Positions 1 to 64,000 of a DNA stretch of 64,000 nucleotides are shown one piece after another. The notes beneath the pieces are model-generated. The model searched no databases, had not been told where the DNA came from, and saw nothing but the letters and a program-made list of their open reading frames with translations. The position numbers were made by a program, and so were the translations under genes. The DNA comes from Clostridium sp. 'deep sea' (GTDB lineage Bacteria > Bacillota > UBA994 > PWPR01). Numbering within the stretch: position 1 is the first letter of the stretch; each line of letters opens with the position of its first letter. The DNA is taken from contig NZ_CP063353.1 in assembly GCF_014931565.1 (NCBI RefSeq), forward strand, positions 3,286,001 through 3,350,000, in the 5' to 3' direction.

Positions 1-439
1 AATTCTTGGTGGAAATAAAATAGCTATCTGCGAACGCCCAGAGTTACCAAATTACCCCCCAGAAATATCAACAGATTTTAAGTATTTACTTAAAACAGAG
101 CAAAAAATTGTACCCCAAAAACCTATTGGCTTTACCGGAGATATATATGTACTTACTAACAAAAAAGTTTTTTCAGCTGGTGAAGGGTTTGCTACATTTT
201 GCAAACGAACAGGCTTTGCAACATTAGTAGGAGAAAGAACTGGTGGTGATGGTGGTAGTACATCTCCTATTTTTGTTAAGCTACCTAATAGCGGTTTATT
301 ACTAAGAATGCGTTTGCAAATGACCCTTAACCCCGATGGTTCAGCCAATGCAGAATACGGAACAGCACCAGATATTGAGGTAAAAGCAGAGCATGCGCTC
401 ACAGAAACCTTAAAAATAATTGAGGGTAAAACTGAATAA
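1..439 (+). CDS. S41-family peptidase, C-terminal part (5' end outside window)
   Basis: The frame is open from base 2 to a TAA at 437-439 and gives about 145 residues. It aligns through its whole length with the C-terminal third of the next gene, an S41 (tail-specific protease/tricorn-like) peptidase. The active-serine region reads KVFSAGEGF, and the following VGERTGGDGG stretch corresponds to the glycine-rich loop. The enzyme would cut peptides outside the membrane if, like its neighbour, it carries an N-terminal export signal; that part is not visible. The last ~110 bp are almost identical at DNA level to the neighbour, while the rest is clearly diverged. A rho-independent terminator follows, so this copy is probably transcribed separately. 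Confidence 0.85.
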   Translation, partial: ILGGNKIAICERPELPNYPPEISTDFKYLLKTEQKIVPQKPIGFTGDIYVLTNKKVFSAGEGFATFCKRTGFATLVGERTGGDGGSTSPIFVKLPNSGLLLRMRLQMTLNPDGSANAEYGTAPDIEVKAEHALTETLKIIEGKTE

Positions 440-463
440 TACCTATTATTATAATATACTAAA

Positions 464-497
464 GCTATTGCTTTTACTTTAAGTAATAGTTTTTTTA
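464..497 (+). terminator. Rho-independent terminator after first S41 gene
   Basis: CTATTGCTT and AAGTAATAG form a 9-bp stem with one G-U pair, followed by a run of seven T. It lies 25 bases after the stop codon of the partial peptidase gene. Confidence 0.75.
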
Positions 498-594
498 TTC
501 CATATTTGTTTCAAACAACAATTATGGTGGTATATTACTATAGTTGATTTATATGTTTCTGCTAAATTTGTAGCAAGTTTAAGGAGAAAATTGT

Positions 595-1803
595 ATGATT
601 AAAAAAATAAAATTACTAGTTCCTACTGCAATACTAATATTTTTACTTATTTTATCCACAACAGTACAGCCTATAGGTAATTATAGCTCTCAACAAAAGC
701 AAGAAGATTTTTTATTTGTATACAACTTACTAGCCAAAGAATATCCTTTTTTTTCAATGTTAGAACGTAAATACAACATAAAGTGGCTGGCTAATAAAGA
801 TACATATCTTGAGAGAATAAAAGCTACTAAAAATGATACTCAATTTTACACTGAGTTAAAGAATATTTTATGTGAGTTATATGATGGACACACTCATATT
901 GTTTCTCCAAAATTTTATCACTATTTAAAAGAACTAGCTAATGATTTAGAGTTAGATTCTGATAAATACAATAATGAATTTTTAGTAAAGCCATTAAATA
1001 GTGCCCAAAGGCATTATGAATTTTGGACTAAAAAATTTGGTTACACACCAAAATCTTTTGAGCAAGAGAGCAACAACGTAAACAAAAAAAATTATATTTT
1101 TCAGAAATACCACAATGGAGAAACTATTTATCTTAAAATAAAATCTTTTAAAATGTCACATAAAGAATGTCAACAAGTATATGATTACATAATAAACAAT
1201 AAAGATTGTTCTTCTATTATTATAGATATTAGAGATAATAAAGGAGGCAATAGTGGTCAATGGCTTTATAATATTGTTTTTCCTTTAAATACTAAATCTC
1301 AAAAACATAACATGTATTATGCTTTACGTGGTGGTAAGTTAAGCGAAAAATTTGCTAAGATATTTGGCACAAAATACAAAGTAGAAATGTCTCAGCGTCC
1401 AATTTTACCAAACTATCCACCTGAATTAACAACTAATTTTAAATTCATCTTAAATAGAGAAGAAAAAATTAGCCCGAAAGATCCCATTGATTTTATTGGA
1501 AAAATATATGTGCTTATAAATAATAAAGTATATTCATCTGCAGAAAGTTTGGCACTTTTTTGTAAAAATACTGGTTTTGCAACTTTAGTAGGTGAACGAA
1601 CAAAAGGAGATGGTGGAGGTTTTTCACCTATTTTAGTAAAGTTACCTAATAGCGGTTTATTATTAAGAATGCGTTTGCAAATGGTCCTTAACCGCGATGG
1701 TTCAGCCAATGCAGAATACGGAACAGCACCAGATATTGAGGTAAAAGCAGCAGAAGCTTTAACAGAAACCTTAAAAATAATTGAACAAAAAACCAATAAA
1801 TAG
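595..1803 (+). CDS. S41-family peptidase, exported or membrane-anchored
   Basis: This 402-residue protein starts at an ATG 8 bases after AAGGAG. Residues 5-27 form a hydrophobic signal peptide or anchor with no lipobox cysteine. The C-terminal half carries the S41 fold: IIIDIRDNKGGNSG near 208-221 is the substrate-strand/oxyanion region, and KVYSSAESLA (311-320) holds the nucleophile serine, with VGERTKGDGGG following. There is no obvious PDZ domain, so it resembles the PDZ-less S41 group often annotated simply as S41 family peptidase. Substrate is unknown; an extracellular peptide-processing role is inferred. It is a tandem paralogue of the preceding gene and lies 39 bp before a lipoprotein gene, with no terminator between, so the two may be co-transcribed. 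Confidence 0.88.
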   Translation: MIKKIKLLVPTAILIFLLILSTTVQPIGNYSSQQKQEDFLFVYNLLAKEYPFFSMLERKYNIKWLANKDTYLERIKATKNDTQFYTELKNILCELYDGHTHIVSPKFYHYLKELANDLELDSDKYNNEFLVKPLNSAQRHYEFWTKKFGYTPKSFEQESNNVNKKNYIFQKYHNGETIYLKIKSFKMSHKECQQVYDYIINNKDCSSIIIDIRDNKGGNSGQWLYNIVFPLNTKSQKHNMYYALRGGKLSEKFAKIFGTKYKVEMSQRPILPNYPPELTTNFKFILNREEKISPKDPIDFIGKIYVLINNKVYSSAESLALFCKNTGFATLVGERTKGDGGGFSPILVKLPNSGLLLRMRLQMVLNRDGSANAEYGTAPDIEVKAAEALTETLKIIEQKTNK

Positions 1804-1842
1804 TATGATTAAATAGCTTAGAATAAAAAGAGGAGACTCAAT

Positions 1843-3213
1843 ATGAAAAAGTTAATTGCTACTTTCGTATTATTAAGTCTAGTATTGATAGGCTGTGAAG
1901 TTCAGCAAGCTAATCAAACACTTGACCCTAATAATACAAATGAACATATTTTAGTTGGAACAGATTTGTATTCAATATACCAAAACAATTGGAAACAAAG
2001 TAGTGTAGAAGAGGTATTTGCAGTACAAGAGGATTTTTTATCTCGCCCTAATGATGATTTTGATGAAGGTGATGAGCTTTTATATTATTTAACATATCAA
2101 AATAAAAATGTAATGATTCAGTATAAAATTAATGGTCAAAAAAATAGAGATATTTATTGTATTGTTTTTAATAATAGCTACTCAAATAATGTAACAAAAG
2201 ATATAACTATGAGCTCTAAAATTAAAGATGTAATTAATAGCTATGGTAAACCCACTTTTGAAGATGAAAAAAACGAGTTTATAGGCTATAAGTACCCCCA
2301 AGAAAATCCAGAGTTTTATATGTTTTTTTCGGGCACAGATGATATTGATCAAATAGCGATATATCCTGTATCTACAATGAACGAAGATGCATTAATAACT
2401 AGCATAGCTAACTATGAAGCCAATCAAGATCACTTACAGGCTTTTGATGATTTTGATTTATATTTTGATTATAGTAAAGGAATTCACCCTACTTATAAAT
2501 ATCACTTAGATAGTGTTGGCATTAAGTTAGTATTAACAGTAGGTAGGTATTTAAATGAGCCTAATAAAGAGCCTTATAGTGTTACTATTTACCAAAACTA
2601 TAAAGGTAAAGTTACTAATACATTAACCATGCCAGAAGATAAAACTAAAATACTAGCCCAAAAAGAAGAGTTACTAACAAAGGGCATAAAATTATCTTTA
2701 GACATAGACCCTGTTTATGCAAGTGAAGTTGAAAGGCATAATGAACTTATTGAGTACAAAAATAAAATAGCAGAAAAAGCAGTTAGTTCACCCAATAAAA
2801 ACATTATTTTATATGAAAAATTTGATCTTGAAACAGGTTCACGAGTAAGACTAATAAAAAAAGAAGCTGATGGAAAAATTAATAACCTTTTGGGTATTAA
2901 AGAGCTGTGGGGTGCTAATGAGTTCAAGTGGATTAATGAACGTTATATAGCCTATTCCCAAATGGTTGATTATGATTTAAACAATAGCCTCTTTGGAATA
3001 TTTATTTATGATACCGTAGCAGAAAAAGAGTTAGTAGTGGAGCATTCAGCAAATAATAAGTTTCAATACTTTACTGATTTAAAAATAGAAGACGGAAAAA
3101 TAAAATATGAAAGACGACTAACAAAATATGAAAGACAGCTAACAAAAGTAGAAGTTGCTTATAGCATAAATAAAGAGGGAATAATTGAGTTTGATCAAGT
3201 AAAAACAGAATAA
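1843..3213 (+). CDS. Putative lipoprotein of unknown function
   Basis: The 456-residue product begins after AAGAGGAG and has a type II signal peptide: positive MKK, a hydrophobic core and the lipobox LIGC with Cys18. I do not recognise the mature protein. It is rich in Asp, Asn and Tyr. Residues 110-160 (a KIKDVINSYGKP segment and nearby strands) look like a small alpha/beta domain seen in many Firmicute surface lipoproteins. The last third, from about residue 320, has YEKFDLETG and NERYIAYSQ strands like a single propeller-type blade set. It lies directly after the S41 gene, so a shared envelope role is possible. A strong terminator follows. Confidence 0.8.
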   Translation: MKKLIATFVLLSLVLIGCEVQQANQTLDPNNTNEHILVGTDLYSIYQNNWKQSSVEEVFAVQEDFLSRPNDDFDEGDELLYYLTYQNKNVMIQYKINGQKNRDIYCIVFNNSYSNNVTKDITMSSKIKDVINSYGKPTFEDEKNEFIGYKYPQENPEFYMFFSGTDDIDQIAIYPVSTMNEDALITSIANYEANQDHLQAFDDFDLYFDYSKGIHPTYKYHLDSVGIKLVLTVGRYLNEPNKEPYSVTIYQNYKGKVTNTLTMPEDKTKILAQKEELLTKGIKLSLDIDPVYASEVERHNELIEYKNKIAEKAVSSPNKNIILYEKFDLETGSRVRLIKKEADGKINNLLGIKELWGANEFKWINERYIAYSQMVDYDLNNSLFGIFIYDTVAEKELVVEHSANNKFQYFTDLKIEDGKIKYERRLTKYERQLTKVEVAYSINKEGIIEFDQVKTE

Positions 3214-3256
3214 ATTATTTATAATATCAAAAAGTGCTGAATTTAAGAAAAATAAG

Positions 3257-3287
3257 AACTAGCCTAAAATATGTAGGCTAGTTTTTA
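3257..3287 (+). terminator. Rho-independent terminator
   Basis: A perfect 9-bp stem AACTAGCCT / AGGCTAGTT with a 9-base loop is followed by a short T run. It ends the peptidase/lipoprotein unit. Confidence 0.8.
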
Positions 3288-3335
3288 TAGTTAATAGCTA
3301 AAAGCATCTACTAAGCAAAAAATGACAATTATTTC

Positions 3336-3398
3336 TTGACATGTATCGATTATTGATATAGTATATTGATAATCGATATGATATATCAATATTCGATA
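3336..3398 (+). promoter_or_regulatory. Promoter with triple dyad operator for the PadR gene
   Basis: TTGACA (3336-3341), a 17-bp spacer and TAGTAT (3359-3364) form a good sigma-A promoter. TATCGATTAT (3344-3353) and its exact inverted copy ATAATCGATA (3369-3378) span the -10 region. A third element, TATCAATATTCGATA (3384-3398), matches the inverted form of the first site at 14 of 15 positions. The arrangement suggests cooperative autorepression by the PadR protein encoded just downstream. Confidence 0.7.
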
Positions 3399-3413
3399 TG
3401 ATGGAGGATAACA

Positions 3414-3725
3414 ATGGCCAGAAAACAATTACAAACCCTTACAGAGCCAATGTACTATATTTTGTTAAGTTTATTAACCCCTGCTCATGGTTATGGAGTT
3501 ATGAAAACTATTTTAGAACTAACTGATGGAAGAGTTAATGTTGGCCCAGGAACTCTATATGCCTTGTTATCTAGATTTGAAAAAGAGGATATAGTTAAAA
3601 AAACAACTGTTGTAGACAATAAAAAGTTTTATGCCCTTACAGATAAAGGCTATAAAATTCTCAAAGATGAGCATAACAGATTAAAAAAATTGGTATACCA
3701 CGGAGACATTTTATTAGGAGAATAA
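3414..3725 (+). CDS. PadR-family transcriptional regulator
   Basis: The 103-residue protein starts at an ATG 8 bases after GGAGG. It matches short (PadR-s1 like) regulators: TEPMYYILLSL opens helix 1, HGYGVMKTILELT is the recognition region, GTLYALLSRFEKEDIV is the wing-preceding helix, and YALTDKGYKIL is the conserved winged-helix end. These proteins bind DNA as dimers and usually repress a neighbouring gene until a small ligand or membrane cue is sensed. The stop lies 5 bp before a DUF2812 membrane protein gene, the usual partner of this PadR group. The triple TATCGAT-type dyad upstream is the likely autoregulatory operator. Confidence 0.9.
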   Translation: MARKQLQTLTEPMYYILLSLLTPAHGYGVMKTILELTDGRVNVGPGTLYALLSRFEKEDIVKKTTVVDNKKFYALTDKGYKILKDEHNRLKKLVYHGDILLGE

Positions 3726-3730
3726 AATAC

Positions 3731-4426
3731 ATGAAAACACAAAAGAAAGTGATTAATTTTACCTCTATAACTGAGTACAAAGCTTTAGAGAGCTTTTTTG
3801 AAAAAATGGCTAACAAAGGTTGGATGTTGATTAAAGCCAATAGGTATAGCTTTGAATTTTATAAAACTGAACCTACAAAACTCAAATTTAGTATTCATTT
3901 ATTTCATTATGAATCAGAGAACTGTTATCCTAACAACAAAACAGATCAGGAACTAGCCGATATTTGTGAAGCAGCAGGTTGGAATTTATGTGCCAGTAAT
4001 CATATATATCAAATATATTGTGCCTATGAAACCGATAATGCTATTGCCATGCATACCGATAGCCGTGAAGAATATCGAATGGTAAGAAACATGTTTTTTA
4101 AAACACAATTTATTTATATAATATTTATTTCATTGCTTACATTTATAAATGTTTCAGCTATAGTAAAATATAGATCTCTAAAACTTCCATCTGTATTGCA
4201 CTTATCTGTTTATTTAGCTAATGATTTATTTATATTTATTTGTATAACACTTGTTATAAATGCTATAGTTTGGTTTACACTAAACAAAATAAACCTCACT
4301 AGTAATAAACCGCTGCAGTTTTTGTCACTTAAGGGTGTAGTAATTAAACATATATCATTAATTTCTATTTATATAGCAATAAAAATCTTAAACTATGCAA
4401 TAAATTACAAGTACCTTGTCTCTTAA
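3731..4426 (+). CDS. DUF2812 membrane protein, partner of PadR
   Basis: The 231-residue protein has a soluble N-terminal domain of about 115 residues containing LESFFEKMANKGWMLIKA and GWNLCASNHIYQIY, the hallmark of DUF2812. Three to four hydrophobic segments follow (about 128-150, 160-185 and 200-228). Members are typically encoded directly after PadR regulators and are thought to be membrane-linked sensors or anti-regulators; the mechanism is not established. The ATG lies 9 bp after AGGAG, and the gene is co-transcribed with padR given the 5-bp gap. Length is normal for the family. Confidence 0.82.
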   Translation: MKTQKKVINFTSITEYKALESFFEKMANKGWMLIKANRYSFEFYKTEPTKLKFSIHLFHYESENCYPNNKTDQELADICEAAGWNLCASNHIYQIYCAYETDNAIAMHTDSREEYRMVRNMFFKTQFIYIIFISLLTFINVSAIVKYRSLKLPSVLHLSVYLANDLFIFICITLVINAIVWFTLNKINLTSNKPLQFLSLKGVVIKHISLISIYIAIKILNYAINYKYLVS

Positions 4427-4467
4427 TTATTAACTATTGATATAAAAGCATAAATAATATATTGCAA

Positions 4468-4490
4468 AAAAGCAGTTTTATACTGCTTTC
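4468..4490 (+). terminator. Hairpin after the PadR/DUF2812 operon
   Basis: AAAGCAGT and ACTGCTTT form an 8-bp stem 43 bases past the stop. There is no proper T tail, so it may be only a weak terminator or an mRNA 3' stabiliser. Confidence 0.4.
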
Positions 4491-4641
4491 ATACCTTATA
4501 TAGATAATAATCTACATAACTAAAACATAAAATAACTCAATCTGTTAATAAAAATACAACTTTACTGGTAAAACTATATGGATAATAAAATATTAGGTAA
4601 ATATATCCTGATTGCCCTATAACATTTAAGGAGGGATAATA

Positions 4642-5451
4642 TTGAATAAAAAACTGTCATTTTCTTTTTGGTCAGCAGTAGGCTATACAATCTTATTTTT
4701 ATTAGCTGATAGCATTGCAAGCTCAATATTTTATGCTGTAATAGGAAATCTTAGTATATCTAGTGACCTAAAATTGTCTTTAGGTATTTGTGTTCGGGCT
4801 ATAGTTTATGGCTTAGTTATAATGTATATTTGCAAAATATCAAAAACTAAACTAAAGATAAATGTTTTAAAAGGACTAAATAAAGGCTATATTTTGCCTA
4901 CCTTATTAACTGTAGTTGCTTTAAGACTTATTGCAAATACCCTAGTTCAATTATTAGTTATTTTTGTACCTATGAGCGAATCATTAAATAATATCTTTAA
5001 TAGCTTAATGTTTACAATTCCCTGTTTAAGATTTATTTTTTTTGCTGTTTTAATCCCAATATTAGAAGAACTATTTTTTAGAGTAGTATTAGCAGAGGGA
5101 TTAACGGCTAATTATAGCCAAACTAAAACAATTATTTACTCAACCCTAATATTTGCAATAGTTCATGGTAATATTTATCAGTTTGTTTCTGCTTTATTAT
5201 TAGGTTCTTTAGCCTGTTATGTTTATTTAAAAACAAAAAATATCTTACTTCCGGTTTTAGTACATACAGTTTGGAATGGTTTTTATGTAGTTTTGGAGAT
5301 TTTACCAATAAAGTTTGAGATCAATACTTTAACAGATATATTTAGTGCAAAATTCTTAATAGTTCATGCTTTTTCAGTGTGTTTATTAATAGCTGGTATT
5401 ATATTACTAAAAAAGCAAAACCAAAGCCCCATAAAAACAATTGAGATGTAG
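4642..5451 (+). CDS. CPBP-family intramembrane metalloprotease
   Basis: The 269-residue protein has about seven hydrophobic segments. It carries the three motifs of CPBP (CAAX protease/bacteriocin-processing, M82-like) enzymes: E142-E143-x3-R147, H175 in the FAIVHGNIYQF segment and H208 in LVHTVWNG. The family cuts peptides in the membrane; in Firmicutes members often serve bacteriocin immunity or processing, but no bacteriocin gene is visible here. The start is a TTG at 4642, chosen because AAGGAGGG lies 7 bp upstream and no ATG fits. A second CPBP gene on the other strand at 7147-8010 is a clear paralogue in motif order. Confidence 0.85.
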   Translation: MNKKLSFSFWSAVGYTILFLLADSIASSIFYAVIGNLSISSDLKLSLGICVRAIVYGLVIMYICKISKTKLKINVLKGLNKGYILPTLLTVVALRLIANTLVQLLVIFVPMSESLNNIFNSLMFTIPCLRFIFFAVLIPILEELFFRVVLAEGLTANYSQTKTIIYSTLIFAIVHGNIYQFVSALLLGSLACYVYLKTKNILLPVLVHTVWNGFYVVLEILPIKFEINTLTDIFSAKFLIVHAFSVCLLIAGIILLKKQNQSPIKTIEM

Positions 5452-5709
5452 TTATTGTAGGGGGGGATCTCTCTCCTAATTATTTTACACATCATAGTTA
5501 ATATAAACACCACAACATACCAAGCAAAACTGTAAGGTTAGAATACTCACCCACCCCGTATTAAATGCTACTTAATACCCAAACCACGTAACCATAGGTA
5601 AATCCACCCTAGGGTTGCTCAGCGACTCTAGTTGCTTGTCATGCTTGTATCACCAAACCTGTCCCTAAAGCATACAATAAAGTAGCCTATTAAGAGCTAG
5701 GAGAAAAAA
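5452..5709. other. Intergenic leader with two hairpins
   Basis: The 258 bp between the CPBP and aminotransferase genes hold no ORF. GTATTAA/TTAATAC (5558-5578) and a 10-bp stem with two G-U pairs CTAGGGTTGC/GCGACTCTAG (5609-5631) sit ahead of the aminotransferase Shine-Dalgarno. I do not recognise a riboswitch class. Confidence 0.35.
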
Positions 5710-6987
5710 ATGAAACACATAAGGAACTATTTTATTGGTGTTAATAGTCCTATTCGTACAGAGAATAATATCTACCGTGAGAGAGTTTATTTAAATAGTG
5801 CTGCCACAGGTCTACCTTTACGAAATGTAGTAAATAAAATAAATAAATTACTACCTTATTATACTTTTTATGAGACAGACAGTTACGCAGGTTTAAAACT
5901 AACTGATGAGTACGAACATGTCAGAAATATTGCTTTAGATTATGTTAAAGCAAATAAGCTAGAGAATACCGCAATTTTTGTAAAAAGCTCAACGTATGCT
6001 ATAAATCTTTTAGCAGAAATAATGCTACAAAATAATCCAAATTCAGTTGTTTTATCGGCAGCTATAAATGGTTTGCCAAGCTATTTACCATTTAAAAATA
6101 GGTTTCAAACTGACTTTATAGGATTTACAGCCACTGGTAATGTAAATTTAAACGAGCTAGAGCAAAAGCTTATTTCATACGCTGGTAAAGTTAAGTTAGT
6201 AACAATTACAGCAGCATCGAATATAACCGGTATAACTCCTGCAATATATGAGGCGGCAAAATTAGCACATAAATATGGTGCAAAAATTTTTGTAGATACT
6301 ACTCAATATTTACAACATAAACCATTTACCATAAAACCCAATTCTGCAGATAATCATATAGATTTTATTGCTTTTAGTGCTCACAAGTATTATAGCCCCT
6401 ATAATAGTGGTGTACTAATAGGGCCTGCGAGTTATTTAGAGATGTTTTGTCCCCCCAATACAGGTTCCTATATAACTAATTTTGTTAGCACAGAAAAAAT
6501 AATTTATAAAGATTCTCCTTTTAAGTACGAAACAGGCTATGCAAATGTCTTAGCGGTAATTGCCATGGGTGAAGCATTAAATAGCCTTAATTTTATAGGA
6601 CTAAATAAAATAATGCAGTACGAAAAAAAACTATATGACTATACCATTAATAAACTACAGGAAATAGATAGAGTATTTATCTATGGTCTAGCCTCAAATG
6701 AAGTGAATATACCCATTATAAGTTTTAACGTAAAAGGCAGTAATAATCGCAAAGTAGCTTCTGATTTAGGTTATAAATATGGCATTATTATAGGCTCAGG
6801 TAATCTAAGTTCGGATATTTATATTCAATATTTACAAGGATTGAGCCCCCAAGAAGCTTACAAACTATACCTTAAAGCGGAGTATCAATCGGTATGTAGA
6901 GTAAGTTTGGCTTTTTATAATACCAAGAGTGAGATAGATCGATTTGTAGAGGCGCTAAAGTTTATAATTAAACATAGTGGAAAATAA
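5710..6987 (+). CDS. Class V aminotransferase-fold PLP enzyme (cysteine desulfurase-like)
   Basis: The 425-residue protein has the class V fold. VDTTQ with Asp196 binds the PLP pyridine nitrogen, and FSAHKYYSPYNSG has the Schiff-base lysine at K226. The N-terminal ATGLPLRNVV and SSTYAINLLAEI segments match SufS/CsdA-like proteins. The catalytic loop that holds cysteine in true desulfurases instead reads IIIGSGNLSSD, with serines and no cysteine, so ordinary desulfurase activity is doubtful; a lyase or epimerase role within the family fits better. The start is supported by AGGAG 7 bp upstream. It is a single-gene unit, with a two-hairpin leader before it and facing a minus-strand CPBP gene. 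Confidence 0.82.
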   Translation: MKHIRNYFIGVNSPIRTENNIYRERVYLNSAATGLPLRNVVNKINKLLPYYTFYETDSYAGLKLTDEYEHVRNIALDYVKANKLENTAIFVKSSTYAINLLAEIMLQNNPNSVVLSAAINGLPSYLPFKNRFQTDFIGFTATGNVNLNELEQKLISYAGKVKLVTITAASNITGITPAIYEAAKLAHKYGAKIFVDTTQYLQHKPFTIKPNSADNHIDFIAFSAHKYYSPYNSGVLIGPASYLEMFCPPNTGSYITNFVSTEKIIYKDSPFKYETGYANVLAVIAMGEALNSLNFIGLNKIMQYEKKLYDYTINKLQEIDRVFIYGLASNEVNIPIISFNVKGSNNRKVASDLGYKYGIIIGSGNLSSDIYIQYLQGLSPQEAYKLYLKAEYQSVCRVSLAFYNTKSEIDRFVEALKFIIKHSGK

Positions 6988-7069
6988 TACTTTGTAGGCA
7001 TTGCTGTTTTGCTTTATTCTAAAGATTATATACTGCTTTAGCAGTTTCCTATAGCTTTACCTTAACTTA

Positions 7070-7099
7070 ACAAAAAGGCTCTCCTGTACAGGAGAGCCT
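7070..7099 (-). terminator. Terminator between convergent genes (strong on minus strand)
   Basis: A perfect 24-base palindrome, AGGCTCTCCTGT plus its inverse at 7076-7099, is followed by TTTTTGTT when read on the minus strand. It ends the CPBP gene at 7147-8010 and may also stop plus-strand transcription. Confidence 0.75.
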
Positions 7100-7146
7100 A
7101 CATATATTTATTTAACACTTAGTATTATAGAAAAATAGTAACCAGT

Positions 7147-8010
7147 TTAAAACGAATTTGTATCGGTGGTAATTTGCAAAGCATTTTTTCGTTTAGCTTT
7201 AATAAAAAGCAAAGCACCACCAGCCATAATAATAAAACCTAATAAAGTAAACCATAAAGGTTGATGAGCTGATCCATTAGCTGTTAAAACATTATAACCA
7301 TTAACTTTAATGCCTAAAAAATCTACCACTAAGCTCATGCCATTATGAACCGCGTGAGCTAAGATAGATAATAACAAAGCTTTAGAATTAACATAAAGCC
7401 AAGATAAAAATAATCCACCCAAAAATGCTGCAACAAATTGCCAAATGTTTAAATGAACTAAACCAAATAAAAATGCTGTTAAGATAATAGCTTTGGTTTT
7501 AGAGTACTTATTCCCTAAACCCCTTAAAATTACTCCCCTTAAAAATAACTCCTCAACGACAGGGGCTGTTACTACTACTGTTAAAATATAAGTAATTACA
7601 GGTAACTCACCAATGCTATTAAAGGTCTCTAGCCAGATATCTGTTAATGGAAAAATCAATTGAACAATATTATCTATTTCAGAAACAACTATATTTAAAC
7701 CTACTGCAAAAACAATAGTTCCTAATACCCAAAATAAATTACTATTGCCTTTTAACCTAATCTTTAACCTCGACCATTTGTTTTTAGTAATAATTAAAAT
7801 GCAAAGGTATACTGACATATAGCTTATTAGCATTTCTAAATACGAGTTAGAGAAAAAATCAAGTATATTAAAATTAGGGATTATTTTTATAAATGGTATT
7901 GTTAATAAGGTTAATGTTAGAATGAGTGCTACTGGAAATAGAACCCACATTACGCAGAGTAATAACGCCTTAATAAAAGACAAGCTAAACTTTCGATCTT
8001 CTATAATCAT
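7147..8010 (-). CDS. CPBP-family intramembrane metalloprotease
   Basis: This 287-residue polytopic protein has the CPBP motifs E153-E154-x3-R158 (VVEELFLRGV), H186 in FGLVHLNIWQF and H219 in LAHAVHNG. The flanking pattern GLGNKYSKTKAII resembles the plus-strand paralogue at 4642 (TANYSQTKTII), so the two probably arose by duplication. The likely role is intramembrane cleavage of a small membrane-bound peptide or immunity to one; no substrate is apparent nearby. The ATG is preceded by GAGGGAGG. It is a monocistronic unit ending in a strong palindromic terminator. Confidence 0.86.
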   Translation of the reverse strand: MIIEDRKFSLSFIKALLLCVMWVLFPVALILTLTLLTIPFIKIIPNFNILDFFSNSYLEMLISYMSVYLCILIITKNKWSRLKIRLKGNSNLFWVLGTIVFAVGLNIVVSEIDNIVQLIFPLTDIWLETFNSIGELPVITYILTVVVTAPVVEELFLRGVILRGLGNKYSKTKAIILTAFLFGLVHLNIWQFVAAFLGGLFLSWLYVNSKALLLSILAHAVHNGMSLVVDFLGIKVNGYNVLTANGSAHQPLWFTLLGFIIMAGGALLFIKAKRKNALQITTDTNSF

Positions 8011-8154
8011 TTCCTCCCTCTCTAAATATATGTTATAACTATATTTATTAGTTAAACAATAAATAAATACTTAAACTAAAAAACATTAACCTAAACATTA
8101 TAAAATAATATAAATAACATTACCCTTGTTGTAGTACAGATATTAAATAGATAA

Positions 8155-8949
8155 TTAGTTTTCACAGTTAATATTTAAGGCAATAAAAAAATCAATAATA
8201 CTATTTAGATATTCCTCAAAATTGTCATCTTTTATATAGTGACCACAGTTAGCAAACTCAATATAGGCGATATTATCCCTATCTTTGGTAATTTCAAGGG
8301 CTTGCTTAGCATCTAAAACATTAGAATTTTCACCCCTCATTAAGAGTGTTGGGCAGCTTAACTTATGCCAATCTTCTATCCAGTTACCGTTTAAATTTTG
8401 CTGAGAGATACCTAAATTATTAATATCACAGCTAAACTTATAACCTGTATCGGAGCTTTGCATTCCTTGCGTAAAATACAGGTAATTATTAATTCCTTGT
8501 TTATGTAAAAAATCGTAAACAAGCTCTAAAGAAGCAAATTCTGTGGGCCATAAACTTGTGAAACTTATATCATTATTTATAATTACTCCTGTATCTTCAA
8601 TAACCAAAGCCTTTACTTTATGGGGGTATTGGGCGGCGAACTGATACGCATTAACAGCACCCAAAGAAAAGCCAATAATAATTGCACTATTAATATTTAA
8701 TTCATTATATAAAGCTAATATATCACTTATATATTCCTCGCGTGTATAGTTAGTTCCAAAATCACTAGAACCATGACCCTGTTGGTCTAAGGCAATAAAC
8801 CTAAAACAGTTGGGCAAACTTTGCTGTAATTTTGCGTATGAAGCAGCACATGCAAAGTGACCATGTAAGGCAATTATATTATTATCTTTTCCTCCAAAAT
8901 CTAGATAAGATAATTTGCGTTCTCTGTTATAAAAAAACTTTCTTTCCAT
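8155..8949 (-). CDS. Alpha/beta hydrolase
   Basis: The product is 264 residues when started at the ATG at 8949, which has AGGAG 8 bp upstream; an in-frame ATG 36 bp earlier lacks a ribosome site. The fold signatures are ALHGHF (oxyanion, about 28), DQQGHGSSDFG, the nucleophile elbow GFSLG with Ser95, an acid around Asp213 and the catalytic histidine H237 in NCGHYIKDD. No signal peptide is present, so it is cytoplasmic. It resembles small esterase/lactonase-like hydrolases; substrate cannot be told from sequence. The gene stands alone between intergenic stretches of 145 and 400 bp. Confidence 0.87.
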   Translation of the reverse strand: MERKFFYNRERKLSYLDFGGKDNNIIALHGHFACAASYAKLQQSLPNCFRFIALDQQGHGSSDFGTNYTREEYISDILALYNELNINSAIIIGFSLGAVNAYQFAAQYPHKVKALVIEDTGVIINNDISFTSLWPTEFASLELVYDFLHKQGINNYLYFTQGMQSSDTGYKFSCDINNLGISQQNLNGNWIEDWHKLSCPTLLMRGENSNVLDAKQALEITKDRDNIAYIEFANCGHYIKDDNFEEYLNSIIDFFIALNINCEN

Positions 8950-9350
8950 AATTGTTCTCCTGAAAAATATAAGATGTCTAATCATACCATAGTTCTTGTT
9001 AGTAATTCAAAAACTACATACTTTAATGTTAATTAAAAATAAATTTTTAACATAGCAATAAATATTACAAAGCAAAAGCTAAACTAAAATAATAAATCAA
9101 AATACGCTTTAGCTAAAAGAACCACTTATATTATGGTATCTAAATTAATATAACTAAAAAATTAGTTAAAAATAACTATTATTTTAGCGTAATATCACCA
9201 TATGTATAGCATTTATGTACACCTATTAAATTGTATGTTAAGATAATCTTGATAATATAAATTCGTAATTTACAGTAAAAACTTAACCGTTTAGCTGGCG
9301 GTTTAATTTTGTATATAGTTTAAAATAAAACTAAAATATGGGGTGATGAA
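8950..9350. other. Intergenic region upstream of the M14 peptidase gene
   Basis: About 400 bp of very AT-rich DNA between divergent genes contains no supportable ORF. It must hold both promoters. A short hairpin, AACCG...CGGTT near 9286-9305 followed by AATTTTG, lies 45 bp before the M14 gene. Confidence 0.4.
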
Positions 9351-12300
9351 ATGAATAGTTTAGAGCAACTTTTTACTACAAATGGAGTTCTAATAGACAA
9401 AAATGAGGATAACATTGCAGAGGGTTTAAAGGGTGTAATTTATATACCTAGTAAAGTAAACTACCAGTTGTCAGCATTTATAATAGAGTTGAGTGCTCGT
9501 TTAGGATACGAGTCAGTAGCTCTTGATTATCCAATAGTTAAAGTGTATGGTGATAACCTTCCTACCGAAATTAAAGAGGGTAGCATAATAGTAACTTCAA
9601 ATGTTAACTTAAACGCCGATACTGCCTTAATTGAGCAACGTAATAATAACGTTATTATTTCAGCCAACTCTCAAACTGCATGGTCTTGTTTAAGACACTT
9701 TGTATGCGGTTTATTTCCTAATATAAACTCAAAATATTCCTTAATCCAGTTACTACAAGATATTAAAAGTGAGCTTAAGACAACTGCTTATATAGAGAGT
9801 ATTACCTTTAATGCTGCTAGTAACACAATATCATTAATAAAATTGGGTAGTTATTTAAATGAAAGTAACGACCTAATATTAACAGTGCCAAATATTATTG
9901 AGTCAATCTGTTTAAATGAAACCGAGCTTAACTTGAATTTTACTCTAAACCCAGCTAGTCAACTTCCAGAAGAAGATCAATACAACACAAATCAAATAAA
10001 ACTAGATAACCCCTTTAGTAATCACTACATCTCTAAAAAAGCAAAAACACTACCAGCAAAATATAGTGCTCCCGTTATAGTATTAAACGAGATGCCATGT
10101 ATAGATGAAACGATAGCTTTTGCTAATTTAGCAGCTAGGTTTGCCTTAGAGTCAACTGAACTAGTTACTCCATTAGTTTGTTTAAAAGAAGAACTAAAAA
10201 TGGGTCAAAATGTTCTGAAAATAAAAATTGAAGAGGGTTATAAACATGCCAAATTTAGTATTTATGATAGAACTTTAATTGTTGAAGGTTCTACTAAAAA
10301 TATACACCAAGCCGTTAAAGAAATATTTATTAACTATCCTAAGTTAAGCGATAGTGCAATTTATGCGGATTTAACAGACTGGATTTCTAAGGCCTTAAAA
10401 GGTGAATCAGCCTTTGGGGAAGTGTTGAGGATACTACAACATGCTAAATATACCGAAGACAATTTAACTGCTTATGTAAATATAGGTCCACTAGATGATA
10501 ATTTAAAAAAATATAAAAAAGCATTGGCACAAGAAAAAGTGAAATTGCACTCTATGCGCGAGCCACGAGAGGTAATGAGCTGGCAATGTGAGCCTAAATG
10601 GGAGGTTACAAGAGCTAAAGAATTATTAGCTGAAAAGCTATATCCTAATTTAAAGGCAAAAGATAAAGTAGAAATAAGGCTATTAGTAAGTGAAGAAAAA
10701 ACAATAAGAGATAATGTAAAACATCAAGTTATGGCAGATTTAAGAGATTTAGGTGTAAATATAAGTTCAGTTAAGGTAAACAGAGCCTATAAACAAGGCA
10801 TGTGCTGGATACTTGAAGAAGTTTTGCCTGATATTAAACAAAATAATCTGCATCTTGATATAGCTAAACTTAAAATAGGATTTAAACCATTTTTACCATG
10901 TAATAAAACAGAGTGGACTAACGAAGAGGGGGCAACTCCAACTCTTACTCCTGAGCGTAGCGATGACCCAAACAAATACTTTGATTTGCCCACGAGGTTA
11001 TTACAAGAGCTGTACCCTATAGACGATATTTTGTCATTAGAGCTAGCCTTAAGTCGCGAAAAAATAGAATTTTATGCTCTAGAGCAAGTTGAACATGACT
11101 ACAAAATTGATTTTTATAATGAATATAATGAACTTATTTACACAGACTCAACAGATGTAAAGTTTAATGAAAGAGCCTATTTAGATGCGTGGCCAGCAAT
11201 TGGTAAAGTGCACCCCAACACAGGCTGGGTATTGGCGAAAGTAAACGATGAAATAGTTATAGATGAGCGACTAGAAACAGACCTTGAGAAGTTATGGGAT
11301 ATTTATCAAAACAACATATTGCATGACGTTAGACAGTATGTTGAAATAGAGTGTCATAATGATATAACAGCCCAAAAACAACCTTTTTTTAGGGAGCTTA
11401 ATTTAGAAATAACAGTAAGCGATATAGATTACAAATTACCAATACGTAAAGACTTAATATCTACCTTAGATGCCTTGCATGAAGACATATACTTTGTAGG
11501 ACTAGACTTTTTCCGAACCTTAGGTTTGCGTAGTAGTGGCCAAAAAATTAGTGAACCAGGCTTAATTCTTCCTAAAATAAACAAGGTATTAGGACAAGGA
11601 CCAAAACTAAAAGCTACTTTGTTTGCCGAAAAGCAAAAAAAAGCCTGCGTTTTTACCGATAACCAACATCTTGAGTTAGTTAAAACCAAAAACATAGATT
11701 TAGCACTTCAATCTATTGAATATACAACCGAAGGAATAAACCTAGAGTACGATGTTGATGGCAATATCGCAGTATTAGAAAACATCTTAGATAATTGGCT
11801 TTATTTAGCCCAGCCTGGAGACCCTTTAATACCTGTAGAGTTAGCTAATAAATTAAATTATGTGCGTATTAACTACCGAAATGATGATTTTATGAATAAG
11901 CAGTGGAGTTTATGCTTAGCCAACTTAAACCTAACTAAACATAAACCTCTGGAGATAGAGAATATTAATATTCCGTTGCAAGAGGTTATTGGAGTAGAAC
12001 AAAATAACAGAATACTAAGTGAGTTAGAGCGTGTACCAGACTTAACAGTGTATGAAATAAGTAAGTCATATCAGGGTAGAAAAATACATGCAATAGAAGT
12101 AAAGCCTAATTTTAAATCAGATATAATATCTCATACTAAATTACTTAATAGTAAGCCCTGTTTTGTTTTAAATCATAGACATCATGCTAACGAAATATCG
12201 GCCACAAACTCAGCCTATAGCATGTTAAAACAGCTATTAACAACTGAACAAGGTAAAAAATATCGTAGCGCACTCAATATAGCTTTAATGCCATTTGAAA

Positions 12301-13055
12301 ACGCCGACGGTGCCGCAGTTCATTACGAATTAATGCAAGATAACCCTGAGTGGAAACTACACGTATCACGCTACAACTCCGTGGGCAAAGAAATAGCCAA
12401 CGATTACTTTAACAATGATTCACCCTATGGAGAGTGCCACGCTTTACCGTCACTTTATTGTAAGTGGATACCAGATGCCTTTGTAGATAACCATGGTGTG
12501 CCATCACATGAATGGGATCAACAATTTGCCGGATATGTAGCCCCTTGGTTTAGAGGATTTTGGCTACCAAGAGCCTTATTTTACGGCTATTTTTGGCAAA
12601 TAAATAATCAAGAGTTTGTAGAACATAGAGCTATAAGTGAGCAGGTAGCTATTGAGGTTGCCAAAGGATTAAATGAAGACCACGATATAACAGAGCTTAA
12701 TAAAGACTGGCAGAATAGATTTGTAAAGTATGCAAATCAATGGCTTCCAAAACTATTTCCGGCAGACTATCGTGAAAACCTTATATACTACTGGATACCG
12801 TTTAACAAAGACAAAAAAGCGCGTCACTTTGCAGCAAGGTTTCCAGAGTATACTGTATTAGATTGGACTACCGAGGTATCTGATGAAACAGCCCAAGGTG
12901 AATACCTAGAGCAATGTAGCAGGGCCTTAGTTATTTCAGATTTTGCTACAATGAAGGTCTTAAGCGAAATACCAATAGAGTTTAATAAACATCTAATATC
13001 AAATAAAAGCAAAGTTAAAAGAAGTAATATACGAAAAAGACCAATAAAGTTTTAG
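9351..13055 (+). CDS. Very large M14-family (zinc carboxypeptidase-like) protein
   Basis: The 1234-residue product starts after GGGGTGATG. The C-terminal ~300 residues form an M14 domain: H945-x2-E948 in NHRHHANE are zinc ligands, and the third ligand H1048 lies in VDNHGVPSHEWDQ. A basic substrate-binding segment and a downstream glutamate would complete the site, but I could not assign the catalytic glutamate with certainty. The first ~900 residues are not recognised; residues 30-120 (IELSARLGYES, SQTAWSCLRHFVCGLFP) look like a Rossmann-like or glycosidase-associated N-terminal domain. There is no signal peptide, suggesting cytoplasmic action on peptides. It is far longer than standard M14 enzymes (300-450). 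The gene is monocistronic, with tandem repeats downstream. Confidence 0.8.
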   Translation: MNSLEQLFTTNGVLIDKNEDNIAEGLKGVIYIPSKVNYQLSAFIIELSARLGYESVALDYPIVKVYGDNLPTEIKEGSIIVTSNVNLNADTALIEQRNNNVIISANSQTAWSCLRHFVCGLFPNINSKYSLIQLLQDIKSELKTTAYIESITFNAASNTISLIKLGSYLNESNDLILTVPNIIESICLNETELNLNFTLNPASQLPEEDQYNTNQIKLDNPFSNHYISKKAKTLPAKYSAPVIVLNEMPCIDETIAFANLAARFALESTELVTPLVCLKEELKMGQNVLKIKIEEGYKHAKFSIYDRTLIVEGSTKNIHQAVKEIFINYPKLSDSAIYADLTDWISKALKGESAFGEVLRILQHAKYTEDNLTAYVNIGPLDDNLKKYKKALAQEKVKLHSMREPREVMSWQCEPKWEVTRAKELLAEKLYPNLKAKDKVEIRLLVSEEKTIRDNVKHQVMADLRDLGVNISSVKVNRAYKQGMCWILEEVLPDIKQNNLHLDIAKLKIGFKPFLPCNKTEWTNEEGATPTLTPERSDDPNKYFDLPTRLLQELYPIDDILSLELALSREKIEFYALEQVEHDYKIDFYNEYNELIYTDSTDVKFNERAYLDAWPAIGKVHPNTGWVLAKVNDEIVIDERLETDLEKLWDIYQNNILHDVRQYVEIECHNDITAQKQPFFRELNLEITVSDIDYKLPIRKDLISTLDALHEDIYFVGLDFFRTLGLRSSGQKISEPGLILPKINKVLGQGPKLKATLFAEKQKKACVFTDNQHLELVKTKNIDLALQSIEYTTEGINLEYDVDGNIAVLENILDNWLYLAQPGDPLIPVELANKLNYVRINYRNDDFMNKQWSLCLANLNLTKHKPLEIENINIPLQEVIGVEQNNRILSELERVPDLTVYEISKSYQGRKIHAIEVKPNFKSDIISHTKLLNSKPCFVLNHRHHANEISATNSAYSMLKQLLTTEQGKKYRSALNIALMPFENADGAAVHYELMQDNPEWKLHVSRYNSVGKEIANDYFNNDSPYGECHALPSLYCKWIPDAFVDNHGVPSHEWDQQFAGYVAPWFRGFWLPRALFYGYFWQINNQEFVEHRAISEQVAIEVAKGLNEDHDITELNKDWQNRFVKYANQWLPKLFPADYRENLIYYWIPFNKDKKARHFAARFPEYTVLDWTTEVSDETAQGEYLEQCSRALVISDFATMKVLSEIPIEFNKHLISNKSKVKRSNIRKRPIKF

Positions 13056-13070
13056 ATACAGACTGTCCAC

Positions 13071-13540
13071 CAGTAGGGAATCACCTCTGTGTGATTCCTT
13101 TGTGGATACTTAGATAGCGTATCTTAATACAGTTTATAAACGATGTACTAAATAACAAATAGGGTATTGTTTAACATGGTTTAAGCTAACAACAAGGTAA
13201 TGAACGGCGCGTTCACTACAATAGTAGGTTTAAAAATGATAGCTTCGTTTTTGCTGTTACCTAAGTATAAAGTAAAAAGTCAGTAGGGAATTACCTCTGT
13301 GTAATTCCGTTATGGATAATAGATAACGTGTATTAAAATGGTTTATAAACGATGTCCTAAATATCAAATAGGGCATTGTTTGACATGGTTTAAGTTAATA
13401 ATAAGATAATGAACGGCACGGAGGCAGTTCACTACAATTGAAATGTGCTGTTACCTAAACATAAAGTAAAAAGTTAGTAGGGAATTACCTCTGTGTAATT
13501 CCGTTGTAAATTACTTAAGCAACGTATCTTAATACAGTTA
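13071..13540. repeat. Tandem direct repeat, about 200-bp unit, 2.3 copies
   Basis: Copies begin at about 13071, 13281 and 13475 (the last is partial). Each starts with AGTAGGGAAT then a perfect hairpin GGAATTAC/GTAATTCC around CTCTGT, and full copies contain GTTTATAAACGATGT, a CAAATAGGG block and a GAACGGC...GTTCACTAC hairpin. Copies differ by small indels. No ORF runs through them. The 563-bp gap they fill is otherwise empty apart from the MerR dyad at its end. Confidence 0.8.
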
Positions 13541-13557
13541 TGGTTACTATTCCATAT

Positions 13558-13576
13558 CCTCACACCGTGTTAGAGG
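13558..13576. promoter_or_regulatory. Dyad related to the MerR operator, upstream of the merR-type gene
   Basis: CCTCACACCGTGTTAGAGG is an imperfect palindrome that shares ACACCGTGT with the MerR-type promoter spacer at 14811-14829. A TATAAT lies 28 bp downstream (13605-13610). It probably mediates autoregulation. Confidence 0.5.
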
Positions 13577-13648
13577 CAATAGGTTATTTTCAAACTACTT
13601 GAAGTATAATTAAAGTGTATGTATACTGAAAAAAATGGAGGTATATTT

Positions 13649-14485
13649 ATGCTTAATATAGGTAATTTTTCGAAACTAACACATGTTTCAGTTCGTATGT
13701 TACGTTACTACGATGAACATGGATTGTTAAAACCTGATCATATAGATAAATATTCTGGCTATCGTATGTATTCTGTTAAGCAGGTACCTGATTTACAGAA
13801 AATAGTACTATTACGTGATTTAAATTTTTCTGTTTCTGATATAAGTAAATTGATTAAAAATTGGAATGATAAATTTATTATTGAACAATTAAATAATAAA
13901 ATTTATGAAACAGAACAGATTATAGAAACAGAAAAAGAAAGAGTTAATAAAATCAAAGCCGCAATAAATGATATACACAAAAATCAAATTGATATGCATT
14001 ACAATGTTACAATAAAATCTATACCCAAGTATAATATCATTTCATTACGTAGAAAAATTCCAGATTACTTGTATGAGGGAGAATTATGGTGTGAACTGAC
14101 AGATTTTATAAATAAAGAACATATTAATATTGAAAAACATAGTTATAACAATATCGCAATATATCATGATGAAGGACATATGGATGCTTATGTTGATGTT
14201 GAAGTAGCCTTTATTGTAAAAAAACTTTCAAAGAATAGAGATAGTTTTGTATTCAGAGAACTAGAGGGTATTGATAAAATGGCTTGCATGATGGTATATG
14301 GCTCTTACGAAAAATTGGCGGTTGCTTACCAGAGCTTTATCTATTGGTTAGATGAACATAGCCAATATAAAATGAAAGGACTAAGCAGACAAATTAGTAT
14401 AATAGGTGAAGCAAATGCTTCAGATCCAAATAATTACTTGACGGAAATTCAAATTCCAGTACAAATAGTATCACATTTGACCTGA
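13649..14485 (+). CDS. MerR-family multidrug-type regulator with GyrI-like effector domain
   Basis: The start is the ATG at 13649, with GGAGG 8 bp upstream; an in-frame ATG at 13619 lacks one. The 278-residue protein opens with a winged helix typical of MerR (NFSKLTHVSVRMLRYYDEHGLLKP, given here only as the first 75 residues), then a long dimerisation coiled coil (about 78-115). A C-terminal domain from about 120 resembles the GyrI/BmrR effector-binding fold, which accommodates bulky drugs. Such regulators twist promoters with 19-bp spacers; exactly such a promoter lies ahead of the downstream transglutaminase-UvrA gene. A terminator follows the gene. Confidence 0.88.
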   Translation: MLNIGNFSKLTHVSVRMLRYYDEHGLLKPDHIDKYSGYRMYSVKQVPDLQKIVLLRDLNFSVSDISKLIKNWNDKFIIEQLNNKIYETEQIIETEKERVNKIKAAINDIHKNQIDMHYNVTIKSIPKYNIISLRRKIPDYLYEGELWCELTDFINKEHINIEKHSYNNIAIYHDEGHMDAYVDVEVAFIVKKLSKNRDSFVFRELEGIDKMACMMVYGSYEKLAVAYQSFIYWLDEHSQYKMKGLSRQISIIGEANASDPNNYLTEIQIPVQIVSHLT

Positions 14486-14541
14486 CCAAACATGTGTATA
14501 CAGAACAAGAATGACTCAATTGTAAATACTTTAATTTGACA

Positions 14542-14582
14542 AACTGGTGCCGCAGTGCAAACGGCACCAGTTTTATTTTAAA
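14542..14582 (+). terminator. Rho-independent terminator after merR-type gene
   Basis: A perfect 11-bp GC-containing stem AACTGGTGCCG / CGGCACCAGTT is followed by TTATTTTA. The remaining DNA up to 14800 shows no gene. Confidence 0.88.
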
Positions 14583-14804
14583 TTTAGGTACACTCATATC
14601 CTGTTGCTCATTCCCTAATTTTTACAATTATTACATCAATAATCATATACATCATATTCCTTTTCTTTCAAAGTCTGCTTTCTGCTTTCCTGTGTAGTTT
14701 TGAACATCCTTTCTTATTTTTAAGAGCTAATTTACAATTCTCATACAAATTTTAACCTATACATAATCTTTGCGGTAACAAATAAATAAAATAAAAAAAG
14801 TCGC

Positions 14805-14835
14805 TTTACACTGACACCGTGTGAGGGTTTAATAT
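14805..14835 (+). promoter_or_regulatory. MerR-type promoter with 19-bp spacer
   Basis: TTTACA (14805-14810) and TAATAT (14830-14835) are separated by exactly 19 bp, two more than a normal promoter. The spacer holds the dyad GACACCGTGTGAGG, which shares ACACCGTGT with the site ahead of the regulator gene. This is the textbook layout of promoters activated by MerR-family proteins. Confidence 0.75.
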
Positions 14836-14858
14836 CAAATTCCGTAGGAGGGATTGAA

Positions 14859-17800
14859 ATGAAAATAAATAGGAATGACTTAAATTATTACGTACAACAA
14901 AGTGTAATTACTGATCCCAAGCAGTATGAGAAAGAATTAGATGCTCTTCCAGAAAATCCAGAACAACTTTTAAATATCGTGCAAGGGCTTGTCATACATG
15001 GTGCCCTTGGCAAGTTATATGGTTTTAAATTTAGTAAGAAACAATCGGACGAAGAGTTACTTCGTACAGTACCTCAAATGCTAGAAGTTATTTTTAGACT
15101 AGATCACCGTTCTTTGAAGGAGGCAAGGGAACCTAAACAACGCCTTGTGGGCATGTGTAGAGACTACGCCTTGCTGCTAATCTCCTTTATGCGCCATAAG
15201 AAAATTCCAGCTAGGCTAAGAGTTGGATTTGCCAACTATTTTGATAGTGAGGTAATGTATGAGGATCATTGGGTAGTAGAGTATTATGATATTAAACAAA
15301 ATCGTTGGATTCGTGTAGATGCACAGATAGATGAGGTTCAAAGGAAATATTATAACATTACCTTTAATACCTCAGATATGGGTGCAAATCGCAACTTTCT
15401 TCTTGGAGGAGAGGCATGGATAAAAAGCAGATTAGGTAAACACCACCCCGAAGATTTTGGCTACAATAAAAACTGGAAGGGTTGGTTCTCTGTCAAAGGA
15501 AACTTGTTACATGACCTCAATTGTCTGCAGGGATTTGAGTTGCTGCCATGGGATTTATGGACAGAGCTGAGCACTAAAAAATTTAGCCAGCTTTCTCAAA
15601 GCGAAAAGCAATTTCTTGACGAAATGGCAGACCTTACTTCAAATTGTAATGCTTCGACTGATGACTTCAAAAATCTATTTGCCCGTTTACCGAATGAATA
15701 TTTGCAATCAATTCGATCTAAACTCGTTGTTTTAGATGTAATCAGCCGATCAAATATGATTGCCCCCAATTCGTTAAGTGACAAAATTGAAATAGAAGAT
15801 GTTGAAAAACAGCAGAAATATATTACTTCTGATGTCAAATTAACTACTGCAAATCAAATACTTCTGAGAGGAGGTCGACAAAACAACCTTAAAGATATTA
15901 ATGTTGATATTCCTAAATCAAAGCTAACAGTAGTTACCGGAGTTAGCGGAAGCGGCAAATCCTCACTGGCTTTTGACACAATCTATGCGGAGGGAAAGCG
16001 ACGTTATCTTGATAATTTATCGAGTGCCGCGAGAATGCAGGATCAGACCGAAAAACCAGAATTTGACTCTTTACAAGGTCTTACTCCTACTATCGCAATC
16101 GAACAAAAAAAGGGCAGTCAAAATCCACGTTCTACAGTCGGTACATTAACAAGTATTCTTGATTATTTAAGGATGCTATATGTAGCAATAGGTATTTCAC
16201 ATTGTCCTTATTGTGGAAAACCTTTAGTGAAAAAAAATAAAAATAAGAATATTTGTTCAAATTGTAATCTTCTTTTCCCAAGCCTCACTACATCCTCATT
16301 TAATCCTAATACCCATAGTGGAGCCTGCCATGAATGTAATGGTATTGGATTTAAATACGAAATAAATCCTGATGCAATTATAATAAATGACGAGTTATCT
16401 GTTTTAGACGGAGCTACTCACTGGTGGGGAGTTTTGAGAGGAAAGAAACTTACTGGCAACTGGTGTGTAGGTGAACTATATGCAGTTGCAGAGTATATGA
16501 AAGTAGATTTAAATCTACCGTGGAAAAATATGCCGCAAGACTTTAAAAAAGCCATACTATATGGAACAGGTGATAAAATTCATAACTTCACCTACAATTC
16601 TCGTGGTAGAGAAACTGTTATTTCAAGACCCGCGTCAGGAGCATTTTCTCATATTCTTCGTCTCTTTAGAGAATCAAAATCAGCTAACAATACTTACAAG
16701 CAATATATGAAGGAAATCCCATGTACTACTTGTAAACAAGAACTACTTTGCACAGAAGCTCGATATACAACGATATTAGGATGGCGGCTGCCTGAGTTAA
16801 CAAAAATGCCTATAGCTCAACTATACAATTGGTTTACTACCATGGTAAATAATTTACCTGAAACCCAAAAAGAAAAAACAAAGGATATTTTTCCAGAAAT
16901 TAAAAATAGAATTACAAATTTAATACAGGTTGGACTATCTTATTTAACTCTAGACAGAACGGCACCCTCTCTATCCGGTGGTGAGCTTCAAAGGGTTCGT
17001 CTTTCCTGCCAGTTAGGCAGTGACCTTGTGGGATTAACCTATATTCTGGATGAACCATCCATAGGACTACACCCTAGAGATCATCATTTAATGATAGACA
17101 CCATTAAAAAACTTCGTGATAAGGGGAACACCGTTATAGTTGTTGAACATGATAAAGATACAATGCTTGTAGCAGATTATATAATTGATGTGGGTCCTGG
17201 TGCTGGGATTCATGGGGGCGAAATTGTTGCAGCTGGCACTGTGAATGATATCATTAATAATCCTTTGTCTCTAACTGGAAAATATCTAAAAAACGATAAA
17301 CTTCAACCATTACCAGAGTTGCAAAAACCTGAGAAATGGCTTACTCTATCAGGCTGTACGGCGAATAATCTAAAAAATATAACGATTGACTTCCCTCTAC
17401 ACAAAATGTGTTGTACTACAGGAGTGAGCGGTTCTGGGAAAAGCACGCTAGTGTTTGATACGCTTATTCCTGCCTTAGATGAAGCCATAAATAAGAAACG
17501 CCTAATAAATCGAAATTTTGAACAACTAAAATGTTTCGAAGAAATTGATGGTTTTGTTCATATGGATCAAAGCCCTATTGGCAAATCAACTCGCTCTACA
17601 CCAGTAACATATATTGGAGCATTTAATGAAATACGCAAAGTATTTGCTTCATTACAGGATTCTAAGAAGCTTGGCTTAACTGAAAAACACTTTAGTTTCA
17701 ACTCTAAAGAGGGACAGTGTGCAACCTGTGAGGGACATGGGCAGATTAAAGTAGCTTTTCAATACATGGCTGATTATTATGTTACCTGCCCAGATTGCAA

Positions 17801-18311
17801 AGGAAGACGATATAAAAATCAAGTACTACAAATAACCTACAAAAATAAGAACATTGCAGATATTTTAAACATGGATGTATCGCAAGCTACAATATTTTGG
17901 AAAGATAAAGCGGAAATTTACAATAAGCTGTTAGTATTAGAAGAGGTAGGTTTGTCTTATATTAAATTAGGTCAAAACACAACAACCCTTAGTGGTGGTG
18001 AGTCACAGCGATTAAAACTGGCAAAGGAACTGAGTCGCAGACAAAAGAAGCATATGCTTTATATTCTGGATGAGCCCTCAACTGGTCTGCATTTTAATGA
18101 TATTGAAAAACTAATTACTATCTTTAAGAAGCTGGTTTCTTCTAATCACACGGTACTAATCATTGAACATAACACAGATATTATCAGAGAATCGGATTGG
18201 ATTATTGAAATAGGACCAGAGGGTGGTAATCATGGTGGAACTGTAGTTGCAACTGGTACACCAAATAATCTTCGAAATAACAGCAGAAGCATTACTGGCA
18301 AATACATTTAA
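14859..18311 (+). CDS. Transglutaminase-domain/UvrA2-like ABC ATPase fusion
   Basis: The 1150-residue protein starts 8 bp after TAGGAGGG. Residues ~60-180 form a transglutaminase-like domain with a complete triad: Cys100 ([10 protein letters not shown]), His137 (EDHWVVEYY) and Asp154 (WIRVDAQID). From about 335 it is a UvrA: Walker [10 protein letters not shown] near 361, zinc cysteines CPYCG/CSNC and CHEC, signature LSGGELQR, a second Walker [10 protein letters not shown] near 854, CATC/CPDC and LSGGESQR. The ~110-residue UvrB-binding region normally after the first zinc cysteines is missing, as in UvrA2/DrrC-type drug-resistance proteins. It is probably a DNA-binding resistance ATPase rather than an excision-repair subunit. 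It forms an operon with the MFS exporter 12 bp downstream, under a MerR-type promoter. Confidence 0.88.
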
Positions 18312-18323
18312 AGAGGATGAAAT

Positions 18324-19508
18324 ATGCTAAAAACAAAAATCAATAATTGGCATTTTAAATTATTTGCCTATATGACGAGCCAAGGAATATCTTTACTTGG
18401 CTCCACTATCGTTTCCTTTGCAGTTATGTGGTATGTTACCTTAAAAACAGGCTCACCAATTGCAGTTACAGTAGTCACAATCACTACCTATTTACCTCAA
18501 GCACTAGTTATGTTATTTGGAGGTGTTTTGGCAGATCGCTATTCACCTAAGAAAATTATAATGATAGCAGATTCCGCCATTGCCATGTCTACACTTGTTT
18601 TAGCTGTGCTTTTTTTGAATGGAATTGATAACATTGGCTGGATATATCTATTTAACTGCTTACGATCCTTCGGCTGTGGATTTCAGATGCCTGCGATTAA
18701 AAGCATGTTACCACTCATCGTTCCTGAAAAAGAATTGATGCGAGCAAACAGTATATACACAAGTATTTGGTGTGTTATTCAGCTTATTTCACCTGGTTTA
18801 AGCGGTGTCATTATGAGTTTTATGTCAATGTCTGGAATATTCTTTATTGACGTGATTACTGCTGTAATTGGAGTTTTCCTGCTCTCAACCATATCTATGC
18901 CAGCACAAGAACGCAGTGAGTACAAATATAAGCCAGTAGAGGATTTAAAATTGGGAATACGCTATATCTTATCCAATCGTTCGTTGAAAAACAGTATTCT
19001 TTTCTACAGTATTTTTTCTGTTTTGGTTGTTCCAGCTTCACAACTAATTCCACTTTTAGCTTCGCAAAAATTTGGAGATGAAATTTGGATATTGAGTATA
19101 ATCGAAACAGCTTTTTCAATTGGTGCACTACTAATCAGTCTCTTTTTATCCTACAAGACATTGTCAATTGCACCTTTCAAACTAATAGGTTTTTCTGCAA
19201 TGTTATTCGGTTTAGTGATGATACTTCTGATTCCAAGCAAAAATTTCATTCTATTCGTTATGCTTATGTTTGTTATGGGAATAGGAAGCCCATTATATTA
19301 CACTCCATTAACAACACATATTCAAGAAATTACGGAGGAAGCATATCTTGGACGCACCTTTTCGTTCGTGGATTTATTTTCCTCATTAGCTACACCTTTT
19401 GGAATGATAATATTGGGTCCAATTTCAAAAATAAGTATTGCTTTACCATTTGTAATTCCGGGCATTCTATTAGTTTTACTCGGACTAAAATCAAAAAAAA
19501 TAGCATAA
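18324..19508 (+). CDS. MFS drug exporter
   Basis: The 394-residue protein has about 12 membrane helices. The first inter-helix loop has the MFS motif GGVLADRYSPKK (motif A), and the N-terminal MTSQGISLLGSTIVSFAVMW region matches the MefA/MFS_3 group of macrolide-type and other drug exporters. Proton-driven export of a drug is the expected role. The ATG lies 12 bp after the UvrA stop, with AAAGAGG in between, so the two are co-translated from the MerR-controlled operon. Pairing with a DrrC-like UvrA suggests protection from a DNA-damaging compound. A terminator follows. Confidence 0.88.
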   Translation: MLKTKINNWHFKLFAYMTSQGISLLGSTIVSFAVMWYVTLKTGSPIAVTVVTITTYLPQALVMLFGGVLADRYSPKKIIMIADSAIAMSTLVLAVLFLNGIDNIGWIYLFNCLRSFGCGFQMPAIKSMLPLIVPEKELMRANSIYTSIWCVIQLISPGLSGVIMSFMSMSGIFFIDVITAVIGVFLLSTISMPAQERSEYKYKPVEDLKLGIRYILSNRSLKNSILFYSIFSVLVVPASQLIPLLASQKFGDEIWILSIIETAFSIGALLISLFLSYKTLSIAPFKLIGFSAMLFGLVMILLIPSKNFILFVMLMFVMGIGSPLYYTPLTTHIQEITEEAYLGRTFSFVDLFSSLATPFGMIILGPISKISIALPFVIPGILLVLLGLKSKKIA

Positions 19509-19554
19509 AGCCTCAATAAAAGGTATTATTAAAAACAAAATGCTACAAATTTAT

Positions 19555-19586
19555 AAAGTACACTCTTAGTGAGTGTGCTTTTTCAT
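19555..19586 (+). terminator. Rho-independent terminator of the UvrA-MFS operon
   Basis: AAAGTACACTC and GAGTGTGCTTT pair over 11 bp with one G-U and are followed by TTTTC. From 19590 to 19875 I see no gene or further structure. Confidence 0.8.
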
Positions 19587-19875
19587 ATTTTCATAAAGCT
19601 ATAAAATAAAAATAACCTACAAGAAACTAAAGCAAGTTTAACTATTTCAGTGCAAGATTAAAGTTAGAATATGAAACTTAGATAAAGTAAGAAGAAGCAT
19701 AAAAATGTGCTATTGGAAACAATGGAAAAAGAGCAAACTTTACACAAAACCTAGATAGGCTTGGTACTCCCAAGGATAACCTCCGTATATTGAATAGTAC
19801 ATACAAGAGCATCATCCAGTAAATTAAAAAAAACATACCCGACTGCCCGTAAATAATACTAAAATTAACTAAGCA

Positions 19876-21258
19876 TTATTTCATTTCACCAATATCTAAA
19901 AATACAGGAATCTTATCTTTGATATTACCATCTAAGTAAGTGTTGCAGCCTAAACCTAAGGTAACAGAGTTGGGTTTAATAGAGTTAAAATAACCATTGC
20001 CAGTTACGTTAGGATTAAAACCTATACTAATGCTACCGGCATATAAGCCGCACTTTTGTTGTAAAGCATTAATTAAATCTGCCACATTTTCGTTTGCTTT
20101 AAACTCAGTTATCTCTCCATCTTTAATAGTTATATTTATATTAGTAATAACTGTTCCTCTAAAAAGATATTTGGCAACAACTACCTGGCCATTTATACTC
20201 GATTCAATTGGTGCAAAGCTAATTTTACCACCAGGTAAAAATAAATTAGTGTCAAAATCTTCTTTTAAATTGCTAGTAAGCTGACCGTTATTAAGTAATA
20301 TAGCTCTTTTATTACAAAGCTCAAATTCAATAAAGCTATTATTAGCACCTTTAAGTTTTACCTTTTTTTGAGCCTTAAGCGTGTGTATTAAACTAGTACC
20401 CAAGGTATTAAGCTCATTTAAGGGGCAATTTAGTGCTTTCCAAAAACTATCATGAACTTGAGCATAGTTTAAACCTAACTCATTTGCCCACTGTTTATTA
20501 GGAAAATCTATAACAATACTTCTAAGCCCCTTATGCGAACTATTAATAGCCTTTATCATACCTGTTTTCCAAGCGTTAAGTTTATGTTTATCTGCTTGAG
20601 CAAACAAACTTCTGCCTGTTAAAGTACCAATAGTAATCCAATAATCAACATTTTTATATAACATACTGCTAAATGCAGGCTCTTTTTCTAAAATATCAAT
20701 ATCTACATTTTGAACCTCATTATAATATTGCTCAAAAGTAATGTATCGCATTATGGCTTCAGCACCGGTTTTGCGGCACTCTAAAGCTAAGGCTTTAAGT
20801 AACTCTTGATGTGATTCATTTCCCTCAATTAAAACCTTAGCATTTTTTCCAATAAACAAACTGTCTTTAATAATAACCTTTGCTAAATCCAATAAACTCA
20901 TATTTAGTAGCTCATTACGTCTGTGTTGTAACACATTATTCTCAACTGCAGATAACGCTGTATTAGTAAGCTCGGTATTTTCACCAATGGAGTGTCCTAT
21001 AAAAAATGTTTTCGCTACTGTTCTATAGAACTTCTCAACAATACCATTTTTAATGGCAGAATCTACTTGCTCAATAAGCTCACTTTTAAGCAAAGCCATA
21101 ACATGGTAGTGAACCTTAGCATGAACCATATTAAGCTCATGTGCTAACTCATTAACACTGGCTTGTTTTTGGGTTAGAATATGTAATATTGTAACTCTTG
21201 TGGGGTGAGCCAAGGCCTTAAAAGCCAAGGGATCTTCAAGTGACATCCACTCTTTCAT
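19876..21258 (-). CDS. HTH regulator fused to a degenerate M29 aminopeptidase-like domain
   Basis: The protein has 460 residues from the ATG at 21258 (AAAGG 9 bp upstream; a GTG at 21267 is possible). Residues ~8-90 form an ArsR-type winged helix (FKALAHPTRVTILHIL, VNELAHELN, VHYHVMALLKSELI). The remainder follows the M29 (aminopeptidase T/AmpS) pattern through FLPGGKISFAPIESSINGQ, INITIKDGEITEF and SISIGFNP...VTLGLGCNTYLDG. Metal ligands expected there are replaced: the P-x-G-E glutamate is Lys, the glutamate before IGFNP is Ser, and the histidine of the T-V-H-I-A-L-G motif is Thr. It is thus likely a pseudo-peptidase ligand sensor rather than an enzyme. An MFS exporter lies 44 bp upstream in the same operon. 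Confidence 0.78.
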   Translation of the reverse strand: MKEWMSLEDPLAFKALAHPTRVTILHILTQKQASVNELAHELNMVHAKVHYHVMALLKSELIEQVDSAIKNGIVEKFYRTVAKTFFIGHSIGENTELTNTALSAVENNVLQHRRNELLNMSLLDLAKVIIKDSLFIGKNAKVLIEGNESHQELLKALALECRKTGAEAIMRYITFEQYYNEVQNVDIDILEKEPAFSSMLYKNVDYWITIGTLTGRSLFAQADKHKLNAWKTGMIKAINSSHKGLRSIVIDFPNKQWANELGLNYAQVHDSFWKALNCPLNELNTLGTSLIHTLKAQKKVKLKGANNSFIEFELCNKRAILLNNGQLTSNLKEDFDTNLFLPGGKISFAPIESSINGQVVVAKYLFRGTVITNINITIKDGEITEFKANENVADLINALQQKCGLYAGSISIGFNPNVTGNGYFNSIKPNSVTLGLGCNTYLDGNIKDKIPVFLDIGEMK

Positions 21259-21302
21259 AAATAACACCCTTTCCTGTACAATATTAATTTTACCATAATA
21301 GC

Positions 21303-22547
21303 TTAGTCTACGTTAGCCACTATCTTATTTTCTGTTTTAGCTTGGGGTTCATTTAACAGCTTAAAGGAGGGTATAAACCTTGCAAAAAAAGCAATACTCA
21401 TCATAAGTAAACCCATTAAACCCATGGTATTAGCGGTACCTAATTTTTTGGCAATTATACCACATAAAGATAAACCTAAAAGTGAACAGACTTTTATTAA
21501 GGAGCTATAAACACTCATAACCCTACCTCTAACATTTGCATTGGTATTATCTATTAATAAAGATGATAAAGGAATATCCATTAAGCCATCTGAGCTTCCT
21601 ATAACAAAGGCCCAAATATACATTACAGCTACCCCAGGTTTTGTAAACATAAAACAAGACACCATGCCCGATAAAAGCATAGAGTTAACAATAACACTGC
21701 CTCGTTTAATTTTTTTACTAAAATAACCTACCAGTAAACTAGCAAGCAATAAACCAGTAGCTAACATGCTTTGTATAAAACCAAAATGAGTAGGACTAGC
21801 CTTTAAAACATTATTAATATAATCAATAAATAAAACAGAGTAGCCGCCTGCTATTAACAAAATCAAACCCGAAAAGCTCAGCAAAAAAAGCAACTGCTTA
21901 CTGCCCTTAATATACTGTAAACCACTTTTAAAACCTGATAAATAACTCTCTTTAACACTACTCTTAACACGCTGAGGTATAGTAGTTAATAATAAAATAA
22001 AAGCAGATATTACAAACGTTAAACTATCAATAATGAAGGCGAGTTCAACTCCTAAACATGCTACTATAATACCGCCTAAAGCTGGACCAGCTAAAGCCAA
22101 AGCGTGATAGGTACTGGTTGTTAAACTTTGGGCAGACATAAATTGTTCTTTACCAACAATATCTGGGGTAAGTGACATGCGTGCAGGGGTATAAAAACAG
22201 CCTGCTAAACCAATAAAAAAGCTACACAAATATATAATGGCTAAATTAGGAGCATAAACAATACCCATAATTAGCATAGCACGTGCTATATCACTAGCAA
22301 TCAAAATTAGCTTTCTGCTAGCCCTATCTATAATTACCCCTGCAAAAGGACCAACAAAAATAATAGGAATAATTTGAATAGCCATAATCGTACTTACCGC
22401 TGTTACTGACTTAGTTTTATTTGTAATTAAAATAATTAAAGCAATTTTTACAATGGCATCACCAAAATTAGATATTGCCTGTGCTAGCCACATCCGCATA
22501 AAAACCTTGTTTTTCATTACTGCCTTAAAATCACCTAATAACTTCAA
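21303..22547 (-). CDS. MFS transporter (MFS_3-like exporter)
   Basis: The 414-residue, 12-helix protein has motif A as GPFAGVIIDRASRK and is of the same MFS_3 group as the exporter at 18324, though clearly diverged from it. The start is a TTG at 22547, supported by GGAGGTG 8 bp upstream and the absence of a nearby ATG. It is first in a two-gene minus-strand operon; the second gene is the HTH-M29 regulator. Export of a hydrophobic or peptide-like compound sensed by that regulator is inferred. A 50-bp perfect palindrome lies 28 bp upstream and is the obvious operator candidate. Confidence 0.86.
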   Translation of the reverse strand: MKLLGDFKAVMKNKVFMRMWLAQAISNFGDAIVKIALIILITNKTKSVTAVSTIMAIQIIPIIFVGPFAGVIIDRASRKLILIASDIARAMLIMGIVYAPNLAIIYLCSFFIGLAGCFYTPARMSLTPDIVGKEQFMSAQSLTTSTYHALALAGPALGGIIVACLGVELAFIIDSLTFVISAFILLLTTIPQRVKSSVKESYLSGFKSGLQYIKGSKQLLFLLSFSGLILLIAGGYSVLFIDYINNVLKASPTHFGFIQSMLATGLLLASLLVGYFSKKIKRGSVIVNSMLLSGMVSCFMFTKPGVAVMYIWAFVIGSSDGLMDIPLSSLLIDNTNANVRGRVMSVYSSLIKVCSLLGLSLCGIIAKKLGTANTMGLMGLLMMSIAFFARFIPSFKLLNEPQAKTENKIVANVD

Positions 22548-22575
22548 AAAAAAACACCTCCACAGTTATCATACA

Positions 22576-22625
22576 CAAGTATTTACCTAACGTCAAATTT
22601 AAATTTGACGTTAGGTAAATACTTG
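22576..22625. promoter_or_regulatory. 50-bp perfect palindrome between divergent genes
   Basis: The left arm CAAGTATTTACCTAACGTC continues AAATTT to the centre at 22600/22601 and is matched exactly by the right arm, 25 bp each side. It sits 28 bp upstream of the MFS start and 124 bp upstream of the DUF952 gene. It lacks a T tail on either strand, so an operator for the HTH-M29 protein, possibly two overlapping sites, is more likely than a terminator. Confidence 0.7.
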
Positions 22626-22749
22626 GTGTTGATATAAAATAACTAAATAGCTTTATGTATTGTAAATAAAAGCAGTTTAGTGATAAAATTTAATTAACAA
22701 TATATTTACATTAACAAAACTAACTCAATTTGAGATTTAGGAGATAAAA

Positions 22750-23085
22750 ATGTTATTACATATAACTTCAAAAAAACAATGGCAGAATGCTAAAAGTGTT
22801 GGTAAATACATTGCAGATAGCTTAAAAACAGAGGGATTTATTCATTGCTCGTTACGTAATCAACTTATTAGGGTAGCCAACTATAACTTTAAAAACCAAA
22901 AGGGTTTAGTATTATTAGTGATAGACGAAACTATGCTTAAAAGTGAAGTAAAATATGAGGACCTATATAATTTAGGTGAAAAATACCCTCATATATATGG
23001 ACCAGTTAACCTTACCTCTGTAATAGCTACTCATGATTTTTCACCAAATGTAGACGGTAACTTTAAATTACCAAAATATGTTTAA
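22750..23085 (+). CDS. DUF952 family protein
   Basis: The 111-residue protein matches the DUF952 family along its length: ITSKKQWQNAKSVGKY at the N-terminus, the conserved EGFIHCSLRNQLIRVAN and the C-terminal YPHIYGPVNLTSVI. The family fold is related to ADP-ribosyltransferase-like or small stress proteins, but its biochemical role is not established. AGGAG lies 8 bp before the ATG. The gene ends 13 bp before the phosphoesterase start, and both share one transcript with the FMN-binding protein that follows. Confidence 0.85.
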   Translation: MLLHITSKKQWQNAKSVGKYIADSLKTEGFIHCSLRNQLIRVANYNFKNQKGLVLLVIDETMLKSEVKYEDLYNLGEKYPHIYGPVNLTSVIATHDFSPNVDGNFKLPKYV

Positions 23086-23098
23086 GGAGCAACAGATA

Positions 23099-23590
23099 AT
23101 GTTAGTTGGCTTAATATCAGATACCCATTGTCGATGGTTTACTAAAATACCCAATCCAGTAATAAAGAGCTTCGAAAAAGTCGACTTGATTATCCATGCG
23201 GGAGACATTGGTGATTTATCTTATTTAGCTGCTTTAGCAGAAATAGCGCCTGTTGAGGCAGTAGCAGGAAACAATGATACCGAAACAGTGGCAGAAATTT
23301 TAGAGAATCACAAAATAATAACAGTAGCAAATAAAAAAATTGGTATAACCCATGGTCATTTAGGTAAAGGTGCAACAACCCCTAAACGAGCCTATAATAC
23401 TTTTGCTGATAAGCAAGTAGATATTATAGTTTTTGGTCATTCCCATATTCCATTTGCAGAAGTAATAGATAATGTATTGTTAGTTAATCCTGGCTCTGTT
23501 TCACGACCAAGATCAAAAGACCGTAAACCTACTGTAGCATTACTAAAGATAGAAAATAACAAAATAGAATATAAACATATAAAATTATAA
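23099..23590 (+). CDS. YfcE/MJ0936-type metallophosphoesterase
   Basis: The start is the ATG at 23099 with AAGGAG upstream, not an earlier in-frame ATG that overlaps the previous gene without a ribosome site. The 163-residue protein shows all calcineurin-like metal motifs: LISDTHC (D8, H10), IHAGDIGD, AGNND, THGH and FGHSHIP. Members are small cytoplasmic Mn-dependent phosphodiesterases with poorly known natural substrates. It is the middle gene of a three-gene operon with DUF952 and an FMN-binding protein; spacings are 13 and 11 bp. Confidence 0.92.
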   Translation: MLVGLISDTHCRWFTKIPNPVIKSFEKVDLIIHAGDIGDLSYLAALAEIAPVEAVAGNNDTETVAEILENHKIITVANKKIGITHGHLGKGATTPKRAYNTFADKQVDIIVFGHSHIPFAEVIDNVLLVNPGSVSRPRSKDRKPTVALLKIENNKIEYKHIKL

Positions 23591-23601
23591 CGGAGATATA
23601 A

Positions 23602-24003
23602 ATGAAAAAGAAAATACTACTTATTTTAATAATAATACTTGCAGTAATTTGGTTAAGTTATACTTTATTAAATATGGGTTTAGATGAACTGCAAAACCTT
23701 CAGCTTGAGAAAATAGATTTATCAACTATAGAAAACGGTTTATATCATGGGCAATGTAAAATTGGTAGATGGAGAAATAAAGTAGTTTTAAGAGTTTATC
23801 AAGGTAAAATAGTTGAAATAACCTTTTCTAAAGACCAGTTAATAAAAAACGATGATGTAAGAAATGAAATGATAAAACGATTACAAGAGCAAGATCAATT
23901 GCCAGTAGATGCAGTGGCAGGAGCAACTGTAACATCTAATGCTTATATGAAAGCTGTAGAGGATGCCCTTAAACATGGAGTTAGGTTACCCCCTAAGTTT
24001 TAG
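23602..24003 (+). CDS. Membrane-anchored FMN-binding domain protein
   Basis: The 133-residue protein has one N-terminal transmembrane helix (residues 4-24) followed by an extracytoplasmic FMN_bind domain. AVAGATVTSNAYMKAVEDAL near 108-127 is the characteristic motif in which the threonine of GAT receives FMN through a phosphoester bond in RnfG/NqrC-type proteins, usually attached by ApbE. A role in extracytoplasmic electron transfer is inferred; no ApbE or Rnf gene is in the window. The start is supported by CGGAG 8 bp upstream. Confidence 0.85.
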   Translation: MKKKILLILIIILAVIWLSYTLLNMGLDELQNLQLEKIDLSTIENGLYHGQCKIGRWRNKVVLRVYQGKIVEITFSKDQLIKNDDVRNEMIKRLQEQDQLPVDAVAGATVTSNAYMKAVEDALKHGVRLPPKF

Positions 24004-24161
24004 TAAGTGAAAAGTAAGGAATATATCACTGCAATAGCTATTTTATAAATCGTAGTCCAGCTAGCATTAGTCAATAAGAAATAAAAAAAATAAGAGTAGG
24101 TATAAGAGTACACTTAATAAGGCTTCCGAAAAAGCCGAACAATAAAAAATGAAGTATAGTA

Positions 24162-25467
24162 TTAGGCAGCTAAGATATTTTTCTTAGAATTGTTTTCAAC
24201 AAACATCCTTTTATGAATTTTAGGGTCTCTAACAACATAAGGATTTCTATTCTTAAGAACAGAAAAAACATATCTAAGTAACTTATTCATAACAGCAACA
24301 ACGCGAACTTTCTTTTTCTTATGCTTTAATTGCTCATGGTAATAATGATGAAGAGTAGAGTTTACAGGTTTTTGGTTAGGGCTTTTTCTAATACAGTGTA
24401 GAGCAAAAGAATATAATACCTTTCTACCAATAGAAGTACCTCTTTTAGACATCTTATTTTTGTCACCTTTAAACTTACCAGATTCATTAACACTAGGATC
24501 AACACCAAAAAAGGCAACTAATTGCTGTGGTTTAGAAAAATTATCAATAGAGCCTATAGCCGAAAGTAAGGTAATAGCAGTCATTGAACCTAGACCTTTA
24601 AAAGAAGATAATAGGTCTAAATCCTCATGGAATTTAGCTCCAAAATCAGCATCATTAATATAAACATTAATTTCAGCATAAAGATCATCAATCAGTTCAG
24701 TATGGAACTTATAACTAGCAAGAAAACGTGTAACCTTACGAGCAAAAAAATTGAGTTAATGCCTAAAAAAGAGCCTCATTAGCTATTTGAAGTAGTTCTA
24801 GATACTTTTTGTTAGACCATTCTAAGCCACATTTTGCAGTTGTTCTTAGTAAATGAATTACATCATCTTGCACTGCATCAATAAAACTTTGAGGAGTAGG
24901 ATAGTTTTCAAAAAAAGCGAGAGCTGTCTTAGAACATATATTAGAGAAAGCTTTCTTTAACCCAGGGTAATAAACATTCAAGGAATTAGAAAACTCTTTT
25001 TTAACATTAGCCCTATCATCTATCCGGTTATAATATTCTCTAACTAAAAATTTAAGGTGCAAAAAATCTTCTGGAATATCCATTGAAGTTTTAACATTGT
25101 CGAATTTACCAAGCTTTGCAAGAGAAAGAGAGTCTCTTTTATCATTTTTCACTTTTCTAATATTAAAATTCCTGTTAGAATTAGATATCAGAGGATTTAT
25201 CACAGATATATCCTTCTGGTTTTTTCTAAGGAAATGAAGAAGAGTTAAGTGATATATTCCCGTGCTTTCACAAAATAACTTGGGACTATCACCAAACTCT
25301 TCTTCTATTTTATTAATAAGATTTACAAGCTTGGTTAGTCCATCAAGATTATGATGAAACTTCAAATTTTTTTTATAAATATCTCCATTAGGAGATAGAA
25401 TTGTAACAACTGAGAAGTTTGCAGCAACATCAATTCCAGCAACAGGTACGTTATAATAATTAGCCAT
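24162..25467 (-). pseudogene. IS110-family transposase, frameshifted
   Basis: The N-terminal part (from ATG 25467, AGGAA upstream) has the DEDD RuvC-like domain: AGIDVAANFSVV, CESTGIYHL and NDKRDSLSLAKLG. The C-terminal part (24162 to about 24740) has the transposase_20 domain: GLGSMTAITLLSAIG, FSKPQQLVAFFGVDPS, MSKRGTSIGRKVLY. They are separated by two single-base losses in T runs, near 24767-24772 and 24747-24753 as read on the minus strand. Adding one T to each restores a continuous frame through FFARKVTRFLASYKF. IS110 enzymes are not known to use frameshifting, so this is a dead copy, unless the two homopolymers are sequencing errors. Confidence 0.82.
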
Positions 25468-25760
25468 AGTAAGTTCCTTTCTATCCAAAATGAGAGTAAT
25501 ATTGTGAGTCATTAACCTTGTTCGTTACCCGAATAGTTCTCTTGCTTATGATCAAGAGAAATTCAACCAGCTAAACCAATGAAACTCACATAATTACAGA
25601 CTACGTCACGAATATAAACTCTTAAGAGTCATTCAAGGGGCGTACGTATATCTCTCATAGCATTATGTTACTATGAATTTAGAGTAAGGTTAAGTGGTTG
25701 AACTTCTATTCAATCACAAACAATACTTCTGAATACCTAACTATTATTCGTTTTAATCCT
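25468..25760 (-). ncRNA. Candidate IS110 bridge-RNA region
   Basis: The non-coding stretch upstream of the transposase contains a perfect 8-bp stem TTCTCTTG/CAAGAGAA (25537-25560) and CATAG/CTATG (25656-25675). IS110 elements of this type encode a bridge RNA of roughly 180 bases in this position. Exact ends and target/donor loops were not resolved. Confidence 0.35.
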
Positions 25761-25891
25761 TATTCATTTTTTATATCTTAATTATACAAGGGGCGGCTTT
25801 TGGGCGTCATACGTAAATCCTTATATTATCTTAAATAGGATTGTTACTGATAAAGCAATAAATAGAAATGTATTTTAAATTTATTGAATAG

Positions 25892-25920
25892 TTGACTACG
25901 ATGTATACATGGTATACAAT
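25892..25920 (+). promoter_or_regulatory. MarR promoter and operator
   Basis: TTGACT (25892-25897), a 17-bp spacer and TACAAT (25915-25920) form the promoter. The dyad TGTATACATGGTATACA (25902-25918) covers the spacer and -10. Its exact reverse complement recurs at 26395-26411 ahead of the MATE gene. Confidence 0.75.
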
Positions 25921-25926
25921 GTGTTT

Positions 25927-26370
25927 ATGAAAAAACGTAAAGTTATTGAAAGATTTATGACTCTTACTGAAAAGTTGGCTAATAATACTAACAAATCAAA
26001 TTACTTTGGAACAGATGTAGAGATATTTAGAACTGAAATTCATGTAATTAACTTAATCGGTGATAATAACAATATTCATCTTTCTGAATTAGCTCGAAAA
26101 TTTTCAGTTACAAGAGGTGCTATTTCAGCCACGATTAAAAGGCTTGTTAAAAAGGGATTAGTAAAAAAAGTATTGGATAATCAAAATCAAACAAGAATAT
26201 TAGTTAGTTTAACTGAAAAAGGTGTAATAGCATATAATAGTCATGAAAAATACCATAATGAATATGATAGTGATATGTTTACATATATTAATGAATTAAA
26301 CGAAGATGAGTTGGAGATTTTAAATACGTTTTTAAAAAAAGCAAATAAGATGGCGGACAGACATTTATAA
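25927..26370 (+). CDS. MarR-family transcriptional regulator
   Basis: From the ATG at 25927 the protein has 147 residues; an in-frame ATG at 25909 would lie inside the operator and -10 region, so the later start is preferred. The MarR winged helix is clear: IHLSELARKFSVTRGAISATIKRLVKKGLVKKVL, cited only as residues about 57-90, and a wing ending in VSLTEKG. The predicted transcription start coincides with the ATG and no Shine-Dalgarno is visible, so the mRNA may be leaderless. It is followed by a terminator and a MATE exporter preceded by the same operator, as in MepR/MepA systems. Confidence 0.85.
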   Translation: MKKRKVIERFMTLTEKLANNTNKSNYFGTDVEIFRTEIHVINLIGDNNNIHLSELARKFSVTRGAISATIKRLVKKGLVKKVLDNQNQTRILVSLTEKGVIAYNSHEKYHNEYDSDMFTYINELNEDELEILNTFLKKANKMADRHL

Positions 26371-26387
26371 AGTCCGTTATTTTTTTG
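26354..26387 (+). terminator. Rho-independent terminator overlapping the marR-type stop
   Basis: CGGAC (26356-26360) and GTCCG pair, flanking the stop codon, and are followed by TTATTTTTTT. It separates the repressor transcript from the MATE gene. Confidence 0.65.
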
Positions 26388-26394
26388 CCAGAAA

Positions 26395-26411
26395 TGTATA
26401 CCATGTATACA
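26395..26411. promoter_or_regulatory. Second MarR operator, upstream of the MATE gene
   Basis: TGTATACCATGTATACA is the exact reverse complement of the 17-bp operator over the marR promoter. It lies about 160 bp before the MATE start. A 10-bp perfect hairpin AACGATTTGT/ACAAATCGTT (26477-26500) lies between it and the gene. Confidence 0.7.
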
Positions 26412-26570
26412 TTATGAGTAATCTATTTTTTTCAATACCTTATGTAGATTTTTAGATATTGTCAGTATATTAAGGTAACGATTTGTAAAAACAAATCGTT
26501 TAATTTACCACTAGTTATTGATAATAATAATTATTATTAATAAGCTAAGAAAAAAGAGGAGATGAGAATA

Positions 26571-27938
26571 GTGAATAGCAAAACTAAAATTATGGGTGAA
26601 GCTAAGGTATCTACAGCACTGTTAAAGTTTGGATTGCCAGCAACTATAGGATTGCTTGTTACCGCTTTATACAACTTTGTAGATGCTATTTTTGTGGGTG
26701 GTTTAGGAACAAGTGCAATGGGTGCAGCTTCAATATCGTTTCCTATATCAATGGTTATTATAGGGTTAGGATTAACACTGGGTAGTGGAGTAGCTTCATA
26801 TATTTCAAGATTGTTAGGTAAAAAAAACATTGAGCAAGCTAGTAAAGCTGCGTCTACTGCATTTTTTAGTAGCTTATTATTAGGCACAATAGTCATTGTG
26901 CCGTCAATAATATTTTTAGAGCCATTATTAAAGCTTTTTGGTGCTACTGCAACAATACTTCCTTATGCAAAGGATTATGCTTATATCTTTATAAGTGGAT
27001 CAATATTAAATGTTATTAATGTAACTATGAACAATATAATAAGAGCTGAAGGGGCAGCCAAAACAAGTATGAAAGCCTTAGTACTAGGTTCGGTTCTTAA
27101 TATTATTTTGGATCCAATATTCATTTATACCTTTAATTTTGGGATTAAAGGTGCAGCAATTGCAACGGTTATTTCACAGGCTGCCAGTACTTTATTACTA
27201 TTTAAGTACTTTGCAAGCCCCAAAAGCATTGTAAAAATTTCATTAAAGAATTTTACTGCTACTAAAATAATCTTAGGGCAAATTTTAAAAGTTGGTACAC
27301 CCGATTTAGTATTTCAGTTATTATCAAGTGCTTCAATGGGGTTAATTAATACTGCAGCTGCTCCCTATGGTGATGCAGCAGTAGCCTCAATGGGAATAGT
27401 TAATAGAATCTTTGCAATTGGTAGCTTTATAATATTTGGTTTCTTTAAAGGATTTCAGCCCCTTGCTGGTTATAACTATGGTGCAAAGAACTATAGTAGA
27501 TTAAAAGAAATAAAAAATACTGCTCTAAAATGGACAACCATATTGTGTTTTTTGGTGGCACTTGTTCAAATTGTATTTGCCAAACAAATAGTAGCAATGT
27601 TTAGTAACGACACTCAAGTAATTGAGTTAGGTATCAAAGCTTTAAGAGCGTATAGTATTATGTTTCCATTGTTTGGATACCAAACCCTTTACAAAACGTT
27701 ATTCTTATCTATGGGCAAAGCCAAAGAGGGCGGTATTCTTAGTATAAGTAGACAAGGAATATTTTTTATACCTATTGTATTCCTTTTACCAAGATTAATT
27801 GGTCTTAACGGCATTATATTTTCACAAGCAATAGCAGATCTATTAACAGTAATATTTACTTGGCTACTATCTATTAAATTAAATAAATACCTTACACAAC
27901 AAATAGAACCTAGCTTAACTGCAAGTAGTTTAGATTAG
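26571..27938 (+). CDS. MATE-family multidrug efflux transporter
   Basis: The 455-residue protein starts at a GTG (26571) 9 bp after AGAGGAG; an ATG at 26562 touches the ribosome site and is unlikely. Twelve hydrophobic segments in two homologous halves are visible: FGLPATIGLLVTALYNFVDAIFVG opens the first (residues about 20-43), and GTPDLVFQLLSSASMGLINT the second. NNIIRAEGAAKTSMK and GFQPLAGYNYGAK are typical of the MepA/NorM-like group. Cation-driven drug export is expected, repressed by the upstream MarR protein through the shared operator. No strong terminator is visible before a short palindromic repeat at 27973. Confidence 0.9.
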   Translation: MNSKTKIMGEAKVSTALLKFGLPATIGLLVTALYNFVDAIFVGGLGTSAMGAASISFPISMVIIGLGLTLGSGVASYISRLLGKKNIEQASKAASTAFFSSLLLGTIVIVPSIIFLEPLLKLFGATATILPYAKDYAYIFISGSILNVINVTMNNIIRAEGAAKTSMKALVLGSVLNIILDPIFIYTFNFGIKGAAIATVISQAASTLLLFKYFASPKSIVKISLKNFTATKIILGQILKVGTPDLVFQLLSSASMGLINTAAAPYGDAAVASMGIVNRIFAIGSFIIFGFFKGFQPLAGYNYGAKNYSRLKEIKNTALKWTTILCFLVALVQIVFAKQIVAMFSNDTQVIELGIKALRAYSIMFPLFGYQTLYKTLFLSMGKAKEGGILSISRQGIFFIPIVFLLPRLIGLNGIIFSQAIADLLTVIFTWLLSIKLNKYLTQQIEPSLTASSLD

Positions 27939-27972
27939 TAAATTTTGTTATATAACTATAACATTGCAGTAG

Positions 27973-27993
27973 GGGACGCATTGTATGCGTCCC
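27973..27993. repeat. Short palindromic intergenic repeat
   Basis: GGGACGCAT-TGT-ATGCGTCCC, preceded by GTAG, forms a 9-bp GC-rich stem that stands out from AT-rich surroundings. It resembles REP-like GTAGGGG...CCC elements common in bacterial intergenic DNA and may assist termination between the MATE gene and the facing HD gene. Confidence 0.55.
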
Positions 27994-28079
27994 GAGTTTG
28001 GCATTAATTATGGTCTCTATCTTCGACTGCCACAGAAATATTATGTATGTAATCATAAAATAATAGTTAAGGATTTACT

Positions 28080-28754
28080 TTATTTGACACCTTCTATTTC
28101 TAAATTTAATCTATTAAAATATTCTTCCATAAATTTAAGTCTTTCTCTACCAATCTCTTTTGCTTTCTCTGTGTATAATTTTTCAGGTATTTTTTTAAAC
28201 TTTATTTCATATTCAATAAAAGGTGTATGCTTAGAAACGTCTTTTAATCTTCCGTTATCAACAGTATTGTTTTTTAAATAATCATTAAGTGACTGATTTA
28301 TTGTTAGTTTTTGTCCAAATTGCCCCGCTAACATAAAAGTACGAGCAATTCCAGTTGCACCGATAATATCAAGTTTATCCGAATCAAAAAGTATTTTTGC
28401 TTCTATTGTTTTAGGTTCATTTCCAGTTCTATATCTATGTGCTACAACACAGTGCTTTATCTTCTCAATTTTATCTTCTTCATACTCTAAATTTTTTAAT
28501 ATATCCTCTGCAATTACACTACCTAAAACAGCATGGTCAATTTTTCCCGATTTATCTTGACTCTCTTCAACCCTCGCAATATCATGCAATAATGCAGAAG
28601 GAATAAGCACTTCTAAATCAACAGTAGATTCATATTTTGCGAGTAATAAACAAAGATTATAAACCCTAAGTACATGGTCTAAATTATGTGCGGAACAACT
28701 TAATCTGTGTTGAACAATTTCTAAAATTTTTTTATGTTTCATGTCACTATTCAT
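28080..28754 (-). CDS. HD-domain phosphohydrolase
   Basis: The 224-residue protein has an HD domain in its first 120 residues: SAHNLDHVLRVYNL, the HD pair in SALLHDIARVEE, DHAVLGSVIAEDIL and CVVAHRY. SDKLDIIGATGIARTF follows, typical of the YedJ-like HD group. Such enzymes hydrolyse phosphate esters of nucleotides or related metabolites using bound metal; the true substrate is unknown. The ATG is preceded by GGGGGT. It is a single gene convergent with the MATE gene. Confidence 0.87.
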   Translation of the reverse strand: MNSDMKHKKILEIVQHRLSCSAHNLDHVLRVYNLCLLLAKYESTVDLEVLIPSALLHDIARVEESQDKSGKIDHAVLGSVIAEDILKNLEYEEDKIEKIKHCVVAHRYRTGNEPKTIEAKILFDSDKLDIIGATGIARTFMLAGQFGQKLTINQSLNDYLKNNTVDNGRLKDVSKHTPFIEYEIKFKKIPEKLYTEKAKEIGRERLKFMEEYFNRLNLEIEGVK

Positions 28755-28857
28755 TTACATTACCCCCGTTTGTTTAAATGAGTATATTAACAATAACAAA
28801 CATATGTTCTGTCGTCAATTTTTACTTACATTATTGCAATAATTATTTAGGGCAGGT

Positions 28858-29031
28858 TTGGGTTTAGAAACGGACAACTTAAAACTTCAAGAAGAAACTC
28901 ATACCTCAAAAGTTGAGGATTCTACACATAAGATAGAATTAATTAACCAACTTCTTAAATTAGTTGCTAAACACGAGCAGGAATCAAGGCTTTACTTGCA
29001 GATAAAACACATTTGCACTACAATTAACTAG
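28858..29031 (+). CDS. Possible small ORF (57 aa) upstream of rlmD
   Basis: A TTG at 28858 follows AGGGCAGG, and the frame runs 57 codons to TAG at 29029-29031, 38 bp before rlmD. The product would be hydrophilic with a heptad-like helix (KIELINQLLKLVAKHEQES). I recognise no family. It may be a small helical protein, a gene remnant or chance; the only support is the ribosome-site-like sequence and helical composition. Confidence 0.3.
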   Translation: MGLETDNLKLQEETHTSKVEDSTHKIELINQLLKLVAKHEQESRLYLQIKHICTTIN

Positions 29032-29069
29032 AATACTAAGCGCCTTGTTTTTCAAGCGAAAGGAAAAAT

Positions 29070-30443
29070 ATGAAAAAACAAATACCTGTAAACATTAATG
29101 AAAAATACACAGTAATAATAGATAGCTTAAGCCATAGCGCTGAAGGAGTAGCACGGTATGATGGATTCACAATATTTGTACCCAATGCCATACCAGGTGA
29201 TGAGGTAGAGGTAACAATAATCTCAACCAAAAAGAACTATGCCCGAGCCCTTATCACTAAAATAATAAAACCCTCGTCTAATCGTATTTCTGCAAAATGT
29301 GAGGTGTACGAAAACTGTGGAGGATGTCAATTACAGCATTTAAAATATCAAGAACAATTAACCCTAAAACAAAAACTTGTTAAAGAAACACTTACAAGAG
29401 TGGGTGGTTTAGATGATATTTCTGTTGCTCCAGTTACAGGTATGAATGACCCTTGGCAATGTAGAAATAAATCTAGTTTTCCAGTAGGTGGACAAACTGG
29501 TGATGTTACCATGGGTTTCTACCAAAATCGTACTCATAACATTATAGATATTACTAATTGTGCTATACAACATCCCTTAATAGATAAAGCCTTAGTTATA
29601 ATAAAAGAGCAGTTAAATCAGCTCAACATAGCACCCTATAATGAAGAAAGCCATAAAGGTATAATTCGTCATGTTGTAGTTAGAGTTGCTCCAGGCACCA
29701 AAGAAATATTGGTAGTATTAGTAGCAACAAAAGATATAGGGCAACCATTTCGACAATTAGCAACAAACATTTCCCAGGAAATGTCGGATATTAAGGGCGT
29801 AATGTTAAATATTAATAATAAACGCACAAATGTAATTATGAGTGATGTAGAAATATTACTTTTCGGAAGAAAGTATATTATGGATAAATTGTTAGGCAAA
29901 ACATTTATAATTTCTGCTAAATCCTTTTACCAAGTAAACGCTGTACAAACCCCAGTTTTATATCAACAGGCTATTAGTAAAGCTAATTTACAAGGTAATG
30001 AAATAGTCGTAGACGCCTACTGTGGAACAGGCACAATTGGTTTAATGTTAGCCGAAAAAGCCCAAAAAATAATAGGTGTAGAAATAGTTCCAGCAGCTAT
30101 TAAAGACGCAAAATTCAACGCAAAACTTAACGGCATAACTAATGCTAAATTTTATGTAGGAAAAGCCGAGCAAAAAATACCTAAACTAGTTGAAAAAGGA
30201 CTAGAGCCAGATATAGTAGTAGTAGACCCTCCACGTAAAGGCTGTGGTGAAGCACTACTACAGGCTATCTGTGAAGCAGAAGTTAAAAAAATAGTCTATG
30301 TCTCTTGTAATCCCTCTACCTTAGCTCGAGATTTAAAATATTTAATTGAGCACGGCTATGAGGTTGAGGGCGAGGTTGGAGTTGTTGATATGTTTCCACA
30401 TTCGGGGCATGTTGAGAGTGTTGTGGGGTTGGTTAGGGATTAA
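29070..30443 (+). CDS. rlmD: 23S rRNA (uracil-5-)-methyltransferase, RlmD/RlmCD family
   Basis: The 457-residue protein transfers a methyl group from SAM to C5 of a uridine in 23S rRNA. A TRAM RNA-binding domain occupies residues 1-65 (IDSLSHSAEGVARYDGFTIFVPN). The [4Fe-4S] cysteines are C77, C83 and C86 (CEVYENCGGC) plus a fourth near 162. The SAM site is VVDAYCGTGTIGL, PPRKGC follows VVVD, and the nucleophile cysteine is in YVSCNPSTLARDL. RBS is CGAAAGGA. Its 3' side borders an accessory island, and fragments of an rlmD-like gene occur at 40840 and 45756. A terminator follows. Confidence 0.93.
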   Translation: MKKQIPVNINEKYTVIIDSLSHSAEGVARYDGFTIFVPNAIPGDEVEVTIISTKKNYARALITKIIKPSSNRISAKCEVYENCGGCQLQHLKYQEQLTLKQKLVKETLTRVGGLDDISVAPVTGMNDPWQCRNKSSFPVGGQTGDVTMGFYQNRTHNIIDITNCAIQHPLIDKALVIIKEQLNQLNIAPYNEESHKGIIRHVVVRVAPGTKEILVVLVATKDIGQPFRQLATNISQEMSDIKGVMLNINNKRTNVIMSDVEILLFGRKYIMDKLLGKTFIISAKSFYQVNAVQTPVLYQQAISKANLQGNEIVVDAYCGTGTIGLMLAEKAQKIIGVEIVPAAIKDAKFNAKLNGITNAKFYVGKAEQKIPKLVEKGLEPDIVVVDPPRKGCGEALLQAICEAEVKKIVYVSCNPSTLARDLKYLIEHGYEVEGEVGVVDMFPHSGHVESVVGLVRD

Positions 30444-30491
30444 CTTTCAATCCACGGTCGCTTCCACAATTGTTCCAGCTCTTCGTCGAAC

Positions 30492-30548
30492 AAAAAAATA
30501 TCCAAAAACATATATTAGCTCATATTATGTTTGTGGATATTTTTTTTA
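30492..30548 (+). terminator. Terminator of rlmD; copy 1 of a duplicated flank sequence
   Basis: AAAATATCCA and TGGATATTTT pair across a loop containing ATATTAGCTCATATTAT, followed by a T run. A related sequence recurs at 35765-35816 beyond the accessory island. The rest of 30550-30767 shows no gene. Confidence 0.7.
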
Positions 30549-30767
30549 CTCCTAAATCTGAAACAATTCTGAAAGCCACGGTAGAATGATACGTTGAGGT
30601 GGTTAGGGTTGAGGCTCCCATAATTAATCCTATTACTGCTGATTTTAAATATTTTTATAAGGTAAGATATTTTACTACCGTAAAAATCACTGTCATACAC
30701 AAAATCCTCGCAAAGATAGATTTTATCTAATTTGCGAACTAGTCTTGTAACCATGATTTTTCTTATG

Positions 30768-32546
30768 CTATTTTTTATCATTAGGTTCGTTAATCTTAAT
30801 GTTATCAAGCTCGAGAAAATTTTCTAAATTTTTAGGAAAGATCTCAATACCGAAACTAGTTAGTTTATTGATAGTATTCCATACACCTACACTGTTTTTA
30901 TCATTTGACTCATAACCAATCACATCTTCTAACTTTGGAATATTGAAATGAATATTATCCTTGCCTGCTTCATTTATAAGCTTCCAGTTAGTTGTAATCA
31001 TACCTTTATTAGTCGTTGGACTACGTTTAGCACCTTTATTATTGTATTCTTCTAGTTCCTCAATTTTATTAATATAAAAATTACTTGCTTTTAATTCTTC
31101 TTCTGTTTTGAAATTTAATTTATTAATAATATTATTACTAAAATCTAGGTCATTAACTACAAAGTAGTCTATACCTAAGTGTTTACAAAGTCTAATAAGC
31201 ACTAAAGCTGTTATTTTCCCGTAATGAGGTATTATAGATATATTATTAAAGTTTAAATACGTTTCAGCGTATTTTTTATCTTTTGTAATAGACAATACTT
31301 TGCTCTGGATTATATGATTGTACACCATAATATCATTAGGTCCTTCTACTAATAACACTTTTCTACTGAAAATGATTTTATTTAAACTTGGTTTAATAAT
31401 CTTTATATAATTATTGAAGTCATTTATTTCATTAAGAAACTCATCTTTTTCATGAAGATCATCAAAATTGCCCTTTGCATTATTATAAGTAACCTCAGTT
31501 TGCCTTTTTCCCTCATCAAACTCAAGTCGAATAAGGCCTTTTGTATCAAATATATCAATCATCTTATCTGAATGGGTTGTATAAATAACTTGGTGTCCAT
31601 TTTCAGATAAACCACAAAGGACTGTTTTATAGAAGTACTCTTGATGATTTTCATGAAGAAAACTCTCTGGTTCTTCAAAGAGAAAGAGACATTTATCGTC
31701 TTTACTTGTTTCTGCAATAGCTTGTATAATAGCCATTACAAACATTGAAATATATCCATCTCCAAAGTGACTTATAGGTATCAAATTTTCAGTGTCTCCA
31801 TTTAGTCCTATTTTAAAGATCATATCTAGGAAGATATCCTCATAAGCAGGTAGACTAAAATCAATATTACAATTATTGTTTCTAAGATTTTTTGAATAAT
31901 TAGTTTGAACTTTGTCAATAAAGGATTTTAGTAAAGAGTCTTTCAGGATGTTCTTTGTTGATTTTTTAATTTCTTCTTGAAAGTCATTTTTCTTGCTTAT
32001 CATTTCTTGATCTGTATCTACTATATACTTAATATGTTTTGCTAGGAATGAACTGAGATTACCCCAACTAGTTTTCTTAGTATTCATTTCATTTTTAATT
32101 TCATGAAAATTGATGTAGAATATTTTGTAATATTTTGATGCTCCATAAGCTGTATAGTTAATTTCTTTTTTTGAATTATATGATTCTATTTTAGCACTTT
32201 CAATTTCACTACCATCAAGTTTTATTATAAGATAATGATAACCAGCTAAATTAGCAAATTTACCGTTTTCTTTTGTTTCTTTACTACTACTTATTCCAGT
32301 TACTATGTAAGGTATTCTACTATAATCTCTATTGTGAAAATCATCTATTGTGAATGTATTTTTATTTATATGTTTAGCTGTTATCCCATATAATATTGCA
32401 TTAAGTAAGTTCGTTTTACCAGAGTTATTATATCCTACAATGGAAATTGGTTTTTTATAATTGTCATCTGGGAAAATAATACTTTTTATATCTCCAAAAG
32501 ATCTATAATTTTTTACTTGAATACCATTGATTCTTATTTTACTCAT
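30768..32546 (-). CDS. OLD-family ATPase-TOPRIM nuclease
   Basis: The 592-residue protein has an SMC/ABC-type ATPase: Walker A GYNNSGKT (38-45), the GDGYISMF signature-like segment near 262, Walker B LFLFEEPES near 288-295 and a histidine switch TTHSDKM. A C-terminal TOPRIM nuclease follows, with E401 in LLVEGPNDI and the DxD pair D466/D468 in VVNDLDFS. OLD proteins (P2 Old, GajA of Gabija) are phage-defence nucleases. No UvrD helicase partner is present, so this is either a class 1 stand-alone OLD or part of a different system with the divergent three-gene unit. The start is an ATG preceded by GGAG. Confidence 0.85.
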   Translation of the reverse strand: MSKIRINGIQVKNYRSFGDIKSIIFPDDNYKKPISIVGYNNSGKTNLLNAILYGITAKHINKNTFTIDDFHNRDYSRIPYIVTGISSSKETKENGKFANLAGYHYLIIKLDGSEIESAKIESYNSKKEINYTAYGASKYYKIFYINFHEIKNEMNTKKTSWGNLSSFLAKHIKYIVDTDQEMISKKNDFQEEIKKSTKNILKDSLLKSFIDKVQTNYSKNLRNNNCNIDFSLPAYEDIFLDMIFKIGLNGDTENLIPISHFGDGYISMFVMAIIQAIAETSKDDKCLFLFEEPESFLHENHQEYFYKTVLCGLSENGHQVIYTTHSDKMIDIFDTKGLIRLEFDEGKRQTEVTYNNAKGNFDDLHEKDEFLNEINDFNNYIKIIKPSLNKIIFSRKVLLVEGPNDIMVYNHIIQSKVLSITKDKKYAETYLNFNNISIIPHYGKITALVLIRLCKHLGIDYFVVNDLDFSNNIINKLNFKTEEELKASNFYINKIEELEEYNNKGAKRSPTTNKGMITTNWKLINEAGKDNIHFNIPKLEDVIGYESNDKNSVGVWNTINKLTSFGIEIFPKNLENFLELDNIKINEPNDKK

Positions 32547-32673
32547 ATAAATACTCCAAATTAATAATTTTTAATTGATGGTATTAACATTTACTACCAA
32601 CTATATTACAATACTTGGTAGAGACAATCAAATAGTTATAGTAATAATTATAAATAAGAAGGTGATGGGTTAT

Positions 32674-33294
32674 ATGAACTATAAGCTTAATAAAAAACAG
32701 GTCTTTGAATTATTCATTGCTCTTGCAACAATACTAATATCTATATTGGGTAGTTTTGGTATTGCATTCTATCAAAATAAAGCTGCAGAAAAAACTGTAT
32801 TCCTTCAAAATAAGTATGAAATAGGAAGAGAATTCATCAGCAAGGCAAAACAATTCGAGATTATAAGAAGACAATACTATATGGAGTATTTTAGGTTAGA
32901 ATTACGCAGTTTGCTTTTTGAGAATAATTACTATGATGAGCTAACTTCAAAAATGCATTTAATTGAGAAGATAGATAGGAAAATTAATGAAAAATATGAT
33001 AGTAAATACATAATTTTAGGTGCTGAAGTTTACTCTCTTTTACAAGTTATACCAAAATACTATAATGATATAGATAAGACACTTATAGATGAGAGTATAA
33101 ACGCTTTGGGTGATTCCTATGGTTATGATGAATCTCTAATAGAAAAAAAATGTAAAGAGCTATCAATTGATATTACAGATGGTGGCGAGTTTTATGATAA
33201 GTTAAAGGAGTATATTGAAAAGAAATATAAAGATGAGTTTTCAGATATAGCAAATAAGATCAAAAACGAAATTGTTAAAAGCATATCAAAATAA
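32674..33294 (+). CDS. Single-pass membrane protein of unknown function, island gene 1
   Basis: The start is the ATG at 32674, with AAGGTGA 9 bp upstream; in-frame ATGs from 32575 and 32665 have no fitting site. The 206-residue product has one transmembrane segment (about residues 9-31, ELFIALATILISILGSFGIAF) and a long charged, mostly helical cytoplasmic part with probable coiled coils. I recognise no family. It is divergent from the OLD-nuclease gene with about 127 bp between, and is the first of three closely spaced genes. A membrane tether for the following proteins, or an effector acting at the membrane, is speculation. Confidence 0.65.
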   Translation: MNYKLNKKQVFELFIALATILISILGSFGIAFYQNKAAEKTVFLQNKYEIGREFISKAKQFEIIRRQYYMEYFRLELRSLLFENNYYDELTSKMHLIEKIDRKINEKYDSKYIILGAEVYSLLQVIPKYYNDIDKTLIDESINALGDSYGYDESLIEKKCKELSIDITDGGEFYDKLKEYIEKKYKDEFSDIANKIKNEIVKSISK

Positions 33295-33314
33295 GTATCT
33301 AGGAGGAGATTCCG

Positions 33315-34226
33315 ATTAGTAACTATCTAAGTAATATTAAAGCAGTATTAAACATGTATTGGCCACGTTCAGAAATAGAGAATGATGTGATATCTGTAAG
33401 ATGTGTATTATTTGACAGACTAGTACATGATTTGCAAAATGACGAACATTGTAACAAAAAATTAGTAACAATAGACAATAAGAAAGATTTACTTAACCTA
33501 TATGATAGAGACGAAGATTTTAAAAGTATTTTTAATGAGATAATCGAGCAAACATATAAAGATTTTTCTATGTTTATCACTAAGTATGGTGGATACAATG
33601 GTTTGTTTATATATTCATTAATGAATGCAGAATTTTCTGTAGATAAGTATAAACTAGCATGTGATAATATAAAGTCATGGTATTTTAGTGATAGAGCTCA
33701 CAGTTATAACTCATTACGTAGAGTTCCCGTCGGTGGTGGACCGGATGTTAGTAGTTTGATGAGGGAGTTTTTCTCTGATAGCATTAAAACTTTAATTATG
33801 AACTGGATAGGTAAAGGAGCAAAGAAGGTTTTAAATGTAGTTTTAGATAAGGTAAGAGGAGAAACTTTTTTACCAGCTAGTGTTGAGCAATTATTTGGAG
33901 AAAAATATAGTATAGAAGAAATTAAATATATGCTAGGTAGTTCATATAAAGATCAATTATATATCTTTGAATTAAGCATTGAGGATATTGATAATATAGA
34001 AAATATATGCAAAAGTAGTTTACAGAACTTTTTGAGTAGTTTTGGGTCAGAAGAGTTGAAAGCATTAAATGCAATACAAAAATATGAGAGTTATGATAAA
34101 AAAGTAGTTAGCAAACTACTTAAGAATGACTATATAAGTATGGTGCAGTTCAATAGAGATATCACCCAGTTAGCAATTTTTCAAAAAAATGAAGATGAGT
34201 TTGATGGCGTTAGTCTTTATAATTAA
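33315..34226 (+). CDS. Unknown protein, island gene 2 (probable ATT start)
   Basis: AGGAGGAG (33301-33308) is a near-perfect ribosome site, and the frame opens just after it. The only initiator at proper spacing is ATT at 33315; the first ATG is at 33354 with no ribosome site. From ATT the protein has 303 residues. It is mixed and helical with no membrane segment. A glycine-rich VPVGGGPDVSS loop lies near residue 138, and the last third is mostly helical (IEDIDNIENICKSSLQNFL). No family recognised. It lies 20 bp after gene 1 and 18 bp before gene 3, so all three are one operon. Confidence 0.6.
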   Translation: MSNYLSNIKAVLNMYWPRSEIENDVISVRCVLFDRLVHDLQNDEHCNKKLVTIDNKKDLLNLYDRDEDFKSIFNEIIEQTYKDFSMFITKYGGYNGLFIYSLMNAEFSVDKYKLACDNIKSWYFSDRAHSYNSLRRVPVGGGPDVSSLMREFFSDSIKTLIMNWIGKGAKKVLNVVLDKVRGETFLPASVEQLFGEKYSIEEIKYMLGSSYKDQLYIFELSIEDIDNIENICKSSLQNFLSSFGSEELKALNAIQKYESYDKKVVSKLLKNDYISMVQFNRDITQLAIFQKNEDEFDGVSLYN

Positions 34227-34244
34227 ATGAAAGGGAGCAGACTA

Positions 34245-34793
34245 ATGGGTTATAGAATACGAACTTTTAAAAATTTACCAAAACATTTTAACTTTTATTT
34301 TATTCTGATTGGAGATTACAGTAATTGTGACAAGATTAATAATTTATTCAATCAAGATTTCGATAAGATTGCTGATAGACTAGAGACTTCAGCTATTGTA
34401 AAAAGTGTAAGCAACAGATCACTTGATGAAGAAGTTTATAAAGCATTTGAGAAAATAATTAATGATAAAAACCATCATTATAATAATCTTATTTCATCAC
34501 TTGAAAGTAGCTATCCTGGACTACTAATATTAGACTGTCATCCAGATAATATTAATGATAAATCATTGTTACTATTTATTACATTTGATACATTAAATAA
34601 TGAATATACATCGAATAATGAGTTGATAAAAGATCTAGTTGATCTAGCTAAAAAAATTAATACTAATATAATAAATAGGTTCAGTAAGAAAAAAGGTTTT
34701 TTAACTAGATTTTTTGATAGTATGATATTAGAGCCAAATTTTTTTGGTTTTGGATTTAATCTTAAAGAGATACTTAACATTAAAAGTAAATAA
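34245..34793 (+). CDS. Unknown protein, island gene 3
   Basis: The start is ATG 34245 with AAAGGGAG 7 bp upstream, rather than an ATG at 34227 that sits on the ribosome site. The 182-residue product has an alpha/beta N-terminal half (FYFILIGDYSNCDKINNLF, LLILDCHPDNINDKSLLLFITF) and a hydrophobic C-terminal GFLTRFFDSMILEPNFFGFGF segment. No known domain. It ends the three-gene operon next to the OLD nuclease; a palindromic repeat and a terminator follow. Confidence 0.62.
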   Translation: MGYRIRTFKNLPKHFNFYFILIGDYSNCDKINNLFNQDFDKIADRLETSAIVKSVSNRSLDEEVYKAFEKIINDKNHHYNNLISSLESSYPGLLILDCHPDNINDKSLLLFITFDTLNNEYTSNNELIKDLVDLAKKINTNIINRFSKKKGFLTRFFDSMILEPNFFGFGFNLKEILNIKSK

Positions 34794-34806
34794 ATTGCAA
34801 AAATTA

Positions 34807-34837
34807 TGACAGACAGTGGGGACAGTCCCGTCTGTCA
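34807..34837. repeat. GGGGACAGTCCC palindromic repeat, copy 1
   Basis: TGACAGAC and GTCTGTCA arms enclose a core AGTGGGGACAGTCCC. This is one of six related palindromes between 34.8 and 56.5 kb. It lies 14 bp after the third island gene. Confidence 0.8.
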
Positions 34838-34886
34838 GGTTACATTGAAGACACTTAAAATCACTCGGGTATTTTAACCGGTAACT

Positions 34887-34923
34887 AAAAAAACTCACTC
34901 TTATATACAAGTGAGTTTTTTAC
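34887..34923 (+). terminator. Rho-independent terminator of the island operon
   Basis: AAAACTCACT and AGTGAGTTTT form a 10-bp stem flanked by A and T runs, so it may work in both directions between the facing genes ending at 34793 and 35042. Confidence 0.8.
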
Positions 34924-35041
34924 TTCTCTAGTATTTCAAACGGATACCAAAGGTATACACACTACGCGAACTAAGTGAGCACACTACGTAATTAATTTAT
35001 CAATTACACACCACACGAAGCGAAGCAAGTACACCACTCTT

Positions 35042-35338
35042 TTACAATACCCCCATTACCCGAAGCAATTTCACACAGTTTTTGTAGCCTGCTAGGTAAA
35101 GAGCATCTTGGGCATTTTGTATTAATTGTTGTTGCTTATTTATGTATTCATTTATAAATTCTTTGTCTTTATTATTTAAGTTATTAATTATTATATTGTA
35201 TTTATCTTTATTAGTCTCCAAAAAGCATTTTAGCTCTTGGCTTTCTAAATCTGTTTTCAAAAAGTCATTTTTTACGTGTTTCAACATATTGGCTGTAAAG
35301 TCTTCAAAATAATAACCAAAATCTGTTAACGATTTCAT
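35042..35338 (-). CDS. DUF6809-like small protein
   Basis: The 98-residue helical protein has a variable N-terminal helix, then KFINEYINKQQQLIQNAQDALYLAGYKNCVKL-type helices (residues about 60-93). This is the pattern of DUF6809 proteins, which are common in clostridial mobile elements and have no known function. GGAGG lies 9 bp before the ATG. It lies downstream of, and on the same strand as, the ribbon-helix-helix gene, separated by a terminator. Family assignment is by pattern only. Confidence 0.6.
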   Translation of the reverse strand: MKSLTDFGYYFEDFTANMLKHVKNDFLKTDLESQELKCFLETNKDKYNIIINNLNNKDKEFINEYINKQQQLIQNAQDALYLAGYKNCVKLLRVMGVL

Positions 35339-35420
35339 TGTGTTATACCTCCGTATCTTGTATAACTACCTACAACAGGGTATAATAAATTTACCTCTAT
35401 CTTAGGATAGTTGGTGTTAA

Positions 35421-35464
35421 AAATAAGAGTTTTGTCTTCTTTGAGGGGAGCAGAACTCTTATTT
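35421..35464 (-). terminator. Terminator of the ribbon-helix-helix gene
   Basis: AAATAAGAGTT and AACTCTTATTT form a perfect 11-bp stem. Read on the minus strand it is followed by TTAACACC after a T run. It overlaps the last codons of the gene ending at 35459. Confidence 0.75.
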
Positions 35465-35638
35465 TTTTGTTAGGTCATCGTATATTCTAGTTACACCTTC
35501 TCTAAGTATTTGAGATTTACTAATCTTCAACTCTTCACTACAATAAATAAGCTTATGCTCTGTATCTTCATCAATTCTAAACTTAATAGTTTTGTTTTTA
35601 GGCGAATTAGTAGGACGACCACGTTTTCTTTTCTCCAC
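35459..35638 (-). CDS. Ribbon-helix-helix (CopG/Arc-like) DNA-binding protein
   Basis: From the GTG at 35638 (AGGTGAG 8 bp upstream) the product has 59 residues and begins MEKRKRGRPTNSPKNK, the typical opening of this clostridial accessory family. A beta strand TIKFRIDED and two helices (TEHKLIYCSEEL, SKSQILREGVTRIYDDL) complete the ribbon-helix-helix. A GTG at 35650 is an alternative. Such proteins are often autoregulators or plasmid/element maintenance factors. It lies at the right end of the island, which supports a mobile origin. Confidence 0.78.
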   Translation of the reverse strand: MEKRKRGRPTNSPKNKTIKFRIDEDTEHKLIYCSEELKISKSQILREGVTRIYDDLTKK

Positions 35639-35764
35639 TATTATTCTCACCTACCTTTATTGTGGGGACTTATTATAGTTTAACTTATGTGGGGTCAAAA
35701 ATCAATAGGAAATGTTTAGTTCTATGAAGCTCCAATAATCAAGCCTAGCTCTGTGTTGTACGCA

Positions 35765-35816
35765 AACAAATGCCAAAAGATATATTATCTCATATTATTT
35801 TTTTGGTATTTTTTTA
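35765..35816 (+). repeat. Copy 2 of the rlmD 3' flank sequence
   Basis: AATGCCAAAA...ATATTATCTCATATTAT...TTTTTGGTATT with a T run resembles the rlmD terminator at 30492-30548. No plus-strand gene ends nearby, so it is an orphan terminator. Together the two copies bracket the island. Confidence 0.6.
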
Positions 35817-35882
35817 CTATTACTTAATACCTATACTGGAATAGGGGTTAAACATAAAGCAGAGTATTGTGTTTAAAACAGA

Positions 35883-35997
35883 ATACTGGTATACTTTAAC
35901 ATCGAAAAATCTTATCGAAAAGATAAATTATTTTTATAGTCTTAACTATAACTATTAAAATATACTATTGGTTAAATATTTCGGATACCAGTATACT
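35883..35997 (+). promoter_or_regulatory. Promoter and paired operators of the importer operon
   Basis: TTGGTT (35968-35973), an 18-bp spacer and TATACT (35992-35997) form the promoter. ATACCAGTAT (35985-35994) overlaps the -10, and its exact inverse ATACTGGTAT lies 100 bp upstream (35883-35892). The two sites about ten helical turns apart suggest repression by looping. No regulator gene is adjacent. Confidence 0.6.
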
Positions 35998-36037
35998 AGT
36001 TTAGTAATTTAAAAATATATTAAAAAGGTGACTCAAT

Positions 36038-36604
36038 ATGAATGATAATAGGATAATTATAATTTCTCACTGTGTTTTTAATGAATTATCTAAGGTTAGG
36101 TCTGAAGTGAAAAAAGAATACGATAGTGTGGGAAACTTAATTAATAGATTAATCGAAGAAAAGGTAGGATTCATACAGCTTCCGTGTCCTGAAACTTATT
36201 GTTATGGACTAAAGCGTTGGGGTCATACTGTAGAGCAGTTTGATAATCCTTATTATCGTGAGACTTGTGAAAAGCTTTTTGATACAACATTAAATATGAT
36301 AAAGAACCACATTGCTGTGGGTGATAAAATAGTATGTTTAGCAGGTATTGCAGGTAGTCCTTCTTGTGGAGTAGAGAGTACGTGTAGTAGTGACTTATGG
36401 GGAGGGGAACTTGGCAGTAAGAAAGATATAGCCAAAACTATATCCGATGTTAGCAGAGTTCAAGGAAAAGGTGTTTTTATAGATGTCATCCAGAGCATAC
36501 TTGATGAAAATAATATTAAAATCCCCATGATTGAATATAATAGAAAAGAATTAGGCAAATTTGAAGAAGACATTTTTAAATTATTAAATGTAGAGGATAA
36601 TTAA
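36038..36604 (+). CDS. TudS-related putative desulfidase (CD3072-type, DUF523-like)
   Basis: The 188-residue protein resembles DUF523/TudS thiouracil desulfidases. The three cysteines that would hold the [4Fe-4S] cluster are visible at Cys12 (ISHCVFNE), Cys50 (QLPCPETY) and the cysteine of GSPSCG near 109. TudS proteins remove sulfur from thiolated nucleobases; this subgroup's substrate is unknown. AAAGGTG precedes the ATG. The stop is followed after one base by the ABC ATPase gene, so it is the lead gene of the importer operon; that context suggests desulfuration of an imported thio-compound. Confidence 0.78.
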   Translation: MNDNRIIIISHCVFNELSKVRSEVKKEYDSVGNLINRLIEEKVGFIQLPCPETYCYGLKRWGHTVEQFDNPYYRETCEKLFDTTLNMIKNHIAVGDKIVCLAGIAGSPSCGVESTCSSDLWGGELGSKKDIAKTISDVSRVQGKGVFIDVIQSILDENNIKIPMIEYNRKELGKFEEDIFKLLNVEDN

Positions 36605-36605
36605 T

Positions 36606-37664
36606 ATGCATATAGCTATTAATAATCTATCTGTTCATTTTAAAAATGTTAAAGCTGTAGATAAATTAAGTGTAAATATAGCTGAGGGGCAGCTTGTGAG
36701 TATTCTTGGACCTAGTGGTTGTGGCAAGAGTACTACCCTATTTGCTATTGCAGGACTATATAGAGTTACTGCCGGTGAAATATCATTTAGAGGCAACGTT
36801 GTAAATAGTATTTCAGCAGACAAAAGAGGTATTGGTATGGTATTTCAGGATTATGGACTATATCCCCATATGACTGTAAAGAAGAACATTGAATTTCCTC
36901 TAAAAATGAAAAAAATGAATAAAAGTATAATTAATGAAAAAGTAATGGATATAGCAAAACTTGTTAGGGTAGATGACTTGCTAGACAGAAAGCCAAGTCA
37001 ACTTTCTGGTGGGCAAAAGCAGAGAGTTGCCATTGCCAGGGCTCTGGTTAAAGAGCCAGAAATATTACTTTTAGATGAGCCTTTGTCTAATTTAGATGCA
37101 GATCTTAGGATTGAATTGAGACGTGAAATTAGACGTATTCAAAAAACTTTAGGAATTACTACTTTGTTTGTAACCCATGATCAGGAAGAGGCTGTTAGCA
37201 TATCCGATAAGATTATCTTGATGAAAGACGGAAAACTACAGCAGTTTGGAACTGTTGAAGATATATACTATAAACCAAAAAATTTATTTGTGGCAAAATT
37301 CTTAGGCAATCCTAAGATAAATATTTTTGATGTAAATGTTAAAGAGCAAAATGTTACTTTTAAAGATGTAGAAACTATTAATTATAGAGATGAAAGTATA
37401 ACAAAAGATGGAAATTACGTAGCTGGTATTAGACCTGAAAACATAAGGGTTTCAACATATGAAGGGCATGGAGTATGTGCTACTTTATCTGAATATGAAA
37501 GACGAGGAAGAGATTATTTACTTCATGTGGACATAGCTGGTAACTGCTTTAGATGTTATTACAACGGAGAAAATAAAATAAAAATAGGACAGAAGCTAAA
37601 GTTAGATTTTGATATTTCGAAAATGAAATATTTTAAACATGATACTGGATTGAAGGTAACTTAA
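36606..37664 (+). CDS. ABC transporter ATP-binding protein (UgpC/MsmX type)
   Basis: The 352-residue protein has Walker A GPSGCGKST (37-45), the Q loop VFQDYGLYPHMTV, signature LSGGQKQR and Walker B ILLLDEPLSNLDADLR. The C-terminal ~115 residues form the TOBE regulatory domain of carbohydrate-type importers. It powers uptake through the two permeases that follow immediately (0-bp gap to the first). Start codon overlaps nothing, and the upstream stop is one base away, indicating translational coupling with the TudS-like gene. Confidence 0.92.
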   Translation: MHIAINNLSVHFKNVKAVDKLSVNIAEGQLVSILGPSGCGKSTTLFAIAGLYRVTAGEISFRGNVVNSISADKRGIGMVFQDYGLYPHMTVKKNIEFPLKMKKMNKSIINEKVMDIAKLVRVDDLLDRKPSQLSGGQKQRVAIARALVKEPEILLLDEPLSNLDADLRIELRREIRRIQKTLGITTLFVTHDQEEAVSISDKIILMKDGKLQQFGTVEDIYYKPKNLFVAKFLGNPKINIFDVNVKEQNVTFKDVETINYRDESITKDGNYVAGIRPENIRVSTYEGHGVCATLSEYERRGRDYLLHVDIAGNCFRCYYNGENKIKIGQKLKLDFDISKMKYFKHDTGLKVT

Positions 37665-38555
37665 ATGAATAATAATAGTAAAGTAAAAGAATTATTACGG
37701 GCACTACTTTATTTATTCCCCGCATTACTAATTATTCTTGTATTTCATATTTATCCGGTTGTTAAGACTTTAGATATGAGTTTTTATACTAAGTTTAATT
37801 ACTACAAGAATATTGTATTCGAACGTGGGCTTGACAACTATCAATATCTTATTAATGATAGTGAGTTCTGGATAGCTTTAAAAAATACTCTTATGTTTGT
37901 AATAGGAGTTGTACCTTTGTCGATAGCATTATCTCTAATTATTGCTTTGCTTTTGAGCAAAAACAGTGTTATGAATAAAATTTTAAGAAGTGTTTACTTT
38001 ATACCTTTTGTAACATCAACAGTTGCAATATCTGCAGTTTGGAGATGGATATTTCACTCAGAGTTTGGTATTTTAAATTATCTTATTGGCTTAGTAGGAT
38101 TTGATAAGGTTAAATGGCTTACTGATCCTAAGTGGGCTCTTGTTAGTCTTATAATACTTTGTGTATGGAAAGGACTAGGATATAACATAGTCATTCTTTT
38201 GGGTGGTCTGAAAAACATTGATCAGCAATATAACAATGCAGCCCTTATTGATGGAGCAAGTTGGTGGAAGCGAATGATTCATATAACTATACCATTGTTA
38301 TCACCATCAATTTTTTTCGTATCAATTATGACTATGATTAGTTCGTTTAAGGTTTTTGATGAAGTATATATTCTTTTTGACAAGATGCCGGGGCCGCTAA
38401 ATTCATGTATGACTATGGTTTATTATATATATGATAAATTTGCAAACAAATATATGTATGGAATCGCAGCAGCGGCAGTATATATATTATTTGCCATAGT
38501 ATTAATTTTTACACTTTTTCAAATGTATCTTGGTAAAAAGAAGGTCCATTATTAG
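37665..38555 (+). CDS. ABC sugar-type permease (UgpA/MalF-like)
   Basis: The 296-residue protein has six membrane helices, and the EAA loop reads NNAALIDGASWWKRMIHITIP near 218-238. It begins directly after the ATPase stop codon. MalF/UgpA-type permeases form a heterodimer with the next gene product. The FDEVYILFDKMPGP segment is typical of this CUT1 family group importing oligosaccharides or glycerol-3-phosphate derivatives; the true ligand is unknown. Confidence 0.9.
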   Translation: MNNNSKVKELLRALLYLFPALLIILVFHIYPVVKTLDMSFYTKFNYYKNIVFERGLDNYQYLINDSEFWIALKNTLMFVIGVVPLSIALSLIIALLLSKNSVMNKILRSVYFIPFVTSTVAISAVWRWIFHSEFGILNYLIGLVGFDKVKWLTDPKWALVSLIILCVWKGLGYNIVILLGGLKNIDQQYNNAALIDGASWWKRMIHITIPLLSPSIFFVSIMTMISSFKVFDEVYILFDKMPGPLNSCMTMVYYIYDKFANKYMYGIAAAAVYILFAIVLIFTLFQMYLGKKKVHY

Positions 38556-38587
38556 TTGATAGAAATAGGTTGAGGCAGGTAAAGATT

Positions 38588-39424
38588 ATGAAGTTTTGTC
38601 GTAAAAATAATGAACAAAATAGTATTTTAGGTAAAGTACTGATTTTGATTGGTGCAGTTATTACTTTATTTCCATTTATATGGATGATAAGTACTTCTCT
38701 AAAAACTGGTCAACAAGTATATGAAATGCCACCTAAACTAATCACTACAACTCCGCAATTCTCAAACTATTTGGAGGTTTTAAAAAGAGTTCCCTTTGAA
38801 AAGTATTTTTGGAATAGTGTGTTTGTATCACTTATGGTTACTATTGGGACCTTAGTGACTTCAATTCTGGCAGCTTTTGCTTTTTCAAGAATAAAGTTTT
38901 TCGGAAGAGATGTTATTTTTTCAATATTTTTAGCAACTATGATGGTTCCAGGCGAGGTGCTGGTAATACCAAATTATGTTACCTTAGCAAAACTAGGCTG
39001 GATAAATACAAGACTTGCCCTTATTGCACCGTGGATGGTAAGTGTTTTTGCTATTTTTCTTATGAGGCAATATTTCTTAGGAATTCCTGAGTCTTATTAT
39101 TATTCAGCAAAAATAGATGGGTGTAATGACTTTACTTATCTATGGAGAATTATGGTTCCTTTGGCTAAGCCAGCAATTCTTACTATTGCACTTTTAAAGG
39201 TTATATATAGTTGGAATGAATTTTTATGGCCGCTTTTAGTGACAAATACTCCTGAAATGAGAACACTTCCAGTAGGATTAGCTGTGTTCTCTACTGAAGC
39301 AGGTACTTTATATCATCTTCTTATGGCAGCAGCAGCTATGATAATTTTGCCAATATTGATTCTGTATTTTGCACTCAGCAAACATATCATAAACGGAGCT
39401 GTAAAGAGTGGTATTAAGGGATAA
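38588..39424 (+). CDS. ABC sugar-type permease (UgpE/MalG-like)
   Basis: From the ATG at 38588 it has 278 residues; an in-frame TTG at 38570 is the alternative. Six helices start at LGKVLILIGAVITLFPFIW. The EAA loop is YYSAKIDGCNDFTYLWRIMVP near 180-200. It pairs with the upstream UgpA-like permease. The stop lies 23 bp before the binding-protein start, and the order ATPase, permease, permease, binding protein is a complete CUT1 importer. Confidence 0.9.
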   Translation: MKFCRKNNEQNSILGKVLILIGAVITLFPFIWMISTSLKTGQQVYEMPPKLITTTPQFSNYLEVLKRVPFEKYFWNSVFVSLMVTIGTLVTSILAAFAFSRIKFFGRDVIFSIFLATMMVPGEVLVIPNYVTLAKLGWINTRLALIAPWMVSVFAIFLMRQYFLGIPESYYYSAKIDGCNDFTYLWRIMVPLAKPAILTIALLKVIYSWNEFLWPLLVTNTPEMRTLPVGLAVFSTEAGTLYHLLMAAAAMIILPILILYFALSKHIINGAVKSGIKG

Positions 39425-39447
39425 ATTATATGAACGGAGGAAGTAAT

Positions 39448-40764
39448 ATGAAAGCAACTAAAAAACTAATTGTATTAATTTCTGTACTATGCATGATGGT
39501 ATGTATGTCTGCATGTACTGGAAATACAAGTGCTCCAGAAGTAAAACCATTAGAAATCGAATTTTGGCATGCATTAACTGGAGGAAATGAAGAAGCTCTT
39601 ACATCAATAGTAAATAATTTTAACTCTGAGAATGAAGATGTAAATGTTAAACTAGTTTACCAAGGTCATTACAAAGAATTATTCCAAAAACTAGATGGTG
39701 CAGCTCAGGCTGATCAATTACCAGAGTTAACAATGATTTTTCCAAATAGAATGACTGCCTATATAATGAATGGCTTTGCGGAGGATCTTACTAATTACAT
39801 TAATAATCCAGAAATTGGATTTACAAAAGAGGATATAGCTGACATCCCTTCAGTATTTATGAAAGGTATTTGGGATGGTAAAACATATACACTACCATGT
39901 AATAAAAGTGCCTATGAATTATTCTACAATGAAAATATGTTAGCAGAAAAAGATATTGAAGTACCAACTACTTGGAAAGAATTAAGAGATGCTTCTAAAA
40001 AATTAACAGTAGATACTGATAAAGATGGAGTTAATGATATAGTTGGACTTGCTCTTAATAGATCTGCAGGTATCGATTTTAGTTTTTGGGTTGAACAAGC
40101 AGGTGGACACTTATTAAGTGAAGATGAGTCAACATTATTATTTAACTCAGATGCTGGTATTGAGGCTTTTAACTTTGTATCTGGTATGGCTAACGATGGT
40201 ATACTTAAAATTGTAAATGAAGATAAATATGCTTACGCACCGTTTGCAAGAAAAGAAGCTGCTATGATAATTACTTCTACATCAAAAGTTCCAGCTTTAC
40301 AAGACGCAATTGGAGATAGTGATTTAAAATGGAATGCAGCAGAACTTCCCTCACATAAGAATAAAGCGGTATTATTTACAGGAACTGATATGGCAATGTT
40401 CAATACCCACACTGATGAAGAAAAACTAGCAGCATGGAAGTTTATGAAATACTTCATGAGCAAGGAGCAAACTGTGAAGTGGGGTATGAACTCAGGATAT
40501 TTACCTTTAAGATATTCTGCTCTTGATTCAGAGGCTTTCAAAGAATTCATGAAAGAAAATCCCAGTAAGGCTGTAGCTGTAAAAAGCTTTGAATATGGAT
40601 TTAGAGATCCTAAAGTATTAAACGGATATTCAATTCATAGCAATATGCAAAAGGCTTTAGAAGAAGTTTTACAAGGAGTAAAAACAAGTAAAGAAGCACT
40701 AGATGATGCCAAAGATCAAGCCAGAAAAGAACTTGATGAAGCAAAGAAAAACTTTGGAAAATAG
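39448..40764 (+). CDS. ABC transporter solute-binding lipoprotein (UgpB-like)
   Basis: The start is the ATG at 39448 after GGAGG; an earlier ATG at 39430 overlaps the ribosome site. The 438-residue protein has a lipoprotein signal peptide ending at MSAC (Cys about 24). EFWHALTGGNEEALTSIVNNF and WDGKTYTLPCNKSAYELFYN match UgpB-type extracellular binding proteins. DTDKDGVND near 185 looks like a calcium loop. A strong terminator closes the operon. Ligand specificity cannot be told; glycerol-3-phosphate-like, oligosaccharide or a sulfur-containing ligand are options. Confidence 0.9.
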   Translation: MKATKKLIVLISVLCMMVCMSACTGNTSAPEVKPLEIEFWHALTGGNEEALTSIVNNFNSENEDVNVKLVYQGHYKELFQKLDGAAQADQLPELTMIFPNRMTAYIMNGFAEDLTNYINNPEIGFTKEDIADIPSVFMKGIWDGKTYTLPCNKSAYELFYNENMLAEKDIEVPTTWKELRDASKKLTVDTDKDGVNDIVGLALNRSAGIDFSFWVEQAGGHLLSEDESTLLFNSDAGIEAFNFVSGMANDGILKIVNEDKYAYAPFARKEAAMIITSTSKVPALQDAIGDSDLKWNAAELPSHKNKAVLFTGTDMAMFNTHTDEEKLAAWKFMKYFMSKEQTVKWGMNSGYLPLRYSALDSEAFKEFMKENPSKAVAVKSFEYGFRDPKVLNGYSIHSNMQKALEEVLQGVKTSKEALDDAKDQARKELDEAKKNFGK

Positions 40765-40771
40765 AAAAAGC

Positions 40772-40821
40772 AAGCTGTCTCATTAGCATAAAATCAAAAT
40801 GCTAGTGAGGCAGCTTTTTTT
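40772..40821 (+). terminator. Rho-independent terminator of the importer operon
   Basis: AAGCTGTCTCATTAGCAT pairs with ATGCTAGTGAGGCAGCTT (two mismatches/wobbles) and is followed by TTTTTT. It is the strongest terminator in the window. Confidence 0.92.
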
Positions 40822-40839
40822 CATTTAAAAACATAAATT

Positions 40840-40975
40840 ATGTGGTTAAAAAATAAAGACGCCAAACAAAATAACATTACTAATGCCGAATTTCACGTAG
40901 ACAAAGCCGAAAAAATCATCCCCCAGCTAGTAAAAAAAGCACTAAAACCCAATATAGTAGTAGTAGACCCCCCCT
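40840..40975 (+). pseudogene. Fragment of a second rlmD-like gene
   Basis: The frame encodes KDAKQNNITNAEFHV, KAEKIIPQLVKKALKPN and IVVVDPP, aligning with the RlmD stretch from KDAKFNAKLNG to VVVDPPRKG (about residues 348-390). It has neither the upstream nor downstream parts of the enzyme and ends in unrelated sequence. DNA is diverged from the intact rlmD, so it derives from another RlmD/RlmCD paralogue rather than a recent copy. Confidence 0.7.
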
Positions 40976-41097
40976 CGATCCCAAAATTGAGTATTCAGTT
41001 TTTGATTATTTACTTTACTTACAAAGAAGTTGTCAAAGTGCTTAATTATTATGTATAATCCAATTTAAGGGAAGAAAAAACTAAAAGGAGAAATTTT

Positions 41098-42192
41098 ATG
41101 CAAAAAACAATGGGGGACATGGCAAAATTCTTGAAACAACTAATACCAGTGAATATTCCTGAAACATATACAATCAATTCTATGTTTAGAAATATTTCAG
41201 ACGAAGAGCACATACGAAAAGGTGTCTTTGCTTTCAGAGATTTTCTATATCGACTTTGCGATTGTATAATTGCTGACAACAGATTATGTGACATACCTAA
41301 AAAAGGCAAGGAAAAGTTTTCAGACGAAACAACTTTAACAGTAGAATTTCCATTTATGAACAACCTCAGGAGTATATTACTAAATATAGGTCAGCAGGGT
41401 ATCTTATCCGAGAAGGGTGATTCACTGTTGGTTAAAGGCTGGGATACGCTTAGTCTTAAAAGATCTTTAAATAAAAACTCAACTACAAAAATTTCTGTTC
41501 CGCAAATGATTAAAAGCATAAAATTTATGACTGAATGTGGTATTAATTTTAATGGTATTGATTTGAGCATTAAAAAGCCTGATATATCAAAAATTGAAGC
41601 AGTAAAAATTACATATCCTGATGATTCAATTATGCTACTAGGCTTAAAGGCCTTGGGCATTGCCCAGAATGAGTTATCTTCCCGTAAAAATGACGATATT
41701 TTACTGCGATGCGATTACAGGATGCTGAAAAACCAAGATACAGAAGTCGACTCTATAATGAAAGACTTTGTTTATCCGTTGTCTGAACCTTTGCAAGAAT
41801 TCGTCTTAAATTTCCATCAACATTTTCTAAATTCGGGCATGAAATGTAATGTTGAACTAGGTAGTTTCTGTATTCATTTTTTCTACTCATATAAACGTAA
41901 AGCAATATGGAGGTTTTCCACCTCTTTGCATAACGGTTACCGTATCATCCTTAAAACAAAAAATACCTCAAAATATCCTGAAGTAATACAGAAGTTCCCT
42001 AAGTCTTTACAGGAAAAAATCTCAAAAGGATATGGATGTGATAGAAAATCAGGCACCGGCCATGGCAATTGCCAAAAAGGTTGTGAAGGGTTTAAATTTT
42101 CTTTGAATGAATCATTGCTTAATATAAGTCAAGAATTAAAAATGTGGTTAGATAGTGAGCTGGCATGTATGCAAAGAAAGAAGAAAGGTTAG
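41098..42192 (+). CDS. Conserved-looking hypothetical protein with C-terminal cysteine cluster
   Basis: The 364-residue soluble protein starts at an ATG 8 bp after AAAGGAG. I do not recognise a family. There is a helical N-terminal half and LKDFVYPLSEPLQEFVLNFHQHFLN-like helices in the middle (about 222-245). Near the C-terminus is a cysteine/glycine cluster YGCDRKSGTGHG then NCQKGCEGF, which could bind a metal. The gene lies between the rlmD fragment and a GGGGACAGTCCCC palindrome and faces the first M56 cassette. Function unknown. Confidence 0.65.
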   Translation: MQKTMGDMAKFLKQLIPVNIPETYTINSMFRNISDEEHIRKGVFAFRDFLYRLCDCIIADNRLCDIPKKGKEKFSDETTLTVEFPFMNNLRSILLNIGQQGILSEKGDSLLVKGWDTLSLKRSLNKNSTTKISVPQMIKSIKFMTECGINFNGIDLSIKKPDISKIEAVKITYPDDSIMLLGLKALGIAQNELSSRKNDDILLRCDYRMLKNQDTEVDSIMKDFVYPLSEPLQEFVLNFHQHFLNSGMKCNVELGSFCIHFFYSYKRKAIWRFSTSLHNGYRIILKTKNTSKYPEVIQKFPKSLQEKISKGYGCDRKSGTGHGNCQKGCEGFKFSLNESLLNISQELKMWLDSELACMQRKKKG

Positions 42193-42240
42193 AAAGTACC
42201 CTAGGTACTAGGGTGTGATTAGTGACTTGTGATAGAAAAA

Positions 42241-42280
42241 AATAATCAACCATTGGGGACAGTCCCCTTTGGTTGATTAT
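42241..42280. repeat. GGGGACAGTCCCC palindromic repeat, copy 2
   Basis: ATAATCAACCA / TGGTTGATTAT arms flank TTGGGGACAGTCCCCTT, giving an almost perfect 40-bp palindrome between two facing genes. It may act as a bidirectional terminator. Confidence 0.85.
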
Positions 42281-42433
42281 GTCAAGAAAAACCCAACAAG
42301 CAACACTAATTTGGTCGAAAAAAACTTGTGCCAGACATAGTAATATTAGAGATTTAAAGAATAAGACTATTTTCATTTAGGGCCATTCGTTATTTGTATT
42401 GGGTAAGAACTTATGTAAGCTTACTTAATTTTT

Positions 42434-45187
42434 TTAGTCAATAAGCTCTATTTTTTGACCATCTTTGCTTCCGACAATAACTTGTAGTAATTCAGCAAAT
42501 TGGTAATAACCTTTTTGAGGTTGTTCACTGCTAATGAAGATTTCACCGGTTATACAATCATAACGTTCAAGTTTTCTGTCTTGATTTTGATAGAGAATAT
42601 ATCGTCCACTTACACTAACAGTTGGTAAAATCTCGTTATTTTCATATAACTCGATTTCTTTATATACTTGCCATTTATCGACGTTTGTAAAATTATTACT
42701 TAGAAAAGCAATTGAATAGTCACTTATATAACTAATCGAACCATCTCTAAGCCATTTAATACTTAATGAACTTTCTAAGGAGTTGTGAATGTGGGTATAA
42801 CTAATGGAATAATCAGGTTCAATAATTCCTAAGGTTTGACCTTCTTGATTACCGATGACAATAAAAGCAATTTTATTGTCATACATTGAAAAAACAGGTT
42901 TAATACCCCTTATATTAGTTTCAAAATCTTTTTTATAATTAACTTGTATTGTTTCATTAGTAATTAAATCATGTACAAAAAGTTCGTCACTAGCTGTTGT
43001 GTACACAAGCTTAGTTCCATTTGAGGAAATATCATAATCATACATTGTATTTGAGTCATAGTCTTTAACAATTTTCACTGTTTTTTCTACTTCATCATAG
43101 AGTAATAATTTATCAGCAGTGATTACTGCTAATAAGTCGTTGTTTAACCTTTTTACATTGTGTGGGCCTGTACTAGCAGTACCTTTGATGTTAAGGTCAT
43201 GTACCTTTTCTTTTATTAAATCGTAACACAATACTTTTGAGGAGTCGTAAAAAACAATAATACTTTGTTTAAATATATAGAATTCTTCAACATGCAAATC
43301 TTGATCACATAAATAATTATTTAGTGGTGCCAGTTGAGTACTTAAATCCATTAAGTCAATAGTATTAGATTGTAAAAGCGATCCACTTAATAATGTTCCT
43401 ATAACAAATTCCTTAGTATCTCGATTAAAAAATAAATAACTAGAATTGTCTTGGTACTCAACAATTGGCATAAATGATTGAACAGGGAGGCTTGTTAAAT
43501 CAACAGGCATAGCTTGTGCAACACGAGTTGTATTTTCATTGCTTACGTAGACATCACCTGTTTTAATATGTTGAACTTTAAAATATGAATCTACATCACA
43601 ATAGGCGATATAGTCTCCTGAAATAGTTAATGTAAAATCAATACTTGTTGGAATCTCTCCCTGCGCTTGATAATAAGCAACATACTCACCTAAAACATAA
43701 AGAGCAGATAAATCATCCTTAGGAATTGCAACAATTTTAGAATCCCCAATGATTTTAGTAGAACCAGTTGTTCTTTCATTTTTTTTAAATATAGTAGCTA
43801 GTAAATAGTCTTGATTTCTAAAGTCACCGTATTTAATTAAACAATCAAAGCCAGACAGCGCTTCGTTTGTTTTAAATTCTTTAGTATAAATAAGCTCTAA
43901 ATCTTTAGTCAGATAAATGAGTAGTCCTTTAGTAAACTCAGTATTATATGCTAGTAAGGTAATCTCTTCTTCACCTTCACTGTAAAATATTGTATTTTCA
44001 TAGCCGTAATCTTCACCAATCTTCTGTATTTGTCTATATGTTGATTGAAGAGGTTGGTTTGAATCTTTACTATTAGTTTTGTTAATTGCTTTCGAGTTTA
44101 GAATATCGTTAGCATCATTAACATGCTTTTCCATTGCTATATTTTCTCTATCTATTTTGTTATTTTTATTAGCATCTGATATTAAAACAATAGTAAGAAC
44201 TACAATAACAGTAAGTCCTACAAGTCTAAGCTTCCCTGATAAATGTTTAAAGTTTAGTGCAGATTTAACTCGTGACTTTATATTTTTCTCGCCAAAGGCA
44301 ACTAGCGGATTTATGCTCCAATGATTTTGATGAATGGACATCTTTAGTAAAGTTTTGGCATAATCTGTTTGATGTTTCTTATCATATTTCCGAAGAGCCT
44401 TTTCGTCACAAGAGAGCTCCATATCCTTCATGGCAACAAAAAAAGCTAGCCAAACAAGCGGATTAAACCAATGTATGCAGACCAGTAGTAATGACACTGG
44501 TTTTGCTAGATGGTCAAGTCTTTTTAAATGAGTTTGTTCATGAGCTATGATATAGCCTAGTTCTTCTTCATTAAACTTAAAATAGCTTGGAATAATAATT
44601 TTAGGATTAATCAATCCATGAATGATTGGAGAATCTACTTTATCAGACATATAAATAGGAGTCTTTAAATCGTCTTTAAATTTTGTAGCATCAATAAGTA
44701 ATCTATAAAAATGAATATAATTTATTAGGAAAAACAAGAATAAAGCACACATAACAAATAGCCAGATAATTTTAACTATGTGAAAAAGTTTGTTAGTAAC
44801 ACTAACTTGAGTATCTTCAGCGATGTTTTGTTTATGATTAAATCTATCAGTTGCTATATTATTAGAATTAATCTGTGAATCTTTAATTATAGGCGATTCA
44901 TTGTAGATAGCATTATTGCTTAAGATAATTGGATCATTTTCTAGCGCTAAATCATTGTTGTTTATGGTTAAATTTACACTGTTTTTAAGATTAATTATAT
45001 TAAATATACTAAAATTACTTTCAATACTAACAGGCAATAAGAGTCTTAATAAAACTAGTGCCCATAAACTGTAAATAAAAGTTTTTGATAAGTGATGTTT
45101 TAATAATTGTCTTATCGCCAAAATGATGATAATAACAATAGAAGCAGAAAAGCTCATTGTTAATATAATTTGAAACATCTTAGACAC
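42434..45187 (-). CDS. M56 (BlaR1-type) membrane protease with propeller-like sensor domain
   Basis: The start is a GTG at 45187, 7 bp after GGAGG. The 917-residue protein has the M56 transmembrane metalloprotease domain in its first ~340 residues, with zinc motif H216-E217-x2-H220 (IAHEQTHLKRLDH), the second glutamate region MELSCDEKAL and four membrane helices. After the last helix (about 325-343) comes a ~570-residue extracytoplasmic region of repeated strands (SGDYIAYCD, NGTKLVYTT, SGRYILYQN), like a TolB/WD-type propeller. The BlaR1 penicillin-sensor domain is absent. Such proteins cleave their cognate BlaI repressor when triggered; the stimulus here is unknown. It forms an operon with the BlaI gene 29 bp upstream. 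Confidence 0.87.
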   Translation of the reverse strand: MSKMFQIILTMSFSASIVIIIILAIRQLLKHHLSKTFIYSLWALVLLRLLLPVSIESNFSIFNIINLKNSVNLTINNNDLALENDPIILSNNAIYNESPIIKDSQINSNNIATDRFNHKQNIAEDTQVSVTNKLFHIVKIIWLFVMCALFLFFLINYIHFYRLLIDATKFKDDLKTPIYMSDKVDSPIIHGLINPKIIIPSYFKFNEEELGYIIAHEQTHLKRLDHLAKPVSLLLVCIHWFNPLVWLAFFVAMKDMELSCDEKALRKYDKKHQTDYAKTLLKMSIHQNHWSINPLVAFGEKNIKSRVKSALNFKHLSGKLRLVGLTVIVVLTIVLISDANKNNKIDRENIAMEKHVNDANDILNSKAINKTNSKDSNQPLQSTYRQIQKIGEDYGYENTIFYSEGEEEITLLAYNTEFTKGLLIYLTKDLELIYTKEFKTNEALSGFDCLIKYGDFRNQDYLLATIFKKNERTTGSTKIIGDSKIVAIPKDDLSALYVLGEYVAYYQAQGEIPTSIDFTLTISGDYIAYCDVDSYFKVQHIKTGDVYVSNENTTRVAQAMPVDLTSLPVQSFMPIVEYQDNSSYLFFNRDTKEFVIGTLLSGSLLQSNTIDLMDLSTQLAPLNNYLCDQDLHVEEFYIFKQSIIVFYDSSKVLCYDLIKEKVHDLNIKGTASTGPHNVKRLNNDLLAVITADKLLLYDEVEKTVKIVKDYDSNTMYDYDISSNGTKLVYTTASDELFVHDLITNETIQVNYKKDFETNIRGIKPVFSMYDNKIAFIVIGNQEGQTLGIIEPDYSISYTHIHNSLESSLSIKWLRDGSISYISDYSIAFLSNNFTNVDKWQVYKEIELYENNEILPTVSVSGRYILYQNQDRKLERYDCITGEIFISSEQPQKGYYQFAELLQVIVGSKDGQKIELID

Positions 45188-45216
45188 TGTGTTACCTCCT
45201 TAATATATACTTGTGT

Positions 45217-45585
45217 TTATTCTGATACTTTTTCTATTTCCTCATCAATAATTGATTTTAATTCTAAAATTTCTTTTTTTGATAAAGTTTCCTTACTTAA
45301 GAAATTAGTTAAAAACATTTTAACAGAACCATTATATAATTTATTTAGATGATCTCGACTTTCTTTTAGGCAAACTTCATTTTTTGATACTAAATAAGTA
45401 ACAATTGCATTTTCGTTTTTGACAATGCCACGTTTTGATAAGCGTTTTATTGTTGTGTAAGTTGTAGATTTTTTCCATCCTAATTTTGATTCACATAGTT
45501 TAACTAATGCTGTTGAATTAATATGGCTACAATTCCATACTATTTCCATAAACTTGTATTCTGCATCAAAGACCTTGATATTCAT
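45217..45585 (-). CDS. BlaI/MecI-family repressor (cassette 1)
   Basis: The 122-residue winged-helix protein matches BlaI/MecI/CopY: EYKFMEIVWNCSHINSTALV at the N-terminus, the recognition helix GWKKSTTYTTIKRLSKRGIV and a C-terminal dimerisation helix ending ELKSIIDEEIEKVSE. The ATG is preceded by AGGGGG. It should repress its own operon through GGTCTA dyads at 45630-45675 and be cleaved by the adjacent M56 protease. No beta-lactamase is near. Confidence 0.9.
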   Translation of the reverse strand: MNIKVFDAEYKFMEIVWNCSHINSTALVKLCESKLGWKKSTTYTTIKRLSKRGIVKNENAIVTYLVSKNEVCLKESRDHLNKLYNGSVKMFLTNFLSKETLSKKEILELKSIIDEEIEKVSE

Positions 45586-45629
45586 AATAACCCCCTACTG
45601 ATTGAGTGTCATAAAATTCTAGGAAACTA

Positions 45630-45675
45630 AGGTCTAATTAATTAGACCTAAGTTCAAGTCTATTCTATTAGACCT
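45630..45675 (-). promoter_or_regulatory. BlaI-type operator pair of cassette 1
   Basis: AGGTCTAATTAATTAGACCT (45630-45649) is a perfect 20-bp palindrome, and AAGTCTATTCTATTAGACCT (45656-45675) is a near copy 26 bp away. Both lie just upstream of the minus-strand BlaI gene. The half-site GGTCTA recurs in the third cassette, not the second. Confidence 0.75.
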
Positions 45676-45714
45676 AGCGTGTCAATAAAATGTTCTCAAA
45701 CCTTAGAAATTTAT

Positions 45715-45757
45715 ATCAAATCAGCCAAAGGGGACTGTCCCCTTTGGCTGATTTGAT
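45715..45757. repeat. GGGGACTGTCCCC palindromic repeat, copy 3 (43 bp, perfect)
   Basis: ATCAAATCAGCCAAAGGGG and its inverse extend 21 bp either side of a single central T. It separates the divergent cassettes 1 and 2. Confidence 0.9.
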
Positions 45758-45780
45758 AGGTGTAGAAATAGTTCCAGCAG
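45756..45780 (+). pseudogene. 25-bp exact fragment of rlmD
   Basis: The 25 bases beginning ATAGGTGTAGAAATAGTT and ending CCAGCAG are identical to rlmD 30072-30096 (residues IGVEIVPA). The match starts within the last two bases of the palindromic repeat and ends abruptly. In RlmD these residues come directly before the part preserved at 40840-40975. Confidence 0.6.
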
Positions 45781-45819
45781 TCAAATAGCAATAATACCAA
45801 ACCTTTTGAGTTGAAAAAC

Positions 45820-45870
45820 TTGACAAATTCTTTCTACATTTGTAGTATAAGCACATACGACAATTGTAGA
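45820..45870 (+). promoter_or_regulatory. Promoter and BlaI-type operators of cassette 2
   Basis: TTGACA (45820-45825), 17 bp and TAGTAT (45843-45848) form the promoter. CTACATTTGTAG (45834-45845) covers the spacer and -10, and CGACAATTGTAGA (45858-45870) lies at the start of the transcript. Both are canonical TACA-TGTA BlaI/MecI boxes. Confidence 0.8.
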
Positions 45871-45884
45871 AAGAATGATGAAAA

Positions 45885-46247
45885 ATGAATTTAACAAATG
45901 CAGAAATGCTTATAATGAATTTATTATGGAATAACGGTCAATTAAGAGCTAATCAAATTTCAGAATATATGATCGATGAGAAGGGATGGAAGAAAAATAC
46001 AACATACACTTTGATTAATAGATTAGTTAAAAAAGGTGCTATTGAAAAAGTGAATCCAGGATTTTTATGTAGGCCATTAATACAAGTTGAGGAAGCTAGA
46101 ATTAAGGAAACAAGACAATTATTAGATAAAATATATAATGGTTCTTTTAAATTACTCGTTCAGAATTTCATACAAAATGAAGATTTAAGTAAAGATGATA
46201 TTGAAGAGATATTAAAGATGATTGATGAGGTAAAAAAGAATGAGTGA
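45885..46247 (+). CDS. BlaI/MecI-family repressor (cassette 2)
   Basis: The 120-residue protein has the BlaI winged helix (NAEMLIMNLLWNNGQLRANQI, GWKKNTTYTLINRLVKKGAI) and dimerisation tail (LSKDDIEEILKMIDEVKK). It overlaps the M56 gene by 8 bp, so the two are translationally coupled. The Shine-Dalgarno is weak (GAAAGAATGATG). Its promoter carries canonical TACA-TGTA boxes, unlike cassettes 1 and 3, which predicts a distinct DNA specificity. Confidence 0.9.
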   Translation: MNLTNAEMLIMNLLWNNGQLRANQISEYMIDEKGWKKNTTYTLINRLVKKGAIEKVNPGFLCRPLIQVEEARIKETRQLLDKIYNGSFKLLVQNFIQNEDLSKDDIEEILKMIDEVKKNE

Positions 46248-49197
46248 GATTTTTATTAAAATACTTAATTTAAGTATATTAGGTAGTTTTCTTGCATTGG
46301 CAGTATTAATTTTTAGAAGCTTATTTTATAAAAATATTAAAAAAAGTGTATTTTATCTCTTGTGGATTATTGTATTTGTAAAATTGATATGCCCTATAGA
46401 ATTTGGTGTACCAATGAAGGTGGATTTATTTGAATATAATACCACGTTTGGATTACAAGGTACTGATAACAATGCATTTATTAATGAAGAAGTACTGAGT
46501 ATTGATTCAAAAGCAGAGGATAATGCAGGTTTAAAAGAGATATTAAAGAATCAACCAGTTAAAAATAATATGAATCATTACGATGAAACAGTTGTTAAGG
46601 CTATACCAACGAGTAGCTCCTATTCTTTGTTGCAGGTTATTACATATATTTGGTTAAGTGGAGTTATATTGCTCATTGGCATTTTTGTTTTTTCTTACAT
46701 TAAAGGGTATTCAAAATTAAATATACAACTTATTGAGAGTGACAATGAAATATATCGTTTAGTGCAGGGTTCAAATATCAAGTTATATCGAGGGTGTGTT
46801 AATGGACCAATGGTTATTGGTATTTTTAACTCAAAGATTATATTGCCGTATAATCTTAATCAAGATAATAAACTTATTCAATATGCTTTAATCCATGAAA
46901 GACAACATTTAAAATTTTATGATAACACTATAAATGCTATACTGCTATTTATAGTACTGATTCATTGGTTTAACCCTTTGGTTTGGTTATCTTATTATTA
47001 TTTTAAACTTGACATAGAAGGTTTTTGCGATGAACGTGTTATTGCTCAAATTGGCGAGGGTAATAAAACAAATTATGCAGAAGCTATTATTCAATTTGCT
47101 AAAAATGAGCATAAATTATCGCCGTTATATATGTTGGCATTTGGTAAGAAAAATACAAAAAAACGTATAAAAGCAATATTAGCATATAAGTCATGGAAAT
47201 TGCCTTCAGTTATTGCTGCAATTATTATTGTTGCTCTTGTTAGTCTTGGGTTTATGACTCAAAGTGGATCTAATAGTTTTGGTGATGATGTTATAGAGAG
47301 TATTGAAGGTATGAAATCACAGAAAGCTCAATTAAGATTTGTAGCACTAGAGAATACTGATTATAAATTTTATGGAACATCGATATCGGATGGGTTAATA
47401 ACAATAACCAATGGTAAAGATAATAATGATAGATTATTTGGCTTTGCGAATACAAAAGGTGAGGTTGTCATAAAGCCTATTTATTTATCTACGCTTGGTG
47501 GATTTAGTGAAGGTTTAGCTTATGTGATTACTGAAAATAGACAAGCAAAATATATTGATAGCAAAGGGAAAGTTGTTATCGATAAAGTTAAGGGTAAACC
47601 ATTTTATAAGGGAGATATGTTTATAGATGGTTATGCAACGGTACGAACGGAAGAAGGTTCTTATGTGATAGATACAATGGGTCAAGTCATTTTAGAGCCA
47701 ACAGAAGTGAAATATCAATATACTAATCTTGGTAATGGATATTTTCAAAATGCAACATCCACTGTAACGAATGATTTAATTGGTGTTGTAGATATTTATG
47801 GAAATATAATTTATGAAGGTAAAGCAAGGTTTTATGGAATTGGTGACGGGGATACATGCTTTTATACTTTGGACGGAGAAGTTTTTGGTTTGATGGATAC
47901 AAGTAGTATGAAAGTTATAGAAAACCCTTTTTTCTATCCATTGAGTAAATTTAGTAATAATAAGGCTATTGTAGTGACACAAGATAACATCTTTTATATT
48001 ATCAATGAATTAGGAAAAAAAATTGTTAATTTAACAGAAAGGTATTCAGATATTGATCCATCAAAAGTCAGTTCATTAGGGGTTGCTAGATTTGCTTTAG
48101 GATTCACAAATGACAAAGGTGCTATCCTTATTGATGATGCTGGTGATATTATAATCAAGACAGAATATGATTACATAGGTAGCTTTGCAGACGAAAATAG
48201 TCAAATAGCTTTCTGTAAAAAGAATAATAAATACGGGTATATTAATTTAGAAGGTAATGAGTTACTTGAACCTGCTTATGATAGAATTACAAATGGTGAC
48301 GAGGGTAAAGGATTTGTGTTTATGGATCGTAAACCATATGTGTTTAGTTATAGTCAAAGTGACATAGCTACTAGCCCCTATAATATTATTGATGATGCAA
48401 TAGTAAATGAAGTTATTCTAAAAAAAGATTTTACGGGATTGTTTGATGAAGTAATCCATTTAGCAGGATTTTCATCTTCAACTATAGACTATTTTAGAAA
48501 TAGAATGGTTGGAACAACTGTTAATATTACTAAAGATTTATTTGAAATAAATTCTGCTAAAGTTGGTAGTAGTGTTACAATAATTAATCCAAAGTATCGT
48601 TATGTTAATATAGAAATGATAGAAGAAAAAACTCTTGGATGGTCTATAAATGTAGATAATCGTGAGTTTAAAGCCTTCATTCAAGTGTTAAATGACAGTG
48701 GAGAAGCTACTGGTAGTTATTTTGCATTATTTAGTGATTCCCTTTGGTTAGTCAATCTCTCTTGGGATCAAAAAGTTGTGATGAATATACTTGGAATGAC
48801 TGCTAAAGAAAATATGAAGATAAATCAGTATGATACTAATTCATATAACGATGCATCCATGAAAGTTATAGAAGATTCTGTGACTGCTTTTGGTTTGTCT
48901 TTAGAGTTTTCTTATTATGGAGATGATATTGGTGAATATGGACAATGGTATGAATTAGAAAAGTTAGTTGACAATACATGGTGTAAAATTCCTTTGACAG
49001 ATGATGAAGAAATGACATGGGATTCTATTGCCTATGAAGTAGGTAAGAATGAACCTAGAACTGAAAGGGTAGAGTGGTTTGGAGTTTATGGACAATTGAC
49101 ACAAGGGAAATATAGAATTATTAAATTATTTCATGATTTTAGAGAATCAGAAGATTATTCTAAATATTATCTTTCAGCAGAATTTATAATCGACTAG
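46240..49197 (+). CDS. M56 (BlaR1-type) membrane protease with WG-repeat sensor region
   Basis: The 985-residue protein has an M56 domain with H219-E220-x2-H223 (LIHERQHLKFYD) and HWFNPLVWLSYYYFKLDIEGFCDERV. After the last membrane helix (about 325-342) come WG-type repeats (about 390-700): GFANTKGEVVIKPIY, YIDSKGKVVIDKV, VIDTMGQVILEPTE, VDIYGNIIYEGKA and YINLEGNELLEPAYD. A final ~130-residue domain (from about 855) looks like a bacterial Ig-like fold (LEFSYYGDDIGEYGQWYELEK) also found in surface lipoproteins. No penicillin-binding domain. It should sense an extracellular ligand and cleave the overlapping BlaI protein. Confidence 0.87.
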   Translation: MSEIFIKILNLSILGSFLALAVLIFRSLFYKNIKKSVFYLLWIIVFVKLICPIEFGVPMKVDLFEYNTTFGLQGTDNNAFINEEVLSIDSKAEDNAGLKEILKNQPVKNNMNHYDETVVKAIPTSSSYSLLQVITYIWLSGVILLIGIFVFSYIKGYSKLNIQLIESDNEIYRLVQGSNIKLYRGCVNGPMVIGIFNSKIILPYNLNQDNKLIQYALIHERQHLKFYDNTINAILLFIVLIHWFNPLVWLSYYYFKLDIEGFCDERVIAQIGEGNKTNYAEAIIQFAKNEHKLSPLYMLAFGKKNTKKRIKAILAYKSWKLPSVIAAIIIVALVSLGFMTQSGSNSFGDDVIESIEGMKSQKAQLRFVALENTDYKFYGTSISDGLITITNGKDNNDRLFGFANTKGEVVIKPIYLSTLGGFSEGLAYVITENRQAKYIDSKGKVVIDKVKGKPFYKGDMFIDGYATVRTEEGSYVIDTMGQVILEPTEVKYQYTNLGNGYFQNATSTVTNDLIGVVDIYGNIIYEGKARFYGIGDGDTCFYTLDGEVFGLMDTSSMKVIENPFFYPLSKFSNNKAIVVTQDNIFYIINELGKKIVNLTERYSDIDPSKVSSLGVARFALGFTNDKGAILIDDAGDIIIKTEYDYIGSFADENSQIAFCKKNNKYGYINLEGNELLEPAYDRITNGDEGKGFVFMDRKPYVFSYSQSDIATSPYNIIDDAIVNEVILKKDFTGLFDEVIHLAGFSSSTIDYFRNRMVGTTVNITKDLFEINSAKVGSSVTIINPKYRYVNIEMIEEKTLGWSINVDNREFKAFIQVLNDSGEATGSYFALFSDSLWLVNLSWDQKVVMNILGMTAKENMKINQYDTNSYNDASMKVIEDSVTAFGLSLEFSYYGDDIGEYGQWYELEKLVDNTWCKIPLTDDEEMTWDSIAYEVGKNEPRTERVEWFGVYGQLTQGKYRIIKLFHDFRESEDYSKYYLSAEFIID

Positions 49198-49228
49198 TAA
49201 TATGAATAAAGAATATTAAATGATTGGT

Positions 49229-49275
49229 GTAAGCTTCTACAAACTGTTTAGCTATTACAGTAGCTTACGCTTTTT
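49229..49275 (+). terminator. Terminator of cassette 2
   Basis: GTAAGCT (49229-49235) and AGCTTAC (49262-49268) pair around a partly paired interior, followed by GCTTTTTG. Confidence 0.65.
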
Positions 49276-49357
49276 GTGTATTAAAGAAAACTTATACAGT
49301 AATTTAGTTGAACCAATCACTTACATGAGACTACCGTGTAAGTGTGTGGTAACTTAG

Positions 49358-49399
49358 AGAAGGAGAATTTATTAGAAACATTAAATTCTCCTTCTTTTA
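49358..49399. terminator. Second hairpin between facing genes
   Basis: AGAAGGAGAATTTA and TAAATTCTCCTTCT form a perfect 14-bp stem followed by TTTATCC. It lies between cassette 2 and the facing M50 gene; the rest of this 307-bp gap is empty. Confidence 0.55.
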
Positions 49400-49504
49400 T
49401 CCAGATATAAACAATTTCCTTGCTAAATCTACTTAATAATAAAAAGTAGATTAAAAAATGAACATGTCTATAATACGTAGATTTGTGATTAAAAAAATGG
49501 AACC

Positions 49505-50659
49505 TTAGATTTTTACTTCCTTGCTTGTTTGGTCTGAAATATCCATCAATTCTCGTTCCGCCTGAATATCACTTGCATACGGATAGGTTTTTGCACATTC
49601 TTCAAACTTTACTTTAACACGTTCTGCTTTTACAATATTCTTTTCTGATAGTAGGGCATATGAATACTCAGTTCGCAACACAGAAGGAAATGTTTTCATT
49701 GACCTCATGAATTTTTTTATTTTTGGGGTAAATAGCTGTGCCAAAACATCTGATCGGTTTTCGCCAATCAGTTCGCAGTAGACACAGTCACAAACCATTA
49801 AATTACGATGAAGCTCTACAATACCACTTTCAATTTCAAGAAGATGGTTTATGAGTTTATATGCTTGTGCAAAGTTTTGGCTATCTATCATACGGTTACA
49901 AGCAAATACACCCATTACAGCAACCATGCTGTTTTTCATTTTTTCGTCTGATGGAACAGCAAACCATTCATCAGGCATATCTTTAAGTCGTACTGCTTTT
50001 GTGAGTTTTTCATTTACTTTCATTTGCACCCAAAAGGAACGTTGGGCATCAGGGTTGCGACTCAATGCAAAAGCGTTGTAGCCATCATTATCAACTAGCC
50101 CCATTCGTATCGGAACGCCATTCATAATTGCAAAAATAAAGCCAATAGCAGTCATCATTAACATAACTGTAGAAATAAGCGGTACATTTTGAAAAATAAA
50201 GTAAAGGCTAAGAAAAATTAACCCTGTGATAATGTTCATAAATGAGCCACCAAGATTATAGAGCACCACAGGTATTTTGCCATCAACTAGATTGGGCGGA
50301 GCCATAAGGCATTGTCCACCTGTTCCAGCAATAGTAAGTCTTTTAAATTTAATTTGCTTCTTTTCTTTAACCCACATAAAACTCATAATGCGGAAAGAAC
50401 TAAAACTGTATCCGGTCAACAATCCAAATACAAGATGTCCTGCCTCATGAATGATTAAATGAAGAAAGATTGCAATAAACATTACAACTATTAAAGAGAA
50501 ATAGGATAGTAGCTTTTCTCCAAGTGATATATTTTCTGCTGCATTGGAATCCATATAGGTTGCTATTAATAAGCCACATATAGCACCTATAATTATAAAA
50601 AAAGCCATTCCGATGTACTTCTGCCATACAATCTTTTTCTTTTTTGGTTGTTTACTCAT
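49505..50659 (-). CDS. M50-family membrane zinc protease (site-2-protease-like)
   Basis: From the ATG at 50659 (AAAGGGA upstream) the protein has 384 residues. A zinc site H71-E72-A-G-H75 lies in a membrane helix (FLHLIIHEAGHLVFGL), and the second S2P motif NGVPIRMGLVDNDGYNAF has the third ligand aspartate near 205. About six membrane helices precede a ~170-residue helical cytoplasmic tail. M50 enzymes cut membrane-bound regulators after a first cleavage. Its place between M56/BlaI cassettes 2 and 3 suggests a second proteolytic step, but it is transcribed separately from both. Confidence 0.8.
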   Translation of the reverse strand: MSKQPKKKKIVWQKYIGMAFFIIIGAICGLLIATYMDSNAAENISLGEKLLSYFSLIVVMFIAIFLHLIIHEAGHLVFGLLTGYSFSSFRIMSFMWVKEKKQIKFKRLTIAGTGGQCLMAPPNLVDGKIPVVLYNLGGSFMNIITGLIFLSLYFIFQNVPLISTVMLMMTAIGFIFAIMNGVPIRMGLVDNDGYNAFALSRNPDAQRSFWVQMKVNEKLTKAVRLKDMPDEWFAVPSDEKMKNSMVAVMGVFACNRMIDSQNFAQAYKLINHLLEIESGIVELHRNLMVCDCVYCELIGENRSDVLAQLFTPKIKKFMRSMKTFPSVLRTEYSYALLSEKNIVKAERVKVKFEECAKTYPYASDIQAERELMDISDQTSKEVKI

Positions 50660-51077
50660 TTTTATTATCCCTTTCAAAATCCTTATAACGATTTTTGAAC
50701 TATATGTTAAATAATTTTAAGACTGCATGCAGTATTATAACATTTATACAGGATCCTAGTTTATGATATTGTGTCAAATCTAAGTTCGCTGGTAATATAT
50801 GAATTTTACAATAGTAAAGCAATATCTTCAAGAGTACAATTGTAAACATTAATGAATAATTATCCCATTTGTTCTGTGGTATTTTATTGCACTTAAGAAT
50901 GTGACGGAAATACAAGAACAATAAAAACAGCAATTAGTGATTGTATATATTGTTAGTTAAGAAAGCAATTATGACAAAATGCATGGTTTCTTTAAATTTA
51001 AGTAAAGTTTTATTAAATCAATATTGGTGTTTCTGTATTCAAACATTTAACGGTTACAAACTTTATGTAAAATTATA
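50660..51077. other. Divergent intergenic region, no gene seen
   Basis: About 420 AT-rich bases lie between the M50 gene and the cassette 3 promoter. A 77-codon minus-strand frame here has no ribosome site and no recognisable product. I see nothing else. Confidence 0.5.
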
Positions 51078-51135
51078 TTGACATTTTGGTCTATAAGATA
51101 TAGACTTATAGCTGCGGGTCTATAACTTATAGACC
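51078..51135 (+). promoter_or_regulatory. Promoter and operator pair of cassette 3
   Basis: TTGACA (51078-51083) starts the promoter. GGTCTATAAGATATAGAC (51088-51105) fills the spacer and -10, and GGTCTATAACTTATAGACC (51117-51135) lies just after it. The half-site GGTCTA matches the operators of cassette 1. Confidence 0.8.
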
Positions 51136-51148
51136 AAGGGGGTATAAC

Positions 51149-51511
51149 ATGATGGATTATAAACTTACAGAAAGTGAAAAAAAATTTGCGAACTTAATCT
51201 GGGAGAATGAGCCAATTGTTTCAGGTGACCTTGTGAAGTTATCTGAAAAAGATATGAAATGGAAAAAATCCACAACATATACAGTACTGAAGAAGTTATG
51301 TGAAAAGGGCATTTTTCAAAATGAGAAGGCTACCGTTACATCTTTAATTAATAAGGATGAATATAATGCCAAGCAAGGCATACGTTTTGTTGAGGATACC
51401 TTTGGAGGATCCTTACCGAAATTTCTAACAGCTTTTATTAGAACAAAAAAATTAAGTAATCGCCAAGCTGAAGAGTTGAAAAAGTTAATTGATGAACATA
51501 AGGAGGTATAA
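51149..51511 (+). CDS. BlaI/MecI-family repressor (cassette 3)
   Basis: The 120-residue winged-helix protein (EKKFANLIWENEPIVSGDLV, WKKSTTYTVLKKLCEKGIF, and tail SNRQAEELKKLIDEH) belongs to BlaI/MecI. AAGGGGG lies 6 bp before the first ATG; a second ATG follows at once. The stop is 2 bp before the M56 gene. It is closer in the recognition helix to the cassette 1 protein (GWKKSTTYTTIKRL) than to cassette 2, in line with the shared GGTCTA operators. Confidence 0.9.
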   Translation: MMDYKLTESEKKFANLIWENEPIVSGDLVKLSEKDMKWKKSTTYTVLKKLCEKGIFQNEKATVTSLINKDEYNAKQGIRFVEDTFGGSLPKFLTAFIRTKKLSNRQAEELKKLIDEHKEV

Positions 51512-51513
51512 CA

Positions 51514-53115
51514 ATGAGTGATTTGTTTTTTTCTGTTTTAAATATGAGCCTTACTGGAAGCTATGTAATTCTCTTTGTTATATTTATTAGGTTACTACTT
51601 AAAAAAGCTCCAAAGGTTATTTCCTATGCTTTGTGGGCGGTGGTTGCTTTTCGACTTATAATTCCATTCTCATTTGAGAGTATGTTTAGCCTTATGCCGT
51701 GGAATGCAAAAGCTGTGCCAATCCCCCATGATATCATCTATCAGCAAAGTTCACAGATTAATAGTGGGATAGAAGCAGTTGATTCATTTGTAAGTCAATT
51801 GATACCTAAATCGGCTACAGGTGCTAGTATTAATCCATTAAAATTCTATGCAGAAATAGGGACATATATTTGGGTTTTTGGAATTGTAGTCATACTTGCT
51901 TATAGCTACATATCCATTTTGATCTTAAAAAGACAGCTTAAAAGTGCAGAGTTAGTAGAAAACAATATTTTAGAAGCTAAGAATTTGAAAACTCCATTTG
52001 TATTAGGATTAATAAAACCGAAGATTTATTTGCCAGCTGGATTGAACGATGAAGAGAGAAACTATATTTTATTACACGAGCAGACTCATATTCAGAGAAA
52101 AGACAACGTAATAAAAATACTATCATTCTTTATATTAGCTATATATTGGTTTAATCCTCTTGTATGGGTTGCATTTATATTAATGGGCAGAGATATGGAG
52201 CTTTCTTGTGACGAACGAGTACTAAAAAAAATGAATGAAGATAATAAAAAAACGTATGCTAATTTGCTATTATCATTAGCTACGGGAAGTCATATTTTAA
52301 ATGCTACTCCTCTTGCCTTTAGCGAAGGGAATGTAAAAAGGAGGATTAAAAACGTCTTAAACTACAAAAAACCAAGTTTTATGGTCATTTTTTTCTCGAT
52401 CATTATTACAATAGCAATTGGGATTGGGCTTATAACAAACCCAATAAATACTACAAAAATCTCTGATACTAGAGATATTCTAGAGATATCTGAAAAATGG
52501 GCTGAGGAACTTAAAAATCGTGACGGTAAAGCAAGATACGAGCTTATGTCACCTGAATCTAAAGCTGATTATTACAATTCACTTGTTGATATTAATGGTG
52601 AAGAATATCCGTGGGTTATAGGATGTTCAAGTCCATATGTGGTAAGTTATGAAATAAAAGCAAGTGGTACAAGTGCAGTTATTACTTATATTACAGAGAC
52701 ATCTGAGCCTAAAGAATATATCTATCAAGAGCAATTATTTTTTGATAATCAAGGAGGAAAAACTTTTGTAAACAAGTGTAATGTTATAGTATCATATTTG
52801 CGAAAAGATTTATATGAAGAGGCAATTAAGATTCAAAAACAAGTTGAGGAAGGGCATCAGACTTGGCATTTAAGTTCCGAATCGGTAGTGTTAGAATTTG
52901 TTCACAGAGATTTGGGAGTGGAGGGCGGAGAAATTATTTCTTCATCAAGTAATAATGTTGTTTTCAAGAAAACTAATGGGGAGGAAATAAAAATTAAGTT
53001 ATACAGACCTATAAATATTAACAATGGTTTTTTGGCAATTTATGAGTATTCAATTGGTACAACTCATTATATATTGGATGATAATTACTTAGCACCACAA
53101 ACGTTTAGTAATTAG
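51514..53115 (+). CDS. M56 (BlaR1-type) membrane protease with short C-terminal sensor
   Basis: The 533-residue protein has an M56 domain with H188-E189-x2-H192 (LLHEQTHIQRKDN) and YWFNPLVWVAFILMGRDMELSCDERV. A last helix near 290-308 is followed by a ~220-residue extracytoplasmic domain. This begins DTRDILEISEKWAEELKNRDG and WVIGCSSPYVVSYEI, like the small NTF2-like or DUF4829-type domains seen on other M56 proteins. It lacks the BlaR1 penicillin-binding domain. GGAGG lies 6 bp before the ATG. Its target is the BlaI protein encoded 2 bp upstream. Confidence 0.87.
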   Translation: MSDLFFSVLNMSLTGSYVILFVIFIRLLLKKAPKVISYALWAVVAFRLIIPFSFESMFSLMPWNAKAVPIPHDIIYQQSSQINSGIEAVDSFVSQLIPKSATGASINPLKFYAEIGTYIWVFGIVVILAYSYISILILKRQLKSAELVENNILEAKNLKTPFVLGLIKPKIYLPAGLNDEERNYILLHEQTHIQRKDNVIKILSFFILAIYWFNPLVWVAFILMGRDMELSCDERVLKKMNEDNKKTYANLLLSLATGSHILNATPLAFSEGNVKRRIKNVLNYKKPSFMVIFFSIIITIAIGIGLITNPINTTKISDTRDILEISEKWAEELKNRDGKARYELMSPESKADYYNSLVDINGEEYPWVIGCSSPYVVSYEIKASGTSAVITYITETSEPKEYIYQEQLFFDNQGGKTFVNKCNVIVSYLRKDLYEEAIKIQKQVEEGHQTWHLSSESVVLEFVHRDLGVEGGEIISSSSNNVVFKKTNGEEIKIKLYRPININNGFLAIYEYSIGTTHYILDDNYLAPQTFSN

Positions 53116-53243
53116 ACCAAAAAGGTTGTGTTCTAAATGAGTAAATAGTTAAAAATGGCATATCGAAAGATGTATCATTTTCGTATTTTAGAGAATTAAT
53201 ATACAAAGACACCACGAAAATTGTTTAAGTTGTATATCAAAAT

Positions 53244-53272
53244 AAACCAAAGGGGACTGTCCCCTTTGGTTA
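53244..53272. repeat. GGGGACTGTCCCC palindromic repeat, copy 4
   Basis: AACCAAAGGGGAC-T-GTCCCCTTTGGTT is perfect over 13 bp each side. It follows cassette 3 by 130 bp. The rest of 53116-53584 shows no gene. Confidence 0.85.
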
Positions 53273-53584
53273 TTGGTTTTTATTCAAGGTCTGCAACTTC
53301 GTGTTGAAATTTTTGAAATGAACTGCTGGGAATAACTTTCTTATTTTCAAACCTCTATGGGGTCTACAGATAAAAAATATCAACTAACACATTACCTAGT
53401 ACTAAAAATTATATATGGTTATTTATGTGAGAGTAATATATAATTGGTGTTGTGGAGGGTAGTGAGATTTTTACTACTATAACATCATAAGATATTCACA
53501 GCCATATATAACGTAACAACCTACCATACTTGTTCGAAGTCATTGCTATTCTTTTCTTACATATTACAGAAAGAAGCTGTTATA

Positions 53585-54056
53585 ATGAATCTTAAGCAGT
53601 ATACACTTATTAGTGCTTTAGCTTGTAAAGATAAGGATATCGAAAACTGGATTCATAATTTTTTGTGTGGAGAAGGTAATAATAAGCCATTTTCAGATGG
53701 ATTAAAGTTATTTGATAGGCACTATATAGGACCAATAAAAATGCCCTTAAATATGTTTGAAAGATGCTGTGGTTTTGAAGAAAAAATGAAGTTTGCAATT
53801 TCTAAAAAAGGATTCGAAACTAATGTAAATACTATGATAAGTGCAATAAAGAATGGATGGGATGTTCCACCATTAATTATTAATTATTAATTATGCAGAT
53901 GGTAAATTTGAGTTAAATGATGGTAATCATAGATATGAAGCATTAACTAGATGTAATTATAAGCAGTATTACATAATTATTTGGATAACTGAGTATAAAG
54001 ATTTAATAAAGTTTCAAGATAAATATTCTGAGTATTTAAGTAGCGTTTGCAGTTGA
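53585..54056 (+). pseudogene. ParB-like nuclease-domain protein, frameshifted by a 7-bp repeat
   Basis: From ATG 53585 the first frame gives 101 residues to a TAA at 53888: MNLKQYTLISALACKDKD... with FDRHYIGPIKMPLNMFERCCG and GWDVPPLIINY. A second frame then continues YADGKFELNDGNHRYEALTR to TGA 54054-54056. Joined, they make the ParB/Srx-like signature PPLIINYADGKFELNDGNHR. The break is caused by three tandem copies of TAATTAT; two copies would restore the frame. Intact length would be about 154 residues. Relatives may bind nucleotides or DNA; function unknown. Confidence 0.75.
53874..53894 (+). repeat. Three tandem copies of a 7-bp unit inside a coding region
   Basis: TAATTAT occurs at 53874-53880, 53881-53887 and 53888-53894 without mismatch. 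A unit length not divisible by three makes the downstream frame depend on copy number. Confidence 0.9.
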
Positions 54057-54093
54057 AGCAAAGATATAAAAAATTTTAGGGAGGTGAAATGCA

Positions 54094-54330
54094 ATGGAAG
54101 ATAAAGTTAAAGAACTTACCCTTATGCTTTTATATCTTACCTCATGGCAAGAAAATGAATACGGGTTTAAATATACTCGCAGTTGGAAAGGCTATAATTT
54201 TAATATTTTAGATAAATTATATGAACAAGACTATATTGCTGGTAGCAAGAGAGCAAAATCGGTTGGCATTACAGAAGAAGGTATTGAAAAAGCAAGACAG
54301 CTGTTAAAAAAATATGGCATTGAAGAATAG
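54094..54330 (+). CDS. DUF6429 family small protein
   Basis: The 78-residue protein has the DUF6429 pattern: VKELTLMLLYLTSWQENEY, then RSWKGYNFNILDKLYEQDYI and the C-terminal SVGITEEGIEKARQLLKKYG. It resembles a small winged-helix-like fold; function is unknown. GGGAGGTG lies 8 bp before the ATG. It starts 37 bp after the broken ParB-like gene and may have shared its transcript. Confidence 0.82.
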   Translation: MEDKVKELTLMLLYLTSWQENEYGFKYTRSWKGYNFNILDKLYEQDYIAGSKRAKSVGITEEGIEKARQLLKKYGIEE

Positions 54331-54479
54331 CAAATAAGTATACTGATAAATTAGGGTAATATTTGTAAGGAGTAATATTATGTTTTTTCTATTATTTAAT
54401 AACAATCGTTTACGTTAATAAAATCTTTATTGCTTTAGGTCATTTTAAGTCTTTTTGTTGTTTAATAAAGGAGGAAATA

Positions 54480-55139
54480 ATGAATATAAAAGAAAATATT
54501 ATAAAACACTATCTTTCAAATGTATATTTTATTGTGGGTACAGCGTACGCAGGAAAGTCAACAATGTGTAAAATGTTATCAGAAAAATATAAGCTTCATC
54601 ATTGTGAAGAAAACTATAATTCAAATGTTATTTTTAAGATTATTAATATAAAAGATCAACCAAACTTAAGCTATTTTAACACTAAAACTAGCTGGCAGCA
54701 GTATCTTAATCGTACCCCAGATGAATATGAACGCTGGGTTCGTGGTAATTCTGAAGAATTGGTTGGATTTGAGATTGCAGAACTGATTAGAGTTTCGCAA
54801 AAGCAAAAAGTAATTGTTGATACAAATTTGCCCATTGAAATATTAAATGAAATAGCAGATTATCATCAAGTAGCTGTAATGTTGTCACATCCTAAGATAT
54901 CAGCACAAAGATTCTTTGACAGGGAAGACCCTGAAAAATTGTTTCTATTAGATCAAATAAATAAATGTGACAATCCAAGCAAAACATATGATAATTTTGC
55001 TAAGTGTATTGAGCAGATTAATAGAACTGATTATATGAAGTTTAAAGAAAGTAGTTTTTTCACAATTGAAAGAAAAGCAGGATTATGGGCGAGCCAAGAG
55101 GAAACTCTAAAAATACTTGCTCAACATTTTCAGTTGTAA
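54480..55139 (+). CDS. P-loop kinase-like protein
   Basis: The 219-residue protein has an N-terminal Walker A, YFIVGTAYAGKSTMCKML (residues 16-33), and a VIVDTNLPIEI strand (near 111-120) in place of Walker B. This is the layout of small nucleotide/shikimate-kinase-like or chloramphenicol-phosphotransferase-like P-loop enzymes. A lid-type region with DREDPEKLF lies near 145. Substrate is unknown. AAAGGAGG precedes the ATG by 7 bp. A GGGGACTGTCCCC palindrome serves as its terminator. Confidence 0.75.
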   Translation: MNIKENIIKHYLSNVYFIVGTAYAGKSTMCKMLSEKYKLHHCEENYNSNVIFKIINIKDQPNLSYFNTKTSWQQYLNRTPDEYERWVRGNSEELVGFEIAELIRVSQKQKVIVDTNLPIEILNEIADYHQVAVMLSHPKISAQRFFDREDPEKLFLLDQINKCDNPSKTYDNFAKCIEQINRTDYMKFKESSFFTIERKAGLWASQEETLKILAQHFQL

Positions 55140-55161
55140 CTACTGATTATATTAATTAACG

Positions 55162-55198
55162 AAAAAAGCCAAGGGGGACTGTCCCCTTTGGTTTTTTT
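55162..55198 (+). repeat. GGGGACTGTCCCC palindromic repeat, copy 5 (terminator)
   Basis: AAAAAAGCCAAGGGGGAC pairs with GTCCCCTTTGGTTTTTT, giving a stem bracketed by A and T runs. It acts as the terminator of the kinase-like gene 22 bp upstream. Confidence 0.85.
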
Positions 55199-55237
55199 AC
55201 TAACTTAAATCTACAGCCATTCTTACAATAAAATATT

Positions 55238-55256
55238 GATAATGATTATCATTTAC
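55238..55256. promoter_or_regulatory. Fur box upstream of a methyltransferase gene
   Basis: GATAATGATTATCATTTAC matches the 19-bp Fur consensus at 16 positions. It lies 182 bp before the methyltransferase start, so the transcript would have a long leader. Confidence 0.7.
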
Positions 55257-55438
55257 AATTAATGCTATTTTTGATATACTAAAAATAAGTCAAAAATGTA
55301 AAAGATAGAGTTTAAATTTATAGGAATTGCAGATCCAATTATTTATTAACTGTATTATTGTTGGATAGAAAAAAACAAGTATGCATATACATAAAAACCT
55401 CTTTTATAATAATTGACATATAGGAGGAATAAATATAT

Positions 55439-56461
55439 ATGAAACCTTTCACAAAAATAGATAAAAAACATGAATTTTTGTTTAGTATGGGGTTAAACGA
55501 AGTAAAAAGAAAAGTAATTATTTCATCCATTCAGCTTGATTTATTTACTCAGCTAGAAAAATTTAAAACAGCAAAAGAAGTTGCAGAGAAAATGAAATAT
55601 GATATTAGTAACACAGAACATGTCTTAAATGCTTTAACAAGCATAGATTTACTTGAAAAAAAATCAGGAAAATATAAAAATAGAGAAATCTCAAATTTAT
55701 ATCTTTCAAGAAATTCAAATGAGTTTGCTGGAGATATGATAATTGTATACGACTCTTTATCAGGATTTGATGATATAGATATTGTAAAGGCTGTAGAAAA
55801 AGGTGCTGAGAGTTTATATAAAGATAAAAATGGACTTGAAGCACATAAAATTTATGGTGATTATGCTTCAACACTAAAAAAAAGCCAGAGGATAGGTCGC
55901 TCTAAAGAAATTTGTGAAGTAATAAAGAAATTACCAGAATTTAATGGGTTTAAAAAAATACTTGATTTAGGTGGTGGACCTGGGCTTATAGGAATAGCCA
56001 TAGGACAAGAAAAGCAAGATATTAAAGGAATTATATTTGATACACCTGAAACTATCGTGATTGCTAAAGAATGTATAAGAGAGTATCACATGGAAGATAG
56101 ATATAGTACCATTTCAGGAGATTATCTAAATGATGATATTGGAAGTCGATACGATTTTGTATTAGCTATTGGAACCCTTAATTTTGCTAAAGATAATTTA
56201 GATGTTGTAACTAAAAAAATATATAATAGTTTAAATGATAATGGAGTATTTATGTCTATTTCTGATGGAATTGTAGAGGAAGGAACTAAACCAGAATCAA
56301 TGGTTTTATCATGGCTGCCAAGTTGTTTAAAAGGTGTTAATTTTCATTTACACCAAGGAGAAGTAAGTGAAGCAGCTTTGAAAAGTGGATTTAAAAGTTT
56401 CACTAGAGAAACAATAAACTTTACAAGAGGAATATTTGATGTAGAGGTGTTTAGAAAATAA
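55439..56461 (+). CDS. SAM-dependent O-methyltransferase-like protein, iron-regulated
   Basis: The 340-residue protein has an N-terminal winged-helix dimerisation domain (LDLFTQLEKFKTAKEVAEKM) and a class I methyltransferase domain with SAM motif ILDLGGGPGLIGIAIG near 176-191 and DTPETIVIAKE. This two-domain form is typical of plant/bacterial O-methyltransferases (Methyltransf_2) and some corrinoid-independent small-molecule methylases. The catalytic histidine of O-methyltransferases is not clear (FHLHQGE near 298 is a candidate). AGGAGG lies 10 bp before the ATG. The Fur box implies induction by iron shortage. Confidence 0.8.
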   Translation: MKPFTKIDKKHEFLFSMGLNEVKRKVIISSIQLDLFTQLEKFKTAKEVAEKMKYDISNTEHVLNALTSIDLLEKKSGKYKNREISNLYLSRNSNEFAGDMIIVYDSLSGFDDIDIVKAVEKGAESLYKDKNGLEAHKIYGDYASTLKKSQRIGRSKEICEVIKKLPEFNGFKKILDLGGGPGLIGIAIGQEKQDIKGIIFDTPETIVIAKECIREYHMEDRYSTISGDYLNDDIGSRYDFVLAIGTLNFAKDNLDVVTKKIYNSLNDNGVFMSISDGIVEEGTKPESMVLSWLPSCLKGVNFHLHQGEVSEAALKSGFKSFTRETINFTRGIFDVEVFRK

Positions 56462-56463
56462 AG

Positions 56464-56502
56464 TAAAAAAGCCAAGGGGGACTGTCCCCTTTGGCTTTTT
56501 TA
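56464..56502. repeat. GGGGACTGTCCCC palindromic repeat, copy 6 (bidirectional terminator)
   Basis: TAAAAAAGCCAAGGGGGAC and GTCCCCTTTGGCTTTTTTA pair almost fully. The element starts two bases after one stop codon and ends nine before the facing cupin stop, so it terminates both genes. Confidence 0.9.
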
Positions 56503-56511
56503 GAGGCTTTT

Positions 56512-56991
56512 TTAATGGTTATGCTCAGCAGCTTCTGCGTCTGCTTTTGTTTTATGTACTGTACCATAAGGATGTTCTGGTGGGGCGTAGAGGCTATATA
56601 ATTTAAGTGGTTTATCGCCTGTATTAATTAAATTATGATATTTTCCTGCTGGTATCAGTATAGCGTAATCATCGTAGACTTTTTCTTGAAAATCTAAGTT
56701 ATCCTCGCAATCTCCCATTTTTACAAGACCTTTTCCTTCTTCTATTCTAATAAATTGATCAACATCAGGGTGAATCTCTATACCTATGTCATCTCCCGGC
56801 TGTATACTCATTAGCGTAAGTTGTAAATTATCTCCTGTCCATAAAGCAGTACGAAAGTTATTATTTTGTTTAGTAGCTTTTTCTATATCAACTACATATG
56901 GCTCTGGTCCATAATCTTTTAAATCAAGTGGTTTAACTTCACAACGTTTTGTTACCTTAGGTTTTTTACGTCTTCGTTTACTCTTGTACAT
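56512..56991 (-). CDS. Cupin-domain protein (YrkC-like)
   Basis: From the ATG at 56991 (AAAGGA upstream) the protein has 159 residues. After a basic N-terminus (KSKRRRKKPK) comes a single cupin: LMSIQPGDDIGIEIHPDVDQFIRIEEGKG holds the first metal motif in residues about 75-103, and YAILIPAGKYHNLINTG the second histidine. The ending APPEHPYGTVHKTKADA is typical of YrkC-like and related stress cupins. Metal-dependent enzyme or ligand-binding roles are possible; none is established. It stands alone, facing the methyltransferase gene. Confidence 0.87.
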   Translation of the reverse strand: MYKSKRRRKKPKVTKRCEVKPLDLKDYGPEPYVVDIEKATKQNNNFRTALWTGDNLQLTLMSIQPGDDIGIEIHPDVDQFIRIEEGKGLVKMGDCEDNLDFQEKVYDDYAILIPAGKYHNLINTGDKPLKLYSLYAPPEHPYGTVHKTKADAEAAEHNH

Positions 56992-57227
56992 ATTATAATT
57001 TCCTTTCATAGCCTATTAAAGTATATGGTTTATTTAGAGTAATGTGCCTGTACTTAAGCAGTAACAATAATATAAAAGATGTAAATCAATTATCTTTTGT
57101 AAATTCAAAGGATATTATCATCTAATATAGAATACATAAGTAATCACATGCCTTAAATTATCTTTAATTCCTAAAAACGGAATTGCACATAAGGTATTCA
57201 CACATATTACAGATAAGGAGATGTATT

Positions 57228-59471
57228 ATGAAAGTTATTGAGAAGCAAAAAATGAAGCCTGAACAAGATAAACTGTTAGTTAAAAAAACGGAGGTAAGAG
57301 ACCCTAATAAACTGGTTTTGAAACAAAGTGTACAAGCAATAAAATTACAAAGCACTGATTATGAACAAAGATATATGTGGAATGTATCGTTACCCGGTTG
57401 TGGATATGAGCCTGTATCTGTTTTAGAAAAAGATGGTTGCCTATACGCAGGAACAAACGGTTATGTTTATAAGTTAGATTTAAATGGAAATATCCTTGCT
57501 ACTAATGGATTACCTCATAGAGGGCATTGTGACATAAATTTAGCTATTACTAATGAACACTTGGTAGTGGGTACAAACGGATACGTGGTATTGGTAAATT
57601 TAAATAATTTCGGTAATACTAGCTGCAATATTAATGTTTCTTTGCCTGGTTGTGGACATGAAAAGGTTTCTGTTTTATATGATATTAATAGTAATTTCAT
57701 TTATGCAGGCTCAAATGGATATGTTTATAGATTAAATAACATAGGTATTGTTCTCTCAAGTAACTGGATGCCAGATAGGGGCCACGAAGAGGTTAGATTA
57801 GCATTAACTAGTAATCATTTAGTTGCAGGTACAAATGGTTATGTAGTTTTAATAGGTTTAAACGATTTTTCTCAAATTAATAGCAATAAAAACATTTCTT
57901 TACCAGGATGTGGCCATGAAATTGTATCTGTATTATTTTATAATAATTATATTTATGCTGGATCTAACGGATATGTATACAAAATGAATGCCAATGGTGG
58001 TGATGTTCAAACTAATAACTTACCAGATAGGGGCAATGAAGAAGTAAGATTAGCTATAAGTGAAAGTCACTTAATAGCAGGTACAAAGGGTTATGTTGTG
58101 TTGGTAGATTTAAATAACTTCTCAAGTACATCTGCTAATGTTAACGTATCTTTACCAAATTGTGGTCATGAAATTGTTTCAGTAGCACTCGATGAAAATA
58201 AAATTTATGCTGGTTCTAATGGTTATGCTTATGAAATAGCTGCCCGAACAGGACATGTATTGGTTTGTTATGGGCTTCCGGGGCTAAGTTTTCATGAGAT
58301 TAGATTCGATATTCACAATCATCAAATGTATATAGGCACAAATGGTTATTTGGCGGCTCCTGAGATAATTGAAAATTTAGATGTAGATTTAATTGCACAA
58401 GAAACAAATCAGTGGTGCTGGGCGGCCAGTGGTCAAATGGTCATGAGATATTTAGGTAAAGATATTAGTCAGTGTGAACAGGCAAACTATCGATTTGACC
58501 GTAATGATTGCTGTATAACATTTGCAAGACCAGTAGAGTGTATACGTCCTGGTAATCCAAATCTTCATCATTGGGGTTTTCATTATGAAAAAACTAAGTA
58601 TGGAACTGCTTTAAGTTTTGAACAACTTCAACAGCAAATTAATTCTGAAAAGCCTATTTTATTTTCATGGAAATGGACTGGTGGTGGAGGCCATTTAATG
58701 GTTTCAAAAGGCTACTCTAAGCTTTCTCAAATGGTTTTAGTTAATGATCCTTGGCCACCTAACAAAGGAAATATTAAATGGATATCTTATGGTGATTATG
58801 TCAGTGGAGGTAAACATCTACATGGCGTAGATACTTATAATATTTCTCAAGATGAACTCAAGGAGAGACCCCAAACTATGAATAATAAAATAGTAATAAC
58901 AACCGCTACATATGATAGCTCTCAAGAAGCGGCTCTTAATGGTTTAAATAGGTTTATGGTATTAGTTAATGAACATAATTATCATGAAATGGGATTTAAT
59001 CAATTAATCAAAAATAGAGAAGAGTTGGAGTTAGCTGATAAATTAGATATTTTCTTTGTAAGGCATGATCACCTAAGAGATTTTGGTAGAGGTGATAAGG
59101 CAACAAAATTACTTCTTAATATGAATGAGCATATATATTTGGTTAAACATCAAAGCAAAGTTGTCACTGCAGTTACAACTCAACTAATAAATGACTGTTG
59201 GCAGGTAAAAAGCCTTGGAGATTCACACCTAAGCAAAGACATAGCTACTGCCTTAAAACAGTGTGAAAATGAAAGTACATACATGCTTGTGACCATACCT
59301 AGTTTACATAAAGTATTTTTAGGCATTAAAGAAGGAGAGAATTTAAGCCTCATACAGTTGTTAAATGATAATTTAAATAACTATCAAAAACAAGATGCAA
59401 GAGAAGTCTTTTATAGCTTACAAAGCGACCCTACTTTTGATCAAATACTAAAAGATGAAGATCTTGAATAG
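57228..59471 (+). CDS. Beta-propeller/papain-like cysteine protease fusion
   Basis: The start is ATG 57228, 7 bp after AAGGAG; an earlier in-frame ATG at 57183 lacks a site. The product has 747 residues and no signal peptide. Residues ~50-385 contain about 86-residue repeats with SLPGCGHE, YAGSNGYVYK, LPDRGHEEVRLA and AGTNGYVVLV motifs, four SLPGCG-type units, likely a propeller. Residues ~390-545 are a C39/C70 (AvrRpt2-like) papain domain: TNQWCWAAS with Cys397, GGGGHLMVSKGY with His489, and NDPWPP with Asn506/Asp507. A ~190-residue C-terminal domain is unrecognised. It could act inside the cell on host or self proteins, or be exported by a route not visible here. Confidence 0.83.
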   Translation: MKVIEKQKMKPEQDKLLVKKTEVRDPNKLVLKQSVQAIKLQSTDYEQRYMWNVSLPGCGYEPVSVLEKDGCLYAGTNGYVYKLDLNGNILATNGLPHRGHCDINLAITNEHLVVGTNGYVVLVNLNNFGNTSCNINVSLPGCGHEKVSVLYDINSNFIYAGSNGYVYRLNNIGIVLSSNWMPDRGHEEVRLALTSNHLVAGTNGYVVLIGLNDFSQINSNKNISLPGCGHEIVSVLFYNNYIYAGSNGYVYKMNANGGDVQTNNLPDRGNEEVRLAISESHLIAGTKGYVVLVDLNNFSSTSANVNVSLPNCGHEIVSVALDENKIYAGSNGYAYEIAARTGHVLVCYGLPGLSFHEIRFDIHNHQMYIGTNGYLAAPEIIENLDVDLIAQETNQWCWAASGQMVMRYLGKDISQCEQANYRFDRNDCCITFARPVECIRPGNPNLHHWGFHYEKTKYGTALSFEQLQQQINSEKPILFSWKWTGGGGHLMVSKGYSKLSQMVLVNDPWPPNKGNIKWISYGDYVSGGKHLHGVDTYNISQDELKERPQTMNNKIVITTATYDSSQEAALNGLNRFMVLVNEHNYHEMGFNQLIKNREELELADKLDIFFVRHDHLRDFGRGDKATKLLLNMNEHIYLVKHQSKVVTAVTTQLINDCWQVKSLGDSHLSKDIATALKQCENESTYMLVTIPSLHKVFLGIKEGENLSLIQLLNDNLNNYQKQDAREVFYSLQSDPTFDQILKDEDLE

Positions 59472-59508
59472 TAAGTTATGTATAATAAATTAACAGCGTA
59501 ATAGTACC

Positions 59509-59606
59509 AAGTTACTCATCGTAGAGGCGAAGCTGATCTTCGCCTTTATTTTGATTGTTTGAGGTATTACTCAGGCGAACACGAGGTTCGCCACTACGAG
59601 TAACAG
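59509..59606. repeat. Composite inverted repeat with terminator hairpin
   Basis: AGGCGAAG-CTGAT-CTTCGCCT (59525-59545) with TTATTTT is a terminator for the protease gene. A second hairpin GGCGAAC-ACGAG-GTTCGCC (59574-59592) follows, and outer arms GTTACTCATCGTAG / CTACGAGTAAC enclose both. Confidence 0.75.
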
Positions 59607-59690
59607 CTCCTTTTAAACTACATTATCTTTAAATATCATACTCTTCAAAAGGATAAATAAAATTTTTTGTTTAAATCACTAAAATTAAAT

Positions 59691-60430
59691 TGACTATAAA
59701 TTAAGATGCTGAGACGTAAGGATTACATTTACCTGCCACACCTTATTTTCCCTTAGTGAGTTTTGTGGTATAAAAACATTAATTCTTTCCTAAAAGCTTG
59801 ATTTTTAAACCTCAAATATTAGTAATTAAATAAAAGCTTTAAAAATCACACTTCCCAATTAATTACAATGGTTTTTAAACACAAAGGGCACAAAGTGCAC
59901 GAAGAAGTCTCTGGATTTAACTTAACTGGTGGTTTGAAAATAAAGCTTAATAATAAAACTTAAAAAATGGATTGACTATAAATTAAGATACTGAAGCGTA
60001 AGGATTACCATTTAGCAATACCATCTTATTTTCCCTTCGTGCCCTTTGTGGTACTAATCCCTTAACTATTTCCTAAAACCCTGATTTTTAAACCTCAAAT
60101 ATTAGTAATTAAATAAAAGCTTTAAAAATCATACTTCCCAACTAAATAAAATGGTTTTTAAACACAAAGGGTACGAAGAAGTCTCTTGATTTAACTTAAC
60201 TGGTGGTATAAAAATGAAGCTTAATAATAAAACTTAAAAAATGGATTGACTATAAATTAAGATGCTGAAGCGTAAGGATTACCATTTAGCAATACCATCT
60301 TATTTTCCCTTCGTGCCCTTTGTGGTACTAATCCCTTAACTATTTCCTAAAAGCTTGATTTTTAAACCTCAAATATTTTTACATCAATCTTTAAAAATCA
60401 TACTCCCCAATTAGTTGAAATGATTTTTAA
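59691..60430. repeat. Tandem direct repeat, about 280-bp unit, nearly three copies
   Basis: Units begin with TTGACTATAAATTAAGAT at about 59690, 59972 and 60246. Each contains CTTATTTTCCCTT, a GATTTTTAAACCTCAAATAT block, an AAAGCTTTAAAAATCA block and (in units 1 and 2) CACAAAGGG facing CCCTTTGTGG of the next copy. Copies 2 and 3 are closer to each other than to copy 1. No ORF runs through them. They fill most of the 1.04-kb gap before the methyltransferase gene. Confidence 0.85.
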
Positions 60431-60461
60431 GATTGATTTACTAAAGTCATGGTGTTAATAT

Positions 60462-60480
60462 AATAATGATAATCAATAAT
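60462..60480. promoter_or_regulatory. Fur box upstream of the second methyltransferase gene
   Basis: AATAATGATAATCAATAAT matches the 19-bp Fur consensus at 15 positions, including a 13-base core. It lies 33 bp before the start codon. Confidence 0.65.
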
Positions 60481-60512
60481 ACTAAACTTAACATAAGAAA
60501 TGAGCTGAAAAA

Positions 60513-61163
60513 ATGGGTAATGAAAAAAGAGTTTGGAATAGGGTAGCAAAAATATATGATAAATTCATGAAAAAAGATAAGGTTGCCTATAAAAAAATTG
60601 TTGAGTTAATAAAACAATCAAGCCTACCAACAGATAAGGTTCTTGAGCTGGGTACAGCTACTGGTATTATTGCATTTGGCTTAGCCAATTACCTAAAAAA
60701 AATAGAAGCCACTGACTTTTCTTTACAAATGATAAATGTTTGTGAACAAAAAGCACAGGTTCAACAAATAAAAAATATTAATTTTATGGTACAAGATGCC
60801 TGTAAGTTAAGCTATAAGGATAATTCATTTAATAAAATTATTATCTCAAATGTTTTACACATTATGCCTAATCCCCAAAAAGCCCTTCAGGAAGTACATA
60901 GAGTGTTAACACCAAATGGCATACTATATGCCCCAACATTTGTACATGCCAACAACTTAAAGGCTAGTATTTTTTCTAAAGTAACTGGTTTAATAGGGTT
61001 TAAAGCTTATAATAAATGGTCAGAGCATAGTTATCATAGTTTTATTAAAAATAATGGTTTTGAAATTATAAATAGTTCAGTTATTAAGGCATCTTTTCCT
61101 ATAAGTTATGTAGAGTGTAAACAACAATCAATCTCAAAACTTGACACTCATACCAGCCAATGA
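60513..61163 (+). CDS. Class I SAM-dependent methyltransferase (UbiE-like)
   Basis: The 216-residue protein has motif I VLELGTATGIIAFGLA (44-59), EATDFSLQMINVCE (motif II) and the post-motif ISNVLHIMPNPQKALQEVHRVLTPNG typical of UbiE/COQ5-like methyltransferases. The substrate is a small molecule that cannot be named. The Shine-Dalgarno is weak (GAGCTG). A Fur box 33 bp upstream suggests iron repression, as for the other methyltransferase at 55439. It lies ahead of the metG T-box with no clear terminator in between. Confidence 0.85.
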   Translation: MGNEKRVWNRVAKIYDKFMKKDKVAYKKIVELIKQSSLPTDKVLELGTATGIIAFGLANYLKKIEATDFSLQMINVCEQKAQVQQIKNINFMVQDACKLSYKDNSFNKIIISNVLHIMPNPQKALQEVHRVLTPNGILYAPTFVHANNLKASIFSKVTGLIGFKAYNKWSEHSYHSFIKNNGFEIINSSVIKASFPISYVECKQQSISKLDTHTSQ

Positions 61164-61179
61164 TACACTAATTTCAATA

Positions 61180-61420
61180 TAAAGGCGTTGATAGGAAGAG
61201 TAGGTTTTGCTTAATCTTTAGAGAGTTGTCGTTTGGTGAAAGGCAATGATTAAAATAAACTGAAGATGGCCCTGGAGCCTCTTTACTACACATTTATTGT
61301 TAGGTAAAGACGTTGTGTGCGATATAACACAGTGTTTAGGCACAATGAGTGCTGCATTTATGCAGAACTAGGGTGGTACCGCGGATAAACTTCCGTCCCT
61401 ATTGGGATGGTGGTTTTTTT
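61180..61420 (+). promoter_or_regulatory. T-box riboswitch (tRNA-Met) of metG
   Basis: The leader shows T-box landmarks in order: GGAAGAGTAG, AGAGAG, GGTGAAAG, a probable AUG specifier at 61266-61268 just before GCCCTGGAG, the antiterminator T-box AGGGTGGTACCGCG (61370-61383) and a terminator CCGTCCC/GGGATGG (61393-61410) with seven T. Uncharged tRNA-Met would stabilise the antiterminator and allow metG expression. It starts close after the methyltransferase gene. Confidence 0.92.
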
Positions 61421-61442
61421 ATTTTTTAAAGGAGTGTAATAT

Positions 61443-63365
61443 ATGAGCAAAGGAAAATTTTTTTTAACAACTGCTATAGCATATGCCTCTAAAATTCCTC
61501 ATATAGGTAATGTTTATGAGGCAATTTTATCAGATTCTTTGGTGCGTTTTAAACGTGAACAGGGTTATGATACTTACTTTTTAACAGGCACAGATGAACA
61601 TGGTCAAAAAATACAGCAACAAGCTGAAGATACAGGTAAAACACCTCAACAACATGTTGATGAAATATCAGGTGAAATTCAGCGAATTTGGGATAGTGTA
61701 AATGTGAGTTATGATCAATTTATTAGAACAACTAACCCTAAACACAAGGCTGTAGTGCAAAAGATATTTAAAAAGCTTTATGAAAAAGGCGATATATATA
61801 AAGGTAAATATGAAGGCTGGTATTGCACACCTTGTGAATCATTTTGGACAGAGTTGCAGCTTGAAGATGGAAAATGTCCTGACTGTGGCAGAGAAGTAAA
61901 AAAGGCCAGTGAAGAGGCGTATTTTTTAAAGCTATCTAAGTACCAGAAACAGTTAGAACAACATATTGAAAATAACCCTCAGTTTATTTGGCCCGAAACA
62001 CGTAAAAATGAAATGCTTAATAACTTTATTAAACCGGGGTTACAAGATTTATGTGTATCCAGAACCTCATTTAACTGGGGAATACCAGTTGAGTTTGACC
62101 CCAATCATGTTACTTATGTATGGATTGATGCCCTTTCTAACTATATCTCTGCAATTGGTTATGATCCAGAGCAACCTTCGGATCAGTATAAAAAGTTGTG
62201 GCCAGCAAACGTGCATATAATTGGTAAAGACATAGTGCGTTTTCACTCAATTTATTGGCCAATTATACTCATGGCTCTGGGTGAAGAATTACCTAAACAG
62301 GTGTTTGGACACCCTTGGTTAATGACAGGCAAAGAAAAAATGAGTAAGTCACGAGGTAATGTTATTTATACAGATGACTTAATTAACTTGTTTGGGGTAG
62401 ATGCTGTACGTTATTATGTTTTAAGAGAAATGCCCTTCGCTATAGATGGCACAATTACCTATGAAATGATGATTTCTAGAGTTAACACCGACTTAGCTAA
62501 TATTTTAGGAAACTTGGTAAAACGTACCGTAGCCATGGTTAATAAGTATTTTGGGGGTGTAATTCAAGCCCCAACAGCTAGCGGAGAGTTTGATGATGAA
62601 TTAATTAACATAGCCCTTCAAACACCTAAAAAGGTAGAAGAGCTAATGGATTGCTACAGAGTAGCAGATGCTTTACAAGAAATTTGGGTTATGTTAAGAC
62701 GTTCAAATAAGTATATAGATGAAACAATGCCATGGATCCTTGCCAAAGACGAAGAAAACCACGAACGTTTAGGTACTGTGCTTTATAATTTATTAGAGTG
62801 CATTAGGTTTGCAGGGGTAATGTTAAAGGCCTTTATTCCACAAACAGCAGAACGTATTCTTAAACAAATAAATGCTCAAACTACCGAGCTAGAGTCTCTA
62901 AAGAGTTTTAATGGTACAGTTGTAGGTAACTCTGTTGGTAATGCAGAGGTACTATTTGCACGTATAGATGAAGCCAAAAAAATGAAAGAAGTTGAAGCTG
63001 TTAAAGCTAAATACAAAGCTGTACAACAGCCTAAACTAGAGCTGAAGCCCGAGATAGTGTTTGATGATTTTACTAAACTAGATTTAAGAGTAGCAGAAAT
63101 TATTAAAGCTGAAAAACACCCCAAGGCCGATAGATTGCTTGTTTTACAACTACAAGTAGGTCCCGAAACAAGACAAGTTGTCTCAGGCATTGCTAAGTTT
63201 TATAAACCCGAAGATTTAGTTGGTAAAAAAATTGTGTTAGTGGCCAACTTAAAGCCAGTTATCTTAAGAGGTGTAGAGTCTCAAGGTATGGTCTTGGCTG
63301 CCTCTAATAAAGATGAGTTAAAATTAGTATCAGCAGATATTGAGAGTGGTACCGTAGTTTCGTAG
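61443..63365 (+). CDS. metG: Methionyl-tRNA synthetase
   Basis: The 640-residue enzyme charges tRNA-Met. Visible are the HIGH-equivalent PHIGNVYEA, TDEHGQKIQ, zinc-knuckle cysteines CTPC and CPDC (about 125-150), KMSKSRGN near 299 and a C-terminal tRNA-binding (EMAP/Trbp111-like) domain from about 535 (DLRVAEIIKAEKHPKADRLLVLQL). The one-zinc-knuckle form with fused C-terminal domain is typical of Firmicutes. AAAGGAG precedes the ATG. It is controlled by the T-box leader. A terminator follows. Confidence 0.96.
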   Translation: MSKGKFFLTTAIAYASKIPHIGNVYEAILSDSLVRFKREQGYDTYFLTGTDEHGQKIQQQAEDTGKTPQQHVDEISGEIQRIWDSVNVSYDQFIRTTNPKHKAVVQKIFKKLYEKGDIYKGKYEGWYCTPCESFWTELQLEDGKCPDCGREVKKASEEAYFLKLSKYQKQLEQHIENNPQFIWPETRKNEMLNNFIKPGLQDLCVSRTSFNWGIPVEFDPNHVTYVWIDALSNYISAIGYDPEQPSDQYKKLWPANVHIIGKDIVRFHSIYWPIILMALGEELPKQVFGHPWLMTGKEKMSKSRGNVIYTDDLINLFGVDAVRYYVLREMPFAIDGTITYEMMISRVNTDLANILGNLVKRTVAMVNKYFGGVIQAPTASGEFDDELINIALQTPKKVEELMDCYRVADALQEIWVMLRRSNKYIDETMPWILAKDEENHERLGTVLYNLLECIRFAGVMLKAFIPQTAERILKQINAQTTELESLKSFNGTVVGNSVGNAEVLFARIDEAKKMKEVEAVKAKYKAVQQPKLELKPEIVFDDFTKLDLRVAEIIKAEKHPKADRLLVLQLQVGPETRQVVSGIAKFYKPEDLVGKKIVLVANLKPVILRGVESQGMVLAASNKDELKLVSADIESGTVVS

Positions 63366-63424
63366 TATTTGGTCTTGGTAGTATAATTATTAGTCTTAAA
63401 ATATGCCTAATTATTTAACTTATT

Positions 63425-63465
63425 AAAGGGGAAGTCATTTTTATGTAACTGACTACCCCTTTGTT
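63425..63465 (+). terminator. Rho-independent terminator of metG
   Basis: AAAGGGGAAGTCA pairs with TGACTACCCCTTT across a 15-base loop, followed by GTTATT. The following ~145 bp must hold the promoter of the next unit. Confidence 0.8.
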
Positions 63466-63610
63466 ATTATTCAAGTATCAGTAAAACACATGTAGTGAAT
63501 GTGCCTCTGTGCCATTCATTTACGTAATTTTACACTAGTATTTAAGTAACTAACTATAAACATATGTTAATAACCATTGATGAATGGGTATATAAACTTA
63601 GGTGATATTT

Positions 63611-63841
63611 ATGTTTTTAAACTGTGACTTTATGTTTTTAATAACATCATTAATAGCAATTAGTTTTATTTTGGCCTATATGTTTGTTAACATAGGTTGT
63701 TTTAATAAGCTAAAAATTGCAGTAATTAGTTTTATTAAGCCTGTTAATATTGTAAAATATGTAATTTTAAATAATTTATATATAGTTAATTATAATAGTT
63801 ATAACAAATACTACATTTGGAGATACTGTGTTGAATTTTAA
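63611..63841 (+). CDS. Short membrane leader ORF upstream of yidC (candidate arrest peptide)
   Basis: The start is ATG 63611 with AGGTGA 5 bp upstream; a GTG at 63602 is possible. The 76-residue product has one N-terminal membrane segment (FMFLITSLIAISFILAYMFV, residues 7-26), a second weakly hydrophobic stretch, and a Tyr/Asn-rich C-terminus ending YYIWRYCVEF. I recognise no family. Its stop codon (63839-63841) lies inside the left arm of a 20-bp hairpin whose right arm runs into the yidC Shine-Dalgarno. This is the layout of MifM-yidC2 in Bacillus subtilis, in which stalling on a membrane-inserted leader peptide opens the hairpin. There is no residue-level similarity that I can see to MifM. 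Confidence 0.6.
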   Translation: MFLNCDFMFLITSLIAISFILAYMFVNIGCFNKLKIAVISFIKPVNIVKYVILNNLYIVNYNSYNKYYIWRYCVEF

Positions 63842-63884
63842 TATTAATTTTAGTTAGAGTAACAAACTAAAATTAATATTAAAA
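63836..63884 (+). promoter_or_regulatory. Hairpin between leader ORF and yidC
   Basis: Bases 63836-63855 and 63865-63884 are perfectly complementary over 20 bp, with a 9-base loop AGAGTAACA. The left arm contains the leader stop codon and the right arm includes the AAAA of the AAAAGGAG ribosome site. No T run follows, so it is not a standard terminator. Confidence 0.8.
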
Positions 63885-63897
63885 GGAGACAAACTTA

Positions 63898-64000
63898 ATG
63901 ATAACAAATTTATTTCAAACAGTAATTGATACTGTTAATAACCTTACCCACGATTATGGTTTAACTATTGTATTAGTAACCATAACAATAAACCTGCTCT
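63898..64000 (+). CDS. yidC: YidC/Oxa1-family membrane insertase, N-terminal fragment (cut by window end)
   Basis: An ATG at 63898 lies 9 bp after AAAAGGAG, and the frame is open to the end of the window (34 residues). VIDTVNNLTHDYGLTIVLV and TITINLL match the start of the Firmicute YidC core (the segment leading into the first conserved membrane helix, usually tGdyGlaIILlTiiiRl). YidC inserts membrane proteins. Only the very beginning is visible, so the assignment rests on this short match and on the leader arrangement. There is no rnpA, jag or mnmE nearby, so it is likely a second, stand-alone YidC. Confidence 0.7.
   Translation, partial: MITNLFQTVIDTVNNLTHDYGLTIVLVTITINLL

Follow-up and report, generated by a model that had tools for sequence, protein, structure and literature searches.

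Three side-by-side BlaI/M56 cassettes of Clostridium sp. 'deep sea' as apparently orthogonal, self-regulated switches

Three complete BlaI/M56 (BlaR1-type) cassettes lie side by side at positions 42,434 to 53,115 of the window (the whole stretch of 64,000 nucleotides of Clostridium sp. 'deep sea' that was analyzed), matching the coordinates given in an earlier note made from the sequence alone. A separate pair of palindromic operators belongs to each cassette, and a pattern search of the 3.83-Mb genome, which single, weak, or degenerate sites would escape, detected no further operators for any of the three; judged from these sites, each cassette appears to regulate itself independently of the other two. 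Since each switch visibly controls only its own sensor operon, the sensor domain may double as the product. We give an even chance to the reading that each cassette is an independent, self-contained BlaR1-type induction switch whose induced product is the ectodomain itself. The features of the locus are as follows.

42434..45187, minus strand: M56 sensor-protease of cassette 1, 917 aa (Pfam Peptidase_M56, 179.6 bits)
45217..45585, minus strand: BlaI repressor of cassette 1, 122 aa (Pfam Penicillinase_R, 74.7 bits)
45630..45649, minus strand: operator 2 of cassette 1, perfect palindrome AGGTCTAATTAATTAGACCT
45657..45676, minus strand: operator 1 of cassette 1, GTCTAATAGAATAGAC, between -35 TTGACA and -10 TAGACT
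45714..45758, no strand: REP-like perfect hairpin, 22-nt arms, 100% complementary
45832..45847, plus strand: operator 1 of cassette 2 (TTCTACATTTGTAGTA), in the spacer of TTGACA-17-TAGTAT
45856..45871, plus strand: operator 2 of cassette 2 (TACGACAATTGTAGAA)
45885..46247, plus strand: BlaI repressor of cassette 2, 120 aa (Pfam, 95.8 bits)
46240..49197, plus strand: M56 sensor-protease of cassette 2, 985 aa (Pfam M56, 148.2 bits)
49505..50677, minus strand: M50-like membrane peptidase, judged not to be part of the system (Pfam M50 matches below the cut-off)
51088..51106, plus strand: operator 1 of cassette 3 (GGTCTATAAGATATAGACT), in the spacer of TTGACA-17-TAGACT
51117..51135, plus strand: operator 2 of cassette 3 (GGTCTATAACTTATAGACC)
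51149..51511, plus strand: BlaI repressor of cassette 3, 120 aa (Pfam, 75.5 bits)
51514..53115, plus strand: M56 sensor-protease of cassette 3, 533 aa (Pfam M56, 209.1 bits)

All three repressors matched the Pfam family Penicillinase_R (75 to 96 bits; cut-off, 22.6), and all three sensor-proteases matched Peptidase_M56 (148 to 209 bits; cut-off, 31). The BlaI of cassette 2 also matched the MecI structure 1okr (E = 4.3e-19), and the M56 protein of cassette 3 matched the BlaR1 structure 8exs (E = 5e-9). The catalytic residues (HEXXH, E..D, Y, and R) are invariant in 91 of the 91 M56 proteins compared, cassettes 1 to 3 included. These scores, residues, and coordinates bear out the earlier proposal of three repressor-protease pairs sharing a BlaR1 protease core. 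Seven M56 genes were found genome-wide, each with a BlaI gene close by, and three of the seven belong to this cluster.

The outer domains of cassettes 1, 2, and 3 are three different domains of about 583, 648, and 228 aa, in agreement with the earlier sizes of about 570, 640, and 220 aa. The NCBIfam BlaR1 model (blaR1_generic) was covered only from position 6 to 330 of 585, far under its cut-off, so the penicillin sensor half is not matched. The earlier note had held that no cassette has a penicillin-binding sensor and had suggested a domain search as a check; searches with Pfam and the NCBIfam model detected no such domain in any of the three, and none was found in the 86 outer domains scanned. 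The homology of core and repressor to BlaR1 and BlaI would suit beta-lactam sensing by a divergent fold, in which the cassettes would react indirectly to beta-lactam damage, for example via muropeptides, and protect the wall. However, the lack of a penicillin-binding domain in all of these proteins, together with the fact that no beta-lactamase or PBP gene was found in the genome under the cassette operators (weak sites could escape), makes this explanation quite unlikely.

The self-cleavage loop of M56, [A]-F, has its Phe in 89 of 91 M56 proteins, and the cleavage-site-like A-F of BlaI has its Phe in 84 of 87 repressors, at P1′ as in the M56 loop; the motif reads N-F in cassettes 1 and 2 and A-F in cassette 3. 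It could be argued that the output is proteolysis itself, with the induced and activated M56 cutting further proteins of the membrane or cytoplasm, while cleavage of BlaI only boosts the supply of M56, an idea that would fit the self-only regulon of cassettes 1 to 3 and the retention of all catalytic residues. However, the matching Phe residues point to BlaI as the selected substrate, and it is the outer domains that vary and not the protease, so we regard this as improbable.

Members of the BlaI/MecI family have dyad operators over their own promoter. In each cassette, one palindrome lies in the -35/-10 spacer and the other about 25 bp on, and the half-sites follow three codes (TCTAAT, TCTACA, and TCTATA); the classical TACAnnTGTA operator was found in cassette 2 only. 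Paired palindromes with this fixed promoter geometry precede most of the 87 surveyed blaI genes (58 of 87 above the 99th percentile of shuffles). Across 68 cassettes, residues 48, 49, and 53 of the BlaI recognition helix co-vary with the operator letters and residue 47 with the spacing, and the three half-sites agree with these residues, which by alignment are I47 K48 R49 R53 in cassette 1 (cassette 3 numbering), I47 N48 R49 K53 in cassette 2, and L47 K48 K49 K53 in cassette 3. When the code was placed on the tree, the differences ran in the expected direction, although the individual tests were not significant, with few supported independent pairs.

The genome-wide operator scan proposed in the earlier note, which we carried out by pattern, led back to the cassettes' own promoters. 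GTCTANNNNNNTAGAC occurs exactly at both operators of cassette 1 and at two sites inside ORFs; with one mismatch, the cassette 1 pattern gave 64 genome matches (inspected in part), which is no enrichment over the 76 of the reversed-pattern control. The sole other exact match of the cassette 2 operator is inside an ORF, and the cassette 3 operator, with at most one mismatch, matched its own two sites only. The likely answer to the earlier remark that no obvious target is nearby is that the operators were found at the cassettes' own promoters and at no others.

It might still be supposed that these are conventional sensors with a separate regulon, whose extra effector genes are reached through degenerate, single, or shared sites, so that autoregulation is only partial. 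BlaI_0696 of Clostridium thermocellum, which controls three operons (PMC8457756), and a cassette at 3.666 Mb of the 'deep sea' genome, with three extra promoters, are precedents. However, where extra targets are present they bear the same clear operator pair, whereas none was seen genome-wide for cassettes 1 to 3, and around the other surveyed cassettes none was detected within 10 kb except for two weak A/T-rich matches in one locus (L079). We consider a separate regulon rather unlikely.

The M56 protein of the 3.666-Mb cassette has no outer domain, and the next gene encodes a 507-aa lipoprotein; the operator pair of this cassette also precedes three paralogues of the lipoprotein, and the remaining inspected genome matches are inside ORFs. 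At the 3.358-Mb cassette, the promoter of a secreted outer-domain paralogue is identical to the blaI promoter at 42 of 56 positions. In two surveyed loci (L083 and L099), the domain that fused relatives carry as their outer part is encoded separately by the next gene. A general rule that outer domains are accompanied by a neighboring homologue was rejected: the detached-domain pattern was found at three cassettes of this genome, and a neighboring homologue of an attached outer domain in 0 of 80 other loci. This last count argues against the sensor domain being the product, as do the separate effectors that occur elsewhere, such as among the targets of BlaI_0696 (PMC8457756), and the further protein substrates that M56 could cut.

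In clostridia, the M56 core stays the same (up to 75% identity), whereas the outer domains are exchanged: only 15 of 75 pairs with a core identity of at least 60% have homologous outer domains. The outer domain of cassette 1 had no match in Pfam or PDB and one weak match among 399 genomes, a stand-alone lipoprotein; its single-sequence structure model (pLDDT, 34.5) was unusable, and profile comparison found it unrelated to the 3.666-Mb lipoproteins. The domain is an orphan and at best weakly propeller-like, the fold proposed for it earlier. The REP-like hairpin lies between cassettes 1 and 2, whose promoters are divergent, and has relatives at 42255, 53252, 55174, and 56477.

For cassette 2, the WG repeats and final domain noted earlier were recovered as WG_beta_rep (60.5 bits) and a C-terminal Big_14 (54.1 bits), with a part without Pfam assignment. 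Stand-alone Big_14 lipoproteins were considered as detached effectors of cassette 2-like systems and rejected; they are mostly away from BlaI/M56, and no operators were seen by eye. The 228-aa outer domain of cassette 3 is, by alignment, kin to five other M56 outer domains, and its first half is NTF2-like by fold search, at an E value of about 0.01 and with a low-confidence model (pLDDT, 56).

It had also been proposed that the locus is one modular sensing array with two-step proteolysis involving the M50 enzyme between cassettes 2 and 3. The gene is real, although its Pfam match is weak, and a TACAATTGTA palindrome lies upstream of it with a near copy 28 bp away. However, chance alone would give 2.3 copies of TACANNTGTA per window, and the sites misfit the spacer geometry. 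The neighborhood analysis suggested earlier found no M50 relative at any of the 80 related loci, and BlaI/M56 is missing from five loci that carry M50 relatives; the array with M50 is largely refuted by this missing co-conservation, and we hold it to be very improbable. Two M56 genes occur in 5 of the 80 loci, so clustering is not unique, but each cassette here has its own operator code and is better read as an independent switch than as part of one pathway. In contrast, the idea that a modular chassis carries non-penicillin sensors outside the cell is upheld by the constant core, the variable outer domains, and the absence of any penicillin-binding family from the outer domains scanned.

We suggest that each of these switches may work as follows. 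Two BlaI dimers would occupy the private operator pair over the promoter of their own blaI-M56 operon. By analogy with BlaR1, once the outer domain senses a ligand or a state of the envelope, the membrane M56 protease would become active, leave its self-cleavage loop ([A]-F), and cut BlaI at the matching A/N-F site. The main new product of the freed operon would be a membrane protein with a large outer domain, which may be both sensor and effector, binding or neutralizing the stimulus. The three operator codes would prevent cross-talk, and the same logic would recur elsewhere in the genome with the domain detached as lipoproteins.

Staphylococci sense penicillin by BlaR1-type machinery, and to our knowledge penicillin sensing is almost the only role known for BlaR1. 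Its sensor in the classical bla system resembles class D beta-lactamases, and there beta-lactamase-like proteins bind or neutralize the stimulus. We tentatively propose that M56/BlaI is a general sensing chassis whose outer domains are freely swapped and are themselves the regulated product, whether fused to the core or detached as lipoproteins. With similar reserve, the classical system, whose sensor and effector share a fold, may be one case of this rule, and a short residue code for BlaI specificity might keep many switches in one cell apart. If the core is such a plug-in chassis, many clostridial 'beta-lactam sensor' genes carry the wrong name and may respond to other stimuli. With the operator code and the natural swaps, chimeric sensors can be tested directly, and the sensor-equals-product rule, if true, predicts which lipoprotein families are effectors.

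RsgI9 of C. thermocellum is an anti-sigma factor, whereas cassette 3 carries an M56 protease. The NTF2-like ectodomain of RsgI9 (PDB 7sjy) and, in cassette 3, the first half of the outer domain resemble each other at the fold level. The M56 fusions in Pfam to DUF4825, DUF4829, DUF4830, DUF5301, and Big_14, whose families account for 21 member matches in the set of 86 scanned outer domains, combine the same core with a non-penicillin outer domain, whereas the outer domain of cassette 1, like most of those surveyed, falls in no Pfam family. In the open-licence literature, we found no earlier description of how M56 outer domains vary. BlaR1/BlaI and MecR1/MecI of staphylococci and Bacillus licheniformis share with the cassettes the M56 core (HEXXH, E..D, Y, and R), the adjacent BlaI, the matching loop and BlaI cleavage sites with Phe at P1′ (PMC9834060), and dyad operators over their own promoter, which are paired palindromes in all three cassettes. 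In contrast to them, the cassettes lack a penicillin-binding sensor, neither a beta-lactamase nor a PBP was found as a target, and the operators are changed in cassettes 1 and 3. Another parallel comes from PMC8457756, where BlaI_1845 of C. thermocellum controls only its own operon via two inverted-repeat pairs, and one of the three target operons of BlaI_0696 encodes a separate hypothetical protein. Like the cassettes, these systems have two inverted-repeat pairs (GACTAT / GTCTAT) before their own operon and very small, at times self-only, regulons with differing motifs. The authors took both as beta-lactam responses, whereas here three adjacent cassettes have three codes and carry outer domains unrelated to penicillin-binding proteins.

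The window holds what look like three BlaR1-type switches, orthogonal to one another and each regulating itself, whose sensors have been exchanged. The earlier note had claimed three pairs of a BlaI repressor and an M56 sensor-protease, none with a penicillin-binding sensor, and both points are borne out, the first by ORF calls and Pfam and the second by Pfam and NCBIfam searches, which gave no penicillin-binding domain in cassettes 1-3. The genes are as follows.

Cassette 1, BlaI: 45217-45585, minus strand (ORF calls and Pfam)
Cassette 1, M56: 42434-45187, minus strand (ORF calls and Pfam)
Cassette 2, BlaI: 45885-46247, plus strand (ORF calls and Pfam)
Cassette 2, M56: 46240-49197, plus strand (ORF calls and Pfam)
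M50-like gene: 49505-50677
Cassette 3, BlaI: 51149-51511, plus strand (ORF calls and Pfam)
Cassette 3, M56: 51514-53115, plus strand (ORF calls and Pfam)

The NCBIfam BlaR1 model matches the cassettes solely in the membrane-protease half, and the zinc-site and other key residues, with positions mapped from BlaR1 (PMC9834060), are unchanged in all M56 proteins compared. There are seven M56 genes in the genome (3,831,732 bp, one contig), all of them close to a BlaI gene, and there is an eighth, weak BlaI match. A REP-like palindrome, (C)CAAAGGGGACNGTCCCCTTTGG, lies at 42255, 45730, 53252, 55174 and 56477, three copies being at cassette-unit edges; by eye, L038:13849-14652, at another cassette of this genome, resembles a REP-associated transposase gene.

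The outer domain of cassette 2 consists of WG repeats, an uncharacterised stretch and a C-terminal Big_14 domain (Pfam), as the claim of WG repeats plus a final domain had it; the Big_14 relatives of other genomes occur mainly as stand-alone lipoproteins. That of cassette 1 is an orphan with no match in Pfam or PDB and an unusable predicted structure, and its single weak match across 399 genomes is also a stand-alone lipoprotein. Cassette 3 has an outer domain of 228 aa, alignable with five other M56 outer domains at 22-24% identity. The better-modelled first half (model pLDDT 56, modest confidence) resembles NTF2-like proteins (E about 0.005-0.01), the RsgI9 sensor ectodomain among them. By eye, a 762-aa protein at 57183-59471 has repeated propeller-like units and, after them, a segment like a cysteine peptidase.

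Cassette 3 served as the seed for the survey of 80 loci, which is skewed towards cores of its type. In about nine other contigs, one a Lederbergia, the core shares about 65-75% identity with that of cassette 3; BLAST shows no relation between their outer domains and the cassette 3 one. Among the 75 pairs whose cores are at least 60% identical, 15 have detectable outer-domain homology. Eight Pfam families cover a minority of the 86 outer domains scanned, with no penicillin-binding family among them. BlaI adjoins M56 in 76/80 loci, and five of the 80 have two M56 genes. Since only 19 of 81 M56 genes are followed within 60 bp by a same-strand gene, the two-gene unit is the rule.

Each blaI gene of the three cassettes is preceded by a TTGACA-17-TAGACT/TAGTAT promoter. 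A first palindrome lies within the spacer and extends to the -10 box; its second copy follows 24-29 bp further on. The half-sites of cassettes 1-3 are TCTAAT, TCTACA and TCTATA, respectively. This paired layout recurred across the 80 public loci and the cassettes of this genome: of 87 upstream regions scored, 58 exceeded the 99th percentile of dinucleotide shuffles and 50 the maximum of 261 shuffles. Across 68 cassettes (the window and loci L036-L154), BlaI residue 48 (cassette 3 numbering) co-varies with the C/T operator letter, residues 49 and 53 with the base that follows it and residue 47 with the operator spacing; these recognition-helix columns rank top of all BlaI columns. On a tree of M56 cores, the independent contrasts lie on average in the expected direction, the supported ones being too few for significance. 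Residues 47, 48, 49 and 53 may thus form a family-wide recognition code, and the three BlaI proteins of the window have three distinct residue sets, each consistent with its own operator.

Away from their own promoters, the patterns of cassettes 1 and 2 have exact genome matches inside ORFs only, and the two sites of cassette 3 are the only ones with at most one mismatch to its pattern. One-mismatch matches in the genome scan (those of cassette 1 inspected in part) showed no excess over reversed-pattern controls, so that no target is visible beyond each own promoter.

The suggested link to the M50-like gene was not supported: none of the 80 loci has a counterpart, and BlaI/M56 is missing from five retrieved loci that do have M50 relatives. 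Upstream of this gene, at 50807-50846, stands a pair of TACAATTGTA-like palindromes, one a near copy of the other at a distance of 28 bp. The pair is possibly a BlaI-type site, a reading to which we give low weight, and possibly a chance occurrence: about two such palindromes are expected per window, and its geometry is unlike that of the cassette operators.

Three lines of evidence suggest that the product of the switch is the outer domain itself. The first is the self-only regulon of cassettes 1-3. The second comes from other cassettes of this genome, with separate lipoproteins or secreted outer-domain paralogues. At 3.666 Mb (L038, G000:C1:3660000-3675000), an M56 gene without an outer domain is followed, in the blaI-M56 operon, by a gene for a 507-aa lipoprotein; three upstream paralogues, 56-60% identical, each stand behind the same BlaI-type operator pair, whose other genome matches, where inspected, fall within ORFs. 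At 3.358 Mb (L036:6054-7685) there are two secreted paralogues of the neighbouring M56 outer domain, and the promoter of the first is identical to the blaI promoter at 42 of 56 positions, both sites included. The 3.433-Mb cassette has one such neighbouring paralogue, beyond a terminator-like hairpin, with no operator seen there. Third, the outer domain fused in loci L109 and L096 is homologous to a separate next gene in L083 and L099. However, in none of the 80 other loci was an attached outer domain found to have a homologue encoded beside it, and C. thermocellum BlaI_0696 additionally controls a separate hypothetical protein (PMC8457756); both count against the outer domain as product.

By DAP-seq, BlaI_1845 of C. 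thermocellum has four half-sites, solely before its own operon (PMC8457756), in agreement with the self-only regulon of cassettes 1-3. BlaI/M56 proteolytic induction, paired operators and small regulons are of a known kind; the new parts are the outer-domain exchange, the operator code and the sensor-as-product pattern, and the ligands and every dynamic step of the three switches are what we infer. The classical bla system makes a beta-lactamase as its product, and its BlaR1 sensor is similar to class D beta-lactamases (PMC7593790), so a fold common to sensor and product occurs there too.
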